DNA from: an uncultured Rhizobiaceae group bacterium
Lineage (GTDB): Bacteria > Pseudomonadota > Alphaproteobacteria > Rhizobiales > Rhizobiaceae
Assembly: GCA_937958815.1 (NCBI GenBank)
Contig: CALGMR010000012.1
Span: 1-64,000 of the forward strand
Length of the DNA: 64,000 nucleotides
Reading direction: 5' to 3'
Numbering within the stretch: position 1 is the first letter of the stretch; every line of letters begins with the position of its first letter. Positions 1-64,000 of this stretch are shown here, piece after piece. Below the pieces are notes generated by a model. The model ran no database searches. It was not told where the DNA came from and saw only the letters and a program-made list of their open reading frames with translations. Position numbers and translations under genes: made by a program.

Positions 1-3
1 CAA

Positions 4-28
4 AAACGGCTCCAAATTGGAGCCGTTT
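4..28 (-). terminator. Intrinsic terminator downstream of asd
   Basis: Ten-base inverted repeat AAACGGCTCC / GGAGCCGTTT with a five-base loop. Read on the minus strand the stem runs into TTTTT, which fits a Rho-independent terminator about 35 bases past the asd stop codon. It could also serve a plus-strand gene ending left of the window, though the plus-strand T-run is interrupted. Confidence 0.8.
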
Positions 29-61
29 CCATTTTCAAGACTATGTGGTGTCTTCGTAAAC

Positions 62-1093
62 CTAAGCCGCTTGACGATCAGCCAGCAATCCACGATTCAC
101 CAACAATTCTGCAATCTGCACCGTGTTAAGCGCTGCACCCTTGCGAAGGTTGTCAGACACAACCCAAAGGTTCAGGCCATAATCAACCGTTGAATCTTCG
201 CGAATGCGCGAAATGTAAGTCGCGTCTTCACCTGCTGCTTCATACGGTGTGACATAACCACCATCTTCGCGTTTATCGACTACGAGACAGCCGGGCGCTT
301 CGCGCAGAATATTGCGCGCTTCTTCCGCAGAAATTTCAGACTCAAATTCAAGGTTCACGGCTTCAGAGTGAGACACAAAAACAGGAACGCGAACCGCAGT
401 AGCGGTAACCTTGATTGCAGGGTCGAGCATTTTCTTGGTCTCAGCAGTGATTTTCCATTCTTCTTTGGTTTCACCAGAATCCATGAAAACATCAATGTGG
501 GGAATGCAGTTGAATGCAATACGCTTGGTGAACTTCTCCGGTTCAATCGGATCGGCCACAAAGACAGCGCGGCTTTGATTGAACAATTCTTCCATGGCTT
601 CTTTGCCCGCACCAGACACTGACTGGTATGTGGAAATCACAACACGCTTGATTTTTGCGCGTTCATGTAGGGGCTTTAGAGCCACCACCAATTGAGCGGT
701 TGAACAATTCGGATTGGCGATGATGTTCTTTTTGCGGAAACCTTCCACATCATCGGCGTTCACTTCAGGAACGATCAAAGGAACATCAGGATCGTAGCGG
801 AAGGCCGAAGAATTATCGATTACCACGCAACCCATAGTCCCAATTTTTGGAGCCCATTCTTGCGACAAAGAACCACCAGCAGACATGATCGCAATATCAG
901 ATTTATTGAAATCATGGGTGTCGAGTGATTTTACCTTCAGCACTTTATCGCCAAAAGACACTTCCGTGCCTTGGCTGCGACGAGAGGCCAAAGCCACAAC
1001 TTCATCCGCTGGAAATCCACGCTCTGCCAGAATGGACAGCACTTCGCGTCCAACATTGCCAGTGGCGCCTACAACTGCAATTCTATAACCCAT
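62..1093 (-). CDS. asd: Aspartate-semialdehyde dehydrogenase
   Basis: This 343-residue protein is NADPH-dependent aspartate-semialdehyde dehydrogenase. It reduces aspartyl phosphate to the semialdehyde on the way to lysine/diaminopimelate, threonine and methionine. The N-terminal Rossmann motif GATGNVGREV lies at about residues 9-18, and the catalytic cysteine is in NPNCSTAQ near residue 130. Length is normal for the family. I placed the start at the ATG encoding MGYRIA rather than 14 codons upstream, because AGGAG sits about eight bases before this ATG and the extra residues look unrelated. It is a single-gene unit with its own terminator. Cytoplasmic. Confidence 0.97.
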   Translation of the reverse strand: MGYRIAVVGATGNVGREVLSILAERGFPADEVVALASRRSQGTEVSFGDKVLKVKSLDTHDFNKSDIAIMSAGGSLSQEWAPKIGTMGCVVIDNSSAFRYDPDVPLIVPEVNADDVEGFRKKNIIANPNCSTAQLVVALKPLHERAKIKRVVISTYQSVSGAGKEAMEELFNQSRAVFVADPIEPEKFTKRIAFNCIPHIDVFMDSGETKEEWKITAETKKMLDPAIKVTATAVRVPVFVSHSEAVNLEFESEISAEEARNILREAPGCLVVDKREDGGYVTPYEAAGEDATYISRIREDSTVDYGLNLWVVSDNLRKGAALNTVQIAELLVNRGLLADRQAA

Positions 1094-1150
1094 GATGGTT
1101 TTTGCTCCTCTCTCCCGTTGTCTGAACAAGGGCACAATGAAGGCCCGCCA

Positions 1151-1167
1151 CTCTCCCCCGGGGAGAG
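1151..1167. repeat. Short GC-rich palindrome upstream of asd
   Basis: CTCTCCCC-C-GGGGAGAG is a perfect palindrome in the divergent gap between asd and the small secreted gene at 1250. It lies about 60 bases upstream of the asd start and could be an operator, a leader hairpin or one copy of a dispersed repeat. I saw no second copy in the window. Confidence 0.4.
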
Positions 1168-1249
1168 TTCGGGAGGGAGCGGTTACAAGGTGGTCTTCGT
1201 TTTGTGTACCATTGTAAACATGCTCGGCGTTTTAACGGCAATTTGGAAA

Positions 1250-1714
1250 ATGTCAAATAGAGGTCTCTTCATCATCGCTTTCGCGTTGTTTTGTCTGGTG
1301 CAAAACCACGCACAATCAGCCCTTGCGCAATTGGCACGCGCACCATTGACGGCCAGTGAAATCAAAAAATTCATGTTTGGAACCACTATGAGCGGCGAAT
1401 ATGCCTCTGGCAAAACATGGGCAGAAACATTCAACCGCGACGGCACAAGCCAATATGTTGAAGATGGCAAAATCATCAATGGCAAAATGTCGCTGAACGG
1501 GCATTACTTATGTTTCACATACAATGCCGATCCATCTTTAAGTGGCGGATGCTTTGAAGTGTGGAAACGCGGCGCCAATTGTTTTGATTTTTATTCAGTA
1601 GGCTTGGATTCACCTTCTGCCAACATGGATCAAAGACGTTTTGGCCGCGGCTGGGATGCGCGCGCTTGGTATGCGAACCAACAATCCACCTGCCTCAGCG
1701 AAGAAATTTCTTAA
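1250..1714 (+). CDS. Small secreted protein, DUF995-like
   Basis: A 154-residue protein with a typical Sec signal peptide (MSNRGLFIIAF then a hydrophobic stretch ending near HAQSALAQ). The mature part has about four cysteines and an alternating aromatic/glycine pattern (FMFGTTMSGEYASGKTWAETF), as in small beta-rich periplasmic proteins. It resembles the DUF995 family of rhizobia, but I assign that from memory of the pattern only. The reading frame is open further upstream. I chose the ATG directly before the signal peptide, preceded by a weak TTTGGAAA; an ATG ten codons earlier (1220) is the alternative. Function unknown. It converges on the next gene. Confidence 0.7.
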   Translation: MSNRGLFIIAFALFCLVQNHAQSALAQLARAPLTASEIKKFMFGTTMSGEYASGKTWAETFNRDGTSQYVEDGKIINGKMSLNGHYLCFTYNADPSLSGGCFEVWKRGANCFDFYSVGLDSPSANMDQRRFGRGWDARAWYANQQSTCLSEEIS

Positions 1715-1728
1715 AGCTCAAACAATAA

Positions 1729-1756
1729 AAAGCCCCACTCTTTCGAGCAAGGCTTT
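1729..1756. terminator. Probable bidirectional terminator
   Basis: AAAGCC (1729-1734) pairs with GGCTTT (1751-1756), with an inner CTC/GAG stem. It lies between two convergent genes ending at 1714 and 1781. A-rich and T-rich flanks give a short U-run on either strand. Confidence 0.55.
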
Positions 1757-1780
1757 CTGGTTTGGGTTCAGTGTTGGCCT

Positions 1781-2107
1781 CTAGTAGCAAACACGCACTT
1801 TGCGGTAGACATAGCGACCTCGGTAAGAAGACCAACGGCGCTTCGTTTTCCAGAAGCAATCACGGTAGTGACGGCGACCGTAATATCCACCATGGCCAAT
1901 ATAGACACCAAAGTGTGGGCGGTGACGACGATAGCGACGGTGATGGATTTGCGTCGGCGCAACTTCGCTTTGAATTGCACTTTGCGTCAGCTGTGTCGGG
2001 GCCACCAAGCCTGCAGCTTGTGATGGAGCGGAAGCCATAAATGCTGCGCCAAGGGAGACTGTCAAAGCCGCTGCTGCGGTGATTGCTGTGTTAGACAAGA
2101 TATTCAT
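1781..2107 (-). CDS. Small secreted basic Tyr/Arg/His-rich protein
   Basis: A 108-residue protein with a clear signal peptide (MNILSNTAITAAAALTVSLG to about SQAAG). After a short linker the mature region is very rich in His, Arg, Tyr and Gly (HHRRYRRHRPHFGVYIGHGG), with two cysteines near the end. AGAGAGGA precedes the ATG at a good distance. Similar short GYR-rich secreted proteins are common in rhizobia and have no assigned role. The strong positive charge suggests binding to an anionic partner such as the cell surface or a metal oxyanion, but that is inference. A 248-base gap upstream has room for its own promoter. Confidence 0.7.
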   Translation of the reverse strand: MNILSNTAITAAAALTVSLGAAFMASAPSQAAGLVAPTQLTQSAIQSEVAPTQIHHRRYRRHRPHFGVYIGHGGYYGRRHYRDCFWKTKRRWSSYRGRYVYRKVRVCY

Positions 2108-2355
2108 TTTTCATTCCTCTCTCATTCGTGTGCCAATTACGGCGATTGTTGTGTTTAGGTTCTTTATTGATCGAAAGAGCGGGAGGTCTCTTCCGGTAAA
2201 CACACAATGACGGATTTGTGAGAGAAAGAATGTGCATTCTGGCACGCGGTGAAGTTTATATAATAATAACAGCTACTTATTAAATTTTGGGTCCAAAAAT
2301 TTGCCCAATAATCCATAAATCCACGATGATAATTGCTGGTAAATTTGTTTAGAAA

Positions 2356-3018
2356 CTAGCCGCGCGCGCCAAATATAGCGCTGCCCACACGAACATGGGT
2401 CGCACCAAATTCAATCGCAGTTTCAAAATCACCAGACATGCCCATGGACAATTTCTCTACGCCCGCTTTTTGAGCGAGTTTTCGAAGGAGTGCAAAATGA
2501 GGCCCGGGGTTTTCATCAAATGGCGGGATGCACATGAGGCCTTCAATTTCCAATCCGTGCTCATCTCGACAGCGATTAACGAAAGCAACGGCTTCTTTTG
2601 GTGGAATGCCAGCCTTCTGTTCTTCTTCACCCGTGTTGACCTGAACAAACAGTTTCAAAACTTTGTCTTGTTTCTTCATCGCCACAGAAAGTGCTTTGGC
2701 AATTTTCTCGCGGTCAACCGTGTGAATCACATCAAATAGTGATACAGCATCTTCCGCCTTGTTGGATTGCAACGGCCCAATAAGGTGAAGCTCCACATCT
2801 GGAAATTCTGATTTCAGGTCTGGCCACTTGCCCTGACTTTCCTGCACACGGTTTTCGCCGAACACGCGCTGCCCTGCTTCCAGTCCGGGGCGAATATCAT
2901 GAGCGTCAAACGTTTTTGATACAGCAATCAAATCGACATTTTCCGCAGCACCACTGCTTGATGACTTGACCTGATCAATCGCATCCAAAACATTTTTAAG
3001 ATTGTCTTTGATACTCAT
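2356..3018 (-). CDS. YggS/PLPBP family pyridoxal-phosphate homeostasis protein
   Basis: A 220-residue single-domain PLP-binding protein of the YggS (PLPBP/PROSC) family. The family keeps pyridoxal 5'-phosphate and amino/keto acid pools balanced and has no known catalysis. Family marks are the PLP lysine in LIAVSKTF (about residue 35), FGENRVQE, the [10 protein letters not shown] motif and the C-terminal [22 protein letters not shown] (quoted in parts: [21 protein letters not shown]). The frame is open 123 codons further upstream, but that extension overlaps the divergent leuS start and lacks family similarity. I therefore chose the ATG of MSIKDN, with GGGAAC upstream. Confidence 0.93.
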
Positions 3019-3134
3019 GTGAAAGTTCCCGTTTACACGACTGTCAAGTTGCGGTTGACGTTCAGTTGCATTTCTGGTCACTAGGCTTAAAGCCCAGTGG
3101 CGGCAAATTCCCTTATTCAACGAAGTCTGAACCA

Positions 3135-5717
3135 ATGGCAAGCGAACGTTACAATCCAGGTCCCGTAGAAGCGAAATGGCAAAATCGCTGGAACGAAGCC
3201 AAACTGTTTGAAACAGCGGCCGAGCCTGAAAATGGCCGTGATACATATTACGTGCTGGAAATGTTTCCTTATCCATCTGGTCGCATCCATATGGGGCATG
3301 TGCGCAACTACGCAATGGGCGACGTAATTGCACGCTACAAACGCGCCAAAGGTTTTGAAGTTCTGCACCCAATGGGATTGGACGCATTTGGTATGCCTGC
3401 TGAAAATGCAGCCATGAAAAACAACACCCACCCGAAGGCCTGGACTTACGAAAACATCGCTTCCATGCGTGATCAATTGAAAGTTATGGGCCTATCCTTG
3501 GATTGGTCACGTGAATTCGCCACCTGTGATCCTGAATATTATGCTCAACAACAAAGCCTGTTCATCGACTTTTTGGAACACGGTTTGGTCTATCGCAAAA
3601 ACGCACGGGTGAATTGGGACCCTGTCGACATGACAGTATTGGCCAACGAGCAAGTGATCGATGGCCGCGGTTGGCGTTCAGATGCTTTGGTGGAACAACG
3701 CGACTTGACCCAATGGTTCTTTAAAATATCAGACCATTCAGAAGATTTGTTGGATTCTCTTGATGGTCTTGATGGTTGGCCTGACAAAGTGAAACTCATG
3801 CAAGCCAACTGGATTGGAAAATCTCGTGGTTTACAAATGGCTTTTGAATTGTCGGCTCCAAGCCATGGCCACACCGACATCGAAATTTACACGACCCGCC
3901 CGGACACATTGGCAGGAGCGAGCTTTATTGCTCTTGCTCCCGAGCATCCGTTGGCCGTTGCTTTGGCTGAAGACAACGCAGAACTTGCAGAGTTCAACAT
4001 TGATGTTCGTCGCTCCGGCACATCAGAAGAAGAACTGGAGAAAGCAGAGAAGCGTGGTTTCGACACCAGCTTGACTGTAAAGCATCCGCTTTATGCCGAT
4101 CAAACACTCCCTGTTTATGTGGCGAACTTTGTTTTGATGGGTTACGGCACTGGCGCTATTTTCGCGTGTCCTGCCCACGATCAGCGTGACTTGGATTTCG
4201 CACGAAAATACGCTTTGCCGGTTATTGATACATTCTTTGCTTTAGACGATGACACACCTGTGGCCAACGAAGCCTTTGTGCCGTTGAAAACGCAGAAGGT
4301 GCGCTTCGTCAATCAACCAGCTGGCATTGAAGAAGCCACTGGACAGGAAGCCGTTGACCAAACAATCGATTGGGCGGAAAAAAACGGTATCGGCAAAGCG
4401 CAAGTTCAGTTTCGTTTGCGCGATTGGGGTATTTCCCGTCAGCGGTATTGGGGATGCCCAATTCCTGTTGTTCATTGTGAAGATTGTGGTGTGGTTCCCG
4501 AGAAAAAAGAAAACCTGCCAATTGCGCTGCCAGAAGATGTGACGTTTGACGTACCTGGCAACCCCCTTGATCGTCACCCGACTTGGCGCGACACAAATTG
4601 CCCGTCGTGTGGCAAGCCTGCCAAACGTGAAACCGATACAATGGACACGTTTGTAGATTCATCTTGGTATTTTGCACGCTTTGCAGATCCGACAGCCAGT
4701 ACGCCCACAAACACTGGGGCGGCCAATAGGTGGTTGCCAGTAGATCAATATATTGGCGGCATTGAACACGCGATTTTGCATCTGCTCTATTCCCGCTTCT
4801 TTGCACGCGCCATGTCGATCACCGGTCATATGGACATCAAAGAACCGTTCAAGGGCCTGTTTACCCAAGGCATGGTTGTTCATGAAACATATGGCAACAA
4901 AGACATAGGTTGGTTCCAACCTGCTGAGTTGACCATCGAAGAAGGCGACAGTGGTCGCCGTGCGTTCAGACGGGACAACAAAGAAGAGGTTCCAATTGGC
5001 GGCATTGAAAAAATGTCAAAATCGAAACGCAACACTGTCGACCCGGATGAAATTATTGCTTCTTATGGCGCTGACACTGCCCGTTGGTTTGTCTTGTCAG
5101 ATTCACCACCAGACCGCGATGTGATCTGGACAGAAGCAGGGGTTGAAGGTGCCCATCGTTTTGTACAACGTCTTTGGCGCTTGGTTCAAACCACAGCAGA
5201 ACGTGCCGACCAATCTGGCGACAAAGACGCGGATTTGGAATTGTCAAAAATTGCTCACAAAACCTTATCCAATGTTGATGTGATGATCCCTGGCCTGCGC
5301 TACAATGCAGCAGTCGCTCAGATCTACACTTTGGTAAATGCTCTTGAGCAAGCCTCTCGCGGCTCAAATGTCAGCTCAAAGACACTGCACACAGCTGTCT
5401 CCATGACGATCCAAATGGTTGCACCCATGATGCCGCATTTGGCTGAAGAATGCTGGAGTGCATTGGGTCACCAAACAATGGTCAGCGCCTCACCTTGGCC
5501 AGAATTGGACGAGACACTTTTGGAAGAGAGATCCATAACCCTTCCAGTTCAAATCAACGGTAAAAAGCGTGGTGAAGTTGTCGTGCCAGCAGACATGGAC
5601 AAAGCGGGTGTTGAAACCTTTGTTCTAGAACAGGAGTTTGTGCAATCGGCACTTTCTGGTAAGAGTCCTAAGAAGTTGATTGTCGTCCCTGGAAGAATTG
5701 TAAATGTGGTCCTTTAG
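3135..5717 (+). CDS. leuS: Leucyl-tRNA synthetase
   Basis: An 860-residue class I aminoacyl-tRNA synthetase charging tRNA-Leu. The HIGH-type signature is HMGH at residues 52-55. The CP1 editing domain contains the T-rich stretch [11 protein letters not shown], and the KMSKS loop is at about 626-630. The C-terminal anticodon-binding and Leu-specific domains complete a full-length protein. The start is the ATG of [10 protein letters not shown]; 23 extra upstream codons are not family-like. The last 14 bases overlap lptE, and holA follows, a block common in alphaproteobacteria. Cytoplasmic. Confidence 0.98.
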
Positions 5718-6237
5718 AACCTTTTCTATTCTCGCTGTATTTGGTGCAGTCTCTGTTGCCGGTTGTACGGTGGAGCCTTTGAATGCGGCCCGTTCGGATT
5801 CCCAGGTTGCGTCAGGCTCCGTGAGCAGTTCAACTCGGTCTATTTTGCAACAAACTGAAGTTGATGCCGTTACAACCAGAGATGCTCAACAAGTTCGGAA
5901 TCAATTGTTGTTTGCCATGAATGGCGGAACATTGGAGCCAGGTGGCCGTTATCGGGTTAAGTTGAATGTCGAAAGCAAGATTGTTCGCATCGCAATTGAA
6001 CAGAGCTCACTATCTCCAACAGCATCTCAGGTCATCATGAAAACCAACTATGCTTTGGTAGACAAGGTTCAAAATAAAACGGTTGCCCAAGGTGAGCGAC
6101 AGGTGGTGACACCGTTTAACAATACGCCACAAAGCTTCGCTACACAGCGAGCACAGCGAGAAGCCGTGAACAGAGCAGCAGCGCAAATGGCGCAACAACT
6201 GCGACTGGCCATCGGCCAGAACTTAACCAGCCTCTGA
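5704..6237 (+). CDS. lptE: LPS-assembly lipoprotein LptE
   Basis: A 177-residue outer-membrane lipoprotein that plugs the LptD barrel for lipopolysaccharide export. A type II signal with lipobox VAGC (Cys21) is visible. The remainder has the LptE pattern, with [10 protein letters not shown] and an alanine/glutamine-rich C-terminal helix ([12 protein letters not shown]). The family is poorly conserved in sequence; position between leuS and holA, as in many proteobacteria, is the main support. It overlaps leuS by 14 bases, implying translational coupling, and lies eight bases before holA. Confidence 0.88.
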
Positions 6238-6245
6238 TTGACCCA

Positions 6246-7283
6246 ATGGCGCAAGTTAAGGCCCACGAAGTCGATTCCTATTTAAAAAAACCCAACCCAT
6301 CCCACCGCGTCTTTCTCATCTATGGCCCGGACCGAGGATTGGTGGCTGAACGCGCAAAAAAATTGGCGTCTCAATGTGGCGTTGATTTAGATGATCCATT
6401 CTCAGCCGTTCAGTTGGATGCTGATGATGCCGCAGCTGATCCGTCTCGAATTGCAGATGAAGCTCACACCGTTTCCATGTTCGGCGGTTCGCGCGTGGTT
6501 TGGATAAAAGGCTCCACTCAAAAAAACCTCGCCAAAGCAATTGAGCCTGTGTTGGCCACCCCACCCAGTGACGCAATTGTCATTGTCGAAGGTGGAGACC
6601 TCAAGAAATCGGCACCATTACGAACCCGTATCGAAAAAGCCGGTTCCGGTTTGGCGCTTCCTTGCTATCAAGATGAAATTAGGGCGATCAACGGTGTGAT
6701 AGACGAAGAACTTGCCTTAAGTTCGTCCACCATGGTGCCCAACGCGCGCAAGCTGCTCATCAGTTTATTGGGTGCCGATCGTTTGGCATCACGTGGTGAA
6801 GTTCAAAAACTGTGTCTTTATGCCGGTAATAACGCAACAATAGATGAAGATATGGTCGAATTGATTGTCGGCGACGCATCTGCTCTGGCCGTCGATTCTG
6901 TGATTGACGCAGCTGCGACTGGCAATGTTGCCGACATGGAACACACATTAAAGCGTCTGTTTGCTCAGGGAACCGCCGTATTTCAAATCGTGAATTCTAT
7001 GCAACGGCATTTTCAAATGTTGCATCATGCACGTGTTAAAATAGAGGCTCAACGACAGCCTGCTTCTGCTGCCGTGGCTGCCATGCGCCCTCCCATCAAT
7101 TTCAAGCGCAAAGATTCCATCGTGCGCTCCTTGTCAATCTGGAACACATCAGCACTGGAAAGAATCTTGGAACGGTTGGATAAGGTGTTGCTGGACAGCC
7201 GAGCAAATGCCGCTCTCGCCGTGCCTTTGGTGGCCACTGCTTTGCTTGCAATATCTATCGAGGCAAATCGTAGCCGGCGTTAG
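6246..7283 (+). CDS. holA: DNA polymerase III subunit delta
   Basis: A 345-residue clamp-loader delta subunit, which opens the sliding clamp. It has the family start (MAQVKAHEVDSYLKKP) followed by RVFLIYGPDRGLVAERA, a degenerate P-loop-like region. The central part has GGSRVVWIKG and VEGGDLKKSAPLR, and a helical C-terminal collar domain follows. Length is normal. It is the third gene of leuS-lptE-holA and converges on parB with five bases between stop codons. A hairpin (TCGTAGC / GCTACGA, 7268-7294) spans the junction but lacks a U-run. Confidence 0.95.
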   Translation: MAQVKAHEVDSYLKKPNPSHRVFLIYGPDRGLVAERAKKLASQCGVDLDDPFSAVQLDADDAAADPSRIADEAHTVSMFGGSRVVWIKGSTQKNLAKAIEPVLATPPSDAIVIVEGGDLKKSAPLRTRIEKAGSGLALPCYQDEIRAINGVIDEELALSSSTMVPNARKLLISLLGADRLASRGEVQKLCLYAGNNATIDEDMVELIVGDASALAVDSVIDAAATGNVADMEHTLKRLFAQGTAVFQIVNSMQRHFQMLHHARVKIEAQRQPASAAVAAMRPPINFKRKDSIVRSLSIWNTSALERILERLDKVLLDSRANAALAVPLVATALLAISIEANRSRR

Positions 7284-7288
7284 GGCAG

Positions 7289-8194
7289 CTACGACAATCT
7301 GCGTTCCAACTCATCTAATTGTTCTAGGGTTTTGTATTCAAGAACCACTTTTCCTTTGCCGCTGGACTTGTGATTGATTGCAACCTTCATGCCCAAAACA
7401 TCGGCCAGTTTCTTCTCCAATGCACGTGTATCTGCATCTTTGTCGTTGGACGTGGTGCGAGGAGCTTTCTTGTTTGAATCATGATCATCCCAAGATCCAG
7501 CCAATTGTTCAGCCTGGCGCACAGATAAACCTTCTTTGACAATCTTCTCAGCAAGTTCGGCAGGGTTTTCCAATGTGATCAAGGCTCTCGCATGACCAGA
7601 TGACAATGCGCCCACAGACACCATACCACGCACGTTGTCTGGCAGTTTTAACAAACGCAGCGTATTGGCAACATGGCTTCTGCTTTTGCCAATCACTTTG
7701 CCTAAATCAGCCTGTCTGTAATTATGGTCATCAATCAATTGTTGATAGCCCAAAGCCTCTTCAACAGGGTTCAGATCTGCCCGCTGAACGTTTTCAATAA
7801 TCGCAAGCTCGAGGGCCTGTCTATCGTCCACATCGCGCACAATGATTGGAACCGTGTGTATGCCGGCACGCTGAGAAGCTCTCCAACGTCGCTCGCCTGC
7901 AATGATTTCCCATCTGTCTGTTTCGCCATGGGCGGGACGCACCAAAATTGGCTGCACGACCCCATGTTCAGAAATCGAGTTGCTGAGGTCTTCTAAATCG
8001 GAATCTGTGAAAACTCGTCTTGGGTTGTTGGGATTTGCCCGAATATTCTCGATCGGTACAACTCGGTCAGACGTTACCGTGGGCTGAACATCCTCGGCAG
8101 CTGCGGAAACTTTAGCAACAACTGGTTGGTCCATCTCTCCAATAAGAGCTGCGAGACCTCGGCCAAGCCTCTTTTTTGATTGATCATCCGCCAC
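7289..8194 (-). CDS. parB: Chromosome partitioning protein ParB
   Basis: ParB binds parS sites, spreads as a CTP-dependent clamp, and with ParA segregates the origin region. The 301-residue protein starts with the family peptide KKRLGRGLAALIGE. It carries the arginine-patch CTPase motif GERRWRASQRAG, a helix-turn-helix region (YRQADLGKVIGKSRSHVANT) and a C-terminal dimerisation domain. An in-frame GTG at 8203 overlaps AGGAG itself, so I chose the GTG at 8194, which stands eight bases after that AGGAG. It is the last gene of the minus-strand run and follows parA by 68 bases. Three parS-like sites lie 1.6-3.7 kb upstream. Confidence 0.97.
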   Translation of the reverse strand: MADDQSKKRLGRGLAALIGEMDQPVVAKVSAAAEDVQPTVTSDRVVPIENIRANPNNPRRVFTDSDLEDLSNSISEHGVVQPILVRPAHGETDRWEIIAGERRWRASQRAGIHTVPIIVRDVDDRQALELAIIENVQRADLNPVEEALGYQQLIDDHNYRQADLGKVIGKSRSHVANTLRLLKLPDNVRGMVSVGALSSGHARALITLENPAELAEKIVKEGLSVRQAEQLAGSWDDHDSNKKAPRTTSNDKDADTRALEKKLADVLGMKVAINHKSSGKGKVVLEYKTLEQLDELERRLS

Positions 8195-8262
8195 TTTGAG
8201 CACTCCTCATAAATTGAGTATCCGATCCCATTCAGAACCGAAGAAATTGAGTTAAGGGATTA

Positions 8263-9084
8263 TTAACCCTGTTTTTCGCCAGAAAATAAGTTTTTCTCTC
8301 GCTGGATAAGTTCAGATGCCAACCGCAAATAGGCTTGACTGCCCGCACAGTTCATATCATACAACAAAACGGGCTTTCCAAATGATGGTGCTTCGGAAAT
8401 TCGAACATTCCTTGGAATAATGGTGTCGTAAACCAAATCACCCAAAGTAGAGCGTGCATCATCGACCACTTGAGAAGCCAAATTGTTTCGTTTGTCGAAC
8501 ATCGTCATCACAATGCCCTGTATGGTGAGCTGATTGTTAATCGTGGCACGCACCTGCTCTATTGTGTTCAGCAATTGACTTAAGCCTTCAAGCGCAAAAA
8601 ACTCCGTTTGCAAAGGCACGAGAACGGAGTCGGAAGCTGCAAGAGCATTTAGAGTAAGAAGGTTTAGAGATGGCGGGCAATCGATCAGAATGTAGGTGAA
8701 GTCAGGAGTGCGGCCCAAATGCCCAGCGACTGCCTTTTTAAGACGGTAGATACGGTCAGCCTCATTTGAAATTTCCATTTCAACACCAAGTAAATCCATG
8801 GTGGAAGGCGCAATCGACAGCCGTGGGACGGCCGTGCTTTGAACAACAGTCTTGAGGTTTTGTTCAGCCAATATCAAATCATATGTCGACAATTCACGCT
8901 CGTCAGCCCCTATGCCTAGACCAGTGCTGGCATTGCCTTGGGGGTCGAGATCTACAAGCAGAACTTCTTCACCAATAGCCGCAAGAGCTGTAGCAAGGTT
9001 GATTGCCGTTGTGGTTTTACCCACACCACCCTTTTGGTTTGCCAAAGCGATAACGCGCGGCCGAATGTCATCATGAATGCTCAT
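8263..9084 (-). CDS. parA: Chromosome partitioning ATPase ParA
   Basis: A 273-residue Walker-type ATPase that moves ParB-parS complexes along the nucleoid. The deviant Walker A KGGVGKTT is at about residues 18-25, Walker A' is VDLDPQGNAST, and Walker B is YILIDCPPSLNLLT. There is no N-terminal DNA-binding extension, as expected for chromosomal ParA (Soj type). It lies between rsmG and parB in the standard order. A 100-base gap upstream could hold a promoter. Confidence 0.97.
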   Translation of the reverse strand: MSIHDDIRPRVIALANQKGGVGKTTTAINLATALAAIGEEVLLVDLDPQGNASTGLGIGADERELSTYDLILAEQNLKTVVQSTAVPRLSIAPSTMDLLGVEMEISNEADRIYRLKKAVAGHLGRTPDFTYILIDCPPSLNLLTLNALAASDSVLVPLQTEFFALEGLSQLLNTIEQVRATINNQLTIQGIVMTMFDKRNNLASQVVDDARSTLGDLVYDTIIPRNVRISEAPSFGKPVLLYDMNCAGSQAYLRLASELIQREKNLFSGEKQG

Positions 9085-9184
9085 GCGTGATGAAATGCCA
9101 TTTCGATTTGAGTTGACGTCTAACTACCAAAGTCTGCAAACAATTGAACGCAAATAATGACCATGGCGGGAAATAAATCTGATT

Positions 9185-9829
9185 TTATCGCTTCTCGACA
9201 TTTGATATTTGAAGCAAGACTGAATCACTCTCCAAATTACTCCGCGTAATGTGGCAGTCAAAATTCCAGTTCTTTCGCGCCATTTCAATTTCTTCCTTGT
9301 GCTCACGCCCCTTCGGGAAAAGTCCTAACGTATCTCCACACAGAAAGGGTTGAGAAAAACCAATCAATTTATCCAGGGATGCCAATGCGCGTGCTGAGAC
9401 AATATCTGGTTTTTCAAGGTCTTTAAGAACAGATTCGATGCGTTCATTGTGTACGATGACTTCAACACCTGCCTGTTTTAATCCTGTTTCCCGCACCACC
9501 GCACGCAAAAACGCACACTTCTTGCCAACACTTTCAACCATGTCCACGCGGCCACCGTCATGTTCGGCCAAAGCGATAGCAGCAACGAGGCCAGGGAAAC
9601 CAGCGCCAGAACCCAAATCGATCCAGTTTTTTGAACTGGTGTGTCGAACCACATACTGCAAGCTGTCTTCAATGTGACGCTTCCAAAGATCGGCAATTGT
9701 AGATGGTGCCACAAGGTTTATATGGCTTTGCCATTGTACCAATAGGTCGGCAAAAATTGTGAGTCTTTCATGTGTTTCACGTGAAACACTGTTGACAGCT
9801 TTTAGGGATGAGTCTGGAACTGAACCCAC
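9185..9829 (-). CDS. rsmG: 16S rRNA (guanine-N7) methyltransferase RsmG (GidB)
   Basis: A 214-residue SAM-dependent methyltransferase that modifies G527 of 16S rRNA. The SAM-binding motif WIDLGSGAGFPGL is at about residues 68-80, followed by family motifs VESVGKKCAFLR and ARALASLDKL. The start is a GTG that shares one base with the mnmG stop codon (TAGTG), indicating coupling. Codons 15-19 (V-S-R-E-T) are encoded by a perfect parS palindrome, so the gene also serves as a ParB loading site. Confidence 0.96.
   Translation of the reverse strand: MGSVPDSSLKAVNSVSRETHERLTIFADLLVQWQSHINLVAPSTIADLWKRHIEDSLQYVVRHTSSKNWIDLGSGAGFPGLVAAIALAEHDGGRVDMVESVGKKCAFLRAVVRETGLKQAGVEVIVHNERIESVLKDLEKPDIVSARALASLDKLIGFSQPFLCGDTLGLFPKGREHKEEIEMARKNWNFDCHITRSNLESDSVLLQISNVEKR
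9773..9788. promoter_or_regulatory. parS site 1 (inside rsmG)
   Basis: TGTTTCACGTGAAACA matches the canonical 16-base ParB-binding palindrome at every position. It lies in rsmG codons 14-19. The protein motif S-R-E-T is widely conserved in RsmG, which keeps the DNA site too. Confidence 0.93.
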
Positions 9830-11703
9830 TACGCTGCCCCATCTTTACGGGTTTGACTCTTACGGATATGGGCCAATAAAAGCGTCAAACCTGCAGGTGT
9901 GATACCATCAATTCTTCCGGCCTGCCCCAATGATGTGGGCCGCACAGTTTTTAACTTGTGCTGCAGTTCATTCGAAAGACCAGAAATACCATCATAATTA
10001 AAATCATCAGGAATTTCCAAAGATTCATCTCTTTGAATGGCTTCAATATCCTTGCGCTGGCGTTCCAGATATACGGAATAACCAGCATCAATTTCAATCT
10101 GTTCGGAGACAGCAGGATCAATGGCCTTTAAATCTGGCCAAATACGACAGACATCCTCAAAACCAATTTCTGAATAACTCATGAGTTCAAACGCGTTGCG
10201 ACGAACACCATCACTCGTGATCTTCAACCCGTGCTTCTGAGCCTCATTTGGAGTCACGGTTCGAGATTCACAAAGTAATTTTGCATCATGGAGCATCTGT
10301 TCCTTGTTTGCAAAATGATTGCGACGCTTGGCACCAACCAATCCAAGCTCTGTTCCGATATTTGTAAGTCTTTGATCCGCATTGTCACTGCGAAGGCTTA
10401 ATCTATATTCAGCGCGGGATGTAAACATACGGTAGGGCTCAGATACACCGCGCGTTACGAGATCATCTATCATGACGCCTATATAAGATTCAGTCCTGCT
10501 GAAAATATACGGCTCTTGACCCGACGACTGCCGCGCAGCGTTCAAGCCCGCCACCAAACCCTGCGCCCCAGCTTCTTCATAGCCTGTCGTTCCGTTAATC
10601 TGTCCAGCTAGATAAAACCCGGCAACGGCACGCATTTCTAAAGACGGTTTCAATGCTCGTGGGTCAACATAATCATATTCAATGGCATAACCTGGTTGGA
10701 GAATTGTTGCGTTCTCCAAACCTTCAATTGTCGCAATAAACTCATGTTGCACTGATTCAGGCAATGAGGTGGATATTCCATTTGGATAAACGGTTTGGTC
10801 GCTTAATCCTTCGGGTTCCAAAAAGATCTGATGTCCATCTCTTTCACCGAACTTTACGATCTTGTCCTCGACCGACGGGCAATAGCGCGGTCCAACACCA
10901 TCAATCTGTCCAGAATACATGGCGGATCGATGCACATTATCTCGAATGATCTGATGCGTTTTCGAATTGGTTCTCGTAATTCCACATTCAATTTGTGGCA
11001 CCGTGATAGAACTTGTCAAAGTAGAAAAGGGCACTGGCTGCTCATCGGCCGCCTGCATTTCCAATTTACTCCAATTGATTGTGCGACCATCTAAGCGTGC
11101 AGGGGTACCTGTTTTCAATCGTCCGAGAGGTAGTTTTAACCGATCAAGAGTTTCAGCCATTTTGACAGCGGGGTTCTCGCCCATACGGCCAGCTGCTGTC
11201 TTCGTCTCACCGATATGGATAAGTCCGCGCAGGAAGGTTCCTGTTGTCAGAACGACTGTTGGAGACGCCAATCTTTTTCCATTAGCCATCTCGAGACCAA
11301 TAATCGAACCCTTTTCAATCAAAAGATCAGTTGCTTCGCCTTCGATGACGGTGAGATTCGGTTGGTGAGAAATTTCGCCTTGCATGGCTGCGAGATACAA
11401 TTCTCTGTCAGATTGTGTACGAGGACCACGAACGGCAGGGCCTTTGCGTCTGTTCAACATACGAAACTGTATGCCTGATTGATCTGCAACACGCCCCATA
11501 AGCCCGTCTAACGCGTCAATTTCGCGAACCAGATGACCTTTTCCCAAACCACCAATGGCCGGATTGCATGACAAAGTCCCGATCTTATCAAATCGATGGG
11601 TTACCAAGGCGGTCTTTGCACCAACGCGCGCAGCAGCAGAGGCAGCCTCGGTTCCGGCGTGACCACCACCAACCACGATGACATCAAAACTATCGTCAGA
11701 CAT
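9829..11703 (-). CDS. mnmG: tRNA uridine-5-carboxymethylaminomethyl modification enzyme MnmG (GidA)
   Basis: A 624-residue FAD enzyme that with MnmE makes the (carboxymethyl)aminomethyl group on U34 of several tRNAs. The FAD Rossmann motif [14 protein letters not shown] is near the N-terminus, followed by [15 protein letters not shown] and the conserved C-terminal GATE-like helical region ([20 protein letters not shown] in part). I start at the ATG of MSDDSFD, with GGA eight bases upstream; a TTG six codons earlier is less likely. It overlaps rsmG by one base. The gap upstream to mnmE holds two parS sites. Confidence 0.97.
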
Positions 11704-11798
11704 ATTTTCATTCCAAAACAATGAGGAGGCTGTTTCCCTCTTGTGGGGATATAAGACGCAGATTGTTATTCGTCAAAAAGAACACTTTGATTGAGACT

Positions 11799-11814
11799 TG
11801 TTTCACGTGAAACG
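11799..11814. promoter_or_regulatory. parS site 2 (mnmG-mnmE gap)
   Basis: TGTTTCACGTGAAACG differs from the canonical parS only at the last base. It is intergenic, about 95 bases upstream of the mnmG start codon. Confidence 0.88.
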
Positions 11815-11834
11815 CGTTCACTCAGCTCACAAAA

Positions 11835-11850
11835 TGTTTCACGTGAATCA
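11835..11850. promoter_or_regulatory. parS site 3 (overlaps mnmE stop)
   Basis: TGTTTCACGTGAATCA has one mismatch to the canonical parS. Its last three bases are the complement of the mnmE stop codon. It is 36 bases from site 2, so the two could load ParB together. Confidence 0.8.
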
Positions 11851-13152
11851 TTTACCAATGCAAAATTCAGAAAAAATGACATCAAGCAAATCTTCCACAT
11901 CAATGCGCCCGGTAATTCTCCCCAGTGCATCTGCAGCCAGTCTTAAATGCTCAGAACGAACAACATGATCGTTTGGGCCAGACAAACATCTATCTAGATG
12001 ATCGCGCACTTCAATCAATGCATTTCTGTGCCGTGACCTGCTCATTAAAATTTCGCTATGATCTGCAGTATGGCTGTCCTGTTTTGATGTTAAAAAATCC
12101 AGCAGATTGGAAACACCTTCTTGAGACTGTGTATGGATAGTGACCCAATCGTTATCGCCAGATGGTTTTCCTAAATCCGACTTGGTCCACACTCTTACAG
12201 CACCATCGTAGGGACAGGCCGATAAATCGGCGTCGGCCGCTTGCAGCCACAAAATCAAGTCTGCCGTATCGGCCGCAGCCTGCGCGCGCCGGATACCTTC
12301 CAATTCGACTACATCTGATGTCTCGCGCAAACCGGCAGTATCACTCAAAATGACCAACTGTCCGCCAATATCCAGTTGAACTTCCAAAACATCCCGCGTT
12401 GTGCCGGGCTGATCCGCGACGATGGCCACATCACGTTCTGCCAATGCGTTCAATAAACTCGACTTACCAGCATTAGGGGCACCCGTTAATGCTATCTGGT
12501 AGCCATCGCGAACAATTTCACCGCGACGATTGTCGTCCAGGTGAAGTTCTATAGAAGCAAAGAGGCCTTCAACCCTGTTCCAGACCTGTTCACTCACGCT
12601 GCCAGGTACATCATCTTCATCAGCAAAATCAAACTCAGCCTCTATATAGGCGCGCTGTTGAATGAGCTCCGAACGCCAGCCCTCATACAATTGTCGCAAA
12701 GCTCCTGAAGACTGATTGAGAGCCTGACGCCTTTGATTTTCAGTTTGCGCCGAAATAAGATCTGACAAACCTTCAAGCTCAGTCAAATCAAGTTTTCCAG
12801 ATTCAAACGCGCGCCGAGAAAACTCCCCTGCTTCAGCCGGACGAAAATGTTTCAGTTTTGATAGGGAATTTAAAACGGATTGAACGGTTGCCACACCACC
12901 GTGGCATTGAAATTCTACCGTGTCTTCACCGGTGAAACTGCGTCCTTGATCAAACAAAAGAACAATAGCCTGATCCAGCACTGTGTTGGTCTCTGGATCA
13001 TAAATCTTCGCAACAGAAACACGCCTCGGCTCCGGAGCCTGACGCACCATAATTGGAAACACATCAAAAGCATGCGAACCACTGATGCGGATAACGGCTG
13101 TTCCACTGGGCAAACCACCACTGGACAAAGCAAAAATCGTGCTCTCATGCAT
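11848..13152 (-). CDS. mnmE: tRNA modification GTPase MnmE (TrmE)
   Basis: A 434-residue K+-dependent GTPase and partner of MnmG in U34 tRNA modification. The N-terminal folate-binding domain has TIFALSSGGLPSGTAVIRISG-type sequence and FRPAEAGEFSRRAF. The inserted G domain has P-loop GAPNAGKSS, switch II DTAGLRET and a TKSD-type NKxD motif. The C-terminal helical domain ends in FCIGK, the family signature with the catalytic cysteine. Length is normal. It follows rho by 48 bases on the same strand. Confidence 0.97.
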   Translation of the reverse strand: MHESTIFALSSGGLPSGTAVIRISGSHAFDVFPIMVRQAPEPRRVSVAKIYDPETNTVLDQAIVLLFDQGRSFTGEDTVEFQCHGGVATVQSVLNSLSKLKHFRPAEAGEFSRRAFESGKLDLTELEGLSDLISAQTENQRRQALNQSSGALRQLYEGWRSELIQQRAYIEAEFDFADEDDVPGSVSEQVWNRVEGLFASIELHLDDNRRGEIVRDGYQIALTGAPNAGKSSLLNALAERDVAIVADQPGTTRDVLEVQLDIGGQLVILSDTAGLRETSDVVELEGIRRAQAAADTADLILWLQAADADLSACPYDGAVRVWTKSDLGKPSGDNDWVTIHTQSQEGVSNLLDFLTSKQDSHTADHSEILMSRSRHRNALIEVRDHLDRCLSGPNDHVVRSEHLRLAADALGRITGRIDVEDLLDVIFSEFCIGK

Positions 13153-13200
13153 ACCAGTGATCCACTATATTCGATACGTTTCCGAATCGACCCGGTAAAC

Positions 13201-14466
13201 CTATGTGTTCATTGAATCAAAGAACTCTGCATTGTTCTTTGTTTGCTTCAATTTATCTATCAAAAACTCGATCGCATCTGTGTTGCCCATGGAAGACAAA
13301 ATTCTGCGCAGGACAAAGATTTTCTGCAAATCTGCTTTTTCAATAAGTAGGTCTTCTTTGCGCGTACCTGATTTCAAGATATCCATAGCAGGATAGGTCC
13401 GTTTATCAGCAACCTTGCGATCAAGGACAATCTCTGAGTTACCAGTACCCTTAAATTCTTCAAAGATAACTTCGTCCATACGGCTGCCCGTATCAATCAA
13501 TGCTGTCGCAATAATTGTTAAAGAGCCACCCTCTTCAATGTTCCGAGCGGCACCAAAGAAGCGTTTGGGACGTTGCAACGCATTGGCGTCAACACCGCCT
13601 GTTAGAACCTTACCCGACGACGGGACTGTTGTGTTGTAAGCTCGGCCAAGTCGGGTGATAGAATCCAACAAAATAACAACATCACGACCATGTTCAACGA
13701 GCCGTTTGGCTTTTTCTATAACCATTTCAGTCACTTGCACGTGTCGAGTAGCTGGTTCGTCAAATGTAGATGCGACAACCTCACCATTCACTGAACGCGA
13801 CATATCAGTCACTTCTTCAGGACGTTCATCAATCAGCAGAACAATCAAATATGCTTCCGGATGATTGGCAGTGATAGAATGAGCAATGTTTTGCAAAAGA
13901 ACCGTCTTACCAGTTCTAGGTGGGGCCACGATCAGGCCTCGTTGGCCCTTACCCATAGGAGCGACCAGATCAATCACACGTGCTGAGAGGTCTTTACTCT
14001 CCGTATTTTCAATTTCCATATGGAACCGCTCTTCAGGGTAAAGCGGTGTCAAATTGTCAAAGTGAATTTTATGTTTGATCTTTTCAGGATCTTCAAAATT
14101 GATCGTATTGACCTGCAAAAGAGCAAAATATCTTTCGCCATCTTTTGGACTGCGAATTGGACCTTCAACCGTATCCCCAGTCCGCAAAGAAAACCGACGC
14201 AATTGAGACGGCGAAATATAAATGTCGTCCGGACCTGGAAGATAGTTGGCGCTGGATGATCTCAAGAAAGCAAAACCGTCTTGTAAAACCTCGACAACAC
14301 CCTGACCGATAATCTCCACATCATCATCCGCCAACTGTTTCAATATGGCAAACATCAACTCTTGCTTGCGCAATGTACTGGCGTTTTCAACATTCAACTC
14401 TTCAGCAAAACTGATCAAATCTGTCGGAGATTTTGCTTTAAGTTCCTGAAGCTTCATCTGTTCCAT
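13201..14466 (-). CDS. rho: Transcription termination factor Rho
   Basis: A 421-residue hexameric RNA helicase that terminates untranslated transcripts. The N-terminal helical Rho domain ([20 protein letters not shown]) is followed by the RNA-binding cold-shock-like fold ([18 protein letters not shown]), Walker A APPRTGKT and Walker [15 protein letters not shown]. The first ATG gives the usual family start. The 216-base leader upstream is long enough for a promoter (TTGCGT-N17-TAGATA on the minus strand is a candidate) and for the autoregulatory leader known in other bacteria. Confidence 0.97.
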
Positions 14467-14682
14467 AAAAAACAGTCCGTTCTATAACTATCGACACACG
14501 GTCTTTAAAACCAAATTAGAAGAAATCAGTCCGACAAAAGACGGGAAGCTTGCTCAATATTTTAAGACAAGTTCATGCTGATAAGGCAGGACCCATAAGG
14601 GCGACAGCACATCCGATTAAGCTCTATCTATATCTGCCAGTTCAAATACGCAAGAAAAATGAAAAGACGATATTTCGCAGAA

Positions 14683-15105
14683 CTAGAGGGGCTTCACAAT
14701 AACCATCACCACAATCACAATCATCAAAACAGCCGGCACTTCATTCACGATGCGATAAAATTTCTGGCTGTTTGTATTTTGATCATTTGCAAACGCACGA
14801 AGCCATTTCGCATTGGCCATATGCATCCCGGTGATAATCAACACGCAAGCAAATTTAATAAGAAACCAAGTATCACCCCACACATGCAACAATGACGCTG
14901 CCCACAGACCGAAAACCCAAGTGGCAATCATCGCAGGAGTCATAATGGCTTTCATGAGGCGCCGTTCCATAACCTTCATCGTCTCTGACATATCGGAGCC
15001 TACAGCTGCGTCACAGTGATAAACGAACAAACGCGGCAGGTACAAAAGAGCTGCCATCCAAGCTATGACCGAAATTACGTGTGCTGCTGTAATCCAAAGA
15101 ACCAT
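14683..15105 (-). CDS. hemJ: Protoporphyrinogen oxidase HemJ
   Basis: A 140-residue integral membrane protein with four predicted transmembrane segments. It replaces HemG/HemY for oxidation of protoporphyrinogen IX. The family marks are the N-terminal HVISVIAWMAALLYLPRLFVYH segment (quoted in parts: HVISVIAWMA, LPRLFVYH) with its conserved histidines, and MERRLMKAIMTPAM. It lies three bases after hemE, so two heme-pathway genes are co-transcribed. This gene was long annotated only as a CopD-like or UPF0093 protein. Confidence 0.9.
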   Translation of the reverse strand: MVLWITAAHVISVIAWMAALLYLPRLFVYHCDAAVGSDMSETMKVMERRLMKAIMTPAMIATWVFGLWAASLLHVWGDTWFLIKFACVLIITGMHMANAKWLRAFANDQNTNSQKFYRIVNEVPAVLMIVIVVMVIVKPL

Positions 15106-15108
15106 TAT

Positions 15109-16149
15109 CTATCTCCGAAAAGCACGAACACGATCAACCATTTGTTGTACATGTGGAATGGGTGTCAAAGGCGTAATGCCGTGTCCCAAATTGAACACCA
15201 ATGGCCCAGCCGATAGATTTTCCAAAATTGCATCAATGCCTTCATCAAGTGCACGACCGCCAGCAATTAATCTATTGGGATCTAGATTTCCTTGCACAGG
15301 CACTTCGGATTGTAATTCTTGAGCAAATGACATGGGAATAGTCCAATCCAAACCCAACATGTTTACTCCTGTTTTTTTGGCATAACCTTTGTAAAAAGCG
15401 CCTACGCCTTTTGGAAAACCAATGATCTTGGCATTCGGTATTTCCATACGAACGTTTTCTACAATTTTCCGAACAGGCTCAACGCACCATCTTTCAAATT
15501 GTTGTTCGTCAAGAACAGACGCCCATGAATCAAAAATCTGCACAGCATCCGCACCAGCTTTAAGTTGGGCTATCAGATAGTTTGATGATGCTTCGACCAA
15601 TTTATCGATGAGTATTTGAAAACTATCAGGATGGTTGAGTGAAAACTGACGCGCTGGTCCCTGATCAGGTGTTCCATGACCTGCAATCATATAGGTTGCA
15701 ACAGTCCATGGCGCTCCACAAAACCCAAGCAAAGTTGTTTCACTCGGCAACTCTTCTCTCAACCGCCCAACAGTCTCCAATACGGGAGCTAGATGGGTGA
15801 GTACATTATCACCGTTGAGGTTTGGAATAGTCGTTTGATCAACAGTTTCAAGAATTGGACCTCTGCCTTCTTCAAAGCGAACATTCACTCCTAGCGCATC
15901 AGGTATGACTAAAATGTCTGAAAACAATATGGCTGCATCAAAGCCAAAGCGATCTATCGGTTGCAGTGTGACTTTCACTGCCAGATCAGGATTGTAACAA
16001 AGATCGAGAAAACTACCCGCCTCTTTTCTGGTCGCCTTATATTCAGGTAAATATCGACCAGCTTGGCGCATCATCCATATTGGAAGATTTCCCGTTTGAT
16101 CTCCGTCGATCACATTCATAACCAAGCGATTGGACTTCGTAGTGTTCAT
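15109..16149 (-). CDS. hemE: Uroporphyrinogen decarboxylase
   Basis: A 346-residue heme biosynthesis enzyme removing four carboxylates from uroporphyrinogen III. Family signatures are [15 protein letters not shown] near residue 23 and [13 protein letters not shown] in the centre; [12 protein letters not shown] carries the catalytic-site aspartate region. It starts with [10 protein letters not shown] at the first ATG and is the first gene of the minus-strand hemE-hemJ unit. Its 5' side borders the putative origin, the classical alphaproteobacterial hemE-oriC arrangement. Confidence 0.97.
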
Positions 16150-16582
16150 TTCAATCTTTCATAGATCGTTTATTAACAACCAATTTTGTTGATTGTATTT
16201 GATTATTATTAGAGTCGGTGGATAACGGGGATCATGTTTTATCAACAAAACACCTCCACAAATCTCTTAGAGACACCATTCAAACGCAATTCCATACACT
16301 TGTGAAGAGAAACGGGGATAAAAACAAATTAATCTCTTATTTCAAATATTTAGCCAAACGTGGATTTGTATCGATCGACACTGTTGTGTGGATGAAAACT
16401 CAAAAGAGAAAAAGCCCTTCCTATTGTTAACAAGTGGTCAAAATTCCTCTCTTCAAACTGTTTGTGGACGATAAATGGCTCACTGGGCATGAAATCTCTG
16501 AATTGAGAAAAACTGGTCTTTTATCCACATTGATGCACAAATCGAGACAGTTCCAAAACACCCTGATCAAGGATTCGTTCCA
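16150..16582. other. oriC: Putative chromosomal replication origin (oriC)
   Basis: This 433-base AT-rich gap between divergent hemE and the PEP-synthase regulator has no credible gene. DnaA-box matches to TTATCCACA are: a perfect one at 16521-16529; 8/9 at 16217-16225 (reverse), 16239-16247 and 16387-16395 (reverse); 7/9 at 16313-16321 (reverse) and 16463-16471 (reverse). A very AT-rich segment (16165-16212) could be the unwinding element. GANTC methylation sites occur at 16212-16216 and 16572-16576. TTAA-N7-TCAA at 16427-16441 and TTAA-N7-TTTT at 16173-16187 are imperfect CtrA-type matches. In Caulobacter and relatives oriC lies beside hemE, next to the homologue of this same regulator. Three parS sites lie 4-7 kb away, and gene polarity flips here. 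Confidence 0.87.
16521..16529 (+). promoter_or_regulatory. Consensus DnaA box
   Basis: TTATCCACA is an exact match to the high-affinity DnaA-binding 9-mer. It is the only perfect one in the hemE-ppsR gap and lies close to the ppsR side. Confidence 0.85.
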
Positions 16583-17434
16583 TTGCGTAACTGGATAAAC
16601 CAAGCCCGGCAAAAAGTAAGCAGGAAGCAATTTTTCCATCTGCACATGATTTCAGACTCAACTGGCGAGACTTTGATAAATGCTGGTCGTGCAGCAGCTG
16701 CACAATATCCAAAATGGCAGGCCGTGGAACACATCACTCCAATGGTGAGCAAACGCAAACAATTGGAAAATGCATTGGAGGCAGTCAATGAATCTCCCGG
16801 CATCGTGCTTTACACGATTGTCGATGATGAACTTGAAACTCATCTGCGCGAATTTTGCGCGAAACTAGGCGTCCCATCTCTCAATGTTTTAACCCCGGTA
16901 ACCAAAGTTTTCGATGCGCATCTTGGCGAAGCAAAATCTGGCCGAAAGGGCGCTCAACATGCTTTGGATGATGAATATTTTGATCGATTGGACGCAGTGA
17001 AATTTGCCATGGCGCACGATGATGGAAATCTTCCGGATGATCTGGAAGAAGTGGACATCATTCTGATTGGTATAAGCCGGACTTCAAAAACACCCACATC
17101 CATTTATCTGGCCCAGAGAGGAACCAAAGTGATCAACATTCCTTTGGTGCCAGGCGCGGATCTTCAGCAGCAGGTATATAAGGCAAAAAAACCGATTATT
17201 GTTGCGCTGGTCGCGTCTGCAGAACGTATTCTGCAAGTACGCGAAAACAGGCTACTCGCCTTTGAAAGAGACATAACAGATGACAGCTATGTGGACCGCG
17301 CTGCAATTTTGGAAGAACTGGCTTGGACACGCAGGCTATGCAAACAAAACGGATGGCCCATGATTGATGTTTCAAAACGGTCGATAGAAGAAACGTCTGC
17401 GGCTATTCTTGCGCTTCATCGCAAGCACTCTTAA
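16583..17434 (+). CDS. ppsR: Pyruvate, phosphate dikinase / PEP synthase regulatory protein
   Basis: A 283-residue bifunctional kinase/pyrophosphorylase of the DUF299 family. It inactivates and reactivates PEP synthase or pyruvate phosphate dikinase by ADP-dependent phosphorylation. Visible marks are FFHLHMISDSTGETL, GAQHALDDEYF, and the P-loop-like GISRTSKTPTSIYLAQRGTK near residue 155 (20 residues). A TTG start at 16583 with AAGGA nine bases upstream keeps the conserved FFHLH peptide; the next ATG (16646) would remove it. It is the homologue of the gene flanking oriC in other alphaproteobacteria. First gene of a plus-strand run with maf, aroE, coaE and dnaQ. Confidence 0.92.
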   Translation: MRNWINQARQKVSRKQFFHLHMISDSTGETLINAGRAAAAQYPKWQAVEHITPMVSKRKQLENALEAVNESPGIVLYTIVDDELETHLREFCAKLGVPSLNVLTPVTKVFDAHLGEAKSGRKGAQHALDDEYFDRLDAVKFAMAHDDGNLPDDLEEVDIILIGISRTSKTPTSIYLAQRGTKVINIPLVPGADLQQQVYKAKKPIIVALVASAERILQVRENRLLAFERDITDDSYVDRAAILEELAWTRRLCKQNGWPMIDVSKRSIEETSAAILALHRKHS

Positions 17435-17468
17435 TGAAAACAGATATCAACTCGGAGCCACATCCAAA

Positions 17469-18065
17469 ATGAGTGATCTCATACTCGCGTCCGGAAGCAC
17501 ACATCGTGCCCAATTGCTGAAAAATGTCGGACTGGCCTTTAGACAAGAGCCATCCACTTTGGATGAACGCGCGATTGAAAGTCCGCTGGATGATGCGGAT
17601 GTCTTGCCAGAAGACAGAGCTGAAATATTGGCAGAAGCCAAAGCGCTGGATGTCAGTGAAAAAAATATGGGTTCATGGGTTATTGGTTGCGACCAAATTT
17701 TGGCATTTGAGAACCAGGTGCTTCACAAACCAAAAAACATGGAAGATGCGCGACGACGTCTTTTATTGCTTTCAGGCAAAACACACTATTTGCATTCGGC
17801 GGTTGTTCTGGTCAAAGACGGCGCAACAATTTGGCGCCATGTGACACCGTGTAAAATGACAATGCGCCCTCTGACTCCAGAATTCATCGGTCGTCATTTG
17901 GCTGACGTAGGCGATGAAATTTTATCCAGTGTTGGCGCTTACCATACAGAAGGCAAAGGTGCTCAGCTGTTTGAAGAAATTGGCGGAGACCTGTTTTCGA
18001 TAATTGGTTTGCCACTTTTGCCATTGTTGGAAGCATTGAGAAAAAATGGTGTCATCGATGGCTAG
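17469..18065 (+). CDS. Maf/YceF-type nucleoside triphosphate pyrophosphatase
   Basis: A 198-residue house-cleaning enzyme of the Maf/Ham1 fold that hydrolyses modified or non-canonical nucleoside triphosphates to monophosphates. The family start LILASGSTHRAQLL binds the phosphate. The GCDQILAF stretch holds the catalytic aspartate, and VGAYHTEGKGAQLFE is the usual C-terminal motif (VGAYHTEGKG, in part). The Q in GCDQ is shared with YceF-like (7-methyl-GTP) members, so substrate is uncertain. The ATG of MSDLILA is chosen over one 20 codons upstream that would overlap ppsR. It overlaps aroE by about 20 bases. Confidence 0.92.
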   Translation: MSDLILASGSTHRAQLLKNVGLAFRQEPSTLDERAIESPLDDADVLPEDRAEILAEAKALDVSEKNMGSWVIGCDQILAFENQVLHKPKNMEDARRRLLLLSGKTHYLHSAVVLVKDGATIWRHVTPCKMTMRPLTPEFIGRHLADVGDEILSSVGAYHTEGKGAQLFEEIGGDLFSIIGLPLLPLLEALRKNGVIDG

Positions 18066-18909
18066 AGCATTTGTCACCGGCTGGCCCATTGGTCATTCAA
18101 GGTCTCCTTTGGTTCACGGTTACTGGTTGAAGCAATTTGGCATTAATGGCGATTACTTAAGACACCCGTGCAAAGTCGAAGATTTTGAAAACTTCATAAA
18201 AACCTTCAACACGAATGGTTTCATAGGCGGAAATGTTACGCTGCCACACAAAGAGACTGCATTTTCCAGCATTGAAAAAACAGATGCAACTGCTACGCGA
18301 TTGGGTGCTGTGAATACGGTCTGGATAGAGGATGATGAGATCGTAGGTGCCAACACAGACGGTTATGGCTTTATGGCAAATCTTGACGAATTCGTCCCCA
18401 ATTGGAGTGATGAAAATCGTCTGAAACGAGGCGCGCTTGTGCTGGGCGCAGGGGGCGCAGCGCGGGCCATAATTGATTCTCTCATGCAGCGTGGCTTTAA
18501 AAGAATTACCATCGCCAACAGAACATTGATACGTGCAGTCGAATTGAGAGAAATGTTTGGCGAGCCATGCCAAGCCATTGCTTATGAAGATATTGGCGAT
18601 GCCGAGAAACAATCCTCCATCATCATCAACACAACTTCGGTGGGAATGGCAGGCACGGAATTGGAATCCGACACGCCAATCTCTCTAAATGAGTTTAGCA
18701 GTGATACGATCGTAAATGACATTGTATACACGCCGCTCATCACACCATTGCTCCATGAAGCCAAAACATCAGGAATGAAAGCCGTTGATGGTTTGGGCAT
18801 GTTGCTCCATCAAGCCGTGCCTGGATTTGAAAAATGGTTTGGGGTTCGGCCTGAAGTCACAAAAGAACTTCGTGCCGTGTTGTTGGCTGATCTTGGTGAA
18901 GTTTCATGA
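18046..18909 (+). CDS. aroE: Shikimate dehydrogenase
   Basis: A 287-residue NADP-dependent enzyme reducing 3-dehydroshikimate in aromatic amino-acid synthesis. Shikimate-binding residues are in GWPIGHSRSPLVHGYWL and GNVTLPHKE (catalytic Lys). The nucleotide-binding loop is VLGAGGAARAI and the NADP clamp NRTLIRA. An ATG four codons later (18058) is an equally possible start. The end overlaps coaE by four bases (ATGA), so translation is probably coupled. Confidence 0.96.
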   Translation: MVSSMARAFVTGWPIGHSRSPLVHGYWLKQFGINGDYLRHPCKVEDFENFIKTFNTNGFIGGNVTLPHKETAFSSIEKTDATATRLGAVNTVWIEDDEIVGANTDGYGFMANLDEFVPNWSDENRLKRGALVLGAGGAARAIIDSLMQRGFKRITIANRTLIRAVELREMFGEPCQAIAYEDIGDAEKQSSIIINTTSVGMAGTELESDTPISLNEFSSDTIVNDIVYTPLITPLLHEAKTSGMKAVDGLGMLLHQAVPGFEKWFGVRPEVTKELRAVLLADLGEVS

Positions 18910-19523
18910 CAATTTTTCTCGGTCTGACAGGGTCAATTGGAATGGGGAAATCCACCACGGCTCAATTTTTCAGAGATGCCGGAATTCCCGTCCATGATTC
19001 AGATGCAACGGTTCACCGATTATACGAAACTGAAGCTGTCGCCTTGATCGAAAATGCTTTCCCCGGAACAACTTCAGAAAAAGGGGTCGATCGAACCGAA
19101 CTTGGAAAACATGTGGTCGGCAACGACCAAGAAATGAAAAAACTGGAAAACATCATTCATCCATTGGTGCGCCGGGAAGAATTGAAGTTTCGAAAAACGC
19201 AAACTGCAGCACAAAATCCAGTCGCCGTTTTGGACATCCCATTGCTGTTTGAAACAGCTGGCGAAAAACGTGTTGATGCTATTGTTGTTGTAACAGCACC
19301 AGCGGAGATTCAACGCGAAAGAGTTCTAAAGCGGGACGGCATGACCGTTGAAAAATTTGAATCGATTTTGGCACGTCAAATACCCGATGAACAAAAGCGC
19401 GCTAGTGCTGATTTTATCATCGATACATCTAAAGGTTTTGAAGCGACCAAAGCCGACGTGCTAGACATTATTCGAATTGTTGAATCTGGAAACTGGTCAA
19501 GAGACAAAAACAATCATGCGTGA
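18906..19523 (+). CDS. coaE: Dephospho-CoA kinase
   Basis: A 205-residue P-loop kinase for the last step of coenzyme A synthesis. Walker A GSIGMGKST is at about residues 9-17. HDSDATVHRLY, IIHPLVR and LDIPLLFET are family motifs, and the lid has ARQIPDEQKRASADFIIDT (ARQIPDEQKR, in part). It overlaps aroE by four bases and dnaQ by eight, in the common aroE-coaE-dnaQ order next to the origin. Confidence 0.97.
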   Translation: MTIFLGLTGSIGMGKSTTAQFFRDAGIPVHDSDATVHRLYETEAVALIENAFPGTTSEKGVDRTELGKHVVGNDQEMKKLENIIHPLVRREELKFRKTQTAAQNPVAVLDIPLLFETAGEKRVDAIVVVTAPAEIQRERVLKRDGMTVEKFESILARQIPDEQKRASADFIIDTSKGFEATKADVLDIIRIVESGNWSRDKNNHA

Positions 19524-20223
19524 AATTATTTTCGATACTGAAACGACCGGGCTTTCTCCTGAACAAGGCGACAGAATTATCGAAATTGGTGCCGTTGAAA
19601 TGGTCAATCGCTTTCCGACAGGAAAAACCTATCACCAATATCTCCACCCTGGAGACCGTCCCATCCACCCCGATGCTCAAAATGTTCATGGCATCTCTAT
19701 CGAAGACCTTGAGGGCAAACCATCATTCGAAGATGTTTTAGACGAGTTCATGGAGTTTTTTGGCGAGGGCCAATTGATCGCCCATAACGCAAAATTCGAC
19801 ATGGGGTTCATCAACGCAGAATTGAAGCGGGTCAAACGACCAGCGATCGAAAATGATCGTGTCATTGATACTTTGGTGATCGCGCGTCGCAAATTTCCAG
19901 GAGCAAGAAATTCACTGGATGCACTTTGTGACCGATTTGGAATATCAAATGCTCACCGCACATTGCACGGGGCTTTGCTCGATTCCGAACTTCTCGCCGA
20001 TGTTTACATCGAACTCACAGGCGGGCGGCAAGCTGGGTTTTCTCTTGATCATGAACCGCAAGCAAAGGTGGAACGAGAAGAGGAAGACACAATTGCGACT
20101 TCTCAAAGTCGAATCCGGCCTCGCCCGCTTGCTGCGCGTGAAACAGAAACAACAAAGGCGGCTCACGCCGCCTTCATAGAATCGCTTGGAGAACAAGCAA
20201 TATGGAAAAAGTGGAAGAGCTAA
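19516..20223 (+). CDS. dnaQ: DNA polymerase III subunit epsilon
   Basis: A 235-residue 3'-5' proofreading exonuclease of the replicative polymerase. DEDDh motifs are present: FDTETTG (Asp7, Glu9), LIAHNAKFDMGF, and HRTLHGALLDSELLADVY with the catalytic His and last Asp. The C-terminal tail (IESLGEQAIWKKW) is the alpha-subunit-binding segment. I chose the ATG of MREIIFDTE; the upstream TTG would add 13 residues unlike the family. It overlaps coaE by eight bases and converges with secB two bases apart. Confidence 0.97.
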   Translation: MREIIFDTETTGLSPEQGDRIIEIGAVEMVNRFPTGKTYHQYLHPGDRPIHPDAQNVHGISIEDLEGKPSFEDVLDEFMEFFGEGQLIAHNAKFDMGFINAELKRVKRPAIENDRVIDTLVIARRKFPGARNSLDALCDRFGISNAHRTLHGALLDSELLADVYIELTGGRQAGFSLDHEPQAKVEREEEDTIATSQSRIRPRPLAARETETTKAAHAAFIESLGEQAIWKKWKS

Positions 20224-20225
20224 GC

Positions 20226-20735
20226 CTAGTTTGCTTCCATCTGTGATTTTACTTGTTCTTCCGCCATGCGCTGTTGGAACAAAGCTGCAAAATCAACCGG
20301 ATCAATCATCAGTGGCGGGAAGCCGCCATTGCGCGTTGCATCAGCGATAACTTGACGTGCAAATGGGAAGAGCAAACGCGGGCACTCAATCAAGATTGCC
20401 GGCGCTACAGATTCTTCCGGCATATTGGTCAAACGGAACACGCCGCCATAGGTGAGCTCGACGTTAAACATCGCATCAGCGCCTTCACCTGCTGAGGCTT
20501 CCAATTTCAACTCAACTTCAAAATCAGTTTCTGAAAGCGGGTTCGCGTTTACATTGATGTTGATGTTGATCTCGGGCTGATTTTCGCGCGGGCGCAAAGA
20601 ATGCGGAGCATGCGGGTTTTCAAAAGACAGGTCTTTGATGTACTGAGCCAGCACATTCAAAGCTGGGTCGCCGCCCTGTACTTCTTCGTTCTTGTCTTTC
20701 TTGGCAGCTGCCTTTTTGGTCTCTTTTTTAGCCAT
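20226..20735 (-). CDS. secB: Protein-export chaperone SecB
   Basis: A 169-residue tetrameric chaperone delivering unfolded precursors to SecA. Family motifs are [17 protein letters not shown] near residue 30, the acidic [13 protein letters not shown] strand, YGGVFRLTN and the C-terminal [25 protein letters not shown] (quoted in part: [14 protein letters not shown]). A lysine-rich N-terminal tail ([15 protein letters not shown]) is usual in alphaproteobacteria. The ATG with GGGAAC upstream is chosen over an ORF start 27 codons earlier. Confidence 0.97.
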
Positions 20736-20843
20736 AATGTTCCCGTGATATTCCTGTTTGAATGAAACAAACGCAGGGTGCGCTGTCTTTGCAAAAATCC
20801 GCACAGGCGTTACCACGGCACGGTTCTACTGGCAAGGAAGTTG

Positions 20844-20868
20844 AAAAAATCTGATTTGATCAATCAGA
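20844..20868 (-). terminator. Intrinsic terminator of fxsA, embedding its stop codon
   Basis: TCTGATT (20850-20856) pairs with AATCAGA (20862-20868) around a five-base loop. Read on the minus strand the stem is followed by TTTTTT (20849-20844). The fxsA stop codon at 20860-20862 lies inside the loop/stem, so a ribosome reaching the stop covers the terminator. Confidence 0.8.
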
Positions 20869-21375
20869 AGGAGAATTTCGATTCCACGGCGAATCAGGAT
20901 CTGATTCGCCTGTGCGATATTCGTCTTCTTCCAGATCAATTATGGGGCCTTCGGCATCCATATTGTCGCGAGGGCTTTCGTAATTATTGTTCGAAAACGT
21001 CGTACCGCCTGGCATTACAACGGTGATGCGCGAAGCAATGAACGACCAGATTGCCGAACGAACAAACGGAATGAACAACGAAAAGCCTATTGTATCTGTC
21101 ACAAAACCCGGCGTCAGCAGCAAAATGCCAGCAACCAGTATCATCGCTCCATCACCCAGTGCTCTGCCTGGTATTTTGCCAGAATTGGTTTCTTCTTTTA
21201 TGTGATTTAGAAGCTGAAACCCTTGAATTCGCAGGAGAAAAGTTCCAACCAGCGCTGTTACAAAAATCATGCCGAGAGTGGGCCAAAGCCCAATTTTGTC
21301 GCCAATCAATATAAATGTAGCGATCTCCACCACGGGCACGATCAGAAGCAGAAATGGAATAAGCGCAAAGGGCAT
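20860..21375 (-). CDS. fxsA: FxsA family membrane protein
   Basis: A 171-residue inner-membrane protein of the FxsA family. In E. coli, overproduction of FxsA relieves F-plasmid exclusion of phage T7; its normal role is not established. Three or four hydrophobic segments (FALIPFLLLIVPVVEIATFI; a segment around LGMIFVTALVG; GAMILVAGILLLTPGFVTD) carry the family motif LLLTPGFVTD. A polar, acidic C-terminal tail follows (DLEEDEYRTGESD). The ATG of MPFAL is preferred to a TTG four codons upstream. It is divergent from the Tim44-like gene. Confidence 0.9.
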   Translation of the reverse strand: MPFALIPFLLLIVPVVEIATFILIGDKIGLWPTLGMIFVTALVGTFLLRIQGFQLLNHIKEETNSGKIPGRALGDGAMILVAGILLLTPGFVTDTIGFSLFIPFVRSAIWSFIASRITVVMPGGTTFSNNNYESPRDNMDAEGPIIDLEEDEYRTGESDPDSPWNRNSPSD

Positions 21376-21543
21376 TGGGGCTTTCAAAGAGTCAACAAGA
21401 GAGAACTTTACTGTTATATAGGTGCATCACTATGCCGTTTGAATGGGGTATTTGAACGTCAGTGATCTTCGTCCTATATACAGTGTAATGTGTCGCCGAT
21501 ATAGGCGGCTGAAATGCCTTAACTCCAGAACAGTGAACCTATT

Positions 21544-22251
21544 ATGGAACTTGATCTTTTTACGCTTTTGCCTCTGGCTGCTGCAGTCTTCGTGTTTTGG
21601 AAATTGCGAAGTGTGCTGGGCACGCGCAATGGAAACGAACGCCCCCCTTATGATCCCTATACGGATATGAAGAATAACGAGACTTCGGACGAGCATGGTT
21701 CAAATGACAATGTAGTGACTTTGCCAAATGCACGCGGTCGTTCTCCAAAAGATCAAATTTCAGCGAGCGAAGCGCGCATTGCTGAAATTGCTGGAAAAGA
21801 CAAAGATTTAAAGCAAGGGCTAACAGCCATCGTGTCGCGCGATCCCTCTTTTGACCCGGATCAGTTCTTGGATGGAGCCAAAATGGCTTATGAGATGATT
21901 GTCACAGGTTTTGCAGATGGAGACAAAAAAGCTCTCAAAGGGTTATTGTCTCGTCAGGTCTATGAAAATTTTGAAGCCGTAATTGATCAGCGTGCTGAAA
22001 ATGGTGAACGCGTTCAAGCCAGCTTTGTGGGCATTGAGAAAATAAAATTCACTGCGGCGGAACTAGTCAAAGAAGAAGCTCAACTCACCATCCAATTTGT
22101 CAGCCAAATGATTTCGGCAACGTTGAACAGTGAAGATGAAGTGATTGACGGTGACCTCCAAGAAGTCGCGGAAATCGTTGATGTTTGGACATTTGCTCGA
22201 CCTGTGAAATCTCGCGATCCAAATTGGAAGCTTGTGGCAACAGACGCCTAA
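21544..22251 (+). CDS. Tim44/TimA-like membrane-anchored protein
   Basis: A 235-residue protein with an N-terminal transmembrane anchor (LDLFTLLPLAAAVFVFWKLRS), a charged low-complexity linker, and a C-terminal Tim44-like fold. The C-terminal domain includes FLDGAKMAYEMIVTGFADGD and the VDVWTFARPVKSRDPNWKLVAT signature. Bacterial TimA proteins are proposed relatives of mitochondrial Tim44; their role in alphaproteobacteria is not firmly known. It faces away from fxsA and secB and precedes mltA by 16 bases. Confidence 0.88.
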   Translation: MELDLFTLLPLAAAVFVFWKLRSVLGTRNGNERPPYDPYTDMKNNETSDEHGSNDNVVTLPNARGRSPKDQISASEARIAEIAGKDKDLKQGLTAIVSRDPSFDPDQFLDGAKMAYEMIVTGFADGDKKALKGLLSRQVYENFEAVIDQRAENGERVQASFVGIEKIKFTAAELVKEEAQLTIQFVSQMISATLNSEDEVIDGDLQEVAEIVDVWTFARPVKSRDPNWKLVATDA

Positions 22252-22267
22252 GTTTTAAGAAGATCAA

Positions 22268-23374
22268 ATGCCTGCACAACTTGTCCCAATCGGATATCAA
22301 GACATTCCGAATTGGAAGAACGATGATCATTTAGCCGCATTTGAAAGCTTCATCGTTTCTGCTCAACGCATGGTGATCAAACCCTACAAAACACGGGCGC
22401 TCGGTGTATCTGGGGCTGCACTGGCAGCGATTGGGAAAGTTGCTTTAGAGGTGTCCCAGTCACCTATGTCTGTTAATGACGCTCGCTCTTTTTTCGAGAC
22501 AAATTTTCAACCCCACAAGGGTCAAGGCGAAGCAGGCTTTTTAACGGGCTTTTTTGAACCCGTTGTTTCTGCATCAAAAACCCGCACGCCTCAATTTAGT
22601 GAGCCATTGTATCTGCGGCCACCAGACTTGGTTGATGTGACAGACGAGAATCGACCCACGGAACTGGACAAGAGTTTCCGTTATGGAAAAATAACGGAAA
22701 ACAGCATTGAAGAATATTTTGATCGCAAAGCCATAAGCACGGGTGCGTTGGCGGGTCGCGGGCTGGAATTGGTATATTTGAAAAACAAAGTGGATGCGTT
22801 TTTCATTCATGTTCAAGGGGCGGCCAAACTGATTTTGCAAGAAGGTGGTGTCATGCGCGTCACTTACGCGGCAAAATCTGGTCACCCGTATTCGTCCATT
22901 GCCAAAAAACTATGTGCGCAATTGAACGTGCCACCAGCTGACATGACGGCTGACCGCCTCAAAGAATGGATGTTGGAAAACCCTGATAATTTAGACGACT
23001 TGCTGTTTCACAACAGGTCTTTCATTTTCTTTGAAGAGGTTCAGGCAAAGAACGAAGACGCTGGGCCAATTGCCGCGGCGAAAACACCATTGATCCCCAA
23101 CCGCAGTCTGGCAGTTGATCGCACGCTTCATACTTTTGGCACGCCCATTTGGTTGACGACAACTGAGCCTCTTCCTGAAGAAACTCATCCTCTGGCCCGA
23201 TTGATGGTTGCGCATGACACGGGTTCCGCAATAGTTGGCCCTGCACGCGGTGATATTTTTACAGGAAGTGGCGATGAAGCCGGATTGAAAGCTGGCAGAG
23301 TGCGTCATGATGCAAACATGGTTGTTTTTATGCCGCGCGAGAATTTTGACTTAAGCAGTTTATCAGATTCATGA
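22268..23374 (+). CDS. mltA: MltA-type lytic transglycosylase without a visible signal peptide
   Basis: A 368-residue murein transglycosylase A that cleaves peptidoglycan glycan strands. The MltA barrel region spans about residues 95-260, with GFFEPVV, RGLELVYLKNKVDAFFIHVQGAAKL (FIHVQGAAKL, in part) and YAAKSGHPYSSI. The C-terminal 3D domain has RLMVAHDTGSAIVGPARGDIFTGSG-type sequence with its aspartates. The N-terminus (MPAQLVPIGYQDIPNW) is neither a signal peptide nor a lipobox, and the preceding gene leaves no room for one. It overlaps the Smr gene by four bases (ATGA). Confidence 0.92.
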   Translation: MPAQLVPIGYQDIPNWKNDDHLAAFESFIVSAQRMVIKPYKTRALGVSGAALAAIGKVALEVSQSPMSVNDARSFFETNFQPHKGQGEAGFLTGFFEPVVSASKTRTPQFSEPLYLRPPDLVDVTDENRPTELDKSFRYGKITENSIEEYFDRKAISTGALAGRGLELVYLKNKVDAFFIHVQGAAKLILQEGGVMRVTYAAKSGHPYSSIAKKLCAQLNVPPADMTADRLKEWMLENPDNLDDLLFHNRSFIFFEEVQAKNEDAGPIAAAKTPLIPNRSLAVDRTLHTFGTPIWLTTTEPLPEETHPLARLMVAHDTGSAIVGPARGDIFTGSGDEAGLKAGRVRHDANMVVFMPRENFDLSSLSDS

Positions 23375-23952
23375 AGCGCGAAACCAAAAAATCATTAAAT
23401 CGCGAAGACAAGCATCTTTGGAAGCGGGTTGCAGACACCGTCACGCCCAGTTCTGAAACGCGTGGGAAACAACTGGAACGCGAGATGGAAAAGTTGATGC
23501 AGTCTTCCACCCATTCTGACAGTTCGTTTAACCAACATCAGACGTTCCGTTCAAATCCGATCATTGCGCCTGTTGTTCCAGAGCCTTATCGCCCACCTGT
23601 TCCCAAAGTTGTAAAGTCTCACCCAATAGAAGAAAGAACGTTGAAGCGTTTGGCGAAGGGAAGACAACAGATCGATTCTCGCATCGACCTCCATGGTATG
23701 ACCCAAGACCGTGCTCGTTTCGCCTTGCTTGATTTTCTGCAAATGGCCCAAAGGTCCAATCACCGCATGGTGCTTGTGATTACCGGCAAAGGCAACGAGG
23801 GGCGGGGGGTTTTGCGACAACAAGTTCCCACCTGGTTCAATCTTCCCGAATTTTCTCCATACGTGAATGGTATCAAACAAGCGCATTTGAGCCACGGCGG
23901 AGATGGAGCGCTTTATGTTCGGGTGCGCAAATCAGAGCATCCAAAACGATGA
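23371..23952 (+). CDS. Smr/MutS2-domain DNA endonuclease-like protein
   Basis: A 193-residue protein with a disordered basic N-terminal half and a C-terminal Smr domain. The domain shows IDLHGMTQDRARFAL, VLVITGKGNEGRGVLRQQVP (20 residues) and AHLSHGGDGALYVRVRK. Smr domains nick DNA or RNA and occur at the end of MutS2 or as stand-alone proteins (SmrA/SmrB). Start and end both overlap neighbours by four bases, so mltA, smr and the XRE regulator are one operon. Confidence 0.92.
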   Translation: MKRETKKSLNREDKHLWKRVADTVTPSSETRGKQLEREMEKLMQSSTHSDSSFNQHQTFRSNPIIAPVVPEPYRPPVPKVVKSHPIEERTLKRLAKGRQQIDSRIDLHGMTQDRARFALLDFLQMAQRSNHRMVLVITGKGNEGRGVLRQQVPTWFNLPEFSPYVNGIKQAHLSHGGDGALYVRVRKSEHPKR

Positions 23953-24323
23953 CTCCGTTTGGCGAACATTTGCGCAAACTGCGCCAAGAGCGTGGTGTTA
24001 CTCAAAAGGAAATGGCGAATGCTATAGGCATTTCGCCCGCTTATTTGTCTGCACTGGAACATGGCAAAAGAGGCCAGCCTTCATGGCCGATGCAGCAACG
24101 GATTGTTGGGTTTTTAAACATCATTTGGGATGATGCCGAAGAGCTTCAAAGGCTTGCTCAATTGTCTGATCCAAAAGTATCGATCAACACCTCAGATTTA
24201 AGCAGCCAAGCAACTTTGACAGCTAATCTTCTCGGCAAACATATTGCTGGTTTGAATGATCATGACTTGAGAAGCATTCAAGACATCGTTGAAAAATCTC
24301 TAACCTCAAAGAATGGATCGTAA
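23949..24323 (+). CDS. XRE-family transcriptional regulator
   Basis: A 124-residue protein with an N-terminal Cro/CI helix-turn-helix: FGEHLRKLRQERGVTQKEMA then IGISPAYLSALEHGKRGQPS. The C-terminal half has no recognisable sensor domain. The helix-turn-helix variant with GKRGQPSWPMQQRIVGFLNIIWDDAEEL (PSWPMQQRI, in part) recurs next to mltA-smr in rhizobia. Target unknown. The 3' end overlaps the convergent DUF1402 gene by 18 bases. Confidence 0.88.
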   Translation: MTPFGEHLRKLRQERGVTQKEMANAIGISPAYLSALEHGKRGQPSWPMQQRIVGFLNIIWDDAEELQRLAQLSDPKVSINTSDLSSQATLTANLLGKHIAGLNDHDLRSIQDIVEKSLTSKNGS

Positions 24324-25268
24324 GTCCGCTTCTTTGTCGTTGACCAACCAACCATAATAGTTCTCTTGCGGTGGTTGCGCTTTTTTACCAGCAGATTTCC
24401 GACGGTCATTCTTAGATTTCAAAGCGTAGGCACGCACCCGGACATTGCCCAGATTATACAGTGTCGCCGTAAGTCCCGGATTTTTGGAAATGTCAAAACC
24501 AGCGATGGATTTATAAGAGTCGATAGAATTTCGAATAACCGCGGCCATGTAAATCAATGTTGAATCTGGTTCCATAATTGTATTGTAAATTTCAGGCGCA
24601 CGTCTTGTGGAGAGCTTTGGTTCGCGGCGCACACGACTACGCACCAAATCGTTCACTTTCAAAGCGGTCAGCGGATTGAGTTGGCCAAGTCCAAATGTTT
24701 GGCCCGCATAAAACGGCTGAAAGAACACACGGCCCATGCGTTGGTTTGGCCAACGTTTCCCTTCTTTTGATTTCCCGCGATAAGACGCATTCCAAACCCC
24801 TTCGCGACAAGACCAAAGGGAATAGCTGTTTTTAAACTTGTTGCACTTTGCAAAGGCGGGCTGGGACACAAGTCTTTCGACACTTGTTCCTTTGTATCTA
24901 AACGAAAGGTCTTGATTGAGGTAAGCGAGAGCCTTCACATAGTAGCTTTGCAATCTATCCTTAGCGTCCACATTATACGTGTGTTCGCCAACCAGTGCTC
25001 CGACAATATGGATAGGGTCTATACCAAAAGTGGTGGCTGCCTTTTTGATCTTGCCCATAAGTTTGCGATCTTTGGCCAAAAGATTGCGGATCTTATTGTA
25101 TTTCGCATTAAACGAAGAGCCGCGTGTGCGCCGAGCAGATGCTCCGGGAATTTTTGGTTGCGTTGCGTTGCGATTGCCTGATGGAACCAATTCTGCTGCT
25201 GAAACAGAAACGGGCCCCTGCACGGCAAGGCCAGCCGACAAACAAAAGATCAGTGACAATTTTCTCAT
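24306..25268 (-). CDS. DUF1402 family secreted protein
   Basis: A 320-residue exported protein with a signal peptide (MRKLSLIFCLSAGLAVQG to about VSAAE). The conserved core has FGIDPIHIVGALVGEHTYNVD, AGQTFGLGQLNPLTALKVND and NPGLTATLYNLGNVRVRA. These resemble the lysozyme-like fold of lytic transglycosylases (catalytic Glu in GEHTYN, then GLGQ), so a peptidoglycan role near mltA is plausible. That role is inference; the family is catalogued as DUF1402. Two cysteine pairs may form disulfides. Confidence 0.85.
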   Translation of the reverse strand: MRKLSLIFCLSAGLAVQGPVSVSAAELVPSGNRNATQPKIPGASARRTRGSSFNAKYNKIRNLLAKDRKLMGKIKKAATTFGIDPIHIVGALVGEHTYNVDAKDRLQSYYVKALAYLNQDLSFRYKGTSVERLVSQPAFAKCNKFKNSYSLWSCREGVWNASYRGKSKEGKRWPNQRMGRVFFQPFYAGQTFGLGQLNPLTALKVNDLVRSRVRREPKLSTRRAPEIYNTIMEPDSTLIYMAAVIRNSIDSYKSIAGFDISKNPGLTATLYNLGNVRVRAYALKSKNDRRKSAGKKAQPPQENYYGWLVNDKEADLRSIL

Positions 25269-25356
25269 GTATTACTCATACTTGAGCAGGTTCCAAAACA
25301 GCAAGTGTGAAATACACTTACTGTTTCAGATGCGTGAAAAAAGTCACATATGCGTG

Positions 25357-26664
25357 TTAAAGAATATAACGCGAAAGATCCGTGTTCTTGGCAAGATCGC
25401 CAACATTTTTTCGAATGAAATCAGCGTCGATTTTGAGCGTTTCGCCACTCTTGTCAGGCGCATCAAAAGAAATCTCGTCGAGCACTTTTTCCATCACGGT
25501 CTGCAAGCGGCGCGCCCCGATGTTTTCAACCGAAGAGTTTAACTCAACAGCCACGTCAGCCAAAGCGTCAATTGCATCTTCTGTGAATTCCAGATTGAAA
25601 TCCTCTGTGCCCATCAAAGCCACATATTGTTTAATCAGGCTTGCTTCAGTCTCCGTTAAAATGCGCACAAAGTCGCTTTTTGTCAGCGCGCGCAATTCAA
25701 CGCGAATAGGCAAGCGCCCCTGAAGTTCAGGCAAGAGGTCTGATGGTTTCGACACATGAAAAGCGCCTGATGCCACAAACAAAATGTGATCCGTCTTCAC
25801 AGGTCCATGTTTTGTCGCAACGGTTGTTCCTTCCACCAGAGGCAGCAGATCGCGCTGCACCCCTTCGCGAGAGACTGATCCTGCGCGCGCATCACCGCCA
25901 ACGGCAATTTTGTCAATCTCGTCGAGGAATACGATCCCGTCATTTTCAACAGCGCTCACGGCTTCTGACACAACTTGTTCGTCGTCCAAGAGCTTATCGC
26001 TTTCTTCAGCGATCAAGAGCTCATAGCTTTCCTTCACAGTGGTTTTTCTTTTCTTTGTGCGGCCGCCCATAGCTTTCGACATCATGTCACCAAGATCGAT
26101 CATACCCATATTGCCACCTGGCATTCCCGGGATTTCAAAACCGCCCATGGGAGAACCAGTATCGGCGATTTCGATTTCGATTTCTTTGTCGTCAAGCTCG
26201 CCTTCGCGCAATTTCTTGATGAAACTCGAGCGCGTTGCAGGGCTGGCATTTTCGCCCACCAGCGCGTCAAGAACGCGATCTTCAGCGGCTTCATGGGCTT
26301 TGGCTTTTACATCTTCGCGTTTCTTTTCGCGCACCAGCCCTATGCCAATTTCTACCAAATCACGAATGATCTGTTCCACGTCTCGGCCCACATAGCCGAC
26401 TTCTGTGAATTTCGTAGCTTCGATTTTGATAAAGGGCGCACCAGCCAATTTTGCAAGACGTCGGGAAATTTCCGTTTTGCCGACACCGGTAGGGCCAATC
26501 ATCAAAATATTTTTAGGCATCACCTCTTCTTTCATGGGTGATTCCAATTGCTGACGGCGCCATCGGTTGCGCATGGCAACAGCCACTGCGCGTTTGGCAT
26601 CGTTTTGGCCAATAATGAAACGGTCGAGCTCGGACACGATCTCGCGGGGAGAAAAATTAGTCAT
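25357..26664 (-). CDS. hslU: HslUV protease ATPase subunit HslU
   Basis: A 435-residue AAA+ unfoldase feeding the HslV protease. Walker [10 protein letters not shown] is near residue 60; the pore loop region is [11 protein letters not shown]. An I-domain insert ([15 protein letters not shown], with a Gly/Met-rich loop) precedes Walker [11 protein letters not shown]. The C-terminus DLSRYIL is the tail that docks into HslV. The ATG of [10 protein letters not shown] is chosen; an upstream extension of 23 residues overlaps hslV's end. It follows hslV by 14 bases. Confidence 0.98.
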
Positions 26665-26678
26665 AGAATTGGTTCCGC

Positions 26679-27245
26679 TTATTTGTCTTCGTCGAGGGTT
26701 TCGACAACAAGGTTGTGGTTTGTGTAAACGCAAATATCTGCAGCGATTTTCATCGACTTTGTTGCGATATCCTCGGCCTTAGCTTTTGTGTCATACAGTG
26801 CACGTGCTGCAGCAAGTGCATAATTGCCGCCAGAACCAATCGCCATCACGCCATCTTCAGGTTCAAAAACATCGCCAACCCCCGTGAGACAAAGGCTGAC
26901 ATTTTTATCGGCCACCAGCATCATGGCTTCCAGTTTTCGCAAATAACGGTCTGTGCGCCAGTCTTTTGCAAGCTCCACACAAGCACGCATCAATTGATCG
27001 GGATATTGTTCTAGTTTCGATTCCAGGCGTTCAAGCAGTGTGAACGCATCTGCCGTTGATCCGGCAAAGCCACAAATTACATCGCCATTGCCGAGCTTCC
27101 GCACTTTCTTGGAATTTGACTTCATTACGGTTTGACCCATTGAAGCTTGTCCATCACCAGCGATGACAACTTTCCCGTCTTTTCGCACCATAATAATTGT
27201 GGTGGCGTGGACCTTGGGCAACCAACTTTCTTCAGATCTACTCAC
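26679..27245 (-). CDS. hslV: HslUV protease proteolytic subunit HslV
   Basis: A 188-residue threonine protease forming two stacked hexamers. The nucleophile is the first Thr of [12 protein letters not shown] (about residue 15), after a short propeptide removed during maturation. Other marks are [30 protein letters not shown] and the [14 protein letters not shown] motif. I chose the GTG start at 27245 because GGAG stands six bases before it; the TTG four codons upstream has none. It is the first gene of hslV-hslU, read away from the histidine operon. Confidence 0.95.
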
Positions 27246-27445
27246 TTTGTTCTCCAAACGTGACGTGGATTCTGCACCATTCCGGCTGCAGACTGTGGTC
27301 TATATGTATGGAATGAATCTGTGATTGCAATTGTCATCAGCGTTAAGCTTGCAACAAGCTAAATATAGCCATTTTTCGCGAACCCTGTTAGGAAGCGCGC
27401 AAATGAATGCATTGAATTATATCAATTCGTTTCGGAGCAAAATTT

Positions 27446-28042
27446 ATGGCCCGCAAAGCAAGCGTTAAACGCGCAACCAATGAAACCAATATCGCCGTTG
27501 ATGTGAATATTGATGGAACTGGAAAATTCGACATCTCGACTGGTGTGGGTTTTTTCGATCATATGTTAGAACAACTTTCAAAGCACTCGTTGATTGATAT
27601 CAAAGTGAAGGCCAAAGGTGATCTTCACATTGATGATCACCACACAGTGGAAGATTGTGGTTGGGCAATTGGCCAGGCTGTTCACGAAGCATTGGGCGAT
27701 CGTAAAGGAATTTGTCGATATGCTTCGATCGACCTGCCAATGGATGAAGCAATGACCCGGGCAGCAATTGATGTTTCGGGCCGTCCATTCCTTGTTTGGG
27801 ATGTAGACTTTCCACGCGCAAAGGTCGGGACTTTTGACACAGAGCTTGTTCGTGAATTCTTTCAAGCTTTCGCCCAAGCAGGTCGGTTAACTTTGCATGT
27901 GAACAATCTATATGGCGCCAATGCGCACCATATTGCCGAGACTTGTTTTAAAGCGGTCGCGCACGTGTTGCGTGCTGCGACAGAATCAGATGGACGCGCG
28001 AAGAACGCCATTCCTTCCACCAAGGGAACGCTGAACAGTTAA
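27446..28042 (+). CDS. hisB: Imidazoleglycerol-phosphate dehydratase
   Basis: A 198-residue manganese enzyme for the sixth step of histidine synthesis. It is the monofunctional type without the phosphatase domain. Metal-binding motifs are [34 protein letters not shown] and [20 protein letters not shown] (20 residues). CGGAGC lies about eight bases before the ATG. It opens the operon hisB-DUF2628-hisH-hisA-hisF-hisE-coaA. The 200-base gap to hslV holds both promoters and an inverted repeat AGCTTG-CAA-CAAGCT at 27346-27360. Confidence 0.97.
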
Positions 28043-28045
28043 GCT

Positions 28046-28528
28046 ATGATCTATACGCTTCACATGGACAGGGACGCAAAACCTATCGCTGGAGATGCAA
28101 CTGGCGTAAGCCGCTTTGACACGCTTTTGGCCATTCCGGAAGGAAAGGCCACATGGGCACTCATCGCACCCCCGGTTTGGTTGGCCTATTACAAGCTGTG
28201 GTGGGTGTTTTCACTTTATTGTTTGGCGGTGTTCTTCTTTCTGTCGTTGATGACAACATCGTTTTTTTTGGTGACAGCATTACTGGGTGGATTACCAGGT
28301 CTTTATCTCTTGTTTGAAGGTCATCAATTGCGCCGCAATCGTGCAGAACAAGATGGCTTGTATCATGTGGGCACGGTAGAGGCAGTCAGTGAAACCGAAG
28401 CGATTGAACGTTTTGTGGCACAGTGGAAAGAGCATGAAACACAAAGTTCTGACGCAAAAGATTTGGCACTGAAGAAAACCAAACCAAGCAACCTTGCCTT
28501 TGGTCTTTTCCCAGAAACGGGTTCATAG
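28046..28528 (+). CDS. DUF2628 membrane protein within the his operon
   Basis: A 160-residue protein with two or three transmembrane segments (around [17 protein letters not shown] and [20 protein letters not shown]), then a charged cytosolic tail. It matches the DUF2628 pattern, whose members sit between hisB and hisH in many Hyphomicrobiales. The role is unknown. Three bases separate it from hisB and five from hisH, so it is co-transcribed with histidine synthesis. A transport or regulatory role is only guesswork. Confidence 0.85.
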
Positions 28529-28533
28529 TTTTT

Positions 28534-29187
28534 ATGCGCATTGCAATTATTGATTATGGCTCGGGCAATCTGAAGTCGGCGACGAAAGCTTTTGAACGCG
28601 CTTCAAGGGAAAGCGGCCTGAACGCAGACATTGATTTGACATCCGATGCAGACCGCGTGCGCTCCGCAGACCGCATTGTGTTGCCCGGTGTGGGTGCTTA
28701 TGCAGATTGTCGTGCCGGCCTTGATGCCGTTCCGGGCATGGTCGATGTGTTAAACGAAAGAGTGTTGAACGGCGGCGTCCCGTTTCTTGGCATTTGCGTC
28801 GGCATGCAATTGATGGCCACGCGCGGGTTGGAAAAACAAACCACCGCCGGACTAGATTGGATTTCTGGTGACGTCGTTGAAATGAAACCGGAAGATACTT
28901 CTTTAAAAATTCCACAAATTGGCTGGAACACTTTGCAAATAGAAAATGCCCACCCTTTGCTGAATAATATTGAGTTGGGTGAAAATGGTTTGCACGCTTA
29001 TTTTGTTCATTCCTATCACATGCAGACAGTTGATGTGTCTGACTGTGTGGCAACCACAAACTATGGAATGTCTGTGACCGCAATGGTTGCGAAAGACAAC
29101 ATGGTGGGCACACAGTTTCATCCGGAAAAAAGCCAAACACTTGGTTTGGCGTTGATCTCAAATTTCTTGAAATGGCAACCGTCATGA
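28534..29187 (+). CDS. hisH: Imidazole glycerol phosphate synthase, glutaminase subunit HisH
   Basis: A 217-residue class I glutamine amidotransferase producing ammonia for HisF. The catalytic Cys is in [11 protein letters not shown] (about residue 88), and the His-Glu pair is in [10 protein letters not shown] near residue 195. The oxyanion-strand region LPGVGAYAD is present. It overlaps hisA by four bases (ATGA). Confidence 0.97.
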
Positions 29188-29921
29188 AGACCCCCATTTT
29201 ATTTCCAGCAATTGACCTTAAAGCGGGCGAATGCGTGCGTTTGAAGTTGGGTGATATGGATCAAGCAACGGTTTACAACACGGACCCTGGCGCACAGGCC
29301 AAGGCGTTTGAAGATCAAGGCTTTGAATATTTGCATGTGGTTGATTTGGATGGTGCTTTCGCTGGCGAAGCCGTAAATGGCGGCGCAGTTGAGGCGATTT
29401 TGTCAGCCACATCAAACCCCGTTCAGTTGGGCGGCGGCATACGCACCTTGGATCATATTGAAAACTGGCTTTCCAAAGGGTTGGCGCGCGTTATTTTGGG
29501 CACAATCGCAGTTCGCAACCCTGATCTCGTGCGTGAAGCGTGTCAGAAGTTTCCAAACCAAGTGGCCGTTGGCATTGATGCCAAAGGCGGAAAAGTGGCT
29601 GTTGAAGGATGGGCTGAAACGTCAGAACTGACGGTGATAGATATGGCAGCTCGATTTGAAGATGCTGGTGTAGCCGCCATCATTTATACAGATATTGATC
29701 GCGACGGCGTTTTGGCGGGGATCAATTGGCAAAGCACTTTGGAGCTTGCCAGAAGCACGTCCATTCCTGTGATCGCCTCTGGTGGTTTGGCGTCTATGGA
29801 AGACATTCAACGCATGACCGACAAAGACGCTCACATTCTAGAAGGCGCCATATCAGGACGCGCTTTGTATGATGGACGTATCGATCCAAGCTCAGCTCTA
29901 TCGCTGTTGCGAGGTGAATAA
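29184..29921 (+). CDS. hisA: ProFAR isomerase HisA
   Basis: A 245-residue TIM-barrel enzyme isomerising the phosphoribosyl-formimino intermediate of histidine synthesis. It begins [21 protein letters not shown] with the catalytic Asp in [28 protein letters not shown] and [11 protein letters not shown] are the phosphate-binding and barrel motifs. The ATG overlapping the hisH stop is chosen over one four codons earlier. Three bases separate it from hisF. Confidence 0.97.
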
Positions 29922-29924
29922 GCC

Positions 29925-30701
29925 ATGCTGAAAACACGCATCATACCATGTCTTGATGTGAAAGACGGCCGCGTCGTCAAAGGCGTGAACTTTGTTGATT
30001 TAATTGATGCTGGCGATCCTGTCGAAGCTGCTAAGGCTTATGATGCAGCAGGTGCCGATGAACTCTGCTTTCTCGACATCACGGCTTCATCTGACAATCG
30101 TGAAACCATTTATGATGTTGTGGCTCAAACAGCCGAACAGTGTTTCATGCCAGTGACGGTGGGTGGTGGTGTGCGCACGCCAGAAGATGTTCGAAAACTA
30201 TTGCTGGCTGGTGCGGACAAAGTTTCTTTTAACACAGCTGCAGTCAATGATCCCGATGTTATCGCTCGGGCGGCCGACAAATTCGGCAATCAATGTATTG
30301 TCGCTTCTATCGATGCCAAACGCGTCAGCGAAACAGGTGAAGAAGATCGGTTTGAAATTTTTACCCATGGTGGACGGACGGCTACAGGAATAGACGCAAT
30401 AGAGTTCGCACAACTCATGGTGAAAAAGGGTGCTGGTGAAATTTTGCTTACATCGATGGATCGTGACGGCACCAAAGATGGTTACAACCTTCCACTCACG
30501 CGCGCAGTTGCTGACGCTGTTTCAGTTCCGGTAATCGCGTCGGGGGGTGCCGGAAATCTTGATCATTTGGTCGATGCGGTTCAAAAAGGGCATGCAAGTG
30601 CTGTGCTGGCGGCTTCAATTTTCCACTTTGGCACCTATACTGTGGCGCAAGCAAAATCTCATATGGCGAACGCGGGTGTTCCTGTTCGTGAAAAAACCTA
30701 G
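29925..30701 (+). CDS. hisF: Imidazole glycerol phosphate synthase, cyclase subunit HisF
   Basis: A 258-residue TIM-barrel cyclase that uses HisH-derived ammonia to form imidazole glycerol phosphate and AICAR. Catalytic Asp residues are in [18 protein letters not shown] (Asp11) and [14 protein letters not shown] (about Asp132). [14 protein letters not shown] and [13 protein letters not shown] are phosphate loops. Full length, in operon order after hisA. Confidence 0.98.
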
Positions 30702-30725
30702 TTTCAACAAATGTGACGTAGGCCC

Positions 30726-31055
30726 ATGTCTTTTTCTCTTTTCGATTTAGAGCGCATCATTGCGCAACGGGCTGGCAGCGGTGATGCATCTTCCTGGACT
30801 GCAAAACTGGTCGGGCAGGGCATTGAAAAAGCTGCCGAAAAGCTGGGCGAGGAAGCCGTTGAAACCGTCATCGCCTCTCTTGCTCGCGACAAAGACGGAT
30901 TGCGCGATGAAGCTGCTGATCTTTTGTTCCACCTTTTGGTTGTCCTTCATATGAAAGATGTTCCTTTGGAAGATGTCATTGCTGAATTGGATCGCAGAAC
31001 GGACCAAAGTGGTCTGGCGGAAAAAGTGTCACGTTCTAAATCTGAGACACAATAA
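30726..31055 (+). CDS. hisE: Phosphoribosyl-ATP pyrophosphatase
   Basis: A 109-residue all-alpha MazG-like enzyme for the second step of histidine synthesis. The metal-binding helix [14 protein letters not shown] and the second helix [14 protein letters not shown] carry the conserved Glu/Asp residues. The conserved [17 protein letters not shown] peptide precedes them. It is separate from HisI, the usual state in alphaproteobacteria. 24 bases follow hisF and two precede coaA. Confidence 0.96.
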
Positions 31056-31057
31056 AG

Positions 31058-32002
31058 ATGGATCAGCCAGAAGCCTCTCCTTATCGAGAATTTCATATTG
31101 ATGAATGGGCAACATTTCGTGCTGACACGCCCATGACTTTGACTGAAGAAGAAGTGGTGCGTCTTCGTTCTTTAAACGATCCAATAGCAATGGAAGAAGT
31201 TGAACGAATCTACCTGTCTTTGTCACGGCTTTTGGCATCTCATGTGGAGGCCGCAATTGGCCTGTTTAAACAAAGAGCTCGATTTTTAAACCTGCATGGG
31301 CAGAAAACGCCATTCATTATTGGCATTGCTGGATCTGTGGGTGTGGGCAAATCGACAACTGCACGAATTTTGCAACAGTTGTTGTCACGCTGGCCGGCCA
31401 GCCCAAAGGTTGACCTCATCACGACGGACGGTTTTCTGCACCCCAATGAAGAACTACGTCGTCTCGACATCATGGATCGGAAAGGATTTCCTGAAAGCTT
31501 TGACCGCCGCCAAGTGTTGGAATTTTTGTCCCGCATAAAAGCCGGCGAACGCAATGTGCAAGCGCCAGTTTATTCGCATTTGGTTTATGATCGTGTTCCA
31601 GGAGAATTCAGAACCGTCGATCAACCCGATATTTTAATCTTTGAAGGGATCAATGTTCTTCAGGTGAGCGAATTGCCGTCGGACGGAAATTCTGTCCCGT
31701 TCGTTTCTGACTATTTTGATTTTTCCATTTATATTGATGCCAACGAAGAAGACATTCAAAACTGGTATGTGGATCGCTTTTTGCGTTTGCGTGAAACGGC
31801 GTTTCGTGAACCCGAAAGCTTTTTCCATCGCTACAGCCAAGTCTCCAAAGATGCAGCTTATGCGATTGCGCTAGATCTTTGGAAACGCATTAATTTGGTC
31901 AATTTGCATGAGAACATTCTTCCAACACGCAAGCGCGCCGATTTGATTTTGCACAAAGGCAAGGATCATTCAGTGGATTTGGTGTCTTTACGCAGGTTGT
32001 GA
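31058..32002 (+). CDS. coaA: Type I pantothenate kinase
   Basis: A 314-residue P-loop kinase for the first step of coenzyme A synthesis, normally feedback-inhibited by CoA. Walker [11 protein letters not shown] is at about residues 92-101; [22 protein letters not shown] and [10 protein letters not shown] are substrate-site motifs; [20 protein letters not shown] closes the protein. It ends the his operon and stops one base before the convergent ptsH stop, with no terminator visible between them. Confidence 0.97.
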
Positions 32003-32003
32003 C

Positions 32004-32291
32004 TTAGACTTCTTCGTCAAACCGATTGGCGACCAATTCGGTGATGGCGTCCAGTGCCGCTGATGCCTCGGTACCTGTTGCTGTCACATCAATATGACAT
32101 CCCTTGGAAGCCGCCAGCATCATGAGGCCCATTATTGATGTGCCACCCACGGTGTAACACCCCTTGGTTACCTGAATATCAGCATCAAATTGTTCAGCAA
32201 TTTTTACAAACTTCGCGGAGGCTCGCGCATGCAGCCCGCGCTCGTTCACGATTTTAAGAACTCTTGGTTTTTGAGTTTCTTCTGAACTCAT
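32004..32291 (-). CDS. ptsH: HPr-like phosphocarrier protein
   Basis: A 95-residue HPr. The active histidine is His21 in NERGLHARASAKF, and the regulatory serine is Ser52 in GGTSIMGLMML, the target of HprK. In alphaproteobacteria this PTS usually lacks a sugar permease and serves signalling. It overlaps the EIIA gene by four bases and is the distal gene of chvI-chvG-hprK-EIIA-ptsH. Confidence 0.96.
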   Translation of the reverse strand: MSSEETQKPRVLKIVNERGLHARASAKFVKIAEQFDADIQVTKGCYTVGGTSIMGLMMLAASKGCHIDVTATGTEASAALDAITELVANRFDEEV

Positions 32292-32689
32292 TTACCTGCA
32301 AGCACCTGACTTGCGATATTAATATAGCGTTTTCCAGCCTCAGTTGCTTTGTCTAACGCCGCGTCCATATCATCTTCGGATCGCACACCAGCCAGCTTAA
32401 TGAGCATGGGTAAATTCACACCAGCTACCACTTCGATTAAACCGGGCTCCATAATTGATATGGCCAGATTGGAGGGTGTGCCTCCGAACATATCCGTCAA
32501 AATAATCGCGCCAGAACCTGTATTCACTTTGCCAACAGAATCCAAAATATCCTGCCGACGTTGTTCCATATCATCATCGGGGCCGATTGATACGGTTTCA
32601 ACGCTTTCCTGTGGCCCGACAACATGTTCGAGCGCCAAGTGAAATTCTTTGGCCAAAGAGCCATGGGTGACAAGAACGAGACCTATCAT
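32288..32689 (-). CDS. PTS EIIA component, mannose family
   Basis: A 133-residue EIIA-Man-type domain with the phosphorylated histidine at His9 (VLVTHGSLAKEF) and GAIILTDMFGGTPSNLA, the hallmark of the fold. No EIIB/C/D genes are present, so it is a regulatory end-point of the phosphorelay rather than a sugar transporter. Rhizobial homologues (often called manX or EIIA-Man) take phosphate from HPr. It overlaps ptsH by four bases and follows hprK after 71 bases. Confidence 0.93.
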   Translation of the reverse strand: MIGLVLVTHGSLAKEFHLALEHVVGPQESVETVSIGPDDDMEQRRQDILDSVGKVNTGSGAIILTDMFGGTPSNLAISIMEPGLIEVVAGVNLPMLIKLAGVRSEDDMDAALDKATEAGKRYINIASQVLAGK

Positions 32690-32760
32690 TGAGCTGCGTG
32701 CAAATCCGTTTCTGAACTATCAGAACGCCATATTTACATGACTTGCCATACTTGCAAGCC

Positions 32761-33207
32761 TTAAATTTGTTTCAAGCGTTCAATGATCAATTCGATAGCA
32801 AGTTCAGCGTTGCGTTCCGGCGCTTTCATGCTTGCAAGTCGGGTGTTGAGAACACTTGTTTGCTCTTCAGGATAGCGTGCCAATTCATCCTGCGGAACAA
32901 GACAAATTTCCAAGTCAACAACACCGCGTGACTGATGATCAACATCAACAATTCCTAGAAATCGTTTTTCTGCCAGCCCGGAAATTTCAGGAACGGCGGC
33001 TGCAACTGATATGGAATTATTGGTTTCGACATCAACGCGGTCATCACAGATCCAAGCAGAATATTTGTTCAAGGATTGCCAGTGGTCTATCAACCTCTGT
33101 GCCAAAGTGGTTTTTCCACTTCCAGATGGCCCTGTTATCAACACACCTTGCTGGCCAAGCACAAGGGCGCAAGCGTGGATATTCTGGCGGCCCTGACCAT
33201 TTGTCAT
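32761..33207 (-). CDS. hprK: HPr kinase/phosphorylase, short alphaproteobacterial form
   Basis: A 148-residue kinase acting on the HPr serine. It contains only the catalytic C-terminal domain: Walker A GPSGSGKT at residues 26-33, ICDDRVDVE and the GIVDVDHQSRGVVDLEI stretch. Firmicute HprK is about 310 residues; the short form is usual for this class. It overlaps chvG by four bases, tying PTS output to the ChvG/ChvI system. Confidence 0.93.
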   Translation of the reverse strand: MTNGQGRQNIHACALVLGQQGVLITGPSGSGKTTLAQRLIDHWQSLNKYSAWICDDRVDVETNNSISVAAAVPEISGLAEKRFLGIVDVDHQSRGVVDLEICLVPQDELARYPEEQTSVLNTRLASMKAPERNAELAIELIIERLKQI

Positions 33208-35105
33208 GGGGACACAGCGGGAAGGGTTACTACAAACACAGCTCCCGTCTCACCAGCAATATCCGTATTGCCAGCAGTGATCTTTCCGCCATGCGCTTCA
33301 ACAATTTGTTGTGTGATGGAAAGACCAAGGCCAGAATTTTGACCAAATGCTTCAGTGCCAGGTCTGTCGGTATAGAATCTTTCAAAAATGCGATCTGTGT
33401 TCTCCGCAGGGATACCCGGGCCGTTGTCGCGAACAGAAATCTGAACTGAGTGTCCAACACGTCTCAAATCTAAATCAATATGACCGCCTTGTTTGGGCAC
33501 AAAGCTGCGGGCATTTTCAATGAGATTGGCCAACACCTGACCAAGGCGCCCCTTGTGACCTGATACAATCAATCCAACAGTTTTCGATTTCTTGCGACCC
33601 GCCAATGGTGATGGGTGTTCAATGTTCAAATTCAATTGGGGAACATCGCTTGTTGCGTGGTCCGACATGTTTTTGAAGTTGTCGTGATAGGTTTGAAGAA
33701 GCGATGCCAGATCAACGTTTTCTGAATCATCCCGCGCAAGCTCTGCATCAAGACGAGACGCGTCGGAAATATCCGAGATCAACCGGTCTAACCTGCGCAC
33801 ATCATGTTGGATCACATCCATCAACCGAGTCCGTTGATCATCAGTTTTCACCAGAGGCAGTGTTTCAACAGCGCTGCGCAAAGACGTGAGCGGGTTTTTC
33901 AACTCATGACTTACATCAGCTGCGAAACTCTCAATCGCTTCAATACGAGCATAAAGAGAATTGGTCATATCGCGCAGTGACGTGGACAAGTGCCCGATCT
34001 CGTCGCGCCGTTCAGAAAAATCGGGAATTTGTTCACGAGATTTTACACCAAGTCGAACCCGCTCAGCTGCAGCAGATAATCGTCGAAGCGGACTGGCGAT
34101 TGTTGAAGCGAGAAGAATAGATAGTAGGGCGCTCACGGCTGCGGCAACCCCAAACACGCGAACGATAGCTAATCGTTCCTTTTCAATTATTTTGTCAATG
34201 TCGCCAGCCTCTGTTGAAAGCAGCAACACACCAAGCACCGCGCGAAACCTCTGAACTGGCACCGCAACGGACACAATCGTGTCCCCATTTTCTGTTCTGC
34301 GTGTTTTGCTGCCAGGGCCTCCGGTCAATGCTGTGAGAACTTCGCTATATGATGTTCCAAGCCCATCTGGCGTTTCGGTATAGAGTGGCAGATCGTTTTG
34401 CCAAAACCAGTTTCTGAAACTCAACCATGTTTGGCTGAACCAGTTTTTTTCTTTTTCTGTGACTGGCGGCAAGTCGTAACGTAAAATCTGGCCACGCGAA
34501 TAAAGACGATCTGAATCTAGGATGATCACCCCATCACGATCAAAGATCCGCGCACGGGTTCTGGTTGGAGAAATCAATCTGCGAAGAACGGGTGCAATCA
34601 GTTCTGGATTGATTGGAAAATCGATGCTGTCATTTTCATTTTCCAAGGGGAGAGTAGATTCCCCAGCCTGCAATTCCAGCAAGCGTTCAGGATCAATCGT
34701 GATTGAATCCGTATCAACAGTTGCTTGTGCAGCAATAGCACCAGAAATAATTTCCCCTTGGGTGAGCAGGCTTTCCACACGCGCTTCAATAAGGCTGTCT
34801 CGAAACTGATTCAGAAACAGAATGCCCGACAACAGGATGAACAGAGCCGCCATATTCAAAAAGATAATGCGCTGGGTCAGGCTGGTGAAGATATATCGCC
34901 CGAAAAACCGAGACGTCTTCAGCTTGAACTTTTTCCAAACAGATTGCCGCCACCACCGCACCGGCGGTGTTTCATTTGTAGATGTGTTTTTTCGATTTTT
35001 GGCCAGCTTTTTGGTGTCCGCATGAGCGACAGGTTCTTTGGCAACACCACCATCTGGTTGTTGCTTAAAGGGAATGTCACTTATGGTCGGATCTGCATCG
35101 GTCAC
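33204..35105 (-). CDS. chvG: Sensor histidine kinase ChvG (ExoS)
   Basis: A 633-residue inner-membrane kinase that senses acid or envelope conditions in rhizobia and Agrobacterium. A long cytosolic N-terminal extension (about 75 residues) precedes TM1 (residues 80-100), a periplasmic sensor, TM2 and a HAMP (SPLRRLSAAAERVR). The H-box is ADVSHELKNPLTSLRSA, then ATP-lid motifs NLIENA, DNGPGIP and GLGLSI. The start is GTG, with AAGGA somewhat far upstream. It lies five bases after chvI and overlaps hprK. Confidence 0.96.
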   Translation of the reverse strand: MTDADPTISDIPFKQQPDGGVAKEPVAHADTKKLAKNRKNTSTNETPPVRWWRQSVWKKFKLKTSRFFGRYIFTSLTQRIIFLNMAALFILLSGILFLNQFRDSLIEARVESLLTQGEIISGAIAAQATVDTDSITIDPERLLELQAGESTLPLENENDSIDFPINPELIAPVLRRLISPTRTRARIFDRDGVIILDSDRLYSRGQILRYDLPPVTEKEKNWFSQTWLSFRNWFWQNDLPLYTETPDGLGTSYSEVLTALTGGPGSKTRRTENGDTIVSVAVPVQRFRAVLGVLLLSTEAGDIDKIIEKERLAIVRVFGVAAAVSALLSILLASTIASPLRRLSAAAERVRLGVKSREQIPDFSERRDEIGHLSTSLRDMTNSLYARIEAIESFAADVSHELKNPLTSLRSAVETLPLVKTDDQRTRLMDVIQHDVRRLDRLISDISDASRLDAELARDDSENVDLASLLQTYHDNFKNMSDHATSDVPQLNLNIEHPSPLAGRKKSKTVGLIVSGHKGRLGQVLANLIENARSFVPKQGGHIDLDLRRVGHSVQISVRDNGPGIPAENTDRIFERFYTDRPGTEAFGQNSGLGLSITQQIVEAHGGKITAGNTDIAGETGAVFVVTLPAVSP

Positions 35106-35110
35106 CCAAA

Positions 35111-35815
35111 TCAGCTTTCCTTAAAGCGATAGCCGACGCCATAAAGTGTCTCGATCATTTCGAAATCATCATCTACGGCTTTGAATTTTTTGCGCAGACG
35201 TTTGATGTGGCTGTCGATTGTTCTGTCGTCAACATAGACCTGATCATCGTAGGCGGCATCCATGAGCGAATCGCGAGATTTCACGACGCCAGGCCGTTGA
35301 GCCAATGCAAACAAAATGAGGAACTCGGTCACTGTCAAAATGACCTGCTTGCCCTTCCATGTAGACGTATGACGTTCTTGATCCATTGCCAAATGACCAC
35401 GCTCCAACATGTTGGAAACGCCACCGTCTGCACGTACTGCTCCTTCAGCACGCGCTGCAGAGCGTCGCAAAACAGCTTTAACACGCTCCACAAGCAAGCG
35501 TTGAGAAAAAGGTTTGGTGATGAAATCATCAGCGCCCATTTTGAGGCCAAACAGTTCATCAATCTCATCGTCTTTGGATGTTAAGAAAATGACAGGCAGA
35601 TCAGAGTTTTGGCGCAAACGCCGTAGTAATTCCATGCCGTCCATGCGTGGCATCTTTATATCAAAAATTGCGAGATCTGGACGTTTGGCAGACAAGCCAT
35701 CAAGGGCCGAAGCTCCATCCGTATAAGTTTCGACTTTATAGCCTTCAGATTCCAATGCGATGGACACAGACGTTAAAATATTTCGATCATCATCAACAAG
35801 AGCGATGGTTGGCAT
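35111..35815 (-). CDS. chvI: Response regulator ChvI
   Basis: A 234-residue OmpR/PhoB-type regulator paired with ChvG. The receiver has acidic DDD at residues 8-10, phosphoacceptor Asp in [12 protein letters not shown] (about residue 52) and KPFS lysine (about 104). The C-terminal winged helix includes [21 protein letters not shown] ([10 protein letters not shown], in part) and the [17 protein letters not shown] recognition helix. First gene of the minus-strand regulatory block and divergent from pckA. Confidence 0.97.
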
Positions 35816-36090
35816 GTAAAAGTCTCCAGTCGTGCGCTTTCGAAATTGAACGACGTGTTCAAAGTTAATCTGCGCTCCAATGTAGGGTTAAAAAGCTAAG
35901 GTGCCAATATGAATTGAGTTTCAATTGCGGCAGCCTAATTTTGCAATGAATCCGAATTGTGGCAACGGCCTGAACGAATCATAAGAAGCGGTAAATATGC
36001 GAAACGATTTAAATCAGAAAGCGTTAACCCCGCTCGAAAAAATGTAATCAATCTAATCGATTAATCTGCCAATCACTGCTCAAATCGCCC

Positions 36091-36107
36091 TGTCATTGCC
36101 TTGTCAT
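36091..36107. promoter_or_regulatory. Tandem TGTCAT repeat, possible ChvI operator
   Basis: TGTCAT occurs at 36091-36096 and again at 36102-36107, an 11-base repeat on one face of the helix. OmpR-family regulators typically bind such direct repeats. It lies about 135 bases before pckA, beside the chvI gene. Assignment to ChvI is inference. Confidence 0.4.
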
Positions 36108-36124
36108 ATATCAGGCTGGTGAAT

Positions 36125-36195
36125 AGGGTCGCGTGCAAATTGAACCCCGCAAAGCTCGTCTTCTGACACAGAAGCATTTGAACTCAGGCGACCCT
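36125..36195 (+). other. Nested hairpin in the pckA leader
   Basis: AGGGTCGC (36125-36132) is complementary to GCGACCCT (36188-36195). Inside lies CTTCTG-ACA-CAGAAG (36160-36174). A transcript from upstream would fold into a closed two-tier structure ending about 45 bases before the pckA start. It could be an RNA control element, or DNA-level operator arms. Confidence 0.45.
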
Positions 36196-36242
36196 AAATC
36201 GGGACGTGGCAGCTCATATTTCTTAAATCAAAGGAAAAATCC

Positions 36243-37844
36243 GTGAAACAGTCCGGTATTCGCAATCAAGCTTTTGGCCCAGAGAAAGTCGGTTTGACCA
36301 ACTTGGCGGGGATCCGATGGAATGACGACGAAAAGACACTTTATGAATTGGCCATTGAACGCGGTGAAGGTGAGGCTGCAGCGGGTGGCGCCCTATCGGT
36401 GAGCACGGGCAAACACACTGGTCGCTCTGCAACGGATAAATATATTGTTCGAGATTCCGAAACAGAAAACACCGTTTGGTGGGACAACAATCAAGGCATG
36501 AACGAAGACAAATTTGATGTCCTTTATGCTGATTTTTTAAAGCACGCTGAGGGCAAGGAGCTTCTTGCTCAAGACCTAAACGGTGGCGCCGACCCCGATT
36601 ACCAAATCGGTGTTCGTGTCTATTTGGAATTGACATGGCACGCGCTTTTTATCCGTCATTTGTTGCGCCGCCCAGAAGTTGCGTCTTTAGAATCGTTCAC
36701 GCCAGATATGACGATCATCAATCTGCCGTCATTCAGAGCAGATCCTGTGCGTCATGGTTGTCGTTCTGAAACGGTGATTGCAATCAACTTGAAACGCGGC
36801 ATCGTTTTAATTGGTGGCACCGAATATGCTGGTGAAACCAAAAAATCCGTCTTTGGCGCATTGAACTACTTCTTGCCATCCAAAGGCGTCATGCCGATGC
36901 ATTGTTCAGCTAATGTTGGTGATAAGGGTGACGCTGCACTGTTCTTCGGTTTGTCCGGCACCGGCAAAACAACATTGTCCTCAGATGCGACCCGCACTTT
37001 GGTGGGAGATGATGAGCACGGTTGGTCTGACAACGGCATCTTCAATTTTGAAGGTGGATGTTATGCCAAGACCATTCGTTTGTCTCAAGAAGCCGAACCA
37101 GAAATTTATGCCACCACACAAAAATGGGGCTCTGTGATTGAGAATGTTGTTCTTGATCCGGTGACAAAAGTTCCGGATTTTGATGATGGTTCATTGACTG
37201 AAAATACACGTGTGGCTTACCCGCTGCACTACATCCCAAATGCTTCAGAAACAGGCATGGCTCCACATCCTGGCACGATAATCATGCTCACAGCGGATGC
37301 GTTCGGCGTTTTGCCACCCATCGCGCGCATGACACCTGAACAAGCTATGTATCACTTCTTATCTGGTTATACGGCCAAAGTTGCCGGCACTGAAAAAGGC
37401 GTGTCTGGCGTTCAAGCGACATTTTCTACATGCTTTGGCGCACCATTCATGCCGCGACATCCAAGTGAGTATGGAAATCTGCTTCGTGACAAAATCGCCG
37501 AACACAATTCTACATGTTGGTTGGTGAACACAGGTTGGACTGGCGGTCGCTACGGAGAAGGGTCCCGAATGCCAATCAAGGCCACACGTGCATTGCTGAA
37601 GGCGGCGATGGACGGTTCTTTGAACAATGCTGAAATGCGCATTGACGAAAACTTCGGGTTAGAAGTTCCTGTGTCAGTGGCAGGTGTTGATGATCAACTG
37701 TTGCGGCCGCGCGATACGTGGGCTGATGCCAAAGCCTATGACGATCAAGCCCAAAAACTTGTTGCTATGTTCATTGAGAATTTCGGGAAGTTTGAGAACC
37801 ATGTGGATGCAACTGTACGTCAGGCTGCACCAACAGCTGCGTAA
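36243..37844 (+). CDS. pckA: Phosphoenolpyruvate carboxykinase (ATP)
   Basis: A 533-residue gluconeogenic enzyme converting oxaloacetate and ATP to PEP and CO2. The kinase loop [11 protein letters not shown] is near residue 237, the PEPCK signature is around [20 protein letters not shown] (20 residues), and [12 protein letters not shown] is near the C-terminus. Start is GTG with AAAGGA eight bases upstream. In Agrobacterium, pckA also neighbours chvG/chvI and is acid-induced. It converges with the PBP gene 11 bases away. Confidence 0.98.
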
Positions 37845-37855
37845 ACGGTTTTCGG

Positions 37856-39967
37856 TTAGTCTCCAAGTATAAGGTCAAGAATTGATGTCTTGGCCTTTTT
37901 CTTGGTTTCGTCCTTCACACTGGCGGTGGTTTCGCGACCCACATCTTCAGGTGGTACCATTCTATCGGCCAAAAGTTGGGTCGGGCGTGGTGTGGGAATG
38001 GGCAAACGTCCGGGTAAATTCGCAATAAACATATTTGCCCCTGGCAACGGCTTTGCTTTCAAGTCCGAATGCGCCAGTTCCATAAATTCATTCCAAACAC
38101 GTGCTGGCAACGAACCACCAGTGAGTTTTTTAGTTGGAGAATTATCGTCATTGCCAAACCACACGCCCGTCACATAATGGGCAGTGTGACCAACAAACAG
38201 AGCATCGCGAAACCCTTGGCTTGTGCCTGTTTTTCCGCCAGCTTGATGTGTTTTCAGTTTCGCCCTTTTGCCTGTGCCATGGGAAACCACGCGCGCCAGC
38301 ATCTGGTTCATGTCGGCCAGATTTTCGGGCATGACCGCCGTGATAAGGTTTGGCTCTTTGCGCTCAAAAAGCACCTTACCATCTTTGCCCGTGATTTTCT
38401 GGATCAAATATGGAGTGACTTTCTTTCCACCATTTGCAAATGGAGCAAATGAGCGTGTGAGTTCAAATAGACTGACTTCAGATGTCCCAAGTGCCAAGGA
38501 ACCATTGGCGATAAGTTTGCTATCAATGCCCATGCGTCGTGCAACAGACGCCACATTTCTAGGGCCTGATCGGGTGATGAGTTTTGCAGCGATGGTGTTC
38601 AAAGACCCGCTAAACGCTGCACCAAGTGTTACAGGGCCACGATATTTCTTGTCATAGTTTTCTGGACGCCATTTGCCGAATTTCACAGGTTCATCAACCA
38701 GCTGTGTGTAGGGTTCAAATCCGTCTTCCAAAGCCTTCAGCCAGACAAATGTTTTGAATGCCGAACCCGGTTGACGCTTTGCATCGACCACACGGTTGAA
38801 TTGACTGCTGCCATAATCGCGTCCACCAATAAGTGCGCGCACGGCTCCATCAGGAGACATTGAAACAATTGCGCCCTGGGACACATTTTTCTTTTTGCCA
38901 TGTTCGTCTAGTTTTTCTGCCAGCATTGAATGGGCGGCTGTCATCAAGAATGATGAGACTGTCGTTTCAACAATTATATCTTGCTTTGGCTCGCCCAGAA
39001 TCTTTGCAACGCGTTTGACAATCATGTCTGACACAAAATGCTCTGGGCCAGAGCGGAAGTGTTTTGCATATTCTCCCGGCTTGATGTTGGTGACATCAAT
39101 CTTGCCAGTTTTGATATAGCCTTCTTCTTGCATCGCCCGCAGAACAAGTCTTGCACGGCGCTGAGCCAGTTTCGGATTGCGCGCTGGCGTATATTTTGAC
39201 GGTGCTTTCAACAATCCGGCCAACAATGCAGCTTCTGGTACGGTAACGTGTTTCGCGGATTTTCCAAAATATCGTCGCGACGCAGCATCAACACCCGTTG
39301 CGCCAGCGCCAAAGTAAACGCGGTTGAGGTAGAGTTCGAGAATTTCAGCTTTTGAATATTTGGTTTCCAGCCAAATAGCCAAAATCAGCTCTTGAACTTT
39401 TCTGCCGAATGTCCGCTCAGGCTTTAGAAACAGATTTTTCGCCAGTTGCTGGGTGATCGTCGAGCCACCTTCGCGCATACGCTTCTGCATAATGTTGCGG
39501 GTCATGGCGCGGGTGAAACCGATGGGATCAAACCCGAAATGCGCATGAAACCGTCGATCTTCAATCGAAATCACAGCCTGAGCGATATGCGGTGACATCT
39601 CTTCTAAGCGCAATGCCTTGCCGCCCGTGACACCTCGATTGGCGATCAGTTCATTTTCTGCAGAGACGATGCGAATATTTGGCGGACGTTCTGGTACATG
39701 CCAAGTGTCAGCGCTGGGCAGTTGCGTGGCGTAAAATGCAAGAATGCCCGCAACGCCGATCACAGCCCAAAGACCGAGGACTGCTCCCCAATACACAAAT
39801 ATGGGGAACGGTTTCAGCAACCAACGCAACAGCCTCCAAACCCAAAACCGCTTCTTGGGTTGTTTTGACCTTTTGGCTTTGCGGCGCGCTCGACGGCCAC
39901 CCCCTTCATCAAAATGAGGGTCGACCCGCAAATTTTGCTGTTTTGTGTCTTTTTTCCGACGCGCCAT
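37856..39967 (-). CDS. Class A penicillin-binding protein (PBP1A type)
   Basis: A 703-residue bifunctional peptidoglycan synthase. A basic cytosolic N-terminus leads to one transmembrane anchor (FVYWGAVLGLWAVIGVAGIL). The GT51 glycosyltransferase shows EDRRFHAHFGFD (catalytic Glu), GGSTITQQLAKNLFL and LELYLNRVYFG. The transpeptidase has SAFK (in RQPGSAFKTF), SGSLN and KTGTS. A proline-rich tail follows. The ATG of MARRKKDTKQ is chosen; 13 upstream codons are open but unlike the family. It follows pckA convergently. Confidence 0.95.
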   Translation of the reverse strand: MARRKKDTKQQNLRVDPHFDEGGGRRARRKAKRSKQPKKRFWVWRLLRWLLKPFPIFVYWGAVLGLWAVIGVAGILAFYATQLPSADTWHVPERPPNIRIVSAENELIANRGVTGGKALRLEEMSPHIAQAVISIEDRRFHAHFGFDPIGFTRAMTRNIMQKRMREGGSTITQQLAKNLFLKPERTFGRKVQELILAIWLETKYSKAEILELYLNRVYFGAGATGVDAASRRYFGKSAKHVTVPEAALLAGLLKAPSKYTPARNPKLAQRRARLVLRAMQEEGYIKTGKIDVTNIKPGEYAKHFRSGPEHFVSDMIVKRVAKILGEPKQDIIVETTVSSFLMTAAHSMLAEKLDEHGKKKNVSQGAIVSMSPDGAVRALIGGRDYGSSQFNRVVDAKRQPGSAFKTFVWLKALEDGFEPYTQLVDEPVKFGKWRPENYDKKYRGPVTLGAAFSGSLNTIAAKLITRSGPRNVASVARRMGIDSKLIANGSLALGTSEVSLFELTRSFAPFANGGKKVTPYLIQKITGKDGKVLFERKEPNLITAVMPENLADMNQMLARVVSHGTGKRAKLKTHQAGGKTGTSQGFRDALFVGHTAHYVTGVWFGNDDNSPTKKLTGGSLPARVWNEFMELAHSDLKAKPLPGANMFIANLPGRLPIPTPRPTQLLADRMVPPEDVGRETTASVKDETKKKAKTSILDLILGD

Positions 39968-40033
39968 TGAAAACCATTTTCGGGAATGAGGGCATTGCCA
40001 AGTCAAGCTTGCTTAATAATGCGCAAAACATAT

Positions 40034-40054
40034 CCCAAGCAGTTTAAGCTTGGG
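40034..40054. repeat. Inverted repeat CCCAAGC / GCTTGGG
   Basis: Seven-base arms with a seven-base loop in the divergent gap between the PBP and acyltransferase genes. There is no U-run on the plus strand and only a loose one on the minus strand, so operator or leader hairpin is as likely as terminator. Confidence 0.35.
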
Positions 40055-40102
40055 TAAAGGAAATGATTAACCAGTTTTCACATCTCGCATCTTTGTGAGG
40101 TG

Positions 40103-40117
40103 ATTGTTCAGAACAAT
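40103..40117. promoter_or_regulatory. Perfect 15-base palindrome upstream of the acyltransferase
   Basis: ATTGTTC-A-GAACAAT, centred 57 bases before the acyltransferase ATG. Its size and symmetry fit a dimeric repressor or activator site; the regulator is not identifiable from this window. Confidence 0.45.
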
Positions 40118-40166
40118 TTCAGGCAAATTTGATCTCATTGCGTCACTTCATGTTGAGGACGAGATC

Positions 40167-41282
40167 ATGACAACAGCTAATTTGAATACGAACGCGCGTG
40201 CTAACCGCATTGATTGGGTAGATACGGCAAAGGGTATTTGCATCATCTTGGTAGTTATGATGCACACCACGCTGGGTCTTGAAGCGGCGTCAGGTCAACA
40301 AGGTTGGATGCATGCGGTGGTTGAGTTCTCCCGCCCGTTTCGTATGCCAGATTTCTTTGTGATCTCGGGTCTTTTTCTGGCCTCAACAATTGATCGCTCG
40401 TGGCGACACTATATCGACCGCAAAGTGATCCACTTTTTCTACTTCTATATCTTGTGGGTCATCATACAATTTGCATTCAAAGCACCATTTATGGTTCTGG
40501 ATGGAAATTCGATGGGTGCGGTGGTGCGTTCTTTCTTATTCACATTCGTTCAACCGTTTGGAACTTTGTGGTTCATCTACATGCTTCCCGTGTTTTTTGT
40601 GGTTGCCAAATTGTTCAAGAACCAAAAGTGGCTTCTTTTGGCTATCGCGGCTGTGCTGCAAATTGCTCCAGTGAACACCCATGGAGTTTTTGCGCCTGTC
40701 GCTCAAACTCTGGGCATTGTGGCCACTGAAGGGCATTTTGTGTTGGTCGATGAGTTTGCCAGCTATCTGGTGTATTTTGTCGGCGGGTATGTGTTTGCCC
40801 CGTATATTTTCAAGCTTGCTGATTATGTTCGTAACAACAAAGCCAAGGGCATGCTGATTGTTGCCGTCTGGTTTGTGATCAACCTGATATTTGTTCTAAC
40901 CGGATGGTTGGATTTGCCAATCGTTGCTCTCGCCCTTGGTGGCGCTGGCGCTTTGGCCATTGTGGCCTTTGCAACACTTATTGCGCAGAAGGCAAAATTG
41001 CTCACACATCTGGGTGCGAATTCAATCGTGATTTACCTCGCGTTCTTTTTGCCGATGGTTGTTTCACGCTTGGTGATGTTGAAAATTGTGCCATGGATGG
41101 ATGCCGGAACCATGGCACTCATTTGTTTGATGTTCTCGGTCGCCGTTCCCATGGTTGGCTATTGGATCATTCAGAAGATCGGCTTTGGCATGTTCTTATT
41201 CCATCGTCCGAACTGGGCAATCTTGAGCGGAACACCTTGGAAAAAGAGCAACCCAAAGGCGGCTCTTGCGCCTGCTGAATAA
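40167..41282 (+). CDS. Acyltransferase 3 family membrane protein
   Basis: A 371-residue polytopic protein with about ten transmembrane segments, of the acyltransferase 3 (OafA/NodX-like) family. These move acetyl or other acyl groups onto cell-surface sugars. Marks are RIDWVDTAKGICIILVVMMHTT (DTAKGICIILVV then the conserved His), the R-P-F-R-M-P-D-F-F-VISGLFL segment and the FGTLWFIYMLPVFF motif. The ATG of MTTANLN has GAGGA eight bases upstream; the longer frame adds 21 residues. It abuts the next convergent gene with no spacing. Substrate unknown. Confidence 0.9.
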   Translation: MTTANLNTNARANRIDWVDTAKGICIILVVMMHTTLGLEAASGQQGWMHAVVEFSRPFRMPDFFVISGLFLASTIDRSWRHYIDRKVIHFFYFYILWVIIQFAFKAPFMVLDGNSMGAVVRSFLFTFVQPFGTLWFIYMLPVFFVVAKLFKNQKWLLLAIAAVLQIAPVNTHGVFAPVAQTLGIVATEGHFVLVDEFASYLVYFVGGYVFAPYIFKLADYVRNNKAKGMLIVAVWFVINLIFVLTGWLDLPIVALALGGAGALAIVAFATLIAQKAKLLTHLGANSIVIYLAFFLPMVVSRLVMLKIVPWMDAGTMALICLMFSVAVPMVGYWIIQKIGFGMFLFHRPNWAILSGTPWKKSNPKAALAPAE

Positions 41283-42665
41283 TTATTGAGCCAAGGCTTC
41301 CAGCACGCGCGCCCATGAACGGGCACCTTTCTGGAAGCTCTTCAATTCATATTTTTCATTGGGTGAATGAATGGCGTCGTCTGACAATGCATAGCCAATC
41401 AAAAGGGAATCCATTCCCAGCTGACGTTTAAAATTTCCGACTATGGGAATGGAACCACCACCCGCAATAATGGCAGCATCTTTTTCCCATTCAGCCGTTA
41501 GAGCGTCGGCAGCTTTTTTCAGTTCTGGCAAATTATAATCAAGCTGAGTGGCAGGGTTGCGGCCGTGTTCTTTAAATGTTGCTGTGCAATCTTCTGGCAA
41601 ACGCTCATTGATGTGTTTTCTAAACGCTTCGGCCACTTTGTCAGGGTCTTGATTGCCCACAAGACGAAATGACACTTTGGCAGACGCTTGTGCTGCAATG
41701 ACGGTTTTAAAACCTTCGCCCGTATAACCACCGGTAATTCCGTTCACCTCTGCCGTTGGGCGCGCCCAAGTCTGTTCCAGAACAGAACGGTTGGCCTCGC
41801 CCGATGGCATGGACAATCCAATTGCGCCTAGGAAATCTTTTGCAGAAAATCCAAGTCCTTCCCACATCTGTTTGATGTCGTCCGGTGTTTCTTCAACACC
41901 ATCGTAAAATCCATCCAGCGTCACAGCACCAGATTCATCGTGCAAGTCTGCAAGAATTTTCGACAGAACATGAATAGGGTTTTGTGCAGCGCCTCCGTAG
42001 TAGCCTGAATGGAGATCACGGTTGGCCGCGTGGATTGTCACTTCATCACTGGCCATACCGCGCAGCGCTGTGGTGATTGCTGGCGTGTTGGCATCCCACA
42101 TATTTGTGTCGCAAACGAGCGCAATATCTGCTTTCAACTCTTCGGCTGTGGCTTCCAGAAATGGAACAAGTGATGGCGATCCAGATTCTTCTTCGCCTTC
42201 AAATAAAATAGTCACGCGGCACGGCAGAGCCCCAGTTGCTTCTTTCCATCCGCGGCAGGCTTCCACAAATGTCATGAGCTGACCTTTGTCGTCCGAAGAG
42301 CCGCGCGCATAAATGCGTTTTGCACCGTTCACTTCTTTCATTGTTGGTTCGAACGGTGGTGTGTCCCAGAGTTCAATCGGGTCAACAGGTTGCACATCGT
42401 AGTGTCCGTAAAAAAGAACGTGTGGTGCCCCCTCTGGTCCTTCATGGTGGGCAACAACCATTGGATGGCCTGGTGTTTTACGCAAACTGGCATCGAAACC
42501 AAGCGAATTCAGTTCATCCACCAACCATCGTCCGGCTTCTGCACATGAGGCTTTGTAGGCCGGGTCAGTGGACACGCTTTCGATTTTCAACAATTCAAAC
42601 AGGCGCTCAAGCGCCCCATCCATATTGTCATCGATGGTGGAAAGAGTCTTTTCTAGCGCGCTCAT
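41283..42665 (-). CDS. M20-family metallopeptidase (dipeptidase-type)
   Basis: A 460-residue zinc peptidase of the ArgE/DapE/carnosinase (M20) family. Metal ligands are visible in VLFYGHYDVQPVD (His and Asp), GSSDDKGQ, and FEGEEESGSPS (catalytic Glu pair). A dimerisation domain spans about residues 205-370, with HSGYYGG. The C-terminal part ends with the DAIHSPNEKYEL metal-ligand histidine. It resembles cytosolic nonspecific dipeptidases more than ArgE. Its stop codon touches that of the convergent acyltransferase. The gap upstream holds a small-RNA candidate on the same strand. Confidence 0.92.
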   Translation of the reverse strand: MSALEKTLSTIDDNMDGALERLFELLKIESVSTDPAYKASCAEAGRWLVDELNSLGFDASLRKTPGHPMVVAHHEGPEGAPHVLFYGHYDVQPVDPIELWDTPPFEPTMKEVNGAKRIYARGSSDDKGQLMTFVEACRGWKEATGALPCRVTILFEGEEESGSPSLVPFLEATAEELKADIALVCDTNMWDANTPAITTALRGMASDEVTIHAANRDLHSGYYGGAAQNPIHVLSKILADLHDESGAVTLDGFYDGVEETPDDIKQMWEGLGFSAKDFLGAIGLSMPSGEANRSVLEQTWARPTAEVNGITGGYTGEGFKTVIAAQASAKVSFRLVGNQDPDKVAEAFRKHINERLPEDCTATFKEHGRNPATQLDYNLPELKKAADALTAEWEKDAAIIAGGGSIPIVGNFKRQLGMDSLLIGYALSDDAIHSPNEKYELKSFQKGARSWARVLEALAQ

Positions 42666-42737
42666 ATCACGTCCGTATTCAAAAGAGGTTTTCTCTCAAT
42701 ACCAATTGCGGGAGAGACGTGAAAGAACCCTCGCAAA

Positions 42738-42895
42738 TAAAAAGAGCCTCAGAAGTCTTATACTCGAAGACTGCTGAGGCTCAGGACGCTTTTGCTACAA
42801 ACGCCTCAGGAGAGGGGAAAGGGGCGATTGCAACTGCCTTTGAATGAAATATTGGGGGAAACATTCATTCTGGCTAGCCAGTACGTCGCTGGCTT
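42738..42895 (-). ncRNA. Candidate trans-acting small RNA, upstream of polA
   Basis: On the minus strand, TTGAAA-N17-CATCTT is followed about seven bases later by a structured segment. Hairpin 1 is GCCAG-7-CTGGC (42893-42877). Hairpin 2 is AATGAA/TTCATT (42869-42843), exposing UUUCCCCC in its loop. Hairpin 3 is a short CGCC/GGCG stem (42826-42802) with a C/U-rich loop. A 15-pair terminator stem with one mismatch follows (42782-42744), then TTTTT. No minus-strand gene needs this terminator; the next gene starts 73 bases further on. Anti-Shine-Dalgarno loops and a position beside polA recall the rhizobial AbcR/alpha-r15 RNAs, but family membership is unproven. Confidence 0.6.
42744..42782 (-). 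terminator. Strong intrinsic terminator ending the small-RNA candidate
   Basis: GAGCCTCAG (42744-42752) and AGTCTT (42754-42759) pair with AAGACT (42767-42772) and CTGAGGCTC (42774-42782), with one A-G mismatch and a seven-base loop. On the minus strand it is followed by TTTTTATTT. On the plus strand no T-run follows directly. Confidence 0.82.
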
Positions 42896-42901
42896 ACCGT
42901 G

Positions 42902-42930
42902 AAGATGGTTCCGGAAACAGACTTTTTCAA
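42902..42930 (-). promoter_or_regulatory. Sigma70-like promoter of the small-RNA candidate
   Basis: TTGAAA (42930-42925) and CATCTT (42907-42902) are 17 bases apart on the minus strand. The -35 is good and the -10 is weak. Transcription would begin near 42895, just before the first hairpin. Confidence 0.45.
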
Positions 42931-43051
42931 GGCCGAAACATTACAACTCATTATGACAATTAGTTGAGGGCTTTGTGAGCCAAGACTTGTAAAAAAGTCA
43001 GCGCTTGGCCATCGTAAAGCCAATCAATCCAAAGCACTTCAAAGGCCTGAT

Positions 43052-45988
43052 ATGAAACAGGGCGATCACCTCTTTCTGGTAGACGGTTCAGCGTATATTT
43101 TCCGTGCATACCATGCATTGCCACCTCTCACGCGGAAGTCGGATGGTTTGCCCATTGGCGCCGTTTCCGGTTTTTGCAACATGCTTTGGAAATTGCTGCA
43201 GGAAGCCCGCGATACAAATTTGGGTGTCGTACCGTCTCATTTTGCAGTGATTTTTGATCATTCTTCGACCACGTTTCGTAATGAGATTTATCCAGAATAC
43301 AAAGCCAATCGCGATGCGCCGCCAGAAGATCTGCGCCCACAATTTGCGATCATTCGCGAGGCGACACGCGCTTTTGATGTTCCATGCATTGAAAAAGAGG
43401 GTTTTGAAGCTGACGATTTGATTGCGACTTATGCCCGGCAAGCTTCGGAACTTGGAGCTGACGTGACGATCATCTCGTCAGACAAAGATCTGATGCAACT
43501 CGTGACACCTCAAATCATCATGTACGACACGATGAAAGACAAACGTGTCGGTGTTGATGAGGTGATCGAAAAGTTCGGGGTTGGCCCTGAAAAAATGATC
43601 GACCTCCAGTCTTTGGCGGGAGATTCTACAGATAATGTTCCTGGAGTACCGGGAATTGGGCCAAAAACTGCCGCGCAATTGCTGGACGAGTACAACACGC
43701 TGGAAGAATTGTTAGAGCGCGCTGGCGAAATCAAACAAAACAAGCGCCGCGAAAATATGATTGAATTTGCTGAACAGGCGCGCATTTCGAAAAAACTGGT
43801 CACGCTAGACCAAAACACGCCCATAGATGTTCCGCTGGAAGATATGGCGCTCACAAATCTGAATGGGCCAAAACTGATTGCTTTTCTAAAGGGTTTGGAA
43901 CTGAACACGCTTACACGCCGCGTTGCTGCGGAGACAGACACAGATGCCGCTGCCATCGATGCTGGCACGTTGGATGTTGCGGGATATGAGCAAAGAGGCC
44001 CTGACTTTGATGGCGGTTCAAACATTGCAGATGATCCTATGGATGCTGATGTTTCTCGCGAAGACGGACCTGCATTCCAACCGAAAGATTTGGTCAATGA
44101 ACGTTTGAATGCGACTGCATCGGTCAAAATTGACAATTCAAACTATGAGACGGTGCGTGATCCGGACGCACTAGATCGCTGGATCGCTCAAGCCACAGAA
44201 CTTGGAGTGGTGGCAGTGGACACCGAAACCAATTCACTGGATGCCATGCAGGCAGATTTGGTTGGTGTTTCATTGGCGATCGCCCTTGCTGATGGTTCCG
44301 TCAAAGCCTGTTACATTCCATTGCTGCATGTGACGGGAGAAGATGATTTGTTGGGCGGTGGTTTGGATCCGAACCAAATCCCAACACCCGATGCGCTAGA
44401 ACGATTGAAAGTGCTTTTGGAAGCACCCCATGTTTTGAAAATCGCTCAAAACATAAAATATGATTATCAGGTTTTGAACCGCAACGGCATCAAAATCGCG
44501 CCATACGATGACACGATGTTGCTGTCTTACGTCTTGGATGCCGGACGCACCAAACACGGCATGGACACTTTATCGGAAGCAATTTTGGGCCATACGCCCA
44601 TTCCGTATAAGGAAATTGCCGGCAGCGGTAAATCGATGGTCACATTTGACAAAGTGCCCGTTGATAAAGCCACGGCATATGCGGCGGAAGATGCCGATGT
44701 GACATTGCGTTTGTGGCAGATATTGAAAGCTCGTCTGGTCGCAGAAAAAATGACCACGGTTTACGAGCGCTTGGAACGTCCGCTGGTTGATGTGATTTGC
44801 CGCATGGAAGCCCGTGGTATCTCTGTTGATCGCCAAATTCTGTCTCGTCTTTCAGGAGACTTCGCGCAGAAGGCGGCTGGTCTTGAAGATGAGATTTATG
44901 AACTCGCTGGCAGGAAGTTCAATGTGGGATCGCCCAAACAGTTGGGCGAGATTTTATTTGATGAAATGTCTCTTCCCGGTGGCAAGAAAACAAAAACAGG
45001 CCAATGGGCAACTGGTGCACAACAATTGGAAGATTTGGCAGCAGAAGGTCACGAACTGCCGCGCAAGATCGTAGATTGGCGACAATTGTCAAAATTGAAA
45101 TCCACCTACACGGATGCATTGCCGGGCTATATCAATCCGCAGACTAAGCGTGTTCACACGTCTTATTCGATGGCATCTACATCTACAGGTCGATTGTCGT
45201 CTTCCGAGCCCAATTTACAAAACATTCCAATCCGCACTGAAGAAGGCCGTAAAATCAGAACGGCTTTCGTGGCCGAAAAAGGCAACAAATTGGTCAGCGC
45301 CGATTACAGCCAAATCGAATTGCGGGTTTTGGCCCATGTGGCCGATATAGGTCAGTTGAAACAAGCTTTTGCAGATGGCATCGATATTCATGCGATGACG
45401 GCTAGCGAAATGTTCAATGTGCCAGTCAAAGATATGGACCCAATGATCCGCCGTCAGGCAAAGGCGATCAACTTCGGCATCATCTACGGCATTTCTGCGT
45501 TCGGCTTGGCGAATAATTTGGGCATCGCACGGTCCGAAGCAAGTGACTACATAAAGATGTATTTCGAACGCTTTCCTGGCATCAAAGCCTATATGGATGA
45601 AACCAAGGCGTTTGCCCGAGAACACGGATATGTGGAAACAATCTTTGGTCGCAAAGCTCATTACCCCGATATGAAGTCAAGCAATCCGCAAATGAGAGCG
45701 TTTCAAGAGCGCGCTGCCATCAATGCGCCTATCCAAGGTTCTGCCGCTGATATTATTCGCCGCGCTATGGTGCAAATGGAGCCAGCATTGGATGCTGCCA
45801 AACTTTCCGCCAAAATGTTGCTTCAAGTCCATGATGAATTGATTTTCGAGGTGTCCGAAGACGAAGTGGACCAAACCATTGATCTTGTAAAGCAGGTGAT
45901 GGTCGATGCACCTATGCCTGCATTGAGCCTATCGGTTCCTCTGCAAGTGGATGCGCAGGCCGCAGATAACTGGGACGAAGCCCACTAG
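43052..45988 (+). CDS. polA: DNA polymerase I
   Basis: A 978-residue repair and Okazaki-processing polymerase. The 5'-3' exonuclease spans about residues 1-290 (DGSAYIFRAYHALPP, SSDKDLMQL, GIGPKTAAQLL). A linker rich in Asp/Ala follows. The 3'-5' proofreading domain keeps its acidic residues (VAVDTETNSLD, NIKYDYQVL, YAAEDADVTL). Polymerase motifs are SADYSQIELRVLAHVA (A), RRQAKAINFGIIYGIS (B) and LLQVHDELIFEV (C). All three activities appear intact. A bulged hairpin (42979-43009) lies in the leader. Confidence 0.98.
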   Translation: MKQGDHLFLVDGSAYIFRAYHALPPLTRKSDGLPIGAVSGFCNMLWKLLQEARDTNLGVVPSHFAVIFDHSSTTFRNEIYPEYKANRDAPPEDLRPQFAIIREATRAFDVPCIEKEGFEADDLIATYARQASELGADVTIISSDKDLMQLVTPQIIMYDTMKDKRVGVDEVIEKFGVGPEKMIDLQSLAGDSTDNVPGVPGIGPKTAAQLLDEYNTLEELLERAGEIKQNKRRENMIEFAEQARISKKLVTLDQNTPIDVPLEDMALTNLNGPKLIAFLKGLELNTLTRRVAAETDTDAAAIDAGTLDVAGYEQRGPDFDGGSNIADDPMDADVSREDGPAFQPKDLVNERLNATASVKIDNSNYETVRDPDALDRWIAQATELGVVAVDTETNSLDAMQADLVGVSLAIALADGSVKACYIPLLHVTGEDDLLGGGLDPNQIPTPDALERLKVLLEAPHVLKIAQNIKYDYQVLNRNGIKIAPYDDTMLLSYVLDAGRTKHGMDTLSEAILGHTPIPYKEIAGSGKSMVTFDKVPVDKATAYAAEDADVTLRLWQILKARLVAEKMTTVYERLERPLVDVICRMEARGISVDRQILSRLSGDFAQKAAGLEDEIYELAGRKFNVGSPKQLGEILFDEMSLPGGKKTKTGQWATGAQQLEDLAAEGHELPRKIVDWRQLSKLKSTYTDALPGYINPQTKRVHTSYSMASTSTGRLSSSEPNLQNIPIRTEEGRKIRTAFVAEKGNKLVSADYSQIELRVLAHVADIGQLKQAFADGIDIHAMTASEMFNVPVKDMDPMIRRQAKAINFGIIYGISAFGLANNLGIARSEASDYIKMYFERFPGIKAYMDETKAFAREHGYVETIFGRKAHYPDMKSSNPQMRAFQERAAINAPIQGSAADIIRRAMVQMEPALDAAKLSAKMLLQVHDELIFEVSEDEVDQTIDLVKQVMVDAPMPALSLSVPLQVDAQAADNWDEAH

Positions 45989-46338
45989 TTTTTTAAATGG
46001 CGCTCAATCCAGTTCAAAGTTCTATGCGCTTTCGATCGTTCTCCTTCATAACCAGTATGAAGGAATTGCGCATGTACTGTGCCATTTGCGTATTCATTGG
46101 GTTCGTTTTTCAAACCTTTAGCTGCCGTTTGATCACGAACTGCCCCGTTTATGTTCCTTTTATAGCTTAGCAAAAACACAAAAATTCCTGACAAACGCCT
46201 TGTTAAGAACCGTATGGTTCCTAATTCACAAGCATGTGAGCAAGAGTTTATTAGACCAATCGGTTCCTACCCTAAGTTTTGTTCATCGCCACCACGGCAA
46301 TCGAATGAAAAGCCACTGCCACTCAAAAGGAACAACAA
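45989..46338. other. Intergenic region upstream of the DM13 gene
   Basis: The 350 bases hold GAACC-GTAT-GGTTC (46208-46221) and a second GGTTCCT (46262-46268), 45 bases after the first GGTTCCT (46217-46223). These may be operators for the DM13 unit. A 69-codon minus-strand frame (45985-46194) ends in HRTLNWIERHLKN, reminiscent of the C-terminus of S9-type alpha/beta hydrolases. It may be a gene remnant, but the evidence is thin. Confidence 0.4.
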
Positions 46339-46764
46339 ATGACAAATTATATCTCAAGAATTCCTCGCCCCTTTCTAGCTACTGCAACAGCGGCTGTCGC
46401 TTTGGCAATTGTTGCTTCGGTCGTACCAACTTCCATGGCAAATGCAGGTGAGAAAATTGCCTCTGGCAGTTTTTACGGTCAAAGCGACCACATCACCACT
46501 GGCAAAATCACAATCGAGAAAGATGGAGATAGAACGATTGTTATTCTTCACAACGACTTCTCGCTTGATGGTGCCCCAGCACCCACGCTCGGTTTCACCA
46601 AAAACGGGAAATTTGATCAAAAAACCGAATTTGCAAAGCTGAAGTCTTTAAAAGGCGAGCAACGTTACGAAGTGCCCAAAAACGTTCTTGTTAGAGCGTA
46701 TGACACTTTCACCGTCTGGTGCAGCAAATTTTCCGTCCCCCTCGGCTCCGCCAAACTTACATAA
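46339..46764 (+). CDS. Exported DM13-domain protein
   Basis: A 141-residue protein with a signal peptide (about residues 1-36, ending PTSMANAG). The DM13 domain follows: ASGSFYGQSDHITTGKITIE, a DGDRTIVILHNDFSLDGAPA strand pair (each 20 residues), and the cysteine-containing C-terminal motif YDTFTVWCSKFSVPLGSAKL. DM13 is proposed to be a redox or electron-transfer domain with that cysteine. AAAGGA lies before the ATG. A small membrane protein follows 115 bases later, possibly in the same transcript. Confidence 0.85.
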   Translation: MTNYISRIPRPFLATATAAVALAIVASVVPTSMANAGEKIASGSFYGQSDHITTGKITIEKDGDRTIVILHNDFSLDGAPAPTLGFTKNGKFDQKTEFAKLKSLKGEQRYEVPKNVLVRAYDTFTVWCSKFSVPLGSAKLT

Positions 46765-46879
46765 TTTGGAAAACAGGTAACTTTCAGGGCGTTGTGATGA
46801 GCTTTCTCCAGTGGCTTTCACATCGCCCAACTCGGGAAGGATTGAGCTTCCCTCAACTTTCAACTTAAAGGAAAAAACG

Positions 46880-47245
46880 ATGACAAGATTCATGAACAAA
46901 CACATTCACGCATATTTAGATTACCCTGTTGGGCTCGGACTTATTCTCATGCCAATGCTTCTTAACATTGGGTCCACCAATCAGCTTGCGTTCTGGCTTT
47001 CTGTTGCGACAGGTTTTGCAGCACTGCTTTTGACATTCTTGACTGACCACCACTTGGGGGTGATGAAAGTTCTGCCATACAAACTGCACCTTGCTGTCGA
47101 TTTCCTTGTTGGAGTTACATTCTTACTTGCTCCGCTTGCTTTGGGATTGTCAGGCTTGGATGCCGCCTATTTCTGGGTACTTGGAGCAGTCGTGGTTGTT
47201 GTGGTCACGCTCGATAAATCCCAGCCTGAACCTCAAATCGCGTAA
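46880..47245 (+). CDS. Small four-helix membrane protein
   Basis: A 121-residue protein with four predicted transmembrane helices: around YPVGLGLILMPMLLN, LAFWLSVATGFAALLLTFL, LAVDFLVGVTFLLAPLAL and AAYFWVLGAVVVVVVTL. It resembles the SPW/VitK-like small membrane proteins, but no diagnostic motif is certain. The ATG with AAAGGA upstream is chosen; an earlier ATG 23 codons away lacks one. A leader hairpin GGGAAG/CTTCCC (46834-46852) precedes it. It follows the DM13 gene and is closed by the next terminator. Confidence 0.75.
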   Translation: MTRFMNKHIHAYLDYPVGLGLILMPMLLNIGSTNQLAFWLSVATGFAALLLTFLTDHHLGVMKVLPYKLHLAVDFLVGVTFLLAPLALGLSGLDAAYFWVLGAVVVVVVTLDKSQPEPQIA

Positions 47246-47270
47246 AACCTGAACCGCAAAATAAGTAACT

Positions 47271-47302
47271 AAACGCCATTGCCCCTCCCTGCAATGGCGT
47301 TT
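47271..47302 (+). terminator. Intrinsic terminator of the DM13/membrane-protein unit
   Basis: A perfect 12-base stem, AAACGCCATTGC (47271-47282) with GCAATGGCGTTT (47291-47302), and an eight-base loop. The 3' arm ends in a T-run. It lies 26 bases after the membrane-protein stop codon. Confidence 0.85.
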
Positions 47303-47390
47303 TGCGTTCTTAAGAAGTGTGCGGGTTGGTGTACGACTGAAGATTGCACAAAGAGCAATCTGATCGAAGAAAAATGCTCATAAATTTCTA

Positions 47391-47410
47391 TGTGTGCGTA
47401 AATGCACACA
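47391..47410. promoter_or_regulatory. CRP/FNR-spaced palindrome ahead of the second small-RNA candidate
   Basis: TGTGTGCGTAAATGCACACA has seven-base inverted arms around a six-base centre. The inner TGTG-N8-CACA (47393-47408) has the half-site spacing of CRP-family operators. Its centre (47400.5) is about 41 bases before a start near 47442, the class II activator position. A -10-like CTATAC (47423-47428) or CATATA (47430-47435) follows, and no good -35 is present, as expected for an activator-dependent promoter. Confidence 0.5.
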
Positions 47411-47440
47411 ATTATGATTTGGCTATACCCATATAGGGAT

Positions 47441-47592
47441 TGAGCAGCCAACTCATGTCGTTTCTCCCAACGACACAGAACTTGAACATTGCTTTGATCA
47501 GTTGCACTTCCCCCTCTCGCAATGATCGCAGAAAAAGCAGTGTTCGTGTGCCCCGGTTTTGGATCCCTCTCCAAACCGGGGCTATTTTTTTC
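47441..47592 (+). ncRNA. Candidate AbcR-like trans-acting small RNA
   Basis: No gene is credible here, yet a strong plus-strand terminator closes the segment. Hairpin 1 is TGTCGTT-TCTCCC-AACGACA (47456-47475), with TCTCCC in the loop. Hairpin 2 is GATCA(g)TTGC / GCAATGATC (47496-47527), nine pairs with one bulged base and a 13-base C/U-rich loop. The terminator is GCCCCGGTTT/AAACCGGGGC (47550-47582) followed by TATTTTTTT. The pattern of two exposed anti-Shine-Dalgarno loops plus a terminator is that of AbcR/alpha-r15 and related rhizobial RNAs. The preceding operon already has its own terminator. Exact ends and family are inferred. Confidence 0.65.
47550..47591 (+). terminator. Intrinsic terminator of the second small-RNA candidate
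   Basis: GCCCCGGTTT pairs with AAACCGGGGC, with an inner TGGA/TCCA-type extension, then a T-run. The tail lies antisense to the last codons of pdeM. It does not work for pdeM, whose strand has no U-run after the stem. Confidence 0.85.
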
Positions 47593-48397
47593 TCAGCTCA
47601 CTGGCAGGAATGCGATAGATCTGGTTGTCGCCTCTCATCAATGCATGAAACGCTTTGGCTTCGAACAGATTTTCAAACGCTTTATCAAACACATTGAGAC
47701 CACCCGTGTAAGCGCCAAAACTCGGCATAATCATGCGTCTTTTATCTCCAGCAAAGCAGGACCGGCTGACACGTCTGCCACGGCGCAAAAGCAAAGCCTT
47801 TGGGTGAAGATGCCCAGATATTTCGCCATTTTCGCTGTCTTCTTTGGGTTCGTGCAACAAAACGAGGTTTCCATCGCGCAGACACTCAACCACATCTCCA
47901 CCCAAACCCACGGGCGGTGTTGGGTCGTGATTGCCCGTAATCCAGACCCAGTCTCTATTGCGCATCAATAATTTGAGCGTTTCCAGATTTTCAATGCTCA
48001 ACCGTTCTGAGGCTTGAGCATCGTGGAATGAATCGCCAAGAGCGATCACACGTCTGGGTTGCCATTTATCCAAACACTGAGAAAAACGGCGTAAAGTGGC
48101 TGTGGTGTCGTATGGGGGGATTAACATGCCACGCCGCGCGAAACTTGATCCCTTCTCTAAATGAAGATCAGCCACCAGCAATGTGTCTTCTGCAGGCCAA
48201 TAGGCAACCCCGCTTGCGTCCGTCACCAATTCAACACCGTTTACAGCATGAATGCACGTCCCCGCGTAATCATGGCGATCGTCTTGTTGAGGCGCAAATG
48301 AGAATTCTTCCTGTAATTGCGCCATAAGAATGTCGTCGTCCAAGGGTTCGGTATTGGTTGGAGTGTTGGACGAAACAGGGTCTGTCGAATCACTCAT
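47582..48397 (-). CDS. pdeM: Ligase-associated DNA-repair phosphoesterase PdeM
   Basis: A 271-residue metallophosphoesterase. Metal-binding motifs are LLVADLHLEKGSSF, ALGDSFHD, ITGNHDP and ISGHLHPKAL. The family (ligase-associated endonuclease PdeM) usually sits with a large DEXH helicase and often an ATP-dependent ligase. An N-terminal extension of about 45 residues, rich in Asp/Glu/Thr, precedes the catalytic domain; an ATG at 48325 would remove half of it. It follows the helicase by 11 bases. No ligase or exonuclease gene lies beside the pair here. Confidence 0.9.
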   Translation of the reverse strand: MSDSTDPVSSNTPTNTEPLDDDILMAQLQEEFSFAPQQDDRHDYAGTCIHAVNGVELVTDASGVAYWPAEDTLLVADLHLEKGSSFARRGMLIPPYDTTATLRRFSQCLDKWQPRRVIALGDSFHDAQASERLSIENLETLKLLMRNRDWVWITGNHDPTPPVGLGGDVVECLRDGNLVLLHEPKEDSENGEISGHLHPKALLLRRGRRVSRSCFAGDKRRMIMPSFGAYTGGLNVFDKAFENLFEAKAFHALMRGDNQIYRIPASELRKK

Positions 48398-48408
48398 TGT
48401 TACCCACT

Positions 48409-50991
48409 TTACACAGTCATCGCATCGTTGATGAGATTTTCAGCGGCCTCTGCCAACAAACTTTCATTGGCCTCGCCAGGAACCGACTCGCGTCCAATTT
48501 CAAGCATGATAGGCACAGCCAATGGAGAAACTTGTTCGAGGTCTTTGTGAACAATTTGTCCCTTGGCACGCGCCAATAAATCACCAACCCGATGAATGTC
48601 CAGCAAACCTGATGCGGCGTCTTCTCGAGTCGCTTGCATAAGAATGTGATCAGGTTCGTGTTCGCGCAACACATCATAGATCAGGTCGGTGGAAACAGTC
48701 ACTTGCCGCCCGCTCTTTTCTTTTCCCGGATGGTTTTTCTCAATAAGCCCCGCAATCAAGGCGCAGTGACGAAATGTTCGTTTCAGCATGAATGAATCCT
48801 GCATCCATGTTTCCAGATCGTCTCCCAACATGTCTTCTTCAAACAATCCATCAAGGGAAAGCGAACCATCGGCGATCTTCGCACCCATGTCGTCCAAACC
48901 CCAAACACAAATGGAATAATCAGTAGCTACAAAACCTGTGGGTCGCGCCCGTGCGCGCTCCAGACGTTTCGTTAACAACATGCCCAAGGTTTGGTGCGCG
49001 ATCCGACCTTCAAATGTATAGGCAACCAGATAGAATTTATCGCCACGCGGAAACGTCTCCACCAAAACTTGATCTTTCTTCGGTAGAACAGATTTCTTAC
49101 CCTGAACATTCAACCAATCAGCCACTTGTTTTGGTAGGTTTGAACGTCGTTTTGGATCCGCAATCATGTCGCGAATATGATCGGCCAGATATGTGGTCAG
49201 TGGAAATTTTGAACCCGCATACATAGGCACCATAGGGTCTTTGGAAACGGCTGGCGTGACAATGGCTTCGTTCTCTCGGATGCCTTCAAAACGCACAATT
49301 TGGCCACCAAACATAAACGTGTCGCCGTAGACCATTTGCTCCAGAAAATACTCTTCCAGTTTGCCGAGCATACGGCCACCGCGCGTGGTTGCCGCCAATC
49401 CCTTGCCGTCACGCTTGGCATATTTCAACAAACGCACATTGAGTGAGGGCGCTTCATAAATTGTGCCAGTGTTCATACGGTATTGTTGGGCAAAACGGGG
49501 ATGGGTGAGGCGCCAGTTTCCGTCCTCGGTTTTTTTGATTTTTGCATGACGTTCATAAGTTTTAAGGGCGTAGCCGCCTGTCGCCACAAAATGCACGCAC
49601 CGTTCAAACGTATCCCAGTCCAATGAAGCGTAAGGTGTTGCGGAAATAATTTCCGCATATAGATCGTCTTCATTAAATGGCTCAGCTACGGCCATGCCCA
49701 GAATATGTTGGCACAGAACATCCAAAGCACCTTCGCGCAAAGGTGGCGTGTCTTGATGTCCCAGATAGTTTGCATCCAGCGCTGCTTGGCATTCCATGAC
49801 TTCAAAACGGTTGGCGGGCACCAACACAGCCAAAGAGGGTTCATCCATACGGTGGTTGGAGCGACCTATGCGTTGCGCCAAGCGACTTGCCCCTTTAGGC
49901 GCACCAATGTGAACCACCAGATCAACATCACCCCAGTCAATACCAAGATCAAGAGTTGATGTGGCCACAACCGCCCGCAGCGCATTGGCGGCCATAGCGG
50001 CTTCCACTTTGCGCCGTTGGCCCACATCCAAAGAGCCGTGGTGAAGTGCAATGGGAAGATTGTCTTCATTGATCCGCCACAAATTTTGAAACAGAAATTC
50101 TGCTTGGCTACGCGTATTCACAAACAAAATCGATGTGTGGTGCTTCTTGATCGTTTCATACACCTCGCCCACTGCATGACGTGCAGAATGGCCCGACCAA
50201 GGCAGGCGCTCTTGAGAATCCAGAATCTGAATATTGGGTTTCGCACCACCTTCTACAACAATTAGCCCCGCTTCGTGGCTGTTCAACCCGTCTCGATTTT
50301 GTCCCACGAGCCAACGGCACAGTTCAGACGGATTGGAGACCGTAGCTGAAAGGCCGATTGTCTGAAGGCCAGGGCGCAGTTTTCGCAGGCGCGCCAAACC
50401 AAGCGCAAGCAGATGACCACGTTTGGACGTAACCAAAGAGTGCAACTCATCAAAAACCACATAGCGTAGGTCTTGGAAAAAATGGCCCGCATCTTTGTGC
50501 GCGATCAACAATGCCAATTGTTCTGGTGTAGTGAGCAAAATATCTGGCGGTTTTTGTTTTTGCCGTTGGCGGCGGTGTGTGGGTGTGTCGCCTGTGCGCG
50601 TCTCAACAGTGATTGCCAAACCCATTTCGTCAATAGGCGTTTCCAGGTTGCGTTTAATGTCGACGGCCAATGCCTTGAGTGGAGAAATATAGAGCGTGTG
50701 TATGCCATCACCACGAGTGTCGTTTGTTTTGGCGGCTCCTGGTTTTCGCTTGGCACGGGTGGTAAGATCGTAAAGCGCAGGTAAAAACCCAGCCAGCGTT
50801 TTGCCTGCCCCAGTGGGCGCAATCAACAATGTCGAATCACCTTGTTGCGAACGTGCAAGCAGTTTCAGTTGATGCGCTCTCGGCTGCCACTTTTTTCTTT
50901 CAAACCAATCTTCGAAAACTGTTGACAATAAAGCACTTAGGGGCATTTCACCCGTTGTTTGCTTTTCCGTTATGCCTGTTCCCATTGCCAT
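48409..50991 (-). CDS. Ligase-associated DEXH-box helicase (Lhr-like)
   Basis: An 860-residue superfamily 2 helicase of the Lhr-Core type. Walker A is LLIAPTGAGKTLAGFLPAL, then the Ia region TLYISPLKALAVDIKRNLE, DEXH motif VFDELHSL, SAT motif GLSATVSN and motif VI QRIGRSNHR. The conserved DUF-type C-terminal third ends in the acidic AENLINDAMTV. It acts with PdeM in DNA repair. Several ATGs are possible at the start; I use MAMGTGITEK (50991). It is divergent from the RNase T2 gene, leaving a gap of about 70 bases for both promoters. Confidence 0.94.
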   Translation of the reverse strand: MAMGTGITEKQTTGEMPLSALLSTVFEDWFERKKWQPRAHQLKLLARSQQGDSTLLIAPTGAGKTLAGFLPALYDLTTRAKRKPGAAKTNDTRGDGIHTLYISPLKALAVDIKRNLETPIDEMGLAITVETRTGDTPTHRRQRQKQKPPDILLTTPEQLALLIAHKDAGHFFQDLRYVVFDELHSLVTSKRGHLLALGLARLRKLRPGLQTIGLSATVSNPSELCRWLVGQNRDGLNSHEAGLIVVEGGAKPNIQILDSQERLPWSGHSARHAVGEVYETIKKHHTSILFVNTRSQAEFLFQNLWRINEDNLPIALHHGSLDVGQRRKVEAAMAANALRAVVATSTLDLGIDWGDVDLVVHIGAPKGASRLAQRIGRSNHRMDEPSLAVLVPANRFEVMECQAALDANYLGHQDTPPLREGALDVLCQHILGMAVAEPFNEDDLYAEIISATPYASLDWDTFERCVHFVATGGYALKTYERHAKIKKTEDGNWRLTHPRFAQQYRMNTGTIYEAPSLNVRLLKYAKRDGKGLAATTRGGRMLGKLEEYFLEQMVYGDTFMFGGQIVRFEGIRENEAIVTPAVSKDPMVPMYAGSKFPLTTYLADHIRDMIADPKRRSNLPKQVADWLNVQGKKSVLPKKDQVLVETFPRGDKFYLVAYTFEGRIAHQTLGMLLTKRLERARARPTGFVATDYSICVWGLDDMGAKIADGSLSLDGLFEEDMLGDDLETWMQDSFMLKRTFRHCALIAGLIEKNHPGKEKSGRQVTVSTDLIYDVLREHEPDHILMQATREDAASGLLDIHRVGDLLARAKGQIVHKDLEQVSPLAVPIMLEIGRESVPGEANESLLAEAAENLINDAMTV

Positions 50992-51064
50992 GGGCCTAAA
51001 GTAAGATGTTGAAACGTAATTGCCCACCAGTATTTTAAACGTGTGGCACTGTGCCATTGAGGAT

Positions 51065-51820
51065 TTGAATATTAGATCACAAAAATTGAGGGCTGGACTG
51101 AAATGGGGATTGGTCGCATTGACGGCTACGATTGTTTCAGCTTGCCAAAGTGATCCAAATCAAGCGCCATATGATGGTGCGATGGTGTTGGCTATTTCAT
51201 GGCAATCAGCTTTTTGCGAACGTGCACAACGGCGTCCTGAATGCAGACGTGTGAAACCAGACCGATACGACACGACAAATTTTGCGCTCCACGGTTTGTG
51301 GCCGCAGCCCGGCAGCAATATTTATTGCGGTGTATCTGACAAAGACATAGCGACCGACAAAAAACGCCGCTGGCGCCAATTGGCTGGACTCGGTTTGTCA
51401 GATGAATTGAAGCAAAAACTGTGGCAGATGATGCCAGGTGCACAATCCTATTTACATCGTCACGAATGGATCAAGCACGGAACGTGTTACTCGAATTCGC
51501 CAGAGGTCTATTATCAGGATTCCGTAAAACTGCTCGCCGAAATCAATGCATCAGAAGTTCAAGAATTATTTGCTAAATCCATCGGCCAAGAACTGAGTGG
51601 TGCACAGATAAGAAGTGCTTTTGATCAAGCGTTTGGAAAAGGCGCTGGTGATCGTGTTCGTATTGCTTGCAAACGTGATGGAAAGCGAATGTTGATCACA
51701 GAATTGACGGTTGGTCTTCGCGGTTCTGCGCAAAAAGATATGGCGGAACTCATCGCCAATGCTCCTACAACGAAGAGAGGGTGTCCTGGTGGATTGGTCG
51801 ACCAGGTGGGATTTCAATGA
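51065..51820 (+). CDS. Ribonuclease T2 family lipoprotein
   Basis: A 251-residue secreted endoribonuclease. The two catalytic segments are FALHGLWPQ and HEWIKHGTC. The signal sequence ends in a lipobox-like VSAC, so it is probably a periplasm-facing lipoprotein. No ATG start exists. I chose TTG at 51065, which gives a normal n-region and signal; GTG 51041, TTG 51020 or TTG 51086 remain possible, and none has a good ribosome site. Its stop overlaps the DUF4129 gene (ATGA), placing it at the head of the MoxR operon. Confidence 0.85.
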   Translation: MNIRSQKLRAGLKWGLVALTATIVSACQSDPNQAPYDGAMVLAISWQSAFCERAQRRPECRRVKPDRYDTTNFALHGLWPQPGSNIYCGVSDKDIATDKKRRWRQLAGLGLSDELKQKLWQMMPGAQSYLHRHEWIKHGTCYSNSPEVYYQDSVKLLAEINASEVQELFAKSIGQELSGAQIRSAFDQAFGKGAGDRVRIACKRDGKRMLITELTVGLRGSAQKDMAELIANAPTTKRGCPGGLVDQVGFQ

Positions 51821-52569
51821 GGCTGTTTTTGGCACTTGTTCTAATCGTGGGCGTGTTGAGCTCTGCATTGGCACAAACGCCTCCCTCACCTGTTGATGGT
51901 GAAAACAAGGGGCTGTCGATCGCTCCGCCAAAAAGTGAACAAGGTGAAAAATTCAAGGCCAGTGCAGATCGCCGATGGCAGCGAACCAAAGGGGAGTATC
52001 TCTCTAAAAACGCCGACCCTGAGAAAAAGGTGGAAGACGCCGATACCAGCAGCACGAATCCATTGCGTGATCTTGATGTGAACACTGCCCGCTGGATCGC
52101 GTTCATTGTTCTTGGATGTCTAATTGCGGGAATCCTACTGTCGTGGTGGTTCAACAGAACTGGCGGGGGCTTGTTTAGACAAGAAGCAAAAGAAGACAGA
52201 TTTGCAGATTCTGTTTTGAGGGAAGCTGTCGGGGCAGATACGCAAGTAGACGTGTCGCTTGATGATCAATCGTTCGAAAAATTAAGAGCGATTGGCGATC
52301 CCAAACAAGGATTACGGTTGCTCTTGTTGCACGGTCTAAAAAGAGCATCTGGTGAGAATAACATTCCACTGCGACGCAGCTTCACAACACGTGACATTTT
52401 TTATCGTGTTCCAGAAAACTGGAAAAACCGCACAGAACTGTCAAACATTGTAGCCCATGCAGAACCGGTCTTGTTCGGTGGGCGAGATTTGGATCAACAA
52501 AACTATCTCAGTCTTCTGGAAGCCTCAAAACCCCTCTTTGCCAAAAGTGGCTTTGGGAGGAGTGTATGA
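51817..52569 (+). CDS. DUF4129-type membrane protein
   Basis: A 250-residue protein: signal peptide or N-terminal helix (LFLALVLIVGVLSSALAQ), a polar charged stretch, one transmembrane helix (WIAFIVLGCLIAGILLSWWF), and a cytosolic domain. The C-terminal part (LRLLLLHGLKRASGENNIPL, RSFTTRDIFYRVPE) has the helical pattern of DUF4129, seen at the C-terminus of transglutaminase-like proteins in MoxR loci. Overlaps on both sides are four bases. Function unknown; probably a membrane component of the MoxR-DUF58 system. Confidence 0.8.
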   Translation: MRLFLALVLIVGVLSSALAQTPPSPVDGENKGLSIAPPKSEQGEKFKASADRRWQRTKGEYLSKNADPEKKVEDADTSSTNPLRDLDVNTARWIAFIVLGCLIAGILLSWWFNRTGGGLFRQEAKEDRFADSVLREAVGADTQVDVSLDDQSFEKLRAIGDPKQGLRLLLLHGLKRASGENNIPLRRSFTTRDIFYRVPENWKNRTELSNIVAHAEPVLFGGRDLDQQNYLSLLEASKPLFAKSGFGRSV

Positions 52570-53990
52570 GCGAGACAGCCGCCACCAATGTTCAGTCAGA
52601 CAATGGGCAAGTTAATCCAGTGCAAGGTCTTATGGTGTTGCTGGGAGTGCTTGGTTTAGGGGTGCTGATTTGGTATTTTGCAAATCAACCCGCAGCGCTC
52701 GACCGGTCTGTTCTCGGCACGCGCGGTTTTGCACATTACGCAAATGATCGCTATGTGGCGGAAAATCCAGACAAGAAATCTGCACAAAAGTTCCAGTTTT
52801 TTGAGGGTCTTCCATTGACCAAAAAAGACGAGATCAGTCTGCGCATTTTACCGCTCTATGATCCAGACATTTTTTCATTTTCAAGAAGAACTCAGAACGC
52901 GAAAGACGATTTGTCGTCAGAAATACGTTCTATTGGAAGACGGGGGTTACGCCGCAAAATACAGAACATTCCAACATTGGTCGTATTGCCCAAATGGCGA
53001 TACGGATCTTTGCGACAGGAACGGTTTCATCCAGAATTTTTAATTGATCCTGCCGACCATAGGTTGCCGTTTCGAGACAGTTCAAAACTTGGCGCGCCGG
53101 AAGTGCGACATGGTGCGGATGTGTTTTTAACAGAGCAGCCAAAGATCACAGGTGAAAATGTTCCGCCAAGCTTGAACATCAGTCGCGATCTCGCGCTTTA
53201 TGCACCACAAACAATAAGCGGGGGGTTTCCTTCCTTCGATTCATGCTCGTCTGAGATTGAGTTGAAAGGTGAAACTCTCTTGGCACGGTGCGAGTGGGCA
53301 TCTACGGCTACGCAGTTCTGGCTGCTCACTGACCCAGACCTTTTGAACAACCATGGTGCATGGCATGGAGACAATGCAGCTTTCGTTTACGATTTGGCAC
53401 TTGCCTTGGCAGGGGAAGGAAAGATCATTGTTGATGCCACGCCAATAGACATCATTGCACGCAACAACAATGCAGAGCGAGACAATCGCAACAGATCATT
53501 TTCTGATCTCTTCCGCTTTTTTGAATATCCATTTTCGTACTTCTGGATCGCGCTTGCATGTTTGGTGATGTTCACTTTGTGGCACGCGCAACGTCGCTAC
53601 GGCGCAGCGGAAGTAGACAAGGATTCTGAAAGTCGTTTGCCCAACAAAGCGACAGTGATCGATGCCAATGTCACTATATTGCGCGCCACGCCTGGAACAG
53701 ATGTTCCATTGGCCCAACAACATATTCGTCAACGTATGGATGGGCTTGGTGCAGAAATCCTTGGCTCTAGCCGAAAGCGCGGCGCGGAAGGTGAAGCACA
53801 ATTGCTGGCTTCCATCAGTCGTAAAAACAAAGCTCTTGGCGACAAAATGCAAAAGACACTATCCGCATTGGACACTCAGCAACTCGCAACCGGTGGTTCG
53901 AGTGGCTTGTTCAAAAATCTCAATCAATTTGAAAAACTCATAGACGAGGTACGCCATGAATTTGGACGATCTTCAAACGCTCGCAGCTGA
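52566..53990 (+). CDS. DUF4350-domain membrane protein
   Basis: A 474-residue protein with an N-terminal helix (LMVLLGVLGLGVLIWYFA), a long periplasmic or extracytosolic domain, a second helix (FWIALACLVMFTLWHA, about residue 330) and a coiled, polar C-terminus. DUF4350 proteins regularly accompany MoxR and DUF58. The domain has a fold related to glutamine amidotransferase-like ABC-gliding proteins, inferred only. It overlaps DUF4129 by four bases and moxR by 35. Confidence 0.78.
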   Translation: MSETAATNVQSDNGQVNPVQGLMVLLGVLGLGVLIWYFANQPAALDRSVLGTRGFAHYANDRYVAENPDKKSAQKFQFFEGLPLTKKDEISLRILPLYDPDIFSFSRRTQNAKDDLSSEIRSIGRRGLRRKIQNIPTLVVLPKWRYGSLRQERFHPEFLIDPADHRLPFRDSSKLGAPEVRHGADVFLTEQPKITGENVPPSLNISRDLALYAPQTISGGFPSFDSCSSEIELKGETLLARCEWASTATQFWLLTDPDLLNNHGAWHGDNAAFVYDLALALAGEGKIIVDATPIDIIARNNNAERDNRNRSFSDLFRFFEYPFSYFWIALACLVMFTLWHAQRRYGAAEVDKDSESRLPNKATVIDANVTILRATPGTDVPLAQQHIRQRMDGLGAEILGSSRKRGAEGEAQLLASISRKNKALGDKMQKTLSALDTQQLATGGSSGLFKNLNQFEKLIDEVRHEFGRSSNARS

Positions 53991-54912
53991 TATTAGAAAT
54001 GAAATTGGCAAAGCTGTTCATGGCCAAGATGCTGTGATTGGACAACTTCTGATATCTCTATTCGCACGGGGACACTGCCTTCTGGAAGGGCCTCCCGGAA
54101 CCGCCAAAACACTTCTTGCGCAAAGTATGGCGACCACCCTTAAACTGGACTTCAAACGCATTCAGTTCACTCCAGACCTCATGCCTGGTGATGTCATTGG
54201 TGCAAATATTTTTGATTTCAACACGTCAAAGTTCAACTTGATCAAGGGGCCAATCTTCACCGACATATTGCTCACCGATGAGATCAACCGAGCGCCGCCA
54301 AAAACACAAGCAGCTTTGTTGCAGGTGATGAACGAACGTACGGTGACAATTGATGGCAGCAATCACAGTGTTGGCGATCCGTTTTTCGTGATTGCCACGC
54401 AAAACCCCATTGAGCACCAAGGAACCTATCCTTTGCCGGAAGCGCAATTGGACCGCTTCTTGTTTAAGCTTATGCTCGATTTTCCAGAACGCGATGCAGA
54501 ACTGGAAATTCTCCGTCGTCACGCAAACCAACCGTTGGAACATGATGCGCGAAAAGCGGATCTGCGAACGGTGGCAAGCAAAGCCAAAATCAAACAAGGC
54601 CAAGACTTGGTGGACAGCATCCGCTTGGATGACAAAATTCTGGCCTATGTGCTGGGCTTGGTGCGCGCAACCCGCGAAGACAATTCCATTTCCCATGGTG
54701 CATCAACCCGTGCGGCTGATGCATTGTGCGGTGCAGTACGAGCCACAGCAGCATTGAAAGGGCGCGACTATGCGATTCCAGATGATGTGAAAGCTCTGTT
54801 CATACCATCAATGCGCCATCGCATTGTTTTGAGCCCGTCGGCGGAAATTGAAGGGTCAACACCTGATGATGTTCTGGAACAATTGATCAATCAAGTGGAA
54901 GCCCCGCGCTAG
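53956..54912 (+). CDS. MoxR family AAA ATPase
   Basis: A 318-residue chaperone-like AAA+ ATPase. Walker A is LEGPPGTAKT (about residues 43-52), Walker B ILLTDEINRAPPKTQAALLQ (20 residues), sensor 1 FFVIATQNPIEHQGTYPLPEAQ (FVIATQNPIE, in part), the arginine finger DRFLFK and a C-terminal lid. MoxR proteins assemble or activate partners carrying von Willebrand or DUF58 domains, the next gene. A 35-base overlap precedes it and an 11-base gap follows. Confidence 0.95.
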   Translation: MNLDDLQTLAADIRNEIGKAVHGQDAVIGQLLISLFARGHCLLEGPPGTAKTLLAQSMATTLKLDFKRIQFTPDLMPGDVIGANIFDFNTSKFNLIKGPIFTDILLTDEINRAPPKTQAALLQVMNERTVTIDGSNHSVGDPFFVIATQNPIEHQGTYPLPEAQLDRFLFKLMLDFPERDAELEILRRHANQPLEHDARKADLRTVASKAKIKQGQDLVDSIRLDDKILAYVLGLVRATREDNSISHGASTRAADALCGAVRATAALKGRDYAIPDDVKALFIPSMRHRIVLSPSAEIEGSTPDDVLEQLINQVEAPR

Positions 54913-54923
54913 GAAAATCTTCA

Positions 54924-56228
54924 ATGCGTCCTTCCCGACTTTTGCTATGGCTTCTTTTTGCTGCGCTCGCGTTGTCGCTCGTTGCTGTCATTGTGCCAGC
55001 TCTGCCGGTGGATTGGGCATTGCTTCCTCTTGCCGTGGTGCTAATTGCCACAATCTTTGATTGGGTGATCAGTGTCGGCCCGAGGTCTATTGAGGTGAAC
55101 ATCTCGCACCTGCGCGAAGTGTTTGTGGGAGAACACTTAGAAATAGATTTCAAACTAAATTCTAAGCGCAAAAACGGCTCTTTGCCTCGTTCAGAAATCA
55201 AAGGGCGGTTGGCACATGTGGATGGTTTTGAAACCCGTGAAGAATTCAGTTTTGGCAAAGGCAACATCACCCTGCCTGTTTTGGCCAAACAAAGGGGTCG
55301 TTGGACGATTGATCGTCTGTGGTTGTATTGGAAAAGCCGCCTTGGCCTGATTGAATTCATACCCGTTCGAAAGATTGATCTCGCCGCAGCGGTTGTTCCA
55401 AACATTCGCCCCATCACGTCAGGCCAGATTGACTTTGATATGCGCACAGCAATTTTTGGCGAAAAGCAAACTTCTCAACGTGGCGAAGGGTCTGAATTTC
55501 ATCAGTTGAATGATTATGTTCAAGGCATGGATCCGCGTTCCATCGACTGGAAACATTCAGCACGCCAAAATCGGTTGGTTGCAAAAGAAATGCGGGCTGA
55601 GAGAAACCATCAAATTATTCTGGCCATGGACAATGGACATTTGATGCGTGAGGAAATCAACGGGCTTGCCCGCATCGATCATAAAATTAACGCCGCGCTG
55701 GCATTGGCGTGGGCCGGTGTTCAAGGAGGAGATCAAGTGGGTCTCTTCGCATTTGATGCGCGCCCCAGACAATATACCCCAGCCCAGCCTGGTCGTGTGG
55801 CATTTGCACGATTGCGCAGCCAAATGGCTGAACTGCAATATTCGTCAATCGAAACCAATCACACACTTGCACTCGCCACGCTTCATGAAAGATTGAATCG
55901 TCGCAGTTTGATCGTGGTGTTCTCAGATTTTGTAGACCCGCTTTCAGCGGAACTGTTGTTGGAGCATTTGGCTGTTCTCAATCGGCATCATGTTTTGGTT
56001 TTTGTGTCTCTTCACGATCCCCTGCTGCAAAACTTGGTCAATCAAAGGGTCGAGACAATGGATGGCGTTGCACGTTCAGTTTCGGCATCGAATCTTTTGG
56101 CTGAGCGTCGTCTTGTGTTTGAAAAAATGTCTTCCATGGGCATCGATGTTATTGAAACAACTCCCGTCGAAATGACCCCCAATTTGTTGAACACCTATTT
56201 GGCCATCAAGGCCAAGGAGTTGATTTGA
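54924..56228 (+). CDS. DUF58 domain protein (VWA-like)
   Basis: A 434-residue protein with two N-terminal transmembrane helices (LLLWLLFAALALSLVAVIVP, LLPLAVVLIATIFDW) and a large cytosolic part. The DUF58 signature is EFHQLNDYVQGMDPRSIDWK (20 residues). A degenerate VWA/MIDAS domain follows (ILAMDNGHLM, VVFSDFVDP). It is the usual MoxR partner. The stop shares one base with the SpoIIM gene. Confidence 0.92.
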   Translation: MRPSRLLLWLLFAALALSLVAVIVPALPVDWALLPLAVVLIATIFDWVISVGPRSIEVNISHLREVFVGEHLEIDFKLNSKRKNGSLPRSEIKGRLAHVDGFETREEFSFGKGNITLPVLAKQRGRWTIDRLWLYWKSRLGLIEFIPVRKIDLAAAVVPNIRPITSGQIDFDMRTAIFGEKQTSQRGEGSEFHQLNDYVQGMDPRSIDWKHSARQNRLVAKEMRAERNHQIILAMDNGHLMREEINGLARIDHKINAALALAWAGVQGGDQVGLFAFDARPRQYTPAQPGRVAFARLRSQMAELQYSSIETNHTLALATLHERLNRRSLIVVFSDFVDPLSAELLLEHLAVLNRHHVLVFVSLHDPLLQNLVNQRVETMDGVARSVSASNLLAERRLVFEKMSSMGIDVIETTPVEMTPNLLNTYLAIKAKELI

Positions 56229-57262
56229 TGGCCACATCATTTGCTGATGACCGCCCAGATGTTGAGCTCATGCGTTCAGCGCGGTTCCGCAAGGAACGTG
56301 AAGGCGAATGGGCTCGTTTGTCTGAACTTGTCACCCATGTTGAGAAAAAGGGCCTTTCCGGTTTGACATTTGATGAAAGTCTGGAGCTCACAGGGCTCTA
56401 CAGACAGTCGGTCAATTCACTTTCTTTGGCGCGAGAAATATCATTGGATCAAGCCCTGCTGCATTATTTGGAAAGCCTTACGACGCGTGCTTATTTTGCT
56501 GTCTATGCGCCACGCACCACTCTTGTGGGCTTGGTCAGCAAGTTCTTTAAAACGGGTGCTCCCCAAGCCATACGTCGATCTTGGTTGCATATATTGGTGG
56601 CTGCAATTTTGCTCTTTGGTGGCGCATTCGCGGCGTATCTGCTGACCATATCCGACCCCACTTGGTATTATGCTTTTGTGCCCAACGGTCTGTCAGGCGG
56701 GCGAGGGCCAGAAGCATCGGAAGCATTCTTGCGGGAGGCTTTATATGGAGAGAATTCCAACAGTGTTGAACGCCTGGCAGCTTTCTCCACTCAATTGTTC
56801 ACCCACAACACCCAAGTGTCGATCATGTCATTTACATTGGGCATTATGGCATGCCTGCCGTCTGCCTTTTTGACATTCTATAACGGAACAATTCTGGGAA
56901 CGTTTTTTGCAATTCACGATAGCAAAGGTTTGGCCTTCGATCTGTTCGGTTGGTTGTCGATACACGGCGTGACCGAACTCTCTGCGCTTATTATTGCAGC
57001 GGCTGGGGGGTTTCGACTTGGAGCCGCCGTTTTGTTTCCGGGCCAACGCACAAGAGGTGCGGCTTTGCGCCATGCGGGCCGAGACGCTACGAAACTTGCT
57101 TTGGTTGCAGGGCTCATGCTTTTGGCAGCGGGTTTGCTTGAAGGGTTCGGCAGGCAATTGGTTACAGATTTGTGGAGCCGCATTATCATTGGCTGGAGCA
57201 TTGGTGGCATGTGGCTGACTTGGTTTGTTTTGTGCGGGCGTGAGCGGAAGGCAAATTCCTGA
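56228..57262 (+). CDS. SpoIIM-like (stage II sporulation protein M) membrane protein
   Basis: A 344-residue membrane protein of the SpoIIM/DUF95 family. After about 115 cytosolic residues come five transmembrane helices (around ILVAAILLFGGAFAAYLLTI, VSIMSFTLGIMACLPSAFL, the NGTILGTFFAI loop, ELSALIIAAAGGFRLG). The family motif is GVTELSALIIAAAGG. The ATG at 56228 overlaps the DUF58 stop (TGATG), with AAGGAG eight bases upstream. It has no sporulation role here and is a standard member of MoxR operons. Confidence 0.9.
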   Translation: MATSFADDRPDVELMRSARFRKEREGEWARLSELVTHVEKKGLSGLTFDESLELTGLYRQSVNSLSLAREISLDQALLHYLESLTTRAYFAVYAPRTTLVGLVSKFFKTGAPQAIRRSWLHILVAAILLFGGAFAAYLLTISDPTWYYAFVPNGLSGGRGPEASEAFLREALYGENSNSVERLAAFSTQLFTHNTQVSIMSFTLGIMACLPSAFLTFYNGTILGTFFAIHDSKGLAFDLFGWLSIHGVTELSALIIAAAGGFRLGAAVLFPGQRTRGAALRHAGRDATKLALVAGLMLLAAGLLEGFGRQLVTDLWSRIIIGWSIGGMWLTWFVLCGRERKANS

Positions 57263-58233
57263 TGTGGCCATTTCGCAATAAAGACAAGGCAGCCACCAAT
57301 CGTGCCGCGATCAAGCGCGCGCGCAAACTTTCTGACGGACTGGAAAAGCGTCTGCAAATTATTCCACCAGAAGGTGTGCCATTAAACATCCGTCTGGCCC
57401 CCTTGGGTCAACGCCTTGGCGCCCAAGTAGTGGATACGCTGGTGACCTTTATCGGTGCCATGTTGTTCGTTCTTTTGTTCTCTATTTCGTTCTGGTCGAG
57501 CTGGAACCTGATAGCAATTGTCGCTGCGCTAACCTTCTTTTTGGTTCGTATACCATATTACATTGTATCGGAATTGGTCTGGAATGGCCGCACTTTGGCA
57601 AAACGGTGGTTGGGGCTGAGGGTTGTTTCAGTTGATGGTCGCAGCCTGTCTGCGCATCAAATTGTGGTACGCAATATAATGAAAGAAATCGAGTTCTTCC
57701 TGCCACTCACATATGCTTTAGCAGGGCCGCAGCAGCATTGGTCGTTTTCTGTGATTGCATGGGTTTGGTTGCTGGTTTTGTTGATCGTGCCTTGGCGCAA
57801 CAAACACAACAAACGCATCGGTGACATTATCGCAAACACGGCGGTCATTATGGATCCCAAACCTGTTTTGCTTACCGACCTGGCCAGCACAATTGCGATG
57901 AAACCCGGCACTCATGCCGATGAGCGGTTTGTTTTCAGCAGCGCACAGCTTGATGAATATGGTCGATTTGAACTTCAAGTTTTGGAGAAAGTTCTGCGTT
58001 CTTCGGAAAAATCCACATCGGGTACGTGGGCAAAGCAACAGCAGTATTTGAAAGAGATTGTCGAGCGCATTGTTCAAAAAATTGATTACGAAGAAACGAT
58101 AGATGCAAAAGACCACAGACTGTTCTTGGAGGCATTTTACACCGCGCAGCGCGAACACCTTGAAAGGCGCAAACTTTTAGGTGACGCTCGCGAAGACAAG
58201 TATTTTAGGGATGAAAAAGGAGAGGAAAGTTAA
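57262..58233 (+). CDS. RDD family membrane protein
   Basis: A 323-residue protein with an RDD domain: two to four helices, the first after APLGQRLGAQVVDTLVTF (the conserved R..D region), then VWNGRTLAKRWLGLRVVSVDG. A long soluble C-terminal part follows (LLTDLASTIAMKPGTHADE, coiled toward EHLERRKLLGDARED). The ATG overlaps the SpoIIM stop by one base. RDD proteins are often in transport or stress systems; a specific role in the MoxR operon is unknown. Confidence 0.87.
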   Translation: MWPFRNKDKAATNRAAIKRARKLSDGLEKRLQIIPPEGVPLNIRLAPLGQRLGAQVVDTLVTFIGAMLFVLLFSISFWSSWNLIAIVAALTFFLVRIPYYIVSELVWNGRTLAKRWLGLRVVSVDGRSLSAHQIVVRNIMKEIEFFLPLTYALAGPQQHWSFSVIAWVWLLVLLIVPWRNKHNKRIGDIIANTAVIMDPKPVLLTDLASTIAMKPGTHADERFVFSSAQLDEYGRFELQVLEKVLRSSEKSTSGTWAKQQQYLKEIVERIVQKIDYEETIDAKDHRLFLEAFYTAQREHLERRKLLGDAREDKYFRDEKGEES

Positions 58234-59012
58234 TGAGTGATATAGATATTGCAAAACCGTCTTTGGGCATACTCAGTGTTTTGAGCCAAGGACTGTCTAT
58301 TTTTATGAAACGATTGCCTTTGATTTTGGGCATAGCGATGGTGCTGGGAATAGGTTTAAATCTGTTCAACTTCGCACTGTTTGGGGACATTATGTTCTCA
58401 AATCCGGAAGCGATGTTTACCACAACAAGTGGTTTGATTTCTTACGGTGTTATTATTTTAGCTTCGATCGTGGTCTCCACGTTGATTACAGCCGTCATCA
58501 CACTGGCCGCTTACGATACCCATCTTGGCAGACCAATGCGACTGGGCACTTATGTCTCCGTTGGCCTTAAAAACTTCATCACATTGTTCCTGTTGTCGAT
58601 CATCACCACCATCGCGATGTCAATTGGTTTTGCGTTGTTGATAGTGCCTGGCTTGATCATTTATCTCATGTGGATTGTGGTTGTGCCATCTGTTGTCGTT
58701 GAACATGCAGGCTTTGGAGCATTGTCTCGCAGTCGAGAACTTACCAAAGGCTATCGTTGGCCCATCCTGGGTTTGATGGTCATCCTGATTGTCGTTCTTT
58801 TGATTATTCAAACACTGCTGAGTGCAGCGCTTGGCTTTGGTTTCACAGCCGCTTTCACGGGAACATCAGGTCTTTTCTTTATGTTATTTCAAGGTGCAGT
58901 TTCATCAATCAGTTATGCGATTTACGCTTGCATTATCGTCATGCTTTATGCGCGTTTGAAAGAAATTAAGGAAGGTGTTGGCATGTCTGATTTGGCAGAC
59001 GTGTTCAGCTAG
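58233..59012 (+). CDS. Polytopic membrane protein, last gene of the MoxR operon
   Basis: A 259-residue protein with about six transmembrane helices. The motif SRELTKGYRWPILGLMVI and preceding IVPGLIIYLMWIVVVPSVVV (20 residues) match the glycerophosphodiester-phosphodiesterase membrane domain / YciC-like group (DUF7847-type). GGAG lies before the ATG, which abuts the RDD stop. It ends nine bases before the convergent kinase gene. Function not known. Confidence 0.78.
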   Translation: MSDIDIAKPSLGILSVLSQGLSIFMKRLPLILGIAMVLGIGLNLFNFALFGDIMFSNPEAMFTTTSGLISYGVIILASIVVSTLITAVITLAAYDTHLGRPMRLGTYVSVGLKNFITLFLLSIITTIAMSIGFALLIVPGLIIYLMWIVVVPSVVVEHAGFGALSRSRELTKGYRWPILGLMVILIVVLLIIQTLLSAALGFGFTAAFTGTSGLFFMLFQGAVSSISYAIYACIIVMLYARLKEIKEGVGMSDLADVFS

Positions 59013-59021
59013 ATCGAACCA

Positions 59022-60476
59022 TCAACTTCGGATCGGGAGTGCGATTTCAAATTCCGCGCCCGGTCCGTCTTGTTCTATTAAGCGAATGGTGCCGTTATGG
59101 GCACGAACCAATTCGGCAGCGATTGCCAATCCCAACCCTGTGCCGCCTTGGCGGCCAGACGTGTTGAAAGCAGTGAACAGATTTTCGCGCATTGATGCGG
59201 GAAGACCAGGGCCAGTGTCGCGCAATCGGATAACGGTATAACCGTCTTCAATGCCTGCACCAATGTTCAAACGTTTGATCTGGGTCTCACCATCCAGTCC
59301 GTCCATCGCTTGCAAAGCATTGCGTGATAAGTTGACGATGACTCTGAAAATTTGTTCTGCATCCCCATGAATCTCAAGGTCTTCAGGAACACGGTTGACC
59401 CACTCCACATCGCTGTCTGTATCAAGCGACAGAGTTTCGGCCACATCCTGGCAAAGTTGATGCAATCGAACCAGATTGAAAGACGGAACGGCCTCTCCTG
59501 ATTTGCCGTAATCAAGAACTGATCGCGTATAATCTACGGCACGGTCAATCGTGCGAATGAGGCGCGGGGCCAGCCTTTGAACTGTTGGATCTGACGTGTC
59601 GGCAAGCCTGTCCGAGAACAAAGACGCGGATGCCAGAATGTTGCGCAGATCATGGTTGATTTTAGAGACAGCAAGACCAAGGTCTGCAAGATGCCGTTGC
59701 TGTTTAAATGTGCCACTCAATTGTTGCTGCATTCCGTTCAACTGCTCTTCCGCCACGCCGATTTCGTCATGGCGACCAGATGGTTGAATTACGAGACTCT
59801 GGTTCTCGGGGTCTTTTGAAAAGGACAGCATAGATTGGGTCATGCGCTGCATGGGCCGAATGAGAAACCAACGCAGCGTGAAAAAGACCAAAAGAGCGGT
59901 GACGAATGAAATCAGCAAAGAAATGAGCAAAACGTTGTAGGCATAGCTCAACATGGATTGACGCAAGGGCCCGTCTTTCATCACCAGTTCAAGCGTGCCT
60001 GATCGTTCTTCCATAGGCCCGTAGACACGTATTGTTCTGTCGCCTCCAAAGAGCAATGTATCAAGCGCATCTAAAATCGTGCTTGTGGCTTCCAACCGAC
60101 CAGGCTGCATCAGTTCAATATGACCGGCAATATCTCCGGGCATTTCATTGGTTGCCAGAATTTTGCTGGCGCCATCTCTTCGAACAACAATCATTTCGGT
60201 TTGTGTAAGAGAGAGCAATTGTTTGCGAACTTGTTCGGGAACGGCTTCAGGGTTCAGTTCTTCCAGTGTTAAACTCGCCGCCTCGCCAGTGGTGAAATGG
60301 CGCGACAACCACGCAAGACGAAAATTCGCAATGGAAGGCACAAAAACCAGAACTTCAGCCAACATGACGAACAAAATGGTAAGAACCAGAAGTTTCCCTG
60401 AAAGGCCGGTCGGCCACAAACGGCGCCGCTTCTTAACACCGTTTGCAACAACAGACGATTTACTGTCCTGCGTCAT
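59022..60476 (-). CDS. Sensor histidine kinase with HAMP domain
   Basis: A 484-residue kinase. TM1 (LLVLTILFVMLAEVLVFVPS) and TM2 (VLLISLLISFVTALLVFFTL) flank a periplasmic domain of about 150 residues. HAMP is near RPMQRMTQSML. The H-box is of the less common form VSKINHDLRNILASASLF; N-box VNLSRNALQAM, and ATP lid GGTGLGLAIAAELVRAHNG follow. The ATG of MTQDSK is preferred over a TTG 15 codons upstream. No response regulator is adjacent. It follows the flavoprotein gene by 65 bases on the same strand. Confidence 0.88.
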   Translation of the reverse strand: MTQDSKSSVVANGVKKRRRLWPTGLSGKLLVLTILFVMLAEVLVFVPSIANFRLAWLSRHFTTGEAASLTLEELNPEAVPEQVRKQLLSLTQTEMIVVRRDGASKILATNEMPGDIAGHIELMQPGRLEATSTILDALDTLLFGGDRTIRVYGPMEERSGTLELVMKDGPLRQSMLSYAYNVLLISLLISFVTALLVFFTLRWFLIRPMQRMTQSMLSFSKDPENQSLVIQPSGRHDEIGVAEEQLNGMQQQLSGTFKQQRHLADLGLAVSKINHDLRNILASASLFSDRLADTSDPTVQRLAPRLIRTIDRAVDYTRSVLDYGKSGEAVPSFNLVRLHQLCQDVAETLSLDTDSDVEWVNRVPEDLEIHGDAEQIFRVIVNLSRNALQAMDGLDGETQIKRLNIGAGIEDGYTVIRLRDTGPGLPASMRENLFTAFNTSGRQGGTGLGLAIAAELVRAHNGTIRLIEQDGPGAEFEIALPIRS

Positions 60477-60541
60477 ATCTGGTTCTTTTTGAGTAACTGG
60501 TTTCAAGAGGGCGACATCCAACGGTTAAACTGAGGGAACCT

Positions 60542-61981
60542 CTAACCGAATTTTCTCAGGAAGTTCACGACACCCCGAACAAGCGGTTTCTTTGTCGTGG
60601 GTGCATAAAATGAGGTTGCTGCCCGTTTGCCGATTTCAGTCATGGTTGGATAGGGCGGAATATAGCCGGCGATATCTTTCACCTTCATTTTTTTACTGAT
60701 TGCCAGAGCCCACATATTCATCATTTCTCCAGCCATAGTGCCGGCAATCGACACACCTTCAATAGAACCGTTTTTGCGAACGATAATCTTTATGAGGCCA
60801 GTGGTCTTGTTCTCAGCCTGTGCCCGATCGTTTTCAGCATAGGGCCACCGAAGCACGGTGATATCTTTGAACTTCTCGCGTGCCGTTTCTTCAGTGTGTC
60901 CCACATGTGCGATCTCTGGATCCGTATAGGTGCACCACGGTATAATGTGACGATTTTCCCGCGCAGGAAGGCGAAACAACATTGCGCGAATAAGCAGGCC
61001 AGCATGGTACCCAGCGACGTGAGTAAATTGCAGGCCGCCAGCCACATCACCAATCGCGTAAACTCGGCTGTTGGTGGTGCGCATTTTATCGCTCACCTTA
61101 ATGCCGCGGCGTGTGTATTCAATTCCCGCTTTTTCCAGATCAAGTCCATCTACGGTTGCGGCGCGACCTGTGGCAACCAACACCGTATCAGCTTCAAGAA
61201 CTTCCGATCCTGATTCACTTTCCACATTCACCAAAGCAACACCTTGGAGTGTTTTATCGATGCTGGTGACTTTGGTATGCTCACGGATCACGACGCCTTC
61301 GTCACGAATTTTATCCAAAACAATTGACGTCAATTCAGGGTCATCATTGCCCAAGGCCTTAAAACCTTCGACCACAGTGACCTTCGCTCCCAAGCGGTGA
61401 TGGGCCTGCGCCATTTCCATGCCAATAGGACCAGCGCCAATAACAATCATTCTGCCTGGATTTTTGGTTTGGTCGAACAGTGTTTCGTTGGTCAAATAGT
61501 CAATTTTATCGATGCCAGGTATTGGAGGCACAAATGCTGAAGAACCCGTCGCAATCACAAAACGACGTGCTTTAATTGTTTTGTCGCCCGCAACAACGGT
61601 TTTTTTATCAACAAAGCGAGCTTCGGCTTCAATCACGTTCACGCCAAGAGATTCAAACCGCTCAACACTGTCCATTGGAGCAATTCCAGCAATCACCCCC
61701 TGCACATGGTCGTTCACTTGTTTGAAATTCACTTTTGGTTGGCTGCCATCTTTTCCAGTACTCACACCAAAAGCCGGTGCGTCGCGCATGGATTGGGCAT
61801 GTTTGCCTGCAGCAATAATGGCTTTTGATGGAACACAACCGTAGTTTAGGCAGTCTCCACCCATTTTGTGTTTTTCAATCAGCACCACTGAGACACCAAA
61901 AGCTGCTGCAGCTGAAGCCACAACAAGCCCGCCTGAGCCGCCGCCTATGACACAAATATCGGGTTTTAGAACGTCACTCAT
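60542..61981 (-). CDS. Pyridine nucleotide-disulfide oxidoreductase (mercuric reductase / Lpd-like)
   Basis: A 479-residue FAD flavoprotein of the dihydrolipoamide dehydrogenase/mercuric reductase superfamily. FAD motif CVIGGGSGGLVVASAAAAFG (20 residues) is near the start, the redox pair is GGDCLNYGCVPSKA, and the NAD(P) motif is VIGAGPIGMEMAQAHHRLG. The second FAD motif is YAIGDVAGG and the C-terminal motif ends IPPYPTMTE. It lacks the extra N-terminal HMA domain and the terminal CC of MerA, so mercury reduction is unlikely. The substrate is unknown. Probably co-transcribed with the kinase. Confidence 0.88.
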   Translation of the reverse strand: MSDVLKPDICVIGGGSGGLVVASAAAAFGVSVVLIEKHKMGGDCLNYGCVPSKAIIAAGKHAQSMRDAPAFGVSTGKDGSQPKVNFKQVNDHVQGVIAGIAPMDSVERFESLGVNVIEAEARFVDKKTVVAGDKTIKARRFVIATGSSAFVPPIPGIDKIDYLTNETLFDQTKNPGRMIVIGAGPIGMEMAQAHHRLGAKVTVVEGFKALGNDDPELTSIVLDKIRDEGVVIREHTKVTSIDKTLQGVALVNVESESGSEVLEADTVLVATGRAATVDGLDLEKAGIEYTRRGIKVSDKMRTTNSRVYAIGDVAGGLQFTHVAGYHAGLLIRAMLFRLPARENRHIIPWCTYTDPEIAHVGHTEETAREKFKDITVLRWPYAENDRAQAENKTTGLIKIIVRKNGSIEGVSIAGTMAGEMMNMWALAISKKMKVKDIAGYIPPYPTMTEIGKRAATSFYAPTTKKPLVRGVVNFLRKFG

Positions 61982-62124
61982 ATTGATTACCTAAAATAAA
62001 TTGCCACCAAAGTGGTCGTATAATTTCAACATAGATTTTATATATAAGGCAAACCATATGAAATTATATGCTTTCACGGTGATTTCGCGATTAATTGAAT
62101 ATCAAAAAGACAGCCCGGCTGGCG

Positions 62125-62153
62125 TTGACTCATTTTTGGAGCAAGCTTATACA
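62125..62153 (+). promoter_or_regulatory. Sigma70-type promoter of rpmH-rnpA
   Basis: TTGACT (62125-62130), 17 bases, TATACA (62148-62153). Both hexamers are near consensus. Transcription would start near 62160, giving a leader of about 185 bases before rpmH. Confidence 0.8.
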
Positions 62154-62161
62154 CCCGCAAA

Positions 62162-62181
62162 GCTTCGGTCTGTGCCGAAGC
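62162..62181 (+). other. Leader hairpin at the 5' end of the rpmH transcript
   Basis: GCTTCGG-TCTGTG-CCGAAGC forms a seven-pair stem directly after the predicted transcription start. There is no U-run, so it is a 5' stabilising or regulatory hairpin rather than a terminator. Confidence 0.55.
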
Positions 62182-62344
62182 CTGATTCCGCTTGTCGTTT
62201 GTTTACCTGCTCTTCATGAATTTGGTTGAAGGGAGGAGCGTTGGCGATAATCAGCCCAATGAATTTTCATATTCTTATGATCCCGAGTGGGGGTTGAGAA
62301 TATGCTGACCGAAAGAGGACCGGTGTTTTTGCCGGATCGAGAAA

Positions 62345-62479
62345 ATGAAACGCACATATCAGCCAAGCAAACTGGTTCGTAAACGCCGCCACGGTTTTCG
62401 TTCACGCATGTCTACACCAGGTGGTCGTCGCGTGATCGCAAAACGCCGTGCACATGGCCGTAAAAAACTATCTGCATAA
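62345..62479 (+). CDS. rpmH: 50S ribosomal protein L34
   Basis: A 44-residue basic protein: [20 protein letters not shown], then [14 protein letters not shown] and HGRKKLSA. This is the full bacterial L34. GAGAAA lies just before the ATG, which begins KRTYQPS as in the family. rnpA follows after 54 bases. Confidence 0.97.
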
Positions 62480-62533
62480 TCATTTGCGCTGTCATGCGCT
62501 GATTTCATGTAGGCAGTCAGACAATCTGATGTC

Positions 62534-62950
62534 ATGGCGCAGGTTTTGATTTCCCGATTGAAAAAGCGGGCAGATTTCCTAAACGCCCGAAATGGAGCGC
62601 GTTCTCACGAGCGCGCTTTTGTTTTGCAGCTGGTTCAGCGCAAGGATGATGATCCAGAAATGCGCGTGGGTTTCACGGTGACCAAAAAGGTCGGCAATTC
62701 CGTGACACGTTCCCGTATTAAAAGGCGCCTGCGAGAAGCGGTTCGCCATGCAGATTTTCCCATTGCGGCGCGTGGATGTGATGCAGTTCTTATCGCGCGT
62801 ATTGAAGCACTCAATGAACCGTTTGAACGCCTTACACTTTCCGTGTCGAACGGGGTCAACCAAGCTTTGTCAAAAATCAATGCCCGTCATAGCAAGGCAA
62901 ATGTTGCAAATCGTGCGGCGAAAGGGCAGAAACGCCCCGCTGATGTATAA
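62534..62950 (+). CDS. rnpA: Ribonuclease P protein component
   Basis: A 138-residue basic protein that binds RNase P RNA for tRNA 5' maturation. The family signature NSVTRSRIKRRLREAVR is at about residues 54-70, preceded by MRVGFTVTKKVG. A basic C-terminal tail (RAAKGQKRPADV) extends beyond the core. It lies between rpmH and yidC; the yidD gene often found between rnpA and yidC is absent. Confidence 0.96.
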   Translation: MAQVLISRLKKRADFLNARNGARSHERAFVLQLVQRKDDDPEMRVGFTVTKKVGNSVTRSRIKRRLREAVRHADFPIAARGCDAVLIARIEALNEPFERLTLSVSNGVNQALSKINARHSKANVANRAAKGQKRPADV

Positions 62951-63004
62951 TGTTTGGCAGCGTCACAGTGCTCTGCCCAGTTATTGAGAACCAGGTCTTC
63001 CTTT

Positions 63005-64000
63005 ATGGACAATCAACGTAATTTTCTTCTTGCTGCGGCTCTTTCTTTGGGCGTCGTGTTTTTGTGGCAAATATTCTTCATCAATCCACGTATTGAACGC
63101 GAACGTGCCATTGCTGAACAATCAGCTCCTGCAAATCCGAGCGCAACATCGAGTGGAGAAAATTCAGGTATTCCCAAAGCCGGTGAAACGGCAAGCAACA
63201 ACAGCGCAGCTGTTCCGGGCACTGCAACGCAACCCGAGAAAGAAGCTCCCCGCATCGCTTTGAAGTCGAAACACTTGGAAGGCACAATCAACCTGCGCGG
63301 TGCGCGCATTGATGATTTGCGCCTTACCCAGTATCGCGAAGAAATTGATGCAGGCAGTCCAAAAATTCAATTGCTGAAACCTGTTCAAGATGAAAACGCC
63401 TATTTTGCTGAATTCGGGTGGTCTCCAGATGCAAACCTTGGTGATCTCCCGGGCCCAGCAACGATTTGGTCACAAGCAGAAGGTGGAGAGCTGACACCAG
63501 CATCCCCCGTCGTGCTTCAATTTGTAAATGACAAAGGCCTGACATTCCGTCGTAAAATTGAAATCGACCAGGACTATATGTTCACCATCACGGACACGGT
63601 TGCCAATGCAACAGGTGAAGCGGTTTCCGTTAAACCATATGGACGCATAGCGCGATACGGCACGCCAAAAACCGAAGGCATTTTCGTGCTTCATGAGGGT
63701 TTGATTGGCGCTGTTGGCGATCAAGGCCTTGATGAAGTTGATTATGGGGATATTGAAGATGAAGTTGGCGGTCGCCTTGCAAAAGAACCTGCTGACAAAG
63801 GTTGGTTGGGCATCACTGACAAATATTGGGCAACGGCCCTCATTCCTGGAACTGGATTTACAGCCTCATACAATTATCTCGGGCAAAACCGTAAGTTTTA
63901 TCAAACTGACTATGTGGGCAATGAAGTTGCAGTTCCTGCTGGTGGTGAAGCCAGCATAACGAACCGCTTGTTTGCCGGTGCAAAGAAAGTGGACATTATC
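63005..64000 (+). CDS. yidC: Membrane protein insertase YidC (3' end outside window)
   Basis: The first 332 codons are present; the gene runs off the right edge. YidC inserts and folds inner-membrane proteins. The start MDNQRNFLLAAALSLGVVFL (20 residues) gives the first transmembrane helix. A low-complexity Ser/Asn/Ala linker follows, then the periplasmic P1 beta domain (LEGTINLRGARIDDLRLTQY, 20 residues; ATIWSQAEGG; KGWLGITDKYWATALIP). The five C-terminal helices are outside. It lies 54 bases after rnpA, the universal order. Confidence 0.96.
   Translation, partial: MDNQRNFLLAAALSLGVVFLWQIFFINPRIERERAIAEQSAPANPSATSSGENSGIPKAGETASNNSAAVPGTATQPEKEAPRIALKSKHLEGTINLRGARIDDLRLTQYREEIDAGSPKIQLLKPVQDENAYFAEFGWSPDANLGDLPGPATIWSQAEGGELTPASPVVLQFVNDKGLTFRRKIEIDQDYMFTITDTVANATGEAVSVKPYGRIARYGTPKTEGIFVLHEGLIGAVGDQGLDEVDYGDIEDEVGGRLAKEPADKGWLGITDKYWATALIPGTGFTASYNYLGQNRKFYQTDYVGNEVAVPAGGEASITNRLFAGAKKVDII

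Follow-up and report, generated by a model that had tools for sequence, protein, structure and literature searches.

A block of about 200 bp on the plus strand of the 64 000-nucleotide stretch of DNA analysed here (the window), at positions 47391–47591, is very probably a real small RNA (sRNA) gene, as judged from its sequence. The reading that we favour, with a probability of roughly 0.6, is that of a lineage-specific, activator-driven trans-acting sRNA that represses transporter mRNAs. In this reading, the stand-alone gene would specify a trans-acting regulatory RNA of ∼151 nt, transcribed from about position 47441 by a promoter that apparently lacks a −35 box and would be switched by a dimeric regulator bound to a palindrome near −41, the position of a class II activator. 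The three C-rich loops of the RNA (UCUCCC, ACUUCCCCCUCUC and UCCCUC) would pair with G-rich Shine–Dalgarno (SD) regions, GGGAGR above all, in mRNAs for periplasmic ABC-transport proteins; translation of the paired mRNAs would be blocked and the mRNAs destabilised, and Hfq would probably assist at the U-tail. No prior description of this sRNA was found: it has no match in Rfam, and the literature search covered known relatives.

Genetic context and promoter region

The block lies between an SPW-domain gene and the convergent pdeM gene (Table 1), with polA and a DM13 gene farther upstream. All the elements listed in the original prediction, namely the palindrome, a −10-like element, two hairpins exposing TCTCCC and ACTTCCCCCTCTC and a terminator with a seven-T tail, are present and in the order proposed. 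The fold analysed here adds a third C-rich loop, TCCCTC, which sits inside the terminator. The 12-pair hairpin that had been noticed behind the upstream gene is perfect and separates the SPW gene from the sRNA gene; a simple terminator scan finds it terminator-like on the minus strand only. In S. meliloti, the portions of the sources available (PMC2780559, PMC2573895) place the sRNA SmrC7 5′ of polA, in the interval that separates this gene from SMc02851. SmrC7 was rejected as the same locus because the block described here is downstream of polA.

Table 1. Features of the sRNA locus and of its surroundings (window coordinates)
Feature	Position	Strand	Remarks
DNA polymerase I gene polA	43052–45988		Farther upstream of the block
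SPW-domain gene	46880–47245		Upstream of the block; 31.6 bits, cut-off 31.5
12-pair hairpin	47271–47302	+	12 perfect pairs; after the SPW gene; sequence runs on as TGCGTTCTT
Palindrome TGTGTGC-GTAAAT-GCACACA	47391–47410		Probable operator; 20 bp, perfect; centre 47400.5
−10 element CCATAT	47429–47434	+	Within CCATATAGG; 18 bp after the palindrome; no recognisable −35
sRNA	47441–47591	+	∼151 nt; start predicted; fold, covariation, covariance-model match
SL1	47456–47475	+	7-bp stem; loop TCTCCC (47463–47468), anti-SD motif 1; CCTCCC in both relatives
SL2	47480–47549	+	Long bulged hairpin; loop ACTTCCCCCTCTC (47506–47518), anti-SD motif 2
SL3, Rho-independent terminator	47550–47591	+	Loop TCCCTC (47564–47569); T7 at 47585–47591
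pdeM	47582–48397	−	TIGR04123, 227.8 bits; convergent; conserved side of the locus
lhr-type ligase-associated DEXH helicase gene	48409–51057	−	TIGR04121, 1093.1 bits; next conserved neighbour

When CCATAT is taken as the −10 element, transcription is predicted to start at about position 47441, and the palindrome is then centred at about −41. No −35 hexamer was recognised, and a simple scan gave no sigma-70-type promoter at the locus. The combination of a promoter without a −35 box and a palindrome near −41 suggests, from the sequence, an activator of class II geometry; it is conceivable that the palindrome-binding regulator acts as a repressor instead. The core recognised by CRP is TGTGA-N6-TCACA. 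The operator had been described as CRP-spaced, and its TGTG-N8-CACA spacing and its centre do fit a class II activator, but the core does not follow, as the palindrome reads TGTGC-N6-GCACA; CRP is therefore not supported as the regulator. According to the parts available of the relevant papers, the alphaproteobacterial −10 element is CTATAT, close to the CCATAT found here, and LsrB drives AbcR1 from a site between −61 and −49 (PMC8844928) and NfeR1 from a TGCA-N6-GCAT motif at about −72 to −57 (PMC10746234, PMC7143759). Neither the position nor the sequence of the palindrome supports LsrB as the regulator here.

In the 64 kb, the palindrome is its own sole match at up to two mismatches (itself with 0), with 0.49 matches expected by chance. 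Counted over whole genomes at the same stringency, it is overall not commoner than a backwards control (forward 8, 11 and 8, control 8, 3 and 12, in the window's own genome G000 and in its relatives G008 and G012, respectively). A sharper 18-mer derived from G012, from which the window palindrome differs at three positions, has 16 matches in 15 genomes vs 4 for its control, but a single repeated element with the ending CACGG accounts for 5 of the 16. Beyond the window, the own genome has two sites of the operator form (GTGTGCCARAACGCACAC), at L078 (G000:C4:133300-137300) and L079 (G000:C16:31900-35900). There they precede two genes for similar-looking small secreted proteins rich in Arg, Gly and His; the palindrome regulator may therefore have other targets. 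Both genes also share a leader element, CATCTYTAGGAGGCAGCAA, that ends ∼70–90 nt before the start codon. Neither product has a match in NCBIfam or an above-cut-off match in Pfam; for the L079 protein, an RXLR match in Pfam reaches 17.4 bits against a cut-off of 26.9 and was taken as chance. Pairing of the sRNA with the L079 leader gave unremarkable values. Another repeated element, GTGTGCCAAAACGCACGG, has three copies in G009 and two in G011 (loci L082, L088, L089, L093 and L094), and four of these five copies precede a possible very short gene starting ATGTTTGCA.

RNA structure and conservation in relatives

The 152-nt RNA 47441–47592 folds at −55.5 kcal/mol compared with −33.2 kcal/mol (sd 3.7) for 200 dinucleotide shuffles, none of which was as good (z −5.98). 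The C-rich motifs are predicted to be unpaired with mean probabilities of 0.85–1.00 in the window (0.87 for SL1 and 1.00 for SL2) and of 0.83–1.00 in the relatives. In the terminator, positions 47550–47559 pair with 47573–47582; a simple rule that allows loops of 3–8 missed the hairpin at 47550–47582, as its uninterrupted outer arms are 13 bases apart.

A DNA search of 61 genomes, the own genome and 60 relatives, found the element in three of them: the own genome, G012 (76% identity) and G008 (75% identity, the match covering 133 bases of the 221-base query), both relatives belonging to the same genus. In all three, the sRNA lies 3′ of, and convergent with, pdeM–lhr. pdeM itself was found in 13 of the 15 genomes of the genus, and the sRNA adjoins its 3′ end in 3 of these 13. 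The PdeM proteins of both relatives are 75–78% identical to that of the window, nine others are at 57–68%, and one 48-residue fragment at a contig end is at 81%. Each genome has a different gene upstream (SPW in the window, DUF302 in G012, Exo_endo_phos in G008), so the sRNA is neither a leader nor a 3′ untranslated region of a conserved upstream mRNA.

A covariance model (R1), built from the three homologues with the window among them, scores these at 169, 160 and 143 bits, and they are the only strong matches among the 15 genus genomes; the window match (169 bits) covers 47441–47591. Two weak matches inside the genus (E 0.16 and 0.21) were left out of the counts, and the R1 search gave no convincing copy in 12 of the 15 genomes. 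When 199 genomes of the family were searched with stricter filters, which lose some weak matches, R1 recovered the own genome, G012 and five lower matches of 16.8–31.5 bits in other genera. The best of the five, in G201 (31.5 bits, E 5.8e-6), is significant by its E-value and was dismissed on the reading of its alignment alone, which joins a GCCCCGG terminator to a poor upstream hairpin and skips SL2 almost wholly. The alignments of the other four show terminator-like or generic hairpins, and these matches were likewise rejected. No match to the sRNA was present in the plasmid collection.

Conservation across the three genomes follows the proposed elements. The palindrome is identical at 15 of 20 positions and the 40 bp upstream of it at 4 of 40; the spacer between the palindrome and CCATATAGG is identical at 4 of 18 positions and exactly 18 bp long in every case, and CCATATAGG, with the −10 element, is identical at 9 of 9. 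In a structure of 44 pairs, 96.2% of cells are paired across the three sequences. Nine pairs have changed on both sides with pairing kept, whereas shuffles averaged 3.7 (1 of 500 reached 9) and slid controls gave 0–2; these counts are small, coming from three sequences of draft genomes (the own genome 92% and G008 61% complete). Eight of the nine lie in SL2 and one in the terminator, and SL1 has none because its stem is nearly invariant. The compensatory changes proposed as a test of the stems are thus present, and the stand-alone plus-strand sRNA gene that had been predicted is kept in two relatives.

The overlap of the terminator stem with the stop codon of pdeM (47582–47584), together with an 85-codon frame that crosses the region, could also be read as the trailing part of the upstream mRNA, as coding sequence or as an antisense transcript of pdeM, with no sRNA gene at all. 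We consider this very improbable. The upstream genes differ among the three genomes and a separate hairpin follows the SPW gene; the G012 homologue has stops in all three forward frames, and the three homologues are separated by indels of 1–3 nt, G008 also being without a 5′ stretch of 13–14 nt; and the next gene downstream is transcribed in the opposite direction. At the overlap itself, the terminator and T-tract (47582–47591) encode the stop codon and the last lysine codons of pdeM in the window, and the PdeM of G012 extends three codons deeper into the stem. As for the general features of trans-acting sRNA genes, the locus has a promoter-like element, a Rho-independent terminator with a U-tract, a covarying structure and no conserved open reading frame.

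Comparison with the ar14/NfeR1 and ar15/AbcR families

Membership of the AbcR (ar15) or ar14 family, with whose models a covariance search had been proposed, was not supported. At gathering scores (40 bits for ar15, RF02345, and 58.8 bits for ar14, RF02344), Rfam gave no match in the whole window, and at E ≤ 10 neither model matched between 47240 and 47700 or at the loci of both relatives. Four local sub-threshold matches at E ≤ 10 (anti-hemB, two microRNA families and a snoRNA) were taken as chance. The anti-hemB match (RF02837; 19.7 bits, E 0.03) shares a C-rich loop and a CCCCGG terminator, but it is far below the cut-off of 49.5 bits and has three non-standard pairs in its alignment, and G012 scores 17.3 bits (E 2).

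A search of the own genome with ar15 at E ≤ 10, in which all 111 candidates were scored, gave no match at this locus. The best match elsewhere (16.7 bits, E 0.9, C11:71071) was rejected, since a terminator sits there; by reading alone, it lies between a permease-like and a binding-protein-like gene among ABC-transporter-like genes. With stricter filters, scoring at most 50 candidates per genome, ar15 was found at E ≤ 0.1 in none of the 15 genus genomes vs 19 of 22 genomes from the other genera of the family, 13 of the latter being over the cut-off; two weak family matches fit the SorX model better. AbcR has apparently been lost from the genus. By contrast, ar14 is present at E ≤ 0.1 in 14 of the 15 genus genomes, and the own copy (C5:106307, 88.2 bits) has three CUCCUCC-type loops. 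This copy (L061 808-927, G000:C5:106307-106426) begins directly behind the stop codon of a DUF1127 gene (L061 654-806), much as a product of the 3′ untranslated region of that gene would.

In the sections available of the published descriptions, AbcR1 and AbcR2 carry the anti-SD motifs aSD1 (CUCCUCCC) in the first loop and aSD2 (UUCCCCUC) between SL1 and SL2, and repress ABC-transport mRNAs (PMC8844928). The ar14 RNAs, of which S. meliloti has six copies, are described there as three-hairpin RNAs whose stems vary and whose loops all carry CCUCCUCCC, and the predicted NfeR1 targets mostly encode transport proteins (PMC10746234, PMC7143759). Over the three homologues studied here, the successive loop motifs are CCUCCC (UCUCCC in the window), UUCCCC(C)UC and CCCUC(U/A)CC.

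The order of the first two motifs recalls AbcR, with CCUCCC in the first loop of G012 and G008 (UCUCCC in the window; the full octamer CUCCUCCC is absent) followed by a UUCCCCUC-type motif that is exact in G012. SD pairing with mRNAs for substrate-binding proteins (SBPs), which we infer for the sRNA, is a further point of likeness. The motifs and the lack of ar15 matches in the 15 genus genomes could point to a strongly diverged AbcR orthologue, relocated to the pdeM locus, that stands in for the one apparently lost. Such an origin seems unlikely. The second motif occupies the loop of the long SL2 hairpin, with only a few bases linking SL1 and SL2, whereas in the AbcR RNAs described it lies between the two hairpins. 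The terminator loop here is C-rich too, the promoter is different, no LysR gene was seen among the neighbours scanned, the ar15 model matches neither here nor in the relatives, and 12 of the 15 genus genomes have no convincing copy of the sRNA.

The overall plan is that described for ar14. In the predicted folds of all three genomes, a C-rich anti-SD motif is left unpaired in each of three hairpins, whose stems vary and the last of which is the terminator. CCUCCC is retained by SL1 in two of the three genomes, and the targets are transport mRNAs in both cases, from the literature available for ar14 and as an expectation here. The sRNA might then be a degenerated extra copy of ar14, to which we give little credence. 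Loops 2 and 3 are not CCUCCUCCC, so that the three loops are not copies of one motif; the RNA has ∼151 nt vs 123 positions in the model, with a long bulged SL2; and the palindrome near −41 differs from the LsrB and NtrC sites of NfeR1, as far as these are described in the text available. The ar14 model gives nothing here at E ≤ 10 vs 88 bits elsewhere in the same genome. CcsR1, the 'conserved CCUCCUCCC motif' RNA (RF02791), likewise exposes C-rich anti-SD loops in hairpins, but it has no match at the sRNA locus and reaches 34 bits, below cut-off, at the ar14 locus of the genome.

The sRNA combines the ar14 plan with motifs recalling AbcR and belongs to neither family as these are modelled; it is conceivable that it shares with ar14 or ar15 an origin too remote to be detected. 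By analogy, and although neither Rfam model matches it, we regard it as probably a functional counterpart of NfeR1 and AbcR that is restricted to this lineage.

Complementarity to transporter mRNA leaders

Complementarity of the exposed loops to SD sequences, as proposed, was borne out, notably for the GGGAGR type, which is enriched before SBP genes. The SBP set comprised 18 of the 19 own-genome matches to PF13458, PF13416 and PF00497 (one contig-end fragment left out) and, for G012, 22 of 24 matches to the same families (two fragments left out), and the background consisted of 197 genes from the window and a further 160 kb of the own genome, from which SBP genes were not filtered out. Start codons were assigned by a simple rule; some SBP starts look wrong, and some family matches may not be ABC-transport proteins. 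Among seven patterns tried in the ribosome-binding region, GGGAGR, the complement of the SL1 motif, was present in 8 of 18 own SBP genes vs 6 of 197 background genes (Fisher p 1e-6). The shorter GGGAG occurred in 8 of 18 own SBP genes, 10 of 197 background genes and 11 of 22 SBP genes of G012, and AGGAG was not enriched (1 of 18 vs 10 of 197). When only genes with strong SD pairing were compared, GGGAG was still found in 8 of 13 SBP genes vs 10 of 51 in the background (p 0.005).

Duplex energies were lower for SBP genes, with p 7e-5 for SL1 and less so for SL2 (0.008) and SL3 (0.013). The best of the three loops separates SBP genes from the background only weakly (p 0.02); with 7 of the 18 SBP genes, pairing at least as strong is reached by roughly half of the background genes or by more. 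Moreover, the gene whose leader pairs most strongly in the sample, with the terminator loop region, is not an SBP gene but encodes an H+-pyrophosphatase. This gene (PF03030, L143 10456-12448) has in its leader GGAGAGGGA, a 9-nt perfect complement of the terminator loop region, and is on sequence grounds a candidate target of the sRNA. Because the genome also has an ar14 RNA, the GGGAGR enrichment cannot be assigned to this sRNA alone, and the signal may reflect the ar14 RNA rather than the sRNA described here.

The H+-pyrophosphatase pairing, and the fact that C-rich loops pair generically with SD sequences, would also suit an sRNA that works otherwise, for example with one loop directed at a small number of specific mRNAs, or through the sequestration of a protein. 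This seems improbable to us, given the enrichment of the SL1 complement before SBP genes and the absence of a CsrA-type GGA from the loops of SL1 and SL2. Anti-SD repression of transport mRNAs is, on the complementarity found, the somewhat likelier main job of the sRNA. We advance more tentatively, as a possibility that we would not yet favour, that the lineage, having lost AbcR, evolved a multi-loop anti-SD RNA of its own with AbcR/NfeR1-like motifs, placed at a new locus and controlled by a new palindrome-binding regulator, in a convergent reinvention of global transporter control atop an ancestral GGGAGR tag on SBP messages.

In Rhizobiales, control of ABC transporters by anti-SD RNAs is widespread, yet AbcR was detected in none of the 15 genomes of this genus. 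The locus supplies a defined promoter with a conserved operator, which offers a handle for finding its regulator. If the reading proposed here is true, a similar motif vocabulary would have appeared at another locus, in another structure and under another promoter, showing how easily such riboregulators arise, and the stable element would seem to be the GGGAGR tag on the transporter messages.
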